Assembly (NCBI RefSeq): GCF_001870905.1
Contig: NZ_LNDC01000169.1
Location: 1-32,056 of the forward strand
Direction of reading: 5' to 3'
DNA: 32,056 bases
Source: Geitlerinema sp. PCC 9228
GTDB taxonomy: Bacteria; Cyanobacteriota; Cyanobacteriia; Cyanobacteriales; PCC-9228
This document shows positions 1-32,056 of the stretch, in pieces. A program made the translations under genes and the position numbers. Every line of letters starts with the position of its first letter. The first letter of the stretch is position 1. A model generated the notes under the pieces. That model saw only the letters and a program-made list of their open reading frames with translations, searched no databases and was not told the origin of the DNA.

Positions 1-25
1 CGTAGCCCGCTAAGAGGCTAAGACT

Positions 26-84
26 GGACTAACCGAACACAATTAACACAGATGTCAATTAATGTTCAGTGATTTGGTTAGTCC
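26..84. repeat. Inverted repeat in the hemB upstream region
   Basis: GGACTAACC at 26-34 is repeated in perfect inversion as GGTTAGTCC at 76-84, about 41 nt apart. The AT-rich spacer itself contains related ATTAA/TTAAT sequence. The pair lies about 175 nt before the hemB start and could be a terminator or hairpin of an upstream gene outside the window, or part of a regulatory leader. Nothing else coding is visible in bases 1-259. Confidence 0.4.
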
Positions 85-259
85 TTATAGCGTTTCCATC
101 TATAGTTTTAAGCTAAAACTTTCCCGCCACTGTAGAGTCAAGGCATAGCAACAAAAATTCATTGAAAGGAATGAAACCAAACAAACTTATATCCAGTACG
201 ATCTGCGGTCCCATCTTTGTGGTATTTCTGAGAATGACGTGTTTGGCAAAAATTTAATT

Positions 260-1246
260 ATGTTTCCAGTTCATCGCCCTCGCCGTTTGCGTGCCTCTGC
301 CGACCTGCGTCGCATGGTGCGGGAAAATTTGGTGACCGCCAATGACTTGGTTTATCCCCTATTTGCCGTACCGGGAGAAGGAATTGCCCAGGAAGTCCCT
401 TCCATGCCTGGGGTTTATCAAATGTCCGTTGACAAAATTGTAGCGGAAGCGAAGGAAATTTACGATTTGGGAATTCCCAGCATTATTTTATTTGGGATTC
501 CCGAACAGAAAGATACCGAAGCCACGGGGGCTTGGCACGATTGCGGCATCGTCCAAAAAGCTACCCAAGCGGTTAAAGAAGCTGTCCCCGATCTGATCGT
601 AACAGTAGATACCTGTCTGTGCGAGTACACCAGCCACGGTCACTGTGGGTATTTACAGGAAGGGGATTTGGTGGGTCGGGTATTAAACGACCCCACGTTA
701 GAGTTGCTGAAGAAAACCGCTGTTTCCCAAGCTCAAGCTGGTGCGGATATTATTGCTCCTTCCGGGATGATGGATGGGTTTGTACAGGCGATTCGTTCGG
801 CTTTGGATGAGGCGGGTTTTCAAAATACGCCGATTTTGTCCTATGCGGCGAAATATGCTTCTGCTTATTACGGTCCTTTCCGAGATGCGGCGGAATCAAG
901 TCCCCAATCGGGCGATCGCCGTACCTATCAAATGGACCCCGCCAATAGCCGCGAAGCCCTTAAGGAAATTGCTTTGGATATCGAAGAAGGGGCGGATATG
1001 CTGATGGTGAAGCCGGCTTTGGCTTATATGGATGTGATTTGGCAGGTGAAACAAGCTACCAATTTACCGGTTGCGGCTTACAATGTTTCCGGCGAATATT
1101 CCATGGTGAAAGCAGCGGCTTTAAATGGTTGGATTGACGAACAACAGGTGGTTTTGGAAACATTGACGGCGTATAAGCGTGCCGGTGCCGATTTGATTTT
1201 GACTTATCATGCCAAGGATGCCGCTCGCTGGCTGGCAGAACAATAA
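260..1246 (+). CDS. hemB: Delta-aminolevulinic acid dehydratase (porphobilinogen synthase)
   Basis: HemB condenses two 5-aminolevulinate molecules into porphobilinogen, the second committed step toward heme, chlorophyll and bilins, in the cytosol. From the ATG at 260 the protein is 328 residues, the usual length for the family. The zinc-type cysteine cluster [13 protein letters not shown] is present (Cys about 119, 121 and 129). Both Schiff-base lysines are recognisable, in [14 protein letters not shown] (Lys about 198) and [10 protein letters not shown] (Lys about 251). A GTG seven codons upstream (239) is in frame, but the ATG matches the usual MFPxxRPRRLR N-terminus. The gene stands alone; a hairpin follows its stop codon. 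The identification is secure; only the start is slightly uncertain. Confidence 0.97.
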
Positions 1247-1250
1247 AAAT

Positions 1251-1281
1251 TCCGCAAGGACGCGATGTCAGGATTTGCGGA
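1251..1281 (+). terminator. Hairpin just downstream of hemB
   Basis: TCCGCAA (1251-1257) pairs with TTGCGGA (1275-1281), four bases after the hemB stop codon. There is no T-run behind it, so it may be a 3' end-stabilising or weak termination structure. The rest of the 1282-1734 gap shows no convincing gene, only AT-rich stretches that probably hold the promoter of the next gene. Confidence 0.4.
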
Positions 1282-1734
1282 CATAGCTAGACACCGCCAT
1301 AAAACTGGTTTTTGGGGAGGTGGTGTTGGTTGTGTCCGCCAATTTTCGTCTGCTTTGGCTAGCAATGGAATCCCTTGGTGGTAGAAGGTGGGGCAAGGGT
1401 GGTGAGAATGTCAGAAAAAAATAACAATTAGAGCATTGTCCGGGGAAATTTTCCCCAAGTCTTATAGTAGAATCGAAAAAAGATTTTCCCAACAGTGCTG
1501 TTTTTTGGGCAAAGAATCTACCAGCAGTTGGAATGTTTTTTTATGACAATTATTTTTTTGTTAGCTATGAATCGGCGATTGTCCGATAGGCAACCGGAAG
1601 TGCGATCGCTACAAATATCGACAGCAACCCAATTGGTATAAATTTTTCCCGATGGACGGTAAGGGAAACAGCGTTTTGGCTGCATTTTTCCTTACCCAAC
1701 GCTTCGCGCAGGATTTTTCAGGAGTTTGAAAATT

Positions 1735-2208
1735 ATGGATTGCAGCCACATTCAATTTGAAACATGCAAATCCAAAGTAGATTGTACGCAGTTGAAATCT
1801 TTGCTCGACCAAACAGCATTTTGGGCACGCGATCGCCAAATTCAAGATTTAGAAATTGCGATCGCCCATAGCTATCCCGTAGTTACAGTTTGGGATGAAA
1901 ATCGTTTGATTGGGTTTGCTCGTGCCACTTCCGATGGTGTCTATCGCGCTTGCATTTGGGATGTGGTTATCCATCCGGAATACCAAGGATGGGGGTTGGG
2001 ACAAAAATTGGTGGAAACCATTATCAGCCACCCCCACCTGTCGCGAGTAGAACGGATTTACTTAATGACCACCTACCAACAGCCGTTTTACCAGCGTATT
2101 GGTTTTGAAGAAAATTCCACTACCACCATGGTCTTGCATGCCCACGCTTGGACTACTCAGATGCAGATTGGGGAGTCCCCTTCTTCAGCCAACATTGAAG
2201 CTGGCTGA
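1735..2208 (+). CDS. GNAT family N-acetyltransferase
   Basis: This 157-residue protein has the GCN5-related N-acetyltransferase fold, which transfers acetyl from acetyl-CoA to an amine. Motif A is clear: DVVIHPEYQGWGLGQKL carries the Q-x-x-G-x-G pyrophosphate-binding loop at about residues 84-89. The C-terminal motif B is FYQRIGFEEN. The ATG at 1735 was chosen because an AGGAG (1720-1724) lies about 10 nt upstream; a TTG three codons earlier is less likely. The substrate cannot be read from the sequence; related cyanobacterial and plastid enzymes acetylate proteins or small amines. Its last 56 nt overlap the 3' end of the convergent kinase gene, so the two transcripts could pair. Confidence 0.85.
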   Translation: MDCSHIQFETCKSKVDCTQLKSLLDQTAFWARDRQIQDLEIAIAHSYPVVTVWDENRLIGFARATSDGVYRACIWDVVIHPEYQGWGLGQKLVETIISHPHLSRVERIYLMTTYQQPFYQRIGFEENSTTTMVLHAHAWTTQMQIGESPSSANIEAG

Positions 2209-3112
2209 TGTGGGTGGGATTTTGCGGATCGGCGATCGCCTGCAAACTACCTCCCATTAACTCTAGCAAGCTTTGGGAAATCCAAACTTTGACCTGCGAG
2301 GATAAATTGGGGCGGTCGCCGGTGATGTACTGGCTTTTTTCGGGCATTTCTGCGGGCGGTTCCAGGTGAAAGCGATGGACGGATTCGCTCCAAGCCTCAA
2401 TGGGAGGTGTGATTTCGATGGCGATCGCGACTTGCTCCTGGCTGCTATCGGGAATAGTTCGCAGGTGAATTTCCCCTTCTGTCATATGGCGGATGGTCGG
2501 ATCCACCAAATTCACCAAAACTTGGGTCAGACGGGTGCGATCGGCCACAACATACAAATCGGGGGGATCGTCCGGTACCTGTAGGCGAATATTGCTATTT
2601 TTTGCCTGTAAATGGGTGAATTGATACAATTGCCCGAACGCATCCGCTACGGCCAAAGATTCTAACTTGAGCGGATCTCGACCGTATTCGCTTCTGGCTA
2701 CCTGCAGCAACTCATCCAACATTTCCACCATACGAACTGCCGATTGATGGGCTTGTTCGAGAAACTCACGTTCTTCTTGGGGGTCTTCGCACAATCCCTC
2801 CAACACCAACTGATGGGCACCGATGAGTCGGTTTAACGGCGATCGCAGTTCGTGGGAAACCCGTGCCAAAAATCCCCCCTTAAATTGGCTCATTTGCCAG
2901 GCGGTTTCGCAGTTCCATTGAGCTTGGCGCAGCTGTTGCGAGAGGGTTTCTATCTGCTGTTGCCAGGTAGCTGCCGTATCTTCGGTGGATGGGGAACGAT
3001 GCCTGCCATTGTTTTTCTTACGGCGTTTGGAAAAGCGATGTTGCCACCACCAACTGCCGGCAATACCAAGGCCCGCACCCGCGGCTAAAAATAACCAGTT
3101 ACTCCATACCAC
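2153..3112 (-). CDS. Membrane-anchored histidine-kinase-like protein with a degenerate ATP-binding domain
   Basis: The 319-residue protein starts at a GTG (3112), with one N-terminal membrane helix (about residues 5-23), a basic stop-transfer segment, a short coiled coil and then a HisKA dimerisation domain. The H-box is intact: VSHELRSPLNRLIG, His about 87. The catalytic half is unusual. The region expected to hold the N-box reads NLVDPTIRHM, with proline where the Mg-ATP asparagine normally sits. No DxGxG G1 box is visible, and the G2 region (about 268-288) lacks GLGL although the following ISQSLLELMGG is typical. It may be a phospho-acceptor or scaffold rather than an autokinase. No response regulator is adjacent. 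It overlaps the GNAT gene tail to tail by 56 nt. Confidence 0.8.
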   Translation of the reverse strand: MVWSNWLFLAAGAGLGIAGSWWWQHRFSKRRKKNNGRHRSPSTEDTAATWQQQIETLSQQLRQAQWNCETAWQMSQFKGGFLARVSHELRSPLNRLIGAHQLVLEGLCEDPQEEREFLEQAHQSAVRMVEMLDELLQVARSEYGRDPLKLESLAVADAFGQLYQFTHLQAKNSNIRLQVPDDPPDLYVVADRTRLTQVLVNLVDPTIRHMTEGEIHLRTIPDSSQEQVAIAIEITPPIEAWSESVHRFHLEPPAEMPEKSQYITGDRPNLSSQVKVWISQSLLELMGGSLQAIADPQNPTHISQLQCWLKKGTPQSASE

Positions 3113-3187
3113 AATAAAATTCCTGCTTGCTGAACTTGTCCATAAAAAGAATCCTTTGTTCTTTATTCCTGTTTTTCGAGGCGCTTG

Positions 3188-3778
3188 TCAAGGTGCAAAT
3201 GCGATCGCGCCTTGGCGCAACACTTCCCAGCTACCCTGGCGCCAGACTACCACAGTAGAAGGCTGTTTGCTGGCACCTTGAGCTTGCTTCCAAAGCGGCG
3301 TCGGCGGCACCAAAACCTGGGGAAAGGCTTGCATAATTTCTTCTAATGAAGTCAAAGGTGGTTCGCCGCTGCGGTTGATGCTGGTCGTTGCCAGGGGGCC
3401 CGTGGCGCTGAGCAGGTCCACCGCTACCTGGCAGTCAGGAACTCGCAGACCAATGGTGGTGGGGTTTTGTGGGTTCATTTGCGGCGGTACGGAAGCCGAA
3501 GCCGGTAATACCAATGTGAGTTGCCCCGGTAAATATTTTTCCGCGATCGCCTGCCAAATTTGAAATTCTTGTTCGGTTCCCCGAACGTAAGGCAGAAGAC
3601 TGTTAAAAGTGGCACCCATCAACACCAAAGGTTTCTCGTAACTGCGTTGCTTGGCCGCGTAAACTGACTCGGCGCGATCGGGTCTAGCGGCCAAAGCCGG
3701 TACGGTATCGGTGGGAAAGCTAATCAAATTGCCGGCGTTGACACCTGTAATTAAAGCCTCAAAGGATACCTGAGTCAT
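3188..3778 (-). CDS. tsaC: L-threonylcarbamoyladenylate synthase (Sua5/YrdC/TsaC family)
   Basis: This family makes threonylcarbamoyl-AMP from threonine, bicarbonate and ATP, the first step of t6A37 modification of ANN-decoding tRNAs. The 196-residue length fits the short TsaC form without the Sua5 C-terminal domain. Family signatures are the N-terminal SFPTDTVPALAA, the lysine-rich KQRSYEKPLVLM, PGQLTLVLPA and IGLRVPD, and the late STSIN-like segment TTSINRSGEPP. The ATG at 3778 gives the normal N-terminus (MTQVSFEALI); an in-frame extension to 3892 is low-complexity and unlikely to be translated. It lies 75 nt upstream of the histidine-kinase-like gene on the same strand and may be co-transcribed with it. 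Confidence 0.88.
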   Translation of the reverse strand: MTQVSFEALITGVNAGNLISFPTDTVPALAARPDRAESVYAAKQRSYEKPLVLMGATFNSLLPYVRGTEQEFQIWQAIAEKYLPGQLTLVLPASASVPPQMNPQNPTTIGLRVPDCQVAVDLLSATGPLATTSINRSGEPPLTSLEEIMQAFPQVLVPPTPLWKQAQGASKQPSTVVVWRQGSWEVLRQGAIAFAP

Positions 3779-4146
3779 GGTTCTGTCGATTGTTTTTTTT
3801 GATGGTTTGGGCAGCAAAGAAGAGGGAGAAACAAGGGCATCGAGAAAAATATTGTACTGTTCGAGCACCCAAGCACCCAAGCATCCCCCCAACTTCCGAA
3901 AACCGAAAATCTAAAAATTACCATTGATGTAAAATTTTATACAGAAATAATTGCTATTCTTCTGAAACTTCGCTAGTATTGAGGTAAGGAATAAATCGGG
4001 TCTGGAAGCATTTCGTGCGGGTAAGTGTTGCCAACGTAGCGAAATGCTCTTTTCGGCCTGGATAGCACAGAAGCTGGATTTAAAAAGCTTTTTAGCGCCA
4101 TCAGTTTACGTATTTGTTGTTTGTGTAGAAATTAGGATAATTGGTT
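3779..4146. other. Divergent intergenic region between tsaC and the DUF4278 gene
   Basis: This 368-nt gap separates two divergent genes and must hold both promoters. It contains a short direct repeat of GCACCCAA near 3865-3880 followed by a C-run, and AT-rich stretches around 3900-3960 and 4080-4140. No convincing small gene or structured RNA was seen. Confidence 0.4.
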
Positions 4147-4551
4147 ATGAAACTCACCTATCGCGGTATCAGCTACGATTACGAACCTCCCACTTTAGAC
4201 ATGGAAGAAGGACAAATGGGAGGAAAATATAGAGGACAAGCTTGGAAACTCCGCTATCCCCGACATATGCCCACCATGGAACCGAAAAGCAGTCTCAAAT
4301 ATCGTGGGGTTGCTTACGGTACGGAGGCCACGGGGAAAGCTGTTCCCGTACAGGACCAACCCCGGCAACCGAAAAAAACAGCCGCCAACGCTCCTTCTGT
4401 TGCTTTGCTAGAAGATATGGCGAAGCTCCACCACGAAAACATCTGTCGCCGTTTGGAACATCGCCTGCAAGTAGCGCGGGAAAGAGGTGACGAAATGTTG
4501 GTGAAAGCCTTAGAAGAAGAACAAAAACAAATGGTCTGTTCTTCCCGCTAA
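4147..4551 (+). CDS. DUF4278 domain protein
   Basis: The 134-residue protein opens with MKLTYRGISYDYEPP, the N-terminal signature of the DUF4278 family, which I know mainly from cyanobacteria and whose function is not established. A second partial copy of the motif, LKYRGVAYGT, occurs at about residues 51-60, and KYRGQAW at about 28-34. The C-terminal third is charged and probably helical (LLEDMAKLHHENICRRLEHRL and following). The ATG at 4147 gives the canonical N-terminus; a TTG two codons upstream is less likely. A strong rho-independent terminator follows about 36 nt after the stop, so it is probably monocistronic. Confidence 0.75.
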   Translation: MKLTYRGISYDYEPPTLDMEEGQMGGKYRGQAWKLRYPRHMPTMEPKSSLKYRGVAYGTEATGKAVPVQDQPRQPKKTAANAPSVALLEDMAKLHHENICRRLEHRLQVARERGDEMLVKALEEEQKQMVCSSR

Positions 4552-4587
4552 AACAACTAAAGAAGGGGTACTTAGAAGATAGGCAGG

Positions 4588-4624
4588 GGAGTATCTGTAT
4601 GGGATACTCCTTTTTTGTTTTTTT
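4588..4624 (+). terminator. Rho-independent terminator after the DUF4278 gene
   Basis: GGAGTATC (4588-4595) pairs with GATACTCC (4603-4610) around a 7-nt loop and is followed directly by TTTTTTG and a second T-run. This is a textbook intrinsic terminator for the rightward gene. It abuts the stop codon of the convergent esterase gene. Confidence 0.9.
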
Positions 4625-5280
4625 TAACAGATATTAGGCTGGGATGGGGCTTGTCGCTGGCAAAATTCGCGAGTGGCTTGCCAAATTTCTGGCAGAACGT
4701 TTACTAAGGCATGGTCGCTGTCTAGTTCTTGAAGGGTGACCCAAGAACGGGTTTTGGCAAATTGGCGGCTGACTTCTATGGAAATGACTTCGTCGTGGCG
4801 ACCGTGCAGCAATAGGGTGGGAACTGGACGTTGCAGTTGGGATTCGCGGTATGAACGCAAATCCGTGAGAAAGCGGTGATGGAGCGGAAGGGGTTGTTGG
4901 TAGGCGTGGTGGTAGACGGAAAGTTTCCCTTCTGTTTGCCAAGTGTGTCGGTCTTTTGGTGATAAGGTGGGCAGCCAGCAATCTAAAAATTGAAAGGCGG
5001 GGGCGAGGAGGATAATTTGACGCACTTGCGGGTATTTTTCGGCTAGCCAAGCGGCTGTAAGACCGCCGAAACTTGAACCAATGAGGGTGGCGGTTTGAGG
5101 GGACTGCGGCAGGAGAGCAGCAACTTGTTGTAGTTGGCGGGTGAGGGTGAGGTGGTAGAAATCTCCTTGGTTGAGGTCGGGGATGGTGAGGGGGTATCCC
5201 CAATCGGCAAAGCGATCGCTTAGGTAGCGGGCTTTGCGCGATTGAGGACCAGAGGCAAATCCGTGCAGGTAAATGTACAT
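4624..5280 (-). CDS. YqiA-like alpha/beta-hydrolase esterase
   Basis: The 218-residue protein begins MYIYLHGFASGPQS, with the oxyanion-side HGF motif of the YqiA/UPF0227 esterase family. The nucleophile elbow is GSSFGG (Ser about residue 69), the acid is in LLHGRHDEVI and the catalytic histidine is in DSDHALV, so the triad is complete. No signal peptide is visible, so it is probably a cytosolic carboxylesterase. The natural substrate is unknown. It starts 24 nt after the hisB stop codon on the same strand, which suggests co-transcription, though no functional link to histidine synthesis is evident. Confidence 0.85.
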   Translation of the reverse strand: MYIYLHGFASGPQSRKARYLSDRFADWGYPLTIPDLNQGDFYHLTLTRQLQQVAALLPQSPQTATLIGSSFGGLTAAWLAEKYPQVRQIILLAPAFQFLDCWLPTLSPKDRHTWQTEGKLSVYHHAYQQPLPLHHRFLTDLRSYRESQLQRPVPTLLLHGRHDEVISIEVSRQFAKTRSWVTLQELDSDHALVNVLPEIWQATREFCQRQAPSQPNIC

Positions 5281-5304
5281 GGGCGGGAGGGGGACAAACA
5301 GAAT

Positions 5305-5970
5305 CTACAAAACGCCTTTAGAACTGGGGATAATATCGGCCCGTCTCGGGTCGATTTCTACGGCCATGCGCAAGGAACGGGCAAAGGCTTTGAAGGTGGC
5401 TTCGATAATATGGTGGGAGTTGATGCCGTCTAGCTGGCGTAGGTGCAGGGTCATGAGGCTATTGTGGGCGATCGCGATGAAAAATTCGCGCACCAGTTGG
5501 GTGTCGTAGGTACCAACCCGCTGGGTGGGAATGGTCAAACCGTAGCTTACGTGGGCGCGTCCGGATAAATCGAGGGATACTTGGACCAAAGCTTCGTCTA
5601 AAGGGGCGAGAAAATGACCGAAACGGACGATGCCTTGGCGATCGCCGAGAGCCTGCCACAAAGCCTGTCCCAATGCAATGCCCACATCCTCGTTGGTGTG
5701 GTGGTCGTCAATTTCGGTGTCTCCTTGGGCGCGTACGTCCAGGTCAAACAACCCGTGGGAAGCCAGTTGGTGCAGCATGTGGTCCAAAAAGGGGATGCCA
5801 GTATCTACAGTACAGTTCCCCCTACCGTCGAGGGCAATGCTGGCGGTGACATCGGTTTCTTTGGTAGTGCGGCGGACGCAGGCATAGCGTTTTTCCGGTG
5901 CTGTCTCGTTGCCGTCGCCGTTGGCTGGGGAGAAATCAGTACTCTGTTGCTTGGGGTCTTGAGTTCGCAT
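5305..5970 (-). CDS. hisB: Imidazoleglycerol-phosphate dehydratase
   Basis: HisB removes water from imidazole-glycerol phosphate to give imidazole-acetol phosphate in histidine synthesis. The duplicated metal-binding motifs are intact: [27 protein letters not shown] and [16 protein letters not shown]. The histidines in these bind the manganese pair. The 221 residues match the stand-alone dehydratase, without the phosphatase domain fused in E. coli. The first 25 or so residues are a polar extension before RTTKETD, so translation could begin slightly later. The gene diverges from hli with a 131-nt intergenic region and is followed by the esterase gene. Confidence 0.96.
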
Positions 5971-6052
5971 GGTGTTGGTTCCTCGCGCTGGTTGCTTGTC
6001 TAATTTCCAACGATAAAGTTGGCAAAATAGGTTGTCACCTGCGCCAATTTTC

Positions 6053-6068
6053 GTTACATTAATTAACA
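6053..6068 (+). promoter_or_regulatory. HLR1-like direct repeat upstream of hli
   Basis: GTTACA (6053-6058) and TTAACA (6063-6068) are spaced by TTAA. This resembles the HLR1 element (two G/T-TTACA half-sites with a 4-nt spacer), the known binding site of the RpaB response regulator at high-light genes in cyanobacteria. The second half-site has one mismatch. It lies 34 nt before the hli start codon, a fitting context. The call rests on motif and context only. Confidence 0.45.
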
Positions 6069-6101
6069 GAACTTTAGAAAAATTATATGTAGGGGGACAT
6101 T

Positions 6102-6257
6102 ATGGAAGACAACACCAATCGCAACGCCTGGAACTGGGGCTTTACCGCCGGTGCTGAAAATTGGAACGGACGTTTGGCTATGATTGGCTTCATTTCCGCT
6201 CTAGCTGTAGAACTGATTACCGGTCAAGGCGTTCTCCATTTCTTGGGCGTTATGTAG
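6102..6257 (+). CDS. hli: High-light-inducible one-helix protein (Hlip/SCP)
   Basis: This 51-residue protein carries the chlorophyll-binding motif [16 protein letters not shown], typical of the ELIP/HLIP/LHC superfamily, within its single membrane helix (about residues 20-45). Such proteins sit in the thylakoid membrane, bind chlorophyll and carotenoid, and protect photosystem II assembly intermediates and the chlorophyll synthesis machinery under strong light. A strong AGGGGG ribosome site lies at 6091-6096. The size is nearest the short HliC type. An HLR1-like element upstream suggests light-stress control by RpaB, and a terminator at 6373 ends the transcript. The start is clear. Confidence 0.93.
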
Positions 6258-6372
6258 AAGTTACCTCAGCCAGGAGTGCCCATTTTGTACAGCTATTACC
6301 CACAAAATGGTTCCTTGGCTGCTATTCCTTCCTTTCTTCTTTTTGAAACCTGTGGTTTTCCTGAAAACGGAT

Positions 6373-6408
6373 AGCTGGGAGTTTTTGGCGAGGCTCCCAG
6401 CTTTTTTT
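6373..6408 (+). terminator. Rho-independent terminator downstream of hli
   Basis: AGCTGGGAG (6373-6381) pairs perfectly with CTCCCAGCT (6394-6402), followed by seven T residues. It is oriented for the rightward hli transcript and lies about 115 nt past its stop codon. Nothing coding is apparent between the two. Confidence 0.9.
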
Positions 6409-6530
6409 GCACAAATAACCATTCAGAGATGGACGAATGGTTGCTTGGCTTTCAATTTTCAGGAAAATCGATGGGTTGTCTTGGGATAGAAATGTGGTGA
6501 GCACAGCGTTGGCAAACGCTGCCTACCAAC

Positions 6531-7904
6531 CTAGCGGATGTACTCTTTTAAGATGCTGTTGCGATTGGGATGGCGAAGTTTGCGCAATGCCTTGGCTTCG
6601 ATTTGGCGGATGCGCTCGCGGGTGACGTTAAAGGTTTGCCCGATTTCTTCTAGGGTTTTCATGCGACCATCGTCCAAACCATAGCGCAAGCGCAGGACAT
6701 CCCGTTCCCGGGGGCTGAGGGTATCGAGAACGCATTCTAGATCTTCGCGCAGCAAATCTTTGGAGACTTCGTCTTCGGGGGTTTCTCCGTCGGATTCGAT
6801 GAAGTCTCCCAACCGGGAATCTTCTTCTTTGCCAATGGGCGTTTCTAGGGAAATGGGGAGCTGCGCCGACTTGGCAATAAAGCGCAATTTCTCAATGGTC
6901 ATTTCCATGCGCATGGCAATTTCTTCCTCAGTTGGCTTGCGCCCCATTTCTTGAGAAAGAAGTTTGGTGGTTTTCTTGATACGAGAAATGGTTTCGTACA
7001 AGTGAACGGGCAGACGAATGGTGCGGGATTGATCGGCGATCGCTCGGGTGATGGCCTGGCGAATCCACCAAGTTGCATAAGTGGAAAACTTATATCCTTT
7101 TTCGTGGTCGAATTTTTCGGCGGCACGAATGAGTCCCAAACTGCCTTCTTGAATTAAGTCTTGGAAAGACAGACCGCGATTCATGTATTTTTTGGCAATG
7201 GAGACCACCAGACGCAAGTTGGACTGTACCATTTTATCTTTGGCACGCCGCCCGATATGCAAGCGCCGGCGGAATTTGGAGGTATAGGTTTGAATGTGGT
7301 CTTCCCAGCTTTTGGTTAGGGTCAGGCTGGTTTCTTGCGCTGCTGCTAGCAGGGAATCTAAAGCAGAATTTGCCGCTAGAACCCCCAAACAGAGACGGTT
7401 TTGGAGGGTGGCTTGACCCAACTGCGCGATCGCCACCAACAGGGCGTTGACCTTGTCTTCCAATCCCAACTCTTGCAGGCGAACCACCTCTGCCCATTCC
7501 ACATGTTTGGGGTTGCGCCCCAAACCAGCGCCCATATATTCGCGAATGCGTTCTAAAGCCAACAAGTCGGAAATCTGACGTGCCAGTTCGATTTCCTCGT
7601 CAGCCCGCAGCAGTCGGGTTCTACCGATCTCTTGTAGGTACAAGCGAATGGAATCTTCGGTATAGTGTTTTTTCTTATCGCCATCCTCGCTGCGAGATGA
7701 AGCAACTTTGCCAGACTTTTCGTTCTCGAGATCGGTCCGACCCTCTAACAAAGCATTGCCAGCTGCTTCCAAGGTTTCTTTGGATACGGAACTTGGGTCT
7801 TCCTCTGCCTCGTTCTCTAAGATTTGCAATTCTTGTTCGAGAGGTTCGACTGACTCAAACTCAGTCCGATCGATGGTTGCGAGTACGTTATTTGTCTGGT
7901 TCAT
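6531..7904 (-). CDS. sigA: RNA polymerase principal sigma factor SigA (RpoD)
   Basis: This 457-residue sigma-70 protein is the vegetative factor. Region 1.2 begins [16 protein letters not shown]. Region 2 includes [16 protein letters not shown] and the -10 recognition helix around [14 protein letters not shown]. Region 3 contains [12 protein letters not shown]. Region 4 ends with [19 protein letters not shown], and the KEYIR terminus is usual for cyanobacterial group 1 SigA. The ATG at 7904 has a GAGGA ribosome site and the usual [10 protein letters not shown] start. An insert between regions 1.2 and 2 (about residues 120-215) is normal for primary sigma factors. An IsrB element lies about 300 nt upstream in the same orientation and could contribute read-through transcription. 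Confidence 0.95.
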
Positions 7905-8202
7905 GCCGCGTTCCTCATGCTCCTTCTTAAACTTCAACTGCGAAACCGAACAACGATCGTTTTGCTTTTCCCAAAAGCTGCACCCGGACCGTACAGCCAT
8001 TGTGGGGGCTACGGGCTAGACGTAGCCATGTCATTGTCCGTTTGGGGAATATACAAATGGGAGGACATTTGGTGTCAATGGGATGATTTTTTTGTCCACC
8101 TCAATACCTAGCAGTCCTTTCCGAAACTGGGAATGGAACTATGGACTACCATAGGTCAGACCTTTATGATTGTAGCTTTTTTCACCAAAAATGTACGATT
8201 CA
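7905..8202. other. Upstream region of sigA
   Basis: This 298-nt gap between sigA and the IsrB gene must contain the sigA promoter (leftward). No gene or strong terminator is visible in it. The right boundary of the mobile element is probably near 8200. Confidence 0.4.
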
Positions 8203-9432
8203 TCAGAAACCTCCTATCCCTCCCCTACCTCGCGCAGCAGGTGAGGGAGGGATGGGAACGTTAGGCGGCGGGGTTCGATGCCCCGCTGACGAACAATCTC
8301 TTGGGGCGAGCGACCAGAATGCCGCCGTTGCGCGATCGAGAAGTTGAACCTTGGAAGCAGTGAATTGGCCAATTCGCTTCCAATTGAAATCAGAAACCGA
8401 TCCATGGCGTGCCGTGTCGCTACTTACATAGCCCACCGACACTCGGCCTGCTGCCATCTCAGCGACGACCAAATCCCCTTTCCGAAATCCATGCCAGGTA
8501 ACGGTTCCGCCATATTTACGGCGTAGGCCGTTCTTGCCGGGAACGATTAAGTGGCGTTGGCGGCGGGAAATGGGGGGACGCTTAATCACGACGAACGGTG
8601 CCGACGTGATGTTGACCTGGCCCTTCCAGGTGGGGCCGTGATTTCGACCCTGCTGGAACGGACGGTACTGAACCAAGTAGCCACAGGCCAGGGCGATGCC
8701 GTCAACCGCGTGGGTTGGCGGAGTCTGCTCTGATTTTTCCTTAGACTTGATGAGTCCCAGAGCATTTCGGAGCTGAGATGTGCCGTTGCCGTCTTTGGCG
8801 TATCCATGACGGGTGTAGACGGGCGCAATTTGGCCCCTCCGCTCCATGGCGTAGGCTTGCCCTACCATGACCGGGCTGAACCCTTTCGGTGAACGGGCAC
8901 CCTTTCGCTGTGAGGTTAAGTCCACGTCGGCGCGAACTTTCTCGTAACCGATAGCCACAATAGGGAACAGTTTAGACAGTTCCTTGACTACCCGAAATTC
9001 AAGCTCTCGGCTGGCTTTGATGCTGGGAGGTACTTTCTTTTGCCTGCGGTTATCAAACCGCTTTTCGCGGTGATTGAGCTTATTGAACGGCACCTTCCGG
9101 TTGATGCGGCGACTCCGACTCCAACGGCGCAGCACCCGGCGATTGTCCATCCTTTCCCTCACCTTGGGAGAAGGCAGCTCCAAATGAACCTGGAACCAAG
9201 TGGCTTTAGCAGATTGGAACGCAATCCCTGAATAGAGTTTCCCCGGGTCAACGCCAACCACGATGGATTGAGTGTTTCGCCCTGCTGGCTCTGCCAGTAA
9301 ACGGACTGCCTTGATTCGCAGATTGGTTTTGACCCACTCAGCTTTCCCCTGCTCTGCCCACTTCTCGGCGCGAGTGCGCTTTGTGGGCATAAGCGGTGTG
9401 TTGTCGGGCGCTAAAACTGAGATTCGTTGCAT
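8203..9432 (-). CDS. isrB: IsrB-like RNA-guided RuvC nuclease (RRXRR/PLMP protein, no HNH)
   Basis: Starting at the ATG at 9432, this 409-residue protein has the layout of IsrB, the HNH-less relative of IscB and Cas9. An N-terminal PLMP domain (PLMPTKRTRAEKW, about 13-25) is followed by RuvC-I (SIVVGVDPGKLYSG, Asp62), the arginine-rich bridge helix (RRVLRRWSRSRR, about 98-109), RuvC-II (IVAIGYEKVRAD, Glu164) and RuvC-III (THAVDGIALACG, His241/Asp244). Only about 77 residues separate RuvC-II from RuvC-III, with no HNH motif. The C-terminal domain includes GFRKGDLVVAE and FNWKRIGQFTASKVQLL. Characterised IsrB is an omega-RNA-guided nickase; that function is inferred here. The last 30 or so residues read through the terminal hairpin and look non-native. 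A TTG five codons upstream is an alternative start. Confidence 0.9.
   Translation of the reverse strand: MQRISVLAPDNTPLMPTKRTRAEKWAEQGKAEWVKTNLRIKAVRLLAEPAGRNTQSIVVGVDPGKLYSGIAFQSAKATWFQVHLELPSPKVRERMDNRRVLRRWSRSRRINRKVPFNKLNHREKRFDNRRQKKVPPSIKASRELEFRVVKELSKLFPIVAIGYEKVRADVDLTSQRKGARSPKGFSPVMVGQAYAMERRGQIAPVYTRHGYAKDGNGTSQLRNALGLIKSKEKSEQTPPTHAVDGIALACGYLVQYRPFQQGRNHGPTWKGQVNITSAPFVVIKRPPISRRQRHLIVPGKNGLRRKYGGTVTWHGFRKGDLVVAEMAAGRVSVGYVSSDTARHGSVSDFNWKRIGQFTASKVQLLDRATAAFWSLAPRDCSSAGHRTPPPNVPIPPSPAARGRGGIGGF
8216..8253. repeat. Terminal hairpin at the 3' end of the IsrB element
   Basis: ATCCCTCCCCTACCT (8216-8230) and AGGTGAGGGAGGGAT (8239-8253) form a 15-bp stem with two mismatched positions and an 8-nt loop. 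It overlaps the last codons of isrB. Subterminal palindromes of this sort mark IS200/IS605-type ends, and it could also act as a weak terminator, although no T-run follows on either strand. Confidence 0.6.
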
Positions 9433-9447
9433 GGAAGATAATTCCAA

Positions 9448-9926
9448 AACTACAGGTTTCTTCAGCCAGTTAGTACGGTGTTTCTGGGCTTACCCCAATC
9501 CCTGAGATTCCAGAGCCTCACGGAAAATCTTCGATACGTTTGCAAGCCCTGTCGCTTTAGCGCCGGGAGGAAAAACGAACGGTGACTTTAGTCGCCTTCT
9601 CCACCGGAAAGAGGTGCAGTTTCCGCTCTTTCAGTGTTCTAGCCGGAATCGCCTGCCCGGCACAGGGTCATGTTTTCCTCGCCCATGTTTTTTGGGCTGG
9701 TGGAGCTAACGGCACGGCCTGACTCCTGGTAGGGCGTTTAACCGTTAACGGTAGGGCAACCAACACCGAAAGCATTTGTAGGTGCCATGACGCTAAAAAC
9801 GTAGTCCCAAAGGGCGAAGGGCTGGTCAGCTGCCTGAAGCTGGAGGCAGGAAGCCCCAGTGCTTCAGCCGGGGGTGCTGACTGCGACGATGGGGGCAGCC
9901 GTTGGGAGAACTTCTTTCCTCCCAAC
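9448..9926 (-). ncRNA. Candidate HEARO / omega RNA of the IsrB element
   Basis: The region directly upstream of isrB on its own strand holds no credible gene but many hairpins. These include a three-way junction closed by GTCAGC/GCTGAC (9876-9881 with 9825-9830) enclosing a TGCCT/AGGCA stem; CCGTTAACGG (about 9740-9749); GCCC/GGGC near 9684-9700; GGAAA/TTTCC near 9606-9624; GGCGACT/AGTCACC (about 9581-9596); and CGCT/AGCG (about 9553-9562). The segment nearest the gene (about 9465-9550) carries no coding signal. Position, strand and structure fit the HEARO RNA motif, now known as the omega RNA that guides IscB/IsrB, with the guide at its 5' end. The exact ends are uncertain. Confidence 0.72.
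9901..9926. repeat. Palindrome at the 5' limit of the IsrB element
   Basis: GTTGGGAG (9901-9908) and CTCCCAAC (9919-9926) form a perfect 8-bp inverted repeat around 10 nt. It lies at the expected left end of the element, upstream of the omega RNA, and may be the left-end hairpin recognised by a TnpA-type transposase. The RNA guide would be expected just outside or next to it. Confidence 0.5.
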
Positions 9927-10216
9927 CAAGCGATCGCAAGTGTCTCAAAAACCTACGGTTATGATGCCTGGAGATACAGAGCTGCCAACCCAGCGCGGTA
10001 GGGGCTTGAGTGTCGGCAGAATCCATTGGTGCCACTGGAATAGGTGGGTATGGAACCGGGAGAATCTTTTTTCCCTAATCGAGTGCAATAAGACGCCTCG
10101 ATCGAGTTTTAACACAAGCAGAAAAAAATGACATACACCATTGGTTAAAAGGCAAACGATTTTAGAAACAATTCCAATTTCATAGCTCCTTTTGGAGGAT
10201 TGGGGGGCATTGCCCC
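9927..10216. other. Gap between the IsrB element and the CNNM gene
   Basis: This 290-nt stretch has no convincing gene. One rightward frame (about 9943-10128) stays open and reads GDTELPTQRGRGLSVGR, faintly like the ragged C-terminal tails of tnpB products, but this is weak. A hairpin, GGGGGC/GCCCCC, lies at 10203-10217 next to the stop codon of the CNNM gene. Confidence 0.35.
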
Positions 10217-10217
10217 C
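10203..10217 (-). terminator. GC-rich hairpin at the 3' end of the CNNM gene
   Basis: GGGGGC (10203-10208) and GCCCCC (10212-10217) form a 6-bp stem with a 3-nt loop, immediately abutting the TAG stop of the leftward transporter gene. A second small CTCC/GGAG hairpin follows on the left. There is no clear T-run, so termination is probable but not certain. Confidence 0.5.
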
Positions 10218-11887
10218 TATATGCGATCGCCTTTTTCATTTTTTTCTGAAGTTGTGTTGTTCTCCGCGGCGGAACTATCTCCACTCAAGGGGGAAGCATC
10301 CACATCCAGGGGGGATTCCGATGGTTCTTCCGTTTCGGTTTGGGATAACAAATCTGCCCCCTCATCGACCTCCTCGTTGGGGGGTGGTTCTAGCCGCTGA
10401 ATTTCAATTTCTTGCAAGCGCGGTCCTTCTGCAGAAACAACCCGCAGCTGTAAATTTTTATAGCAGAGGGTATCGCCGATGGCGGGGATTTTTTGCAACT
10501 GATAGATTGTAAAACCACCTAAGGTTTGGTACTCATCTGTCAGCGGAAAATCCAGATTTAAAATTTCGTTAACATCTTCAAGATTGGTTTGTGCCTGCAC
10601 CAAAAACGTCTGCTCGTCTAAAATCCGTACTTGGGAGGATTCGTTACTATCCACATCAGAGCCACCAATAATTTGCGCCACCAAATCGTCAATGGTGAGC
10701 AAACCAGCAGTTCCTCCAAATTCATCCACCACAATGGCCATTTCTTGATGGGTACGGCGGCGATCGCCGTGGGAGGGATAGGTGGTGCGCAAACGCTGCA
10801 TTAAAGGCAACAGCTCGCTAAGATAAGTATACTCCGGCACAAAACGTGCTGGTTTCATCCAACTTTCAATGGGGCAGGATAAATCTAAAGTCCCCTCCGC
10901 CAGGGGAGCTGCCAGTTCTTTAAAATCAATAATCCCGCGTACGTCGTCAAGGGAATCGCCAATGGCTGGATAGCGCGAATGACCGGAAACAGCAACTTCT
11001 TGCAACAATTGCTGCACGGTGGCTTGGCAGGGAAGGGCAATAATATTGGTGCGCGGCACCATCACTTCTGCCGCCGAAACATCGCTGAATTTAAACACAT
11101 TGCTGAGCAGTTCCCGTTCTTCAGCTTCCAGACCAGTGGACTCTCGTTCGGTGGCAATAATCAGCTGCAGCTCTTCGGGAGTCACTCGGTTGTGCCATCC
11201 CCCACCTGTATAGCGAATCCCCAGTAGGCGCAGCAACAGGCGGGTGGATTGGTTGAGAACCCAAATAAACGGATTGAAAAAGCGCGCGATCGCTAAACTG
11301 GGGGGTCCCAAAACCTTCGCCAGCTGCTCGGCGTAAAGCATGGCCACTGATTTGGGACACAATTCCCCCAAAACGATTTGCAGGTAAGCTACCAAAAAAA
11401 ACCCAATGGGAATCGACAGGGAATGGGCAAGTACGTGGCTGGTGGTATCCGGCAGCGGAAATTCCATCAAACCGCGCGCCACCAAAACCGCCACTGTCCG
11501 TTCGCCAATCCATCCCAAAGCCAAACTCGACAGGGTAATGCCCAGTTGGGTGGTGGAGAGCAGTCGGTCGATGGTCCGCTGCAAATCCTGAACGGTTTTG
11601 GCACGGACGTCGCCAGCTTTCACTAACTGCTGGATGCGCGATCGCCGCACCGAAACAATGGAAAATTCTGCCGCTACAAAAAAGGCATTGAGGGCAATTA
11701 ACAAAATGACGGATAGAACCCGCCACAAAACATCGGTTTGTCCTAGAGGCGTGGCGCTATCGGGAGAGGCACCTCCCCCAACCGCAGCCACCACCACCAC
11801 TGCGGGAACCGCCATGCGTAACATGAAAGAGGCAGTTCCCCAGCGAACGGGATCTGGTTTCTTATCGCGTGGGTGAGGGTCGCTCAT
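10217..11887 (-). CDS. CNNM/CorC (HlyC) family membrane transporter
   Basis: The 556-residue protein has the order DUF21/CNNM membrane domain, CBS-domain pair and CorC/HlyC transporter-associated domain. Hydrophobic segments occur near residues 22-45, 58-85, 115-140 and 155-185, with the helix motif LNAFFVAAEFSIVSVRRSR and GELCPKSVAM typical of the family. The CBS region begins VMVPRTNIIAL; DEFGGTAGLLTIDDLV precedes the C-terminal domain, which contains DEYQTLGGFTIYQL. Related proteins act in magnesium or cobalt efflux and homeostasis; older annotations call them hemolysins. The acidic, Ser/Glu-rich tail after about residue 500 is likely disordered. The ATG at 11887 is preferred over a TTG at 11908. 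A small secreted-protein gene lies 39 nt upstream on the same strand. Confidence 0.88.
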   Translation of the reverse strand: MSDPHPRDKKPDPVRWGTASFMLRMAVPAVVVVAAVGGGASPDSATPLGQTDVLWRVLSVILLIALNAFFVAAEFSIVSVRRSRIQQLVKAGDVRAKTVQDLQRTIDRLLSTTQLGITLSSLALGWIGERTVAVLVARGLMEFPLPDTTSHVLAHSLSIPIGFFLVAYLQIVLGELCPKSVAMLYAEQLAKVLGPPSLAIARFFNPFIWVLNQSTRLLLRLLGIRYTGGGWHNRVTPEELQLIIATERESTGLEAEERELLSNVFKFSDVSAAEVMVPRTNIIALPCQATVQQLLQEVAVSGHSRYPAIGDSLDDVRGIIDFKELAAPLAEGTLDLSCPIESWMKPARFVPEYTYLSELLPLMQRLRTTYPSHGDRRRTHQEMAIVVDEFGGTAGLLTIDDLVAQIIGGSDVDSNESSQVRILDEQTFLVQAQTNLEDVNEILNLDFPLTDEYQTLGGFTIYQLQKIPAIGDTLCYKNLQLRVVSAEGPRLQEIEIQRLEPPPNEEVDEGADLLSQTETEEPSESPLDVDASPLSGDSSAAENNTTSEKNEKGDRI

Positions 11888-11926
11888 GCCAAAGGGTGCG
11901 AACTGCAAAGTACATGCTAATGGATA

Positions 11927-12190
11927 TCAATCGGCGCTGCCGGCATCGGCTTGGGTTTGTTTTTCCACCTGCTTGATAATTTCCGATTCTTCCAAGAAAA
12001 CCACAGATCCCGGCGAACGTTCTTTTAGGGAATTGCCTGGCAAACTATTGGTCGGACGAGCATCTGGTTGGGTAACGCCTTTTAACGCTTCTCGACCGAT
12101 TTTTAAGCCCCAATTGGCACTGGCTGTTCCAGCTGCTGCCATGACCGCTAGCAAAAGAAAGGTTAGCACAACTGTAGGATGGATTTTCAT
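11927..12190 (-). CDS. Small predicted secreted protein
   Basis: An 87-residue protein with a clear signal peptide: a Lys-containing start, the hydrophobic core VVLTFLLLAVMAAAG and a likely cleavage after TASA (about residue 25). The mature part (NWGLKIGREALKGVTQPDAR and following) is polar with no motif I recognise. It lies 39 nt upstream of the CNNM transporter gene on the same strand and may share its transcript, so a role in the periplasm near that transporter is conceivable but unproven. Confidence 0.6.
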   Translation of the reverse strand: MKIHPTVVLTFLLLAVMAAAGTASANWGLKIGREALKGVTQPDARPTNSLPGNSLKERSPGSVVFLEESEIIKQVEKQTQADAGSAD

Positions 12191-12288
12191 AGTCTTTTGA
12201 TTTCGTGGCTGGTGATGGGTGCAGGAAAAAATTTTCCTGTTTGTGACTCTGGAAAAGCAAAACCTTTTTGCGGTAAAATAATACTGGA

Positions 12289-12361
12289 CCAGGGTTGGCC
12301 GAGCGGTTTAGGCAGCGAACTCATAATTCGCCTCAGGCAGGTTCAACTCCTGCACCCTGGA
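12289..12361 (+). tRNA. tRNA with CAT anticodon (probably tRNA-Ile2, lysidine type)
   Basis: A complete 73-nt cloverleaf: acceptor CCAGGGT/ACCCTGG, D-stem GCC/GGC, anticodon stem GCGAA/TTCGC around loop CTCATAA, and T-arm GCAGG/CCTGC with loop TTCAACT. CCA is not encoded. Anticodon CAT can be methionine or, after TilS converts C34 to lysidine, the AUA-reading isoleucine tRNA. The loop and the D-arm pattern GGCCGAGCGGTT resemble plastid trnI-CAU, so Ile2 is favoured over elongator Met. Confidence 0.9.
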
Positions 12362-12384
12362 TTTTCGCCTAGCTACCAAATTCT

Positions 12385-12825
12385 TTACCGAGCGGGGTCC
12401 CGCCAGATCAATTGATTTTGGGAAGGAGCATTGACGCCTTGTAAATCGGGGTCCGACAGCAAAGAGCGGTCGAAGGGATTGTACAAGTCTGGCGTCCGAA
12501 TGGTAGGGTCGCTGGAGGTTTGCTGCCTCATGGCATCCATATACAGTTCGTGTATGGCTTGACCGTCTGCGGCGATTTCGTTCTCGGGGTAGGTGAAAAA
12601 TAGGTTTTGCACTTGCCGAAATACGCTGCGGTTGCGGTAGAAGTTTTTGTCGTTTTCGTAGAAAGCGTCCATAAAAGCTTCTTCTAGGGTTTGCAACTCG
12701 TCGTCAGCTTGGGCGCTTGGGATCGGAGCGATTGTGCCTACGCCGGTGGTAACTACTGCTGCGATCGCTGCTACATTTTTTAACCAACCCAGCGATCGCT
12801 GTTTCCCATTTGCGGAGGTGCTCAT
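12385..12825 (-). CDS. Predicted secreted protein of unknown function
   Basis: The 146-residue product has an N-terminal signal peptide: basic start, core NVAAIAAVVTTGVGTIAPI and a likely cleavage after SAQA (about residue 40). The mature protein is acidic, rich in Asn, Asp, Phe and Tyr (EEAFMDAFYENDKNFYRN), and ends DPAR. I recognise no family. It is probably periplasmic. The ATG at 12825 was chosen with a GGAG about 11 nt upstream; an ATG at 12849 is also possible. It faces divergent pyrE, and its stop lies 23 nt from the tRNA. Confidence 0.6.
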   Translation of the reverse strand: MSTSANGKQRSLGWLKNVAAIAAVVTTGVGTIAPIPSAQADDELQTLEEAFMDAFYENDKNFYRNRSVFRQVQNLFFTYPENEIAADGQAIHELYMDAMRQQTSSDPTIRTPDLYNPFDRSLLSDPDLQGVNAPSQNQLIWRDPAR

Positions 12826-12939
12826 TCTACGTAATCTCCAAAATTGCATCTCAAAACGACCTTCCTAGAACCTTTCCATGTGCAACTGGGAAAACTTCTA
12901 GTAGCATATTGTTCGATGGTCGTCCCTTCTTTTATAGCA

Positions 12940-13575
12940 ATGAATGCACCCACCTACCAAGGAGCCAGCCAATTGCTCCAACATCTCGCAACAGCAAACC
13001 AGGAACAACTACAAGCCCAACTGCTGGATTTATTTTGCCAGCTTGCCTACCAAGAAGGCGATTTTACCCTCTCTTCGGGACAGCGCAGTTCCTACTATAT
13101 TAATGGCAAGCAAGTCACCCTGCATCCGGTGGGAGCTTTGGTGGTCGGACGGTTGTTATTCTCCATGCTCCCCCCGCAAACGCAAGCTGTGGCTGGTTTA
13201 ACGTTGGGTGCCGATCCCTTGGTGAGCAGCGTTAGTGTTATTTCTGCTTTGGAAAACCAACCTATTCCGGGTTTAATTGTACGTAAAGAACCCAAAGGTC
13301 ACGGTACGCAAGCTTATATTGAAGGACCTTCCCTAGAAACCGGCAGTTCGGTCGTGGTGCTGGAAGATGTGGTGACGACGGGGAGTTCGGCTTTAAAAGC
13401 AGCACAACGACTGCGAGATGCTGGCTATCGGGTGAGCCACGTTTTGGCTTTGGTGGACCGGGAACAGGGAGGAAGCGAACTCTACCCACAGCATGGATTG
13501 AGTTTTAGCGCTGCGTTAACCCTCTCGCAAATCCAACAACGGTCCCAAACCAATCTGCAAAGCAACAATTCCTAA
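12940..13575 (+). CDS. pyrE: Orotate phosphoribosyltransferase
   Basis: PyrE joins orotate to PRPP to give OMP in pyrimidine synthesis. The 211-residue protein has the PRPP-binding motif VVVLEDVVTTGSSALKAA (about 140-157), the flexible-loop segment RKEPKGHGTQAYIEG carrying the catalytic lysine, and the orotate-side FTLSSGQRSSYYINGK. These are diagnostic. The ATG at 12940 gives the normal length; upstream in-frame starts from 12844 would add an unlikely 32 residues overlapping the divergent gene's leader. A 9-bp hairpin follows the stop codon. Confidence 0.93.
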   Translation: MNAPTYQGASQLLQHLATANQEQLQAQLLDLFCQLAYQEGDFTLSSGQRSSYYINGKQVTLHPVGALVVGRLLFSMLPPQTQAVAGLTLGADPLVSSVSVISALENQPIPGLIVRKEPKGHGTQAYIEGPSLETGSSVVVLEDVVTTGSSALKAAQRLRDAGYRVSHVLALVDREQGGSELYPQHGLSFSAALTLSQIQQRSQTNLQSNNS

Positions 13576-13592
13576 CAGGGGCAAATTCTTCG

Positions 13593-13642
13593 GTGGCTGG
13601 TTGCTCGGGAGTTGTTTGCTAGTTTCAACAATCACCAGCCAC
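13593..13642 (+). terminator. Stem-loop downstream of pyrE
   Basis: GTGGCTGGT (13593-13601) pairs perfectly with ACCAGCCAC (13634-13642) across a 32-nt loop, 18 nt after the pyrE stop. No T-run follows, so it may be a 3' stabilising structure or a weak terminator. Confidence 0.45.
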
Positions 13643-13717
13643 GCGAGCCACGACCCAACAAATTGCGTTTTTCCCTCGTGGTAAGACTCCGGCTTGGTTT
13701 TGAAGAAATCAAAGAAA

Positions 13718-13890
13718 AAAGTGAAATTTTTCTGCTACTATCTTCAGTAGATATGGTATTTTATTAATAGGCATTTTTAGATAATGGGAATAGACGATTT
13801 TTTCAAATCAAACATACCACAACCACGCATAACATAATAAGTCAAATCCCCTCGAAAATCAATCCCCAGTCGCTAAAAAAATTTCACTTT
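13718..13890. repeat. 14-bp perfect inverted repeat in the pyrE-methyltransferase gap
   Basis: AAAGTGAAATTTTT (13718-13731) recurs in inverse orientation as AAAAATTTCACTTT (13877-13890), bracketing 145 nt of AT-rich sequence. It sits in the 455-nt gap before the next gene. It could be a pair of regulator sites, a miniature-element remnant or chance in AT-rich DNA. No gene was seen in this gap. Confidence 0.45.
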
Positions 13891-14030
13891 CCCATCGGGG
13901 CGATTTCCGAGCCAAAATCTATTGAGAAGAAATATCAATACCTTCATGGCTAGTGGAAATCCCCCCACGTCCTCGCTAGAATGCGAACAAATATTTCGCT
14001 TTTTCTGTTGTTTTTGGAGTGCTTCGAGCC

Positions 14031-14687
14031 GTGCAAACGCCTGCAACTCAGTCTTCCCAATTCACGCAACTGCAAGCCATTAACCTGGCCAAGATAATTA
14101 CCATTTTTCTGTTAGGTGGCTTTGCGATCGCGTTTGGCATTGCCGGGGTACGTCAAGTGATTTATCTGTGCCTGCATGTAGGATATTGCGTTTGGTGGTT
14201 GCTAGAGCAGTGGATTTATCCCGAAAGGCGGCGCGTCATCTTTGGCGAACCCATCAATACCTTAGGCTTTTTGTTCGTACTTCTGTTTGTGGGAATTTTT
14301 TATACCCTGCCTGGCTTTCTTGCCTTTACCAATCCCGAGCCTATTTCCCTAACTGCGATCGCTGTGGGTTTGCCCCTGTACTATTTTGGCAGTCTTATCA
14401 ACACCAGTGCCGACGTGCAAAAACTCACCGCCAAGCAACAAGGTGTGGGTTTGGTCAGCAATGGTATTTGGCGCTTAGCCCGCCACATTAACTATTTGGG
14501 AGATTTGCTGCGCTACTTGAGCTTTAGCGTCATTGCCGGTTCCCTGTGGGCTTATCTCGTACCGGCAGCGGTGGCGCTCTTATACGGGCAGCGCATACAA
14601 ATGAGGGAACGTGCCCTGCAAGAAAAATACGAAGATTATCTCGAATACCAGAAAAGGAGCAAGCAACTCATTCCTTTTATCTGGTAG
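14031..14687 (+). CDS. Membrane methyltransferase-like protein (isoprenylcysteine methyltransferase / DUF1295 type)
   Basis: A 218-residue polytopic membrane protein with about five hydrophobic segments. The C-terminal half has the features of the isoprenylcysteine/NnrU-type methyltransferase superfamily: GVGLVSNGIWRLARHINYLG, with the conserved R-H-x-x-Y-x-G, then a membrane helix and a terminal ERALQEKYEDYLEYQKRSK acidic-basic tail. Relatives include enzymes that methylate or reduce lipid-like substrates, so the reaction cannot be named. The GTG at 14031 has a GGAG 11 nt upstream; a GTG at 14019 is also possible. It converges with the TPR gene, with 3 nt between stops. Confidence 0.65.
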   Translation: MQTPATQSSQFTQLQAINLAKIITIFLLGGFAIAFGIAGVRQVIYLCLHVGYCVWWLLEQWIYPERRRVIFGEPINTLGFLFVLLFVGIFYTLPGFLAFTNPEPISLTAIAVGLPLYYFGSLINTSADVQKLTAKQQGVGLVSNGIWRLARHINYLGDLLRYLSFSVIAGSLWAYLVPAAVALLYGQRIQMRERALQEKYEDYLEYQKRSKQLIPFIW

Positions 14688-14690
14688 TGC

Positions 14691-16784
14691 CTACAAATTG
14701 GCTAAAATCTCCGGTAGCAGCTGGGGAGGGACTTGCGAGAGTGCCTGGTTTTGCCCTTCGACGCCAAATTGTTCGTGGCAGGCGCGAATAGTTTGCAATA
14801 AAAATCGGAAGGTACTGGCACGCAATTCGGGTTGCTGCGCGTATCCCTGCCAAGCCTGGAGGTGGTGGTACAAGGCTTTTTGCAAGTAATTTTGCTGGGT
14901 TTCGGTAGATAGGTGGGTGTGGGTAGAACCCTGTAGTTGGTAGTACGCCAAAGCTAAATTATTGTGGGTTGCCAAAATATCAAAGGAGAGGGGAACGCCA
15001 TCGGCCAGTTGGGAGGTCAGTTCTAGGGTGGCTTCGTAAGCCGCGATCGCTTGCTGCCAGTATTCTGCAACAGAGAGGGTATGGGAGCTTTCCCGATAGG
15101 CTAAATGCCAGTAAGCCGTGCCGAGATTGTTTTGCGTGGCGGCGCATTGGTGGGGAACTGTATCCCGGGTGCGGTGGTTGAGCGCTCGGCGATAGGCGCT
15201 GACTGCTAGCAGCAGATTGTCTTCTGGCTTTTCGTATTGGGCAAGGTTCCAGTAAGCCGTGCCGAGATTGTTTTGCAGCATGGCATAGTGCAGGGGTTCG
15301 GTGTCGGGAGTATAGACCTGCAATGCCTGTTGGTAAGCTGCGATCGCTTGGCACAGGCAATCAACCGGATCGCGATACTGAGCAAAATGCCAGTAGGCAG
15401 TACCCAAATTATTTTGCGTCGTTGCCCATTGCAGGCGCGCTTGCTGTTTCTGGGCATCTTCGCTGTCTGTGCCTGCGGCAAGAAGACCAACTTGCTGGGC
15501 TTGTTCGTAGGCATCAATGGCTTGCTGCCAGTATTCGGCACTTTGGCAAGTTTGTCCCAACTCCCCGTAGATGGCCCCCAAGTTGCTTTGTACCATGTAC
15601 CAGGTATCGGAGGATTCGGTGGTTGGGATGATGGTGGTGGCTGTGGTGAAAAAATTAACTGCCTGTTGGAGGTAGGCGATTTTGGTTTCCCTAGCAGTGG
15701 TGGTACGTGCCAGCCTCCAGTAGAGAGTACCGATGTCATTGGCGAGAACCCAGTAGCGCGGTGCGTAACTAGGAAGCAACGTCCAAGCTTGGGTGTAGGC
15801 CAGCAGTACGATTTCGGTGTATGGGGCAGCAGAGGGGTCTGAGTTTTCTAGATGGCTGCGGTAAAAGTCGCCGACTTTTAAGTAGGCATGGGCTTTTTCG
15901 GCTCCTGTGGCACCGCTTTCGTGAAGTTGGTTGATTTCGTAGAGATACTGGAGGGGTTCGTATTGGGAAATGGCGGTTTGTAGGTCGGTGGGGAGTAAGG
16001 CGAGGACTGATTCTGGGGCGACGGATTTGACCTGTTCTAACAGTTGGGTGGGAACGTTTTTTAAGGGGGAGGTGGTAGTGGTAGGAGATGGATTCGGGGA
16101 TTGGGGAAATAAGATTTCGATTTTTTCGGCTAGGTCGGTGGGTGAGGATGGTTGCTTTTCCTCGACGAACTCGAAGTCGCGATCGCTGGGGGGATGGCTG
16201 TTAAACTCGAAGATTCCCGTACAGGCGTGCCAAAATTCCTCAATACCCCCAAGGGTGCGAAACCAAGGGGGAGACAACCAAAGCAAGACGCTGGCTTCTG
16301 CTGGCAAGCGCCCTAAATTCAACTGGCGGATGCTTTCCAGGAAACGCCACTGTCGCGTGGCTGGTTGGCGAGTGAGCTGTTCTATTCCCAAAACTTGAAA
16401 TCCCGGTGCGGGAAGGGCTGGCGGGGGATGTTTGCGCAACCAGCGTTCGATTTGAGCGATGGGGCAAGGGCGTTTGAGGTTTAACTTCAAGCTTACCCAG
16501 TGGGGATAGGGCGGTTGTGTGGGAAAATGACTGGCGGTGGGTGAAGTAGAAGTGCCGTTGGTTGCGTGGTTACTGTTGTCAGGGCCGCCGACAGCAAAAG
16601 CGAGAGGTTGCTGGTTGAGCTCGGCATGCAAGCGTGCTGCGAAAATATGTTGTTGTTGGGGGTCGTCGCACACGGCGATAAAAAGTTGGCGGCGCAACCT
16701 TAAGTTTAGGGCAAGTTGCAGGCGCTGGTAAACGGTCTGGTTGTGACTTTCAATGGCACTTTCGGTGTGCTGGTATTCGCTCAC
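14691..16784 (-). CDS. Tetratricopeptide-repeat protein
   Basis: A roughly 697-residue protein. The N-terminal 240 residues (with RRQLFIAVCDDPQQQHIF) form a domain I cannot name. A Pro/Ser/Thr-rich linker is followed by at least five TPR-like units from about residue 330 onward, the clearest repeating NNLGTAYWHLAQY and the QAIAAYQQALQV helix pattern. TPRs mediate protein-protein contacts, so a scaffold or adaptor role is probable. The start is uncertain: there is no ATG, and the GTG at 16784 is chosen for the GGAGGG just before it, though GTG 16796 and TTG 16799 are in frame. It is the last gene of the leftward chaperone-gene run, 106 nt after rsgA. Confidence 0.75.
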   Translation of the reverse strand: MSEYQHTESAIESHNQTVYQRLQLALNLRLRRQLFIAVCDDPQQQHIFAARLHAELNQQPLAFAVGGPDNSNHATNGTSTSPTASHFPTQPPYPHWVSLKLNLKRPCPIAQIERWLRKHPPPALPAPGFQVLGIEQLTRQPATRQWRFLESIRQLNLGRLPAEASVLLWLSPPWFRTLGGIEEFWHACTGIFEFNSHPPSDRDFEFVEEKQPSSPTDLAEKIEILFPQSPNPSPTTTTSPLKNVPTQLLEQVKSVAPESVLALLPTDLQTAISQYEPLQYLYEINQLHESGATGAEKAHAYLKVGDFYRSHLENSDPSAAPYTEIVLLAYTQAWTLLPSYAPRYWVLANDIGTLYWRLARTTTARETKIAYLQQAVNFFTTATTIIPTTESSDTWYMVQSNLGAIYGELGQTCQSAEYWQQAIDAYEQAQQVGLLAAGTDSEDAQKQQARLQWATTQNNLGTAYWHFAQYRDPVDCLCQAIAAYQQALQVYTPDTEPLHYAMLQNNLGTAYWNLAQYEKPEDNLLLAVSAYRRALNHRTRDTVPHQCAATQNNLGTAYWHLAYRESSHTLSVAEYWQQAIAAYEATLELTSQLADGVPLSFDILATHNNLALAYYQLQGSTHTHLSTETQQNYLQKALYHHLQAWQGYAQQPELRASTFRFLLQTIRACHEQFGVEGQNQALSQVPPQLLPEILANL

Positions 16785-16890
16785 GATGCCCTCCACCAAG
16801 CGTAAATCCCCAGTTTTGGGATGGGGGAAAATGGGTTCTGGTTGTTTCTTCGTATCCCCACAGGAAAGGTCAGGAAGCAGCGGTGTTGTT

Positions 16891-18012
16891 CTAGTAGGTT
16901 TGCGAGAGGTCGCTGAGGGATTCGCAGGGATCGTTGAGGGATTCGCAGACTTCTTGCAGTTCTTGTTGCTGGCTGCGGCGGGAACGGCGGCGGTATTTTT
17001 TGGCTTCTAGTTTGGGTTCGTAGTTGAGGCGATGGTCGGATTTGGTTTTTTGTTTGAGGCTGGATTCTTGGGTACGGGTATGGTGGCTGGCAATGGCGGC
17101 GGATTCGGCTTCTGCCAGCATATCCAGGTAGTGTTCGTATCGTTCCCAATCCCCGCGAACGGCGCAGTTGGGTTCCTGTCGGTGCCAGCAATCGTCAAAC
17201 TGACAGCTGGCGGTGGCTAAGCGATCGCGAATTTCGGGGAAGTATTGGGGGAGGTCTTTGGGGTCGCAGGTAATATCCGGTTGGTTGAATCCGGGTGTAT
17301 CGGCGAGCAATCCTCCTTGGGGAAGTTGGAAAAGTTCTACATGGCGGGTGGTATGCCGTCCTTTGGCGATTTTGCCACTCACGGCAGCGATGCGTACCTT
17401 GGCTTGGGGGATGAGGCGATGGATGAGGCTGGATTTGCCCACGCCGGAGGGGCCGGCAATGATGGTAATTCGGTCTTTTAAATGCTGGCTGAGTTCTTGG
17501 ATGCCGCAGTTTTGTTGCACGCTCACGGCTGACGCTGCGTATCCCCAATAGCCCAACCGTTGCTCCCACTCTTGTTGCAGCGATGGGGAAGCTAGGTCGG
17601 CTTTGTTGAGGGCAACCAAGACTGGCAAGCCGGTGCTTTCTCCTTTGACTAGAAAGCGGCTAAGTTGGTAGGGATCGGGTTCGGGTTCGGCGAGGGAGAA
17701 GACCAACAAAATGCGATCGGCGTTGGCGACTGGCGGTCGGTCGAGTTGGTTGCGGCGCTCGAAGACATCGCTGATGGTGGCGGTGGCGTTACGACTGTCG
17801 ATTTTTTCCACGGCTACGCGATCGCCGACCATGACTTTGACGCCAATTTTTTTCAAGCGATCGCGGCGAGTACACAGGAGGGGTTGCTGGAGCGCATCGA
17901 GACCATCGGTGGGGAGGGTTTCTGGATGCAGCTGTACGCGATAAAAGTTCGCCTGGATGGCGAGAACGGTTCCTCGAACGGTGTTGCTGGCGTGAGGATG
18001 GGTTTGGGTCAT
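16891..18012 (-). CDS. rsgA: Ribosome small-subunit-dependent GTPase A
   Basis: RsgA is the circularly permuted GTPase that checks late 30S subunit assembly and releases RbfA. An N-terminal OB-fold (about 10-85) precedes the permuted G domain in the order G4 NKAD (136-139), G1 GPSGVGKSS (187-195), the threonine-containing loop RHTTRH (219-224) and G3 DTPGF (238-242). The C-terminal zinc cluster is Cys270, Cys275, His277 and Cys283 in CQFDDCWHRQEPNC. A charged, low-complexity tail follows, ending in a short repeat (CESLNDP, CESLSDL). It begins 9 nt after the tusA-like stop, so both are probably one transcript. Confidence 0.95.
   Translation of the reverse strand: MTQTHPHASNTVRGTVLAIQANFYRVQLHPETLPTDGLDALQQPLLCTRRDRLKKIGVKVMVGDRVAVEKIDSRNATATISDVFERRNQLDRPPVANADRILLVFSLAEPEPDPYQLSRFLVKGESTGLPVLVALNKADLASPSLQQEWEQRLGYWGYAASAVSVQQNCGIQELSQHLKDRITIIAGPSGVGKSSLIHRLIPQAKVRIAAVSGKIAKGRHTTRHVELFQLPQGGLLADTPGFNQPDITCDPKDLPQYFPEIRDRLATASCQFDDCWHRQEPNCAVRGDWERYEHYLDMLAEAESAAIASHHTRTQESSLKQKTKSDHRLNYEPKLEAKKYRRRSRRSQQQELQEVCESLNDPCESLSDLSQTY
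16915..16948. repeat. Two-copy 21-nt tandem repeat in the 3' end of rsgA
   Basis: GAGGGATTCGCAG occurs at 16915-16927 and again at 16936-16948, with a 21-nt period. It encodes the heptad CESLNDP followed by CESLSDL at the RsgA C-terminus, outside the enzymatic core. Confidence 0.6.
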
Positions 18013-18021
18013 GCTATCGCT

Positions 18022-18282
18022 TCACGACGTTGGCGCGGCACGTCGTACTTGAAGGGCGTAGAAGCTATCGTCGCGTTGTTCGATGCGTTCGACGCTGTAG
18101 CCTTCCATGGTTAAGCTTTCTGGCACCTGTTCGATGGGTTCTCCCGGATCTAGCCAAACTTCGAGTAAGCTCCCTGGTTCCAATTTTTCCAGGCGCATTT
18201 TGGTGCGTACGAAATTGAGGGGGCAGGGCGTCCCCCGCAAATCAATACAGGCATCGGCTGCTTGAGATTGAGACTGCGTCAT
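18022..18282 (-). CDS. TusA/SirA-like sulfur-carrier family protein
   Basis: An 86-residue protein of the TusA/SirA fold. The family cysteine lies in [21 protein letters not shown], and the second half ([24 protein letters not shown]) follows the usual pattern. The characterised motif is CPxP; here it is CPLN, so proline is replaced by asparagine, and sulfur-relay function is inferred with caution. The ATG at 18282 overlaps the dnaJ stop in an ATGA arrangement, indicating translational coupling; an ATG at 18294 is also possible. It lies between dnaJ and rsgA in the chaperone operon. Confidence 0.82.
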
Positions 18283-19427
18283 CGTTTCAACCATTCAATA
18301 AATTTACCAAAGCCACCTTTTTCGCCACGGATTTCGTTTTCGCTGCGGATTTCTGCCAGTTTTTCCAGCAATTCTCTCTCTTCTGCATTTAGTTTTTGGG
18401 GGATGGTTACTTTCACTTTCAAAATATGATCGCCGCGGAGGGTGGGATTTCCTAGTTTGGGAACGCCTTTACCTTCCAGAGTCAGTTCGGCATCGGGTTG
18501 GGTTCCTGGGGGAATGGTCAGCTCTTCCGGACCGTCTACGGTGTTCACTTCTATGCGGCAGCCTAAAATGGCTTCTAGGTAGCTAATTTGAATTTCCGAG
18601 TAAATATTAATGCCATCGCGCTTGAATTCCGCGTCTTCCTCAACAAAGAGGTATACGTACAGATCCCCCGGCGGACCGCCTCGCTGCCCGGCATCTCCTT
18701 CGTTGCCAATCCGCAGGCGATTGCCGCTATCAACACCAGCGGGAATGTTGACCTGCAGGGTTTTGCTTTGTTGCTTGACGCCGCGACCGCCGCAGGAATC
18801 GCATTTATCGGCGATGGTTTGACCGCTGCCTTCGCAGGTGGGGCAGACGGATACTTGGGTAAAACTACCAAAAGGCGTTCTGGTGGAACGGCGTACTTGC
18901 CCCGTACCGCCACAGGTGGCGCAGGTGGTTGGACGAGTTCCTGGCTTGGCACCCGAGCCTTCGCAGGTTTCGCAGGTTTCTAGGTGCGTAATCTTGATGT
19001 CTTTTTCACCACCAAAAATTGCTTCTCGGAAATCGAGTTTTAAGTCCAACCGGAGATCGTCACCGCGTACGGGACCGCTGCGTCGGCGACGTTCCGCTCC
19101 CGTACCAGCAAAACCGCCAAAGAACTGCTCGAAAATATCGGCAAATCCACCGAAGTCTCCGAAGTCTTGGAAGCCAGCAGCACCAGCTCCCCCACCAGCT
19201 CCGGCACCGGATACGCCGGCTTCGCCAAAGTTATCGTAGCGTTGGCGCATTTGCGGGTCGGAGAGAACTTCGTAGGCTCGGTTGATTTCTTTAAAACGTT
19301 CTTCGGCTCCTTCCTCCCGATTTACGTCCGGGTGGTACTTGCGGGCTAGGCGGCGGTAAGCACGTTTGATTTCTTCTTGACTGGCATCGGAGGAGATGCC
19401 TAGGGTTTGGTAATAATCGCGAGCCAT
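18279..19427 (-). CDS. dnaJ: Chaperone DnaJ (type I Hsp40)
   Basis: A complete 382-residue type I J-protein. The J domain is at residues 1-70 with the HPD tripeptide at 32-34, followed by a Gly/Phe-rich linker ([15 protein letters not shown]). Four CxxCxGxG zinc modules follow: [24 protein letters not shown] and CDSCGGRG. The C-terminal substrate-binding domain closes with [14 protein letters not shown]. It stimulates DnaK ATPase activity and delivers unfolded clients. It lies 173 nt downstream of dnaK on the same strand and overlaps the tusA-like gene by 4 nt. Confidence 0.97.
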
Positions 19428-19600
19428 AAAGCGCTATTTGGTGGTACGGAAAAAATACAATAACGACACAGAAAGTGGGAAGGAGGGGCCCTTAGACTAG
19501 CAACTGAAAGTTGGTTCGTCAAAGTTGATTCTAACCTACTTTGGTTGCTCCTTGCATTGACGATTAGCCAGCTAGCGATCGCTTCCGGTTTTCGCTATTT

Positions 19601-21478
19601 TTAGCTATTTTCCTGGCTGGAGGTGGCTTCCGATTTGTCGGCGGCCGACTCTCCCTCAGGTGGCGTTTCTTCTGGCGAATAGACGGAAGAACCAATGGAT
19701 AGCAGCCCTTCTTTAAAGGTTTCCAAGGCTTGCTGCATTTCTTCTAACTGGTTGTTTTCCCTCGCGATCGCTGCTTGCAGAGCTTCGGCTTTTTGTTGTA
19801 CGTCGGCTTTGAGCTCCTCGCTAATTAGTTCGGCATTATTTTTCAGGGTAGATTCGTAGTTATACAATAAAATATTTGCTTGGTTTTTTAAAGCCGCAAT
19901 TTGCCGCAGCTGTTCGTCTTCTTCGGCATAGGCTTCGGCTTCTTCCTGTAGGCGTTGGATTTCCTCTTCGCTGAGGCCCCCTGTATTTTCAATCTTAATG
20001 CTTTGCGCTCGTCCGGTTCCTTTATCGACGGCAGAAACGTTTAAAATGCCGTTGGCATCAATATCAAAGCTCACTTCAATTTGCGGCATGCCCCGCGGGG
20101 CAGGGGGAATCCCTTCCAACAAAAACCGACCCAGGGTTTTGTTATCTTTCACCATCGCCCGTTCCCCTTGCAAGACATGAATTTCCACCGAGGTTTGACC
20201 ATCGGTGGCTGTGGAGAAAGTTTGTACTTTGCTGGTAGGAATGGTGGTGTTGCGTTCGATAACTTTGGTAAAAATCCCTCCCAGGGTTTCCAACCCCAGC
20301 GATAGGGGAATTACATCTAACAGCAGCACGTCTTGCACTTCGCCCCCCAAAACGCCGGCTTGGATGGCAGCGCCTACGGCTATAGCTTCGTCGGGGTTGA
20401 CGGTGCGGTTGATGGTTTGGTTGCCGAAATAATTTTCAATGGCTTGTTGTACGGCGGGAATCCGCGTGGAACCGCCCACCATAATAATTTGATCGAGATC
20501 GCTTGGTTGCAGCTGGCTGTCTTCGAGGGCTTGGTTGACCGGTTCGATGGTGGCTTCTACCAACTCGGAAATGAGCGATTCAAATTCGGTTCGGCTCAGC
20601 TCCATTTCCAGATGCTTGGGTCCGGTTTCGGTGGCAGTGATAAAGGGAATGTTAATGCTGGTTCTGGCAGCTGCCGATAGTTCGATTTTGGCTTTCTCGG
20701 CTGCTTCGCGAATCCTTTGCAGGGCAATTTTATCCACGGATAGGTCGATGCCTTCGTTGGCGCGAAAGTTTTCTAAAACCCAATTGACAATTTTGTTGTC
20801 GAAGTCATCGCCTCCTAGGTGGTTGTTGCCGGCGGTGGATTTGACTTCAAATACCCCATCTCCTAGCTGCAAGATAGACACATCAAAGGTGCCACCCCCC
20901 AGGTCGTAGACCAAGATTTTTTGATTTTGGTCTTGCTTGTCTAGACCATAGGCTAGGGCAGCGGCGGTGGGTTCGTTAATAATTCGCAATACTTCCAGCC
21001 CGGCAATGGTACCGGCATCTTTGGTGGCCTGTCGCTGGGCATCGGTGAAGTAGGCAGGCACCGTAATCACGGCTTGGGTGACCTTTTCTCCTAGGTAGTC
21101 TTGGGCATCCTGTTTGAGTTTTTGCAGGAGAATGGCGGAGATTTCTTGGGCTGTATAGACGCGATCGCCGATTTTGACCGCTACCATGTCGTCTTTGCCT
21201 TTCACGCAAGTGTAGGGAACCCGTTGCCGTTCGGTTTGCGTGTCTTGCCAGCGACGGCCGATGAACCGCTTGATGCTGTAAATGGTATTTTCAGCGTTGG
21301 TTACCGCCTGTCGTTTGGCCAGTTCCCCTACCAGACGTTCGCCGGATTTGCCAAATCCTACCATGCTCGGGGTGGTTCGTTCCCCTTCGGCGTTGGTCAG
21401 CACCGCCGGCTGACCCCCTTCTAAAACTGCCACGCAGCAGTTGGTGGTTCCTAAATCGATGCCAATAACTTTTCCCAT
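19601..21478 (-). CDS. dnaK: Chaperone DnaK (Hsp70)
   Basis: The ATG at 21478 gives a 625-residue protein with the canonical [20 protein letters not shown] start. In-frame starts up to 21577 would add a poor leader. The ATPase domain shows [17 protein letters not shown], the phosphate-2 loop [15 protein letters not shown] and the adenosine motif [14 protein letters not shown]. The substrate domain includes [14 protein letters not shown]. The C-terminus is acidic ([16 protein letters not shown]) and lacks the EEVD of eukaryotic cytosolic forms. It works with the adjacent GrpE and DnaJ. No CIRCE element is seen. Confidence 0.97.
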
Positions 21479-21592
21479 ACTACCTTTGCCCAGCTTCTGG
21501 CTGTTTTTGCTTTTGATGTTCGGGTGGGCTGGTTGGTCTGCAAAGCGAACGAACCGGCCAGCTGGCAGTAGCACCACCTACCAGCATTTGCC

Positions 21593-22417
21593 CTACTCGG
21601 ATTCGTCGCTGGTTTCGGACGAGTCTGACGGTTGGGAAGTGTCTGCTTCTGGTTCGGGGGCTGCCGCCACTTTCACCATAGCGTGGCGCAAAATGCGATC
21701 GTCGAGCATGTAACCGCGCATGAATTCCTCAATCACAGTACCTTCAGGATATTCGCTGCTGGGCTCCTGCATCATAGCTTCGTGATAGTTCGGGTCGAAC
21801 TCCTGCCCCTCTGGACGCATGGGAGTCACCCCAAGCTGTTTGAGGCAATCGACCAATTGCTTGTACACCCCTTGATAGCTCTTGTGAATGTTCATTTCCC
21901 CGTCGGTTTGGGGTTTGATATGGGCGCGGGCACGCTCGAAGTTGTCTACCACCGGCAGCAAATCTTTAATGGTGGCACACTTGACCTGCAGTTCTTGGTC
22001 TTCTTTTTCTTTTTGCGTGCGCTTGCGGAAGTTTTCAAAATCCGCTGCTAGCCGTGCATATTGCGCCTTGGTTTCCTCTAGTTGGGTTTTCAGGTGGTTA
22101 ATTTCCCCTTTCAAAGCGTTGTTTTCCTGTTGGCTGTTGGCTAGCTGTTGTTCCAGATCTTTGGCTTCTGCTTGGCCTTCGCCAGCTGCCATGGCCTCTT
22201 CGGAGGCCCCTCCCTCTTGGGAGGCATCGGAGCGTGCCGAAGCCGCTGCTGCTTCCGCTTCCGCAGCGACCATGCCATCTTGGTGGTTAGTAGTTGCTGG
22301 CTCGCTTTCGGAAGATTGGGGGGAAGCAGCCCCATACTCCTGTTGGCTCTCTGGCGTATTGGTTTGATTTTCTGGTTGGTTTGTCTGGCGCTGCTTGTCT
22401 TCCTCAATCATTGACAT
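21593..22417 (-). CDS. grpE: Nucleotide exchange factor GrpE
   Basis: GrpE releases ADP from DnaK. The C-terminal two-thirds match the family: a long coiled coil (about 85-130), then [31 protein letters not shown] and the beta-domain motif [20 protein letters not shown]. The N-terminal 85 residues are an unusually long Gln/Glu/Ala/Ser-rich extension that is probably disordered, making the protein 274 residues. Two ATGs (22417 and 22411) are possible; an AGGA just upstream slightly favours 22411 by spacing. It is the first gene of the leftward chaperone set and diverges from pilB across an 833-nt gap. Confidence 0.93.
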
Positions 22418-23250
22418 CAGTCCTAGTTATAATGGTACTGCCAACCTAACAAAATCTCTGGCTGATTTTGGTCGTTTTTTTGGTTTTGCCCACTTGGGGC
22501 TGGTTGAATTTCCCCAACGGGCCGCTAGCGGTCTTGCTACTGCTGGTAGCAAGCGAGGTCGAACCGCCGCTGGTCTCGTTGGTGGCCAGTATGAAGTGGG
22601 TGCGCGCGACCCGATCGTAGCCGCCCAACAACAAAGAGAAATTTCTCTAGCATACAGGTAAAGGATAGCTACACCAGCGTTTTTCTCCAAATCCCTCAGA
22701 TAGATTTTTCTACCTGGATGGGGAAAATTGGCTTCTGGTGTGGTCGGAAAAATGGGAATTTCCTTGCATTGGTTAGTTTACCACAAACTTTGCTGAGATG
22801 ACCGAAAGCGGAGGTGGTGGCCTTGGGGATGCGAACCTGGAGCAGGCAGGAACATTTTCCTTAAGTTACTCTACGTTTGGGAGCAATTGGTAGCAGCTAC
22901 CTAAGGGAAATCCCCTCTAAGATCGATCGTAGGCGGTTTTTCCTGAGATCGAGCTGTTGCACCTGGGTACCCTCAATCTTGAGGGGGAACTCACCACAGA
23001 ACCGAAGGGGTGGGTGCCTACGGGGTTTCCCCGCCAACGAGCGATTGGTTACCGCTAGCTCACCATCGACCGTCGCGGTTTTTGTGTAACCGTAATTTCA
23101 ACCATCGCCGTCTTCGGACTCTGATGTCTGGATACCGGTGGCTTGCAGTTCGCGATCGCTGGTGTAGCTTGGGATTATCCGCATACCTGGAAGCTGCTTG
23201 TTTGCTAGCCAAAGGTACAACCGAATCACAGAATATATTTTTGACTCGCT
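22418..23250. other. Long divergent intergenic region grpE-pilB
   Basis: This 833-nt gap contains the grpE promoter on the left and a long pilB leader on the right, with no convincing gene. AGAGAAATTTCTCT (22635-22648) is a perfect 14-bp palindrome. Further right, complementary segments suggest a structured pilB 5' leader. The palindrome does not match CIRCE. Confidence 0.5.
22928..23033 (+). promoter_or_regulatory. Candidate structured 5' leader of pilB
   Basis: CGTAGGC (22928-22934) can pair with GCCTACG (23016-23022), enclosing the hairpin CCCTCA/TGAGGG (22971-22986) and a CCAC/GTGG stem near 22994-23014. An alternative hairpin, CGGGG TTT CCCCG (23021-23033), competes for part of the outer helix. 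Two mutually exclusive folds about 220 nt before pilB could be regulatory. I could not match it to a known riboswitch class. Confidence 0.35.
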
Positions 23251-25263
23251 ATGAGTAACTTCACACCACAGCGACGTGCGCTGGTCAAAGTCTCCAATTT
23301 TTCTCCTTTCGGCAACCGACTGATCGAAGCCGGTTACGTCAACACCGAACAAATGCAAGAGGCCCTGACCAAAAGTCGTAAGACCGGCAAGCCCCTTGTA
23401 GAAATCCTCAAAGATATCACCGGCAAGCCCCTCCCCCCGGAACTGCTGCGTCAGTATCGCAAGCAACAGCTATTTGAGCTGAAAATTGTTTACGGGGTGG
23501 AGGCTTGCGATCCGGAAATTAACGAAGATATCACTTCCGAGAGCGTGGGCGAACTGGTTCATAAATACCTCCCCCTGGATGTGTGTCGCAACTACCAGCT
23601 ACTCCCGTTACATGTTGAAGGGGAAGGCAGTTCTTCGCCGCGTCTGTGCGTTGCCATGGTCGATCCCGACAACTTAGAAGCCCAGGACAAGCTGCGACAA
23701 ACCCTACGTTCTGTTGGTATGGGATTTACCCGACGCGCGATCGCCCAAGAAGACTATCAAAACCTCATGCAATCCCTGCTCGACGAGCAGGTGAAAAAGC
23801 AGGAGGAAGCCAAAAAACCCACCATGGACCTGGAGCTCAACCCCGATGCCTTTGAAGAGGTAGAGCTGGCAGAAGCACCGGACGAAGGGGGTTCTGAGGT
23901 CGATCTGGAGCAAGCCCTATCGGAAGCCGATACGGCACCCATTATTAAAACCGTTAACCAAATCCTTGCCAAAGCCCTCAAAGAGGGCATGTCTGATATT
24001 CACATCGAACCCCAAGAAGAATTTTTGCAAGTACGCATGCGCAAAGATGGCGTGCTACAAAAAGTGGCGGAATTCCCCAAAAAAATTGTGCCCGCCTTAA
24101 CCTCCCGCTTCAAAATTATCTCCGATATGGATATTGCGGAAAGGCGGCAAGCACAGGATGGACGGATTCGCCGCACCTTCCAAGGACGGACGGTGGACTT
24201 CCGGGTCAACTGTTTGCCCAGCCGCTACGGGGAAAAAATTGTCCTGCGGATTTTGGACAACTCCTCCACCCAACTCGGCTTGGACAAACTGATCACCGAT
24301 CCCGAGACCCTCAGCAACGTCCGGGAAACTGCCAACCGTCCCTTTGGCATGATTCTGGTAACCGGACCCACCGGATCTGGGAAATCGACCACCCTGTATT
24401 CCATACTGGCAGAGCGCAACGAACCGGGAGTCAATATTTCCACCGCGGAAGACCCCATTGAATACGCCCTACCTGGGATTACCCAGGTCCAGGTCATTCG
24501 GGAAAAAGACCTTACCTTTGCCAACGTATTGCGGGCTTTCTTGCGGCAAGACCCGGATATCATCCTAGTGGGTGAGACCCGGGACAAGGAAACCGCCAAA
24601 ACCGCCATTGAAGCTGCCCTCACCGGTCACTTGGTGTTGACTACCCTGCACACCAACGACGCCTCTGGCGCGATCGCGCGTTTGGACGAAATGGGGGTCG
24701 AACCCTTCATGATTTCTGGTGCCTTGCTCGGTGTCCTAGCACAGCGTCTGATGCGGCGGGTTTGCAGCGAATGTCGCATTCCCTACCATCCCTCCCCAGA
24801 AGAACTGGCCCGCTACGGTCTGTCGGCTTCCCAAGAAACCGAAGCCACCTTCTACAAAGCCAACACCATTCCCCCCGAAGAACGACAGGCTTTACGGGAG
24901 CAAAACCAACTTTGCCCCAAATGCAACGGAGGCGGTTATAAAGGCCGTGTCGGCGTTTACGAATTTCTCAGCAACTCCGAAAAAATCTCCAACCTCATCA
25001 ATGAAGGGGCCCCCACCTCCCTCATCAAAGAAACCGCTGTGGAAGAAGGTATGAAAACCCTGCTCTCCTACAGCTTAAATCTAGTGCGGGAGGGCTACAC
25101 CACTTTTGAAGAAGTGGAACGGGTAACCTTCACCGATACTGGTTTGGAATCGGAAATGAAAGCCAAACGCAAGAGTTCCTTAACCTGCAAAACCTGTCAA
25201 GCTCAGTTACAACCGGAATGGCTGGATTGTCCCTACTGTCTGACACCGCGTTTCCAAGATTAA
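23251..25263 (+). CDS. pilB: Type IV pilus extension ATPase PilB
   Basis: PilB is the hexameric GspE-family motor that drives pilin assembly for twitching motility and DNA uptake. The 670-residue protein has an N-terminal MshEN-like region (about 15-180), then the catalytic core: Walker A GPTGSGKST (372-380), Asp box SDIHIEP, Walker B DPDIILVGETRD and His box TGHLVLTTLHTND. A tetracysteine zinc site is formed by Cys505/508 (CSEC) and Cys555/558 (CPKC). After the usual end comes an extra C-terminal zinc-ribbon-like segment, with Cys646/649 and Cys660/663. pilT and pilC follow on the same strand. Confidence 0.96.
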   Translation: MSNFTPQRRALVKVSNFSPFGNRLIEAGYVNTEQMQEALTKSRKTGKPLVEILKDITGKPLPPELLRQYRKQQLFELKIVYGVEACDPEINEDITSESVGELVHKYLPLDVCRNYQLLPLHVEGEGSSSPRLCVAMVDPDNLEAQDKLRQTLRSVGMGFTRRAIAQEDYQNLMQSLLDEQVKKQEEAKKPTMDLELNPDAFEEVELAEAPDEGGSEVDLEQALSEADTAPIIKTVNQILAKALKEGMSDIHIEPQEEFLQVRMRKDGVLQKVAEFPKKIVPALTSRFKIISDMDIAERRQAQDGRIRRTFQGRTVDFRVNCLPSRYGEKIVLRILDNSSTQLGLDKLITDPETLSNVRETANRPFGMILVTGPTGSGKSTTLYSILAERNEPGVNISTAEDPIEYALPGITQVQVIREKDLTFANVLRAFLRQDPDIILVGETRDKETAKTAIEAALTGHLVLTTLHTNDASGAIARLDEMGVEPFMISGALLGVLAQRLMRRVCSECRIPYHPSPEELARYGLSASQETEATFYKANTIPPEERQALREQNQLCPKCNGGGYKGRVGVYEFLSNSEKISNLINEGAPTSLIKETAVEEGMKTLLSYSLNLVREGYTTFEEVERVTFTDTGLESEMKAKRKSSLTCKTCQAQLQPEWLDCPYCLTPRFQD

Positions 25264-25392
25264 AGAACGTTGTGTTTGTGTTGAATTTTCTCGTGGGAAT
25301 GGGAAAACTAACCATTAACTTCAGGGGAATTTCCCTTCTTCCCCTACACCAGTCCAACACTTAGTAATTTGCCTAGCGGGGGAAATTGGTTT

Positions 25393-26496
25393 ATGGATTA
25401 CATGATTGAAGACGTAATGGAATCTTTGATCGAGCAGGGTGGCTCCGACATGCACATTCAAGCTGGCGCTCCCATTTACTTTCGCATTAGCGGTCAGCTG
25501 ACCACCCAACCTCAATTTGGTGAGACTCTCTCTCCCGAACATTGCCAAAAATTAATTTTTAGCATGCTCAACAACAGCCAGCGCAAAGAGCTGGAACAAA
25601 ACTGGGAGCTAGACTGTGCTTACGGCGTCAAAGGGTTGTCTCGCTTTCGGGTAAACGTCTATCGGGAACGCGGCTGCTATGCGGCTTGTTTGCGAGCATT
25701 GGGGTCGAAAATTCCCAGTTTTGAAAAGTTGGGACTGCCACAAGTGCTTTTAAATATGGCAGAAAGACCCCGGGGCATGTTGTTAATTACCGGACAAACG
25801 GGTTCTGGCAAAACAACGACCATGGCAGCATTGCTAGATTATGTCAATCGCACCCGTTCCGAACATATCTTAACCATCGAAGATCCCATTGAATTTGTTT
25901 TCCCCAACATGAAATCTTTGTTTCATCAAAGACAAAGAGGGGAAGATACCAAAACATTTGCCAATGCCCTGAAAGGTGCTTTGCGGCAAGACCCCGATAT
26001 CATTCTGATTGGGGAAATGCGCGACTTAGAAACCATCAGTTTAGCGGTATCAGCGGCAGAAACCGGTCACTTGGTGATTGGTACGTTGCACACCAACTCA
26101 GCTGCCGGTACGGTAGACCGCCTTTTGGACGTTTTTCCCCCAGAACAACAGCCCCAAATTCGCGCCCAGCTATCGGGTTCGTTGGTAGGCATTTGCAGCC
26201 AAAACCTGGCGAAGAAAATTGGCGGGGGACGTTGCGCTGCCCACGAAATTTTATTAAATACTCCAGCAGTGGGGAACTTAATTCGGGAAGGAAAAACTAC
26301 ACAAATTTATTCCACCATTCAAATGGGTGCCAAAGTGGGTATGCAAACCATGGAAATGTCCATGCATCGGCTTTATCTAGACGGGAAAGTCACTTACGAA
26401 GAAGCGATGGCAAAAACGGCCAACCCAGACGAGCTGCAACGTCTCATTGATGCCCAACCCAAAAGCGACAGCAAAGCCAAAGCCAAGAAAAAATAA
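25393..26496 (+). CDS. pilT: Type IV pilus retraction ATPase PilT
   Basis: PilT powers pilus disassembly. The ATG at 25393 gives 367 residues (MDYMIEDVMESL); an in-frame start at 25369 is less likely. Present are the N-terminal GGSDMHIQAG, Walker A GQTGSGKTTT (134-143), Walker B DPDIILIGEMRDLETI and the His box TGHLVIGTLHTNSA. The PilT-type AIRNLIRE motif appears as VGNLIREGKT (about 293-302). The C-terminus ends in a lysine-rich tail. It lies 129 nt after pilB, and two hairpins separate it from pilC. Confidence 0.95.
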   Translation: MDYMIEDVMESLIEQGGSDMHIQAGAPIYFRISGQLTTQPQFGETLSPEHCQKLIFSMLNNSQRKELEQNWELDCAYGVKGLSRFRVNVYRERGCYAACLRALGSKIPSFEKLGLPQVLLNMAERPRGMLLITGQTGSGKTTTMAALLDYVNRTRSEHILTIEDPIEFVFPNMKSLFHQRQRGEDTKTFANALKGALRQDPDIILIGEMRDLETISLAVSAAETGHLVIGTLHTNSAAGTVDRLLDVFPPEQQPQIRAQLSGSLVGICSQNLAKKIGGGRCAAHEILLNTPAVGNLIREGKTTQIYSTIQMGAKVGMQTMEMSMHRLYLDGKVTYEEAMAKTANPDELQRLIDAQPKSDSKAKAKKK

Positions 26497-26501
26497 AAAA
26501 A

Positions 26502-26528
26502 CAACCCAACAGTCTTGTAGATGGGTTG
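26502..26528 (+). terminator. First hairpin after pilT
   Basis: CAACCC (26502-26507) pairs with GGGTTG (26523-26528) directly after the pilT stop codon. No T-run follows. With the next hairpin it may limit transcription into pilC. Confidence 0.45.
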
Positions 26529-26567
26529 CCTAGCGTATACATGTCGGTTCGTGAAGTTACAAGCCAA

Positions 26568-26604
26568 AGCTTCTACCCTGGTCAATTTTGAATGGGTAGA
26601 AGCT
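26568..26604 (+). terminator. Strong stem-loop between pilT and pilC
   Basis: AGCTTCTACCC (26568-26578) pairs perfectly with GGGTAGAAGCT (26594-26604), an 11-bp stem with a 15-nt loop. A pyrimidine-rich CCTCTCTGTTTC follows, so this could be a terminator, attenuator or processing site that uncouples pilC from pilB-pilT. Confidence 0.55.
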
Positions 26605-26717
26605 CCTCTCTGTTTCATTGAAATTCACTCCAATCAAAAGGAGGAAACTCTGCCAATCTAAGCTAAAAAATTTTTGCGTAGACATCCTCGTAGTTATTAA
26701 GATAATTGATATTTGTC

Positions 26718-27857
26718 ATGGTACAAAACGTAGCGCCTCGTAGAGCCACGAAAACAAAATCTAAAAAAGGATTTGACTTCAAAGAATTCGAGGAAAAAGT
26801 CAATGTTGCTCTCAGTTCGATAACGGTCAAAGACCTAGCCATTTTTGCCCGCCAATTTGCTGCCATGTTTGGCGCTGGCGTCCCCATGATTCGGTGTTTA
26901 TCCGTTTTAACCGAGCAATGTCCCAATCCCAAACTAAAAAAATCTCTCGAACAAATCAACGCGGAAGTACAAGAAGGCGGCGAACTATCCACCGCCATGC
27001 GCAAACATCCCGATGTTTTTGATAACCTTTTTGTCAGCATGGTGGCAGCTGGTGAAGTTGGTGGTGTCTTAGACGAAGTCCTCAATCGTTTGGCAGTTAT
27101 TATGGAAAAAAATTCTAAACTGCAAAACGAAATCAACTCAGCCACCTCCTATCCCAAAACGGTTGCTTTCATTGCCATAGCTGCTTTCTTAGGCATGACC
27201 CGATTTTTGCTTCCCACTTTTGCCGGTATTTTTGAAAATCAAGGGGTAGAACTTCCTAAGTTTACCCAGATTATGCTAGCCATTAGCGAATTTTTGCAAG
27301 ACCCGGTCAAAGTTGGTACAACAGTCGGGATTTTAATTGTCGCTTTTATTGCGTACAAGCAGTATTACAAAACGCCAGCCGGCAAGCTCACCATTGATGG
27401 TATTTTCCTGAAACTTCCTCTATTTGGAGATTTAATTCAGAAAACAGCAGTAGCTCGTTTTTGTACCATTTTTGGGACGTTAACTCGTTCTGGGGTACCG
27501 ATTCTAAACGCCTTGGCGATTGTGGCAGATACGGCAGGGAACCAAGTTATTACCAATGCCATTAACAACGTACGCGAAGAATTACAGCAAGGTGGAGAAA
27601 TGAGTATTGCTATTGACGAGCAAAATATTTTTCCACCCCTAGCAGTACAAATGATGGCGATTGGGGAAGAAACTGGGGAACTTGATAAAATGCTGATGAA
27701 AGTTGGTGAGTTTTACGAAGATGAGGTCGAACAAGCTGTTAAAGGATTAACCAGTGCCATGGAACCGATTATGATTGTTGGTGTCGGTGGCGTTGTGGTT
27801 TCGGTACTATTGTCGATGTACCTACCTATGTTTAAAATGTTTGAACACATTCAGTAG
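26718..27857 (+). CDS. pilC: Type IV pilus inner-membrane platform protein PilC
   Basis: PilC is the polytopic platform on which PilB and PilT act. The 379-residue protein has two GspF domains: the first (about 45-170) with LAIFARQFAAMFGAGVPMIR, the second (about 250-370) with ARFCTIFGTLTRSGVPIL. Membrane segments follow each (about 150-185, 205-225 and 350-375). GEVGGVLDEVLNRLA and GEETGELDKMLMKVG are the paired family motifs. The ATG at 26718 is preferred; a TTG four codons upstream is in frame. An unrecognised gene follows 156 nt downstream. Confidence 0.95.
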   Translation: MVQNVAPRRATKTKSKKGFDFKEFEEKVNVALSSITVKDLAIFARQFAAMFGAGVPMIRCLSVLTEQCPNPKLKKSLEQINAEVQEGGELSTAMRKHPDVFDNLFVSMVAAGEVGGVLDEVLNRLAVIMEKNSKLQNEINSATSYPKTVAFIAIAAFLGMTRFLLPTFAGIFENQGVELPKFTQIMLAISEFLQDPVKVGTTVGILIVAFIAYKQYYKTPAGKLTIDGIFLKLPLFGDLIQKTAVARFCTIFGTLTRSGVPILNALAIVADTAGNQVITNAINNVREELQQGGEMSIAIDEQNIFPPLAVQMMAIGEETGELDKMLMKVGEFYEDEVEQAVKGLTSAMEPIMIVGVGGVVVSVLLSMYLPMFKMFEHIQ

Positions 27858-28013
27858 TTGGCTCTTGAAACTTAGGTTGACGGTTTGTTTTCTACCTACG
27901 AAAATGGCTCAAAGAGCTGTTATTTTTTCGCTTGAATTGACAAAAAATCTAGAAATTTTGGTTGTAGGAAAATTTTTCTAAATTTCCTGAACTATAGGGT
28001 TTAACGCAAAATT

Positions 28014-28607
28014 ATGTCTTATTCCAAAACCAATTACGAAACTTTGCTGGCTGAGTGTAGCAATTCCCTATCCGCGATCGCGTTGCTAAGGCAGTACCGC
28101 GCCTACATGGAAATGATTCCCAGCTTGCGGCGTCCCAAAGAAAGCGTCGTTACTATCCCATTTCCCATTGTCCGGGTTCGCAATGAAATTGCTTCGACGA
28201 CGATGAACAGTATGAAAATCAGTTCCGGGGAAGCGACTTGTTTGCCTTGCGATGTGGCGCTTTTAATGTGCGATCCGGAATGGAAAATTCAAACTGGCAT
28301 CGACATTTTTCTCTTCATTCATCGTCCCCAAGAAGAGTTTTCCGAGTTGCTCATGCGTTGGCGAAAAACACAATTGTATTTAGATAAAGGCTACGAATGG
28401 ATTATGCCTTTACGCTACAAACATATCTACGGGGAAGAATCGGAACGCTCCTATCCTTTATTTGTTTTATTCCCGGAAACACCCGAAAGAATTATGAAAG
28501 GATTGCGCGGTGCCAATTTGCCATTTGTGGTTCAAAGTGCTTCTTCGGCATCCACCGATTTAACCTCGGAAAGCATGTCGTCGATTCTATCTTCTTATTC
28601 CGAATAA
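28014..28607 (+). CDS. Hypothetical protein downstream of pilC
   Basis: A 197-residue soluble protein without signal peptide or membrane helix. I do not recognise its family. It is mixed alpha/beta in appearance, with a CLPCDVALLMCDPEW segment (three Cys, about 79-87), a central IDIFLFIHRPQEEFSELLMR and a Ser/Thr-rich tail after about residue 175. The ATG at 28014 is clear and base use matches the neighbours. It lies 156 nt after pilC on the same strand; co-expression with the pilus genes is possible but not shown. Confidence 0.6.
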   Translation: MSYSKTNYETLLAECSNSLSAIALLRQYRAYMEMIPSLRRPKESVVTIPFPIVRVRNEIASTTMNSMKISSGEATCLPCDVALLMCDPEWKIQTGIDIFLFIHRPQEEFSELLMRWRKTQLYLDKGYEWIMPLRYKHIYGEESERSYPLFVLFPETPERIMKGLRGANLPFVVQSASSASTDLTSESMSSILSSYSE

Positions 28608-28723
28608 ACAAAAATCTATCGTACAAACCCCCCAACGATAGCTGGTCATTAGCCGATGGAGGCTTTTTCGTAAATTTCCTCCACCGACCAACAACCCGCC
28701 ATTTCCATAGCTATGGTTACTCG

Positions 28724-29767
28724 CTAGCGAACGAATGCAGGCATCACTTCAGCGGCAGTAAAGACGCCGTGCATGCCTTGGCGATAGAGTTTGTATCCAG
28801 CTTTGAGATAACCGAAAGCCGTACCGCAAACATTGGCAGCCATACTGGTGTCGTCGCCTAGGGTGAAGGTATGGGTGGAAATTTTGCCTTCAAAGGTGCG
28901 ACCGGTCACTTTGACGTTGGTACTCAAAGGTTTTTGGGGATTGCGCGTATCGACTACGCCACCGACGCTCACGCGATCGCGAGATACAATACCCGCCATT
29001 TCCAGCATCAAATCGTCCGCATGTTCCATATTTTCCAGGGTCAAAATGCCATTCGTTTGCTCCAGCAACGCCACCACTTCCTCATCGCTCATGGCATGGG
29101 CCTTTTCCACATCATAGCCAGGCATGTGGGCAATATCTTCGCGAATCGTGGCGCGATAGGCATCCCAGTTAGCAATTCCTACCCCAAAAGTAATTTTCAC
29201 TTCGTGGATCTCGGCAAAACTCTGGGCAGCCACAGAAGCAGCAGCCGTAAGCAACCCTGGGGTAGCACCGCAACCGGTCATGTAGGTAATCCCTGCATCG
29301 CGCAATTCATCTGTGAGAGCCAAAATTTGCTCCATGGCACTGGTGCGTTTGAGAGCATCTACCAAAACCCCTTGCCAACCAGCTTCTACGAACTGACGCA
29401 CCACCGAAGCCATAAACGTATTTGGTAAGTTGGGCAAAGCCAGGAAATAGCCATCTACATTGCCAGCATTCGCGATCGCAGTGGTAATGCTATTTTCGCT
29501 CAAATGGCCGCGCTCCGGATCGTATCCCAAAGATCCATACTGCTGGCAAATTTGATGGCAGCGGTCGGCATCCAACCCGTTGGCATCAAACACGTATCCG
29601 CTTTTATCCGCCGCCACCACCCACTGCATTTCCTGTTTGCCAGATAAAAGGCGGCTGGCAGCTTGACCCAATCCGCCAAACCCCAAAATGCCAACGCGCA
29701 TGGGGAAGTAGCTTTGGTGAGTCCTGGTGGTAGCGGACTGGGTTTGCATAGCCCGATCGATTTTCAT
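28724..29767 (-). CDS. bioU: (S)-8-amino-7-oxononanoate synthase BioU
   Basis: BioU replaces BioA in many cyanobacteria: it makes the 7,8-diaminopelargonate-type biotin precursor using its own lysine side chain as the amino donor, so each protein turns over once. The 347-residue protein has a Rossmann NAD(P) motif [13 protein letters not shown] (about 25-37), a saccharopine-dehydrogenase-like core, and [14 protein letters not shown], whose lysine (about 140) corresponds in context to the sacrificial lysine of Synechocystis BioU. Also conserved are [11 protein letters not shown] and [17 protein letters not shown]. The ATG at 29767 has a GGAAG upstream; MRVGILG at 29701 is a possible later start. 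Older annotations would say saccharopine dehydrogenase-like. Confidence 0.85.
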
Positions 29768-30065
29768 TGTCACTTCCAAAAAAAACTGCTAATTTGCCCG
29801 ATCTTCCATTATCTACCGACTTTTGTCGTTTTTCGTCAATCCCCGTAATAGAGAAAAATTGCCAACAACCTTGACGCTTCCCAAGATTTACGCGAAACTT
29901 ATCAGATATTAGAGTCCCCTTTCTCCTCTTTTATAATTTTTGTTAAGCGATGCAACGTACCACATACGTTTGCCACAATTAACGTAATCCAACTTTACCT
30001 TGGTAGCCATAGCATCTCTTTTTTGCCAACTACCGAGTCCGTTCTTCGACCCTGGGTGAAACCAT
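29768..30065. other. Divergent promoter region bioU / DUF2997
   Basis: This 298-nt intergenic region serves two divergent genes. It is AT-rich around 29860-29960 and must hold both promoters. No small gene or strong hairpin was seen. Confidence 0.4.
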
Positions 30066-30275
30066 ATGGAAACTTTGGAATTTATCATCTATCCAGATGG
30101 TCGCGTTCGGGAGAAAGTTACCGGCATCCAAGGTTCTTCCTGTGCGGAAGTAACCGCCGCCATTGAAGAACAGTTGGGTCGGGTTCTTTCTCAAGAACGC
30201 ACCTCCGAATACTTCGCCGAACCGCAGTGCGAATCGGCAACAGCGAAAAACCATGCCACGCAATCGCAGTGGTAA
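30066..30275 (+). CDS. DUF2997 family small protein
   Basis: This 69-residue protein begins METLEFIIYPDGRVREKVTGIQG, the pattern of the DUF2997 family: a short beta-strand-rich domain followed by a helix with a conserved Cys-containing CAEVTAAIEEQLG. The family commonly lies beside ycf35 and ferredoxin genes in cyanobacteria, as here. Its biochemical role is unknown. A terminator-like structure after it suggests partial uncoupling from ycf35. Confidence 0.75.
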   Translation: METLEFIIYPDGRVREKVTGIQGSSCAEVTAAIEEQLGRVLSQERTSEYFAEPQCESATAKNHATQSQW

Positions 30276-30286
30276 TTTACTTTATA

Positions 30287-30339
30287 GGAAGGTGAAACAT
30301 CCATTTTCACCTTCCCCACATCTTCTGTGTGCTTTTTTT
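30287..30339 (+). terminator. Terminator or attenuator between DUF2997 and ycf35
   Basis: GGAAGGTGAAA (30287-30297) pairs with TTTCACCTTCC (30305-30315), an 11-bp stem with a 7-nt loop. A second small CACA/TGTG hairpin and a T8 run (30332-30339) follow. This looks like a true intrinsic terminator, possibly leaky. Confidence 0.75.
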
Positions 30340-30418
30340 TCAGCTCCCTCCCTGAGCTGTATTCGTACCGTTCGATAATTTTGTCCGTCAACTTGTTCGT
30401 TTTCAGGTAAAGGAAACT

Positions 30419-30805
30419 ATGTCACACTTCAGCCATATCAAAACTCAAATTCGTAACCTTACCTCCCTAGAAACCGCTTTGCAAGAGTTGGGCATTTCTT
30501 GGAAATCCGGTCCCCAACCCGTACGCGGTTATGGCGGTCAAACCCGGGAAGCCGAAGTGGTTATCGAACAATCCAACGGCTACGACATCGGCTTCTGCTG
30601 GAACGGTCAAGAATACGAACTCGTGGCCGATCTGCAATACTGGAAACAACCTTGGACGGTTAATGGGTTCCTCAACCAAGTAACCCAACGGTATGCCTAC
30701 CACACAGTGGTGAGCGAATCTGCCAAGCAAGGATTTCAAGTTGCCGAACAGCAAAAGAACGAAGATGGCAGCATGCATCTAGTTCTGCAGCGTTGGAGTG
30801 CGTAA
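30419..30805 (+). CDS. ycf35: Ycf35 (DUF1257) protein
   Basis: The 128-residue protein matches Ycf35, conserved in cyanobacteria and some algal plastid genomes, of unknown molecular function. Typical features are MSHFSHIKTQIRNLTSLETAL at the start, VRGYGGQTREAEVVI, and the central DIGFCWNGQEYELVADL. An AGGA ribosome site precedes the ATG. Its stop codon overlaps the ferredoxin start by one base (TAATG), so the two are translationally coupled. Confidence 0.9.
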   Translation: MSHFSHIKTQIRNLTSLETALQELGISWKSGPQPVRGYGGQTREAEVVIEQSNGYDIGFCWNGQEYELVADLQYWKQPWTVNGFLNQVTQRYAYHTVVSESAKQGFQVAEQQKNEDGSMHLVLQRWSA

Positions 30806-31272
30806 TGTCTGATTCTATGACCCCAGATAACAACGAAGTCACCGAAACACGTTCTGGTCTGGAGCCAGAACTCGGTGGTGCTTTACGAAACCAAAGCCAG
30901 CGATCGGGAATGGAACCCGAGTTGGGTGGCGCTTTGCGGCAACAAGGTGTTTATGTAGACGAAATCACCTGTATCGGCTGCAAGCATTGCGCTCATGTGG
31001 CTCGCAATACGTTCTATATCGAACCGGAATACGGTCGTTCCCGCGTAGTGCGGCAAGATGGCGATCCGGAAGAAGTCATTCAGGAAGCCATTGATACTTG
31101 TCCGGTTAATTGCATTCATTGGGTTGATTACGAAGAACTCAAGCGCTTAGAAGCCGAACGTCAGTATCAAGTGATTCCCATTGCCGGAATCCCCATTGAA
31201 CGTGGAGCCATTCACGCTGCCAGCCGCCGCAAGCAAAAGCAAGCCCACCAGGGTCAACCAAACCAGTCGTAG
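30805..31272 (+). CDS. [4Fe-4S] ferredoxin with EPELGGALR repeats
   Basis: A 155-residue protein centred on a single [4Fe-4S] ferredoxin domain: CIGCKHC (Cys56, 59 and 62) with the fourth ligand from CPVNC (Cys99; Cys103 is an additional cysteine). The N-terminal extension holds two copies of SG[LM]EPELGGALR (about 17-28 and 34-45), a linear repeat of unknown role. The C-terminus is basic (SRRKQKQAH). The ATG at 30805 overlaps the ycf35 stop. It resembles the Synechocystis sll0662-type bacterial ferredoxin, which I recall lying next to ycf35. It may pass electrons in a Ycf35-dependent step. Confidence 0.85.
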   Translation: MSDSMTPDNNEVTETRSGLEPELGGALRNQSQRSGMEPELGGALRQQGVYVDEITCIGCKHCAHVARNTFYIEPEYGRSRVVRQDGDPEEVIQEAIDTCPVNCIHWVDYEELKRLEAERQYQVIPIAGIPIERGAIHAASRRKQKQAHQGQPNQS

Positions 31273-31307
31273 GTAAGATTTTACCGAAAAGTGCTGTTTT
31301 TTTTGGA

Positions 31308-31344
31308 AAAATCCTCAATGGCTGTTACGGTCATTGAGGATTTT
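31308..31344 (+). terminator. Terminator after the ferredoxin gene
   Basis: AAAATCCTCAATG (31308-31320) pairs perfectly with CATTGAGGATTTT (31332-31344), a 13-bp stem with an 11-nt loop. The terminal T-run lies within the stem, as in bidirectional intrinsic terminators. Confidence 0.75.
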
Positions 31345-31360
31345 ACGAAAAAAGACGGGA

Positions 31361-31426
31361 CCTTGAAAGCCCTACCTCTTTCCCAGCAGGGAGGAAAAGC
31401 GACTCGTGCGGCTTTAGTCGCCGTCT
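31361..31426 (-). ncRNA. Segment resembling the 3' half of the IsrB-associated RNA
   Basis: Aligned by eye, this stretch matches 9537-9600, within the IsrB omega-RNA region, over about 65 nt. Shared blocks include AAGCCCT, GGGAGGAAAA and CTTTAGTCGCC. The two matches lie on the same strand. It includes a GCGACT/AGTCGC hairpin (about 31399-31421) and is enclosed by near-complementary ACGAAAA...GACGG and CCGTCTTTTCGT arms. No isrB gene follows. It may be a degraded element end or a solo HEARO remnant. Confidence 0.45.
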
Positions 31427-31437
31427 TTTCGTCCATC

Positions 31438-31919
31438 ATGTTGACTCTCAGCGACGAATTCTCGCCTCAAACCGACATGCCGCCAGATTTACGCCATCGA
31501 GTCGTGGTTGGAAATCTGTCGGCAAGTTGGGAATTATGGGGTGAGACAACGCAAAGATTGGGTCCAATCCCGAAAATCACCTGTCAGCGCCTGTCGTCTA
31601 GGAGGCGAGTACATCATTCCTGCCGATGTCCCTCGTCCTACCTATACCAGTCAGTGCAAGGCGTTCAGCTGCGCCAAGAAAGACCATCCCCAACCGAAAA
31701 TCCCCCAATCACAAGTCTGGCAGCAAAAGTTCAAACGTTTGGAGACCACATGGGTGGACATGTATCGACGGGGATTTGGTTTTCCTAGCTTTAGAAAAAA
31801 AAGGGCGATTTCGCTCCTTTGTTTTCACCAAAGTCAAGGAAACCTGTATCGAAGGGAATCAAATCGACCTTCCGGAAATCGGGAAAGTACGGTTTTTTAA
31901 GTCTCGCGCCCTTCGGTGA
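31438..31919 (+). pseudogene. Truncated, frameshifted tnpB (IS605 OrfB) relic
   Basis: Only the N-terminal third or so of TnpB survives, and it reads in three frames. MLTLSDEF (31438-31461) continues in another frame as RLKPT, then ESWLEICRQVGNYGVRQRKDW, EYIIPADVPRPTYTSQCKA and WQQKFKRLETTWVDMYRRGF. At an A-run near 31790-31800 a second shift moves to GRFRSFVFTKVKETCIEGNQ and KVRFFKSRALR, where a stop occurs. The RuvC catalytic part is absent. Intact TnpB is an RNA-guided nuclease of about 400 residues; this copy is dead. Confidence 0.8.
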
Positions 31920-32056
31920 GCAGGGCTGTTTCATTCTAGCAAAATAGGAAGCAGCTCATACCGCTTCCAGAACCATTTACGACCTTCTTTAATTGATATG
32001 AAACCTAAAACTCGGAAAAGATCGATCGCAATGGTGCGTAAAATCGAAAAATTGAC
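31920..32056. other. Unassigned end of the window
   Basis: Nothing coding was recognised here. A small GAAGC/GCTTC hairpin lies near 31950-31969. The remaining tnpB sequence expected at this point is missing. Confidence 0.3.

Follow-up and report, generated by a model that had tools for sequence, protein, structure and literature searches.

An IsrB locus in Geitlerinema sp. PCC 9228 most likely broken by an IscB-type RNA element

IsrB proteins are described as occurring without an adjacent TnpA, and the original IscB report is said to describe standalone omega RNAs that act with IscB in trans. The closest described systems are CwIsrB of Crocosphaera watsonii and DtIsrB of D. thermocuniculi, which have the same HNH-less architecture (PMC9581776) as the IsrB encoded in the window, i.e., the whole stretch of 32,056 nucleotides of Geitlerinema sp. 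PCC 9228 DNA that was analysed. The RuvC and TAM-contacting residues and the NTGA-like flank are also alike, whereas the cognate RNA of CwIsrB and DtIsrB reaches the start codon (PMC9581776); the window has lost the 5' two thirds of its counterpart, with a HEARO element found instead. In the HEARO nucleases (PMC9755519), the HEARO RNA (RF02033) is associated with an HNH-bearing IscB. The window RNA matches the whole of this model and has the ends of an IscB element located on another contig (C98) of the same genome. Unlike in the HEARO nucleases, however, no IscB frame follows the HEARO RNA in the window, and the 360-bp element ends before a remnant of the IsrB leader. A third comparison is provided by the standalone omega RNAs that work with IscB in trans, as cited in PMC9581776. 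The Geitlerinema genome similarly has many short copies whose left flanks differ, as well as a full IscB at another place, and use in trans is predicted here, but one of these copies sits inside another OMEGA element, unlike the standalone omega RNAs. Among the literature matches listed (titles and abstract openings), none describes a HEARO element within the RNA of an IsrB, which is no proof of absence.

The gene had been read in a preliminary description as an IsrB of 409 residues, lacking HNH and lying between sigA and a CNNM gene without a TnpA of its own, and all of these points hold. The protein is matched by the Pfam family RRXRR (136.8 bits), and DtIsrB (8dmb) is both its top PDB match by sequence (E 4e-33) and the first fold match of its AlphaFold2 model (E 5.4e-28; mean pLDDT 75.8). 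The RRXRR/PLMP-RuvC region carries the D, E and H/D active-site residues, and their earlier numbering (D62, E164, H241, and D244) is correct. The interval from RuvC-II to RuvC-III is without HNH, and neither the Pfam nor the NCBIfam profile search gave an HNH family at E ≤ 1. The NCBIfam family guided_IscB reached 83 bits over the first half of the protein, which is below its cut-off of 175. Residues R353 and Q356 align with R323 and Q326 of DtIsrB, which are the TAM-reading residues according to PMC9581776. Relatives are numerous (2309 at E ≤ 1e-20 among 7996 candidates scored) and include Crocosphaera proteins named RRXRR, which are 57-58% identical. The neighboring sigA/rpoD (6531-8000) and CNNM (10217-11908) genes are, like the IsrB gene, on the minus strand, and the eight TnpA-like matches in the genome are all located elsewhere. 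The possibility that this IsrB is the sole RRXRR protein of the genome was ruled out by the full IscB on C98 and several contig-end fragments. The coordinates of the features are given in Table 1.

Table 1. Features of the IsrB locus and the adjoining HEARO mini-element (positions in the window).
Feature	Position	Strand	Basis or remark
IsrB open reading frame	8203..9432	-	409 aa, ATG at 9432, stop TGA at 8205-8203; translation, RRXRR, DtIsrB match
HEARO RNA (RF02033), whole model length	9667..9881	-	94.7 bits against a gathering score of 83
Complete 360-bp IscB-type HEARO mini-element, left end GTCAGCACCCCC, right end ..GAAGATTTTCC	9522..9881	-	Ends common to 20 other short copies
GTGA directly 3' of the mini-element, fits the NTGA target-adjacent motif	9518..9521	-	Flank seen at other copies
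Segment of 20 nt in the left flank, predicted guide of the HEARO RNA	9882..9901	-	Upstream flanks vary between copies
Leftover 3' part of the omega RNA leader native to IsrB, extending to the start codon	9433..9521	-	Leader alignment
Imperfect hairpin, IsrB right end, doubles as C-terminal tail coding	8218..8250	-	Read from sequence
ATGA that follows the right end of IsrB	8200..8203	-	Relatives' right ends also precede ATGA
Conserved promoter-like block upstream of sigA, adjoining the IsrB right end	8158..8200	-	Present in 6/8 relatives

A covariance-model search of the upstream region, as the preliminary description proposed, gave a HEARO match above the gathering score, and this was the sole match at E ≤ 1 within 7900-10300. 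The IsrB protein and the HEARO RNA are thus each as first read, yet they most likely do not form a pair; the locus appears to be an IsrB locus broken by an IscB-type RNA element. The claim that the gene has its "own upstream RNA" is not supported, as the HEARO RNA belongs to a complete repeated element of IscB type and the relatives carry a different RNA. The genome (4.80 Mb, 223 contigs) contains 43 HEARO matches at E ≤ 1e-3, of which 22 are above the gathering score. Ends were classified for the 30 stronger of the 43 loci. A search for the right end identified 21 short copies (271-486 bp) among the 30 loci, including the window copy, whose near copies are mostly 361-376 bp in length. In 16 of the 21 short copies an RTGA lies no more than 2 nt away from the right end, and in 13 it is exactly GTGA. 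On the other side, the flanks of the loci show no relationship before the GTCA start that they have in common. In blastn comparisons against the window, most IsrB-like copies gave alignments that begin at 9881 and stop at about 9518. The HEARO RNA of the window therefore lies in a separate repeated element with its own boundaries.

The C98 element clarifies the type to which this element belongs. Its HEARO is 84.9% identical over 218 columns to that of the window, its right end shares 93% identity over 73 columns with the mini-element, and its HEARO RNA stops 19 nt before the ATG of an HNH-bearing IscB (guided_IscB, 431 bits; HNH, Pfam, 46 bits). Given this likeness in both HEARO and right end, the window HEARO goes with the IscB type, and its RNA would most likely act in trans, serving the IscB that another part of the genome encodes. 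The segment predicted to act as its guide (Table 1) was given a length of 20 nt, borrowed from the DtIsrB RNA (PMC9581776). This genome contains at least 21 short HEARO elements, whose left flanks vary, together with one full IscB that has HNH (C98). It is possible that the short elements constitute a large trans-acting guide set for IscB.

The RNA that belongs to the IsrB gene was identified from its relatives, which were found at E ≤ 1e-10 in 38 of the 100 genomes searched. A 5' leader of approximately 217 nt, with the left end TTCAATGACC and a hairpin, is common to the IsrB copies in four of these genomes (G008, G096, G037, and G079), and the same leader type also occurs in internally deleted IsrB copies of cyanobacterium ESFC-1. 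The three internally deleted elements of this cyanobacterium (L070, L071, and L072) have the right end, and two of the three retain the leader and the left end. Alignment of 24 IsrB leaders yielded 33 consensus pairs, of which 29 covary with changes on both sides, and an RNA model (R1) was built from this alignment. R1 matched 6-54 nt upstream of 42 out of 44 IsrB N-termini in 20 relatives' genomes, 25 of these starts being outside and 17 within the set from which the model was trained. It missed only a broken copy (G039) and a 35% relative (G060). No HEARO at the gathering score was found at the relatives' IsrB loci (0/33), some of which have little upstream DNA. The 3' ends of group II introns occur at or within the IsrB leaders of four relatives (L082 1246-1325, L089 2684-2779, L095 1419-1495, and L098 2274-2351), which suggests that IsrB leaders may be a recurrent landing place.

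Comparison with these leaders reveals that the window has retained only the 3' part of its own. The remnant shares 81-85% identity over 77-78 aligned positions with the seven nearest leaders, and the homology begins immediately behind the GTGA of the mini-element, in alignment column 142 of 241, and continues to the start codon. Positions 121-202 of the 206-nt leader of L071, for example, match window 9448-9529. The mini-element abuts this leader stump exactly. Among the 33 consensus pairs, 4 are complete in the window, 15 have lost one partner, and 14 have lost both, so that 29 are short of one or both partners, and the remnant scores 14.3 bits with R1. Both ends of the mini-element, its GTGA flank, and the remnant are directly observed. 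The remnant is all that is left of a cognate omega RNA immediately upstream of the start codon, and the left end TTCAATGACC with its hairpin is absent from the locus. Moreover, this left end and the 5' leader part of the window-type IsrB were not found anywhere else in the assembly, and a relative's leader queried against the whole genome recovers just the 3' part near IsrB.

Based on the lack of the 5' two thirds of its own leader and the presence of a HEARO mini-element in their place, the locus likely makes no guide RNA for itself; we assign a probability of approximately 0.8 to the reading of an open IsrB frame whose own RNA has lost its 5' two thirds, with the 360-bp IscB-type mini-element there. 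What counts against a loss of function in cis is that the frame is open and that all RuvC residues and the equivalents of the TAM-reading residues (R353 and Q356) are retained. A potentially active RNA-guided nickase locus, as first proposed, is unlikely in cis, given the missing 5' two thirds and the separate HEARO element. An intact, self-guided locus with HEARO as the native RNA, the reading suggested by a 94.7-bit match upstream on the same strand and a protein without HNH, is highly improbable, as this HEARO copy has the boundaries of an independent repeated element, with the 3' stump of the native leader between it and the frame. These boundaries and the leader remnant rule out HEARO as the native RNA of the IsrB. 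More generally, a covariance-model match upstream of an IsrB or IscB gene is not proof of a working pair, since the RNA may stem from another element, which is relevant to the mining of OMEGA systems from genomes.

A sequence of events may be proposed for the broken locus. The ancestral IsrB would have bound an RNA of about 200 nt read from its own leader, with a guide taken from the DNA left of the IsrB element, and would have nicked insertion sites next to NTGA that were still empty. A TnpA acting in trans probably inserted the HEARO mini-element into this leader, upstream of a GTGA. As the left flank of the mini-element is not leader sequence, a plain insertion is insufficient and something more must have happened. 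The left stretch may then have been lost either by recombination of two mini-elements or by a transposition that joined the left end of the mini-element and the right end of IsrB. An assembly mis-join at a repeat is unlikely; the window mini-element shares no exact match longer than 61 bp with the 29 other copies. The region upstream of sigA in relatives shows no conservation of the stretch to the left of the junction. A search for an empty site of the composite, with the two flanks joined (400 nt), matched only the window and short pieces in the 100 relatives' genomes, all of which came from outside the genus.

The same structure could be read differently, with the HEARO RNA having functionally replaced the old RNA so that the mini-element and IsrB form one chimeric element with an IscB-type guide. 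RNA and frame follow each other in order on one strand, the composite is unit-like with a sharp left end (mini-element) and right end (IsrB, ATGA), the frame is open, and nine relatives' leaders match HEARO weakly (32-69 bits, under the gathering score). These weak matches suggest that HEARO and the IsrB leader RNA are distant kin and that cross-use is thinkable. This explanation is nevertheless unlikely. The HEARO RNA stops 234 nt short of the IsrB start codon, inside a separate element, compared with 6-54 nt for the leader RNA in the relatives; a HEARO-IsrB pairing was seen at none of the 33 relatives' loci; R1 gave nothing at E ≤ 1 on the 22 HEARO loci searched with it; and the terminal hairpins of the mini-element and IsrB are unlike in sequence. 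In addition, the protein is accelerated, including its arginine-rich stretch. A natural RNA swap between OMEGA families, in which the transposase would have joined an IscB-type left end and an IsrB right end and the nickase carries, and perhaps uses, a cousin's guide, is also doubtful. The locus is a candidate case of RNA-module exchange between OMEGA elements and a natural experiment on whether IsrB/IscB-type proteins can borrow the guide RNA of another family.

The acceleration is visible in several comparisons. At the 134 columns conserved at ≥90% among 119 homologues, the window IsrB deviates at 11, against a median of 3 and a single deviation in its nearest relative (P0004), and 6 of the 119 homologues are as deviant or more. 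The changes include the arginine-rich stretch, with R105S and R119L at columns that are R in all 119 homologues, and a one-residue insertion near 327 is seen in none of them. The tip branch of the window IsrB is 0.142 versus 0.053 for its sister, with three of 28 tips longer. Relative-rate tests against P0004 gave p values of 1.5e-6 to 0.002 with six outgroups, while 3 of 7 control pairs also had p < 0.05. Pairwise comparison with G008/G096-type copies gave a dN of about 0.19, with dS saturated or not computable. The protein has thus likely, although not provably, been drifting since the loss of its RNA.

Another explanation for the open frame is that the IsrB is still in use, guided in trans by IsrB-type RNAs from elsewhere in the genome. 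A search of the genome with R1, in which 150 of 532 first-look candidates were scored, identified full-length copies at C58:19080-19295 (92 bits) and C153:1946-2153 (76 bits) and partial copies at the contig ends C189, C146, and C148 and at C131, and standalone RNAs that work with IscB are cited in PMC9581776. Such guiding is improbable, however, as the 5' part of the subfamily's own leader was found nowhere else in the assembly, the other RNAs are diverged in type, and one of them (C153, L068) precedes an IsrB remnant. No relative of the window IsrB protein was found after the C58 copy (L113). The RNA set at the contig ends probably has its own, unassembled IsrB: the end of C151 (L067) is the C-terminal part of another IsrB and bears the same hairpin as the C189/C146/C148 group. 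This points to a second IsrB, present in several copies, with an unassembled middle. The ends of this second IsrB are L067 (C151), L114, L115, and L117 (C146, C148, and C189), and L116 (C131), and the middle is seemingly absent from the assembly.

In contrast to its left end, the right end of the IsrB element is in place, with the hairpin followed by an NTGA flank (ATGA, read from 8203 to 8200), and the right ends of the relatives bear a similar hairpin and then ATGA. The last A of the stop codon is part of this ATGA. The promoter-like block that adjoins it was compared across eight relatives' sigA loci, and two of the six matches are weak (E 0.015). The conservation of this block suggests that the IsrB element likely landed just upstream of the probable sigA promoter. 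The window also contains a tRNA gene at 12289-12361 (+) (Rfam, 53 bits).
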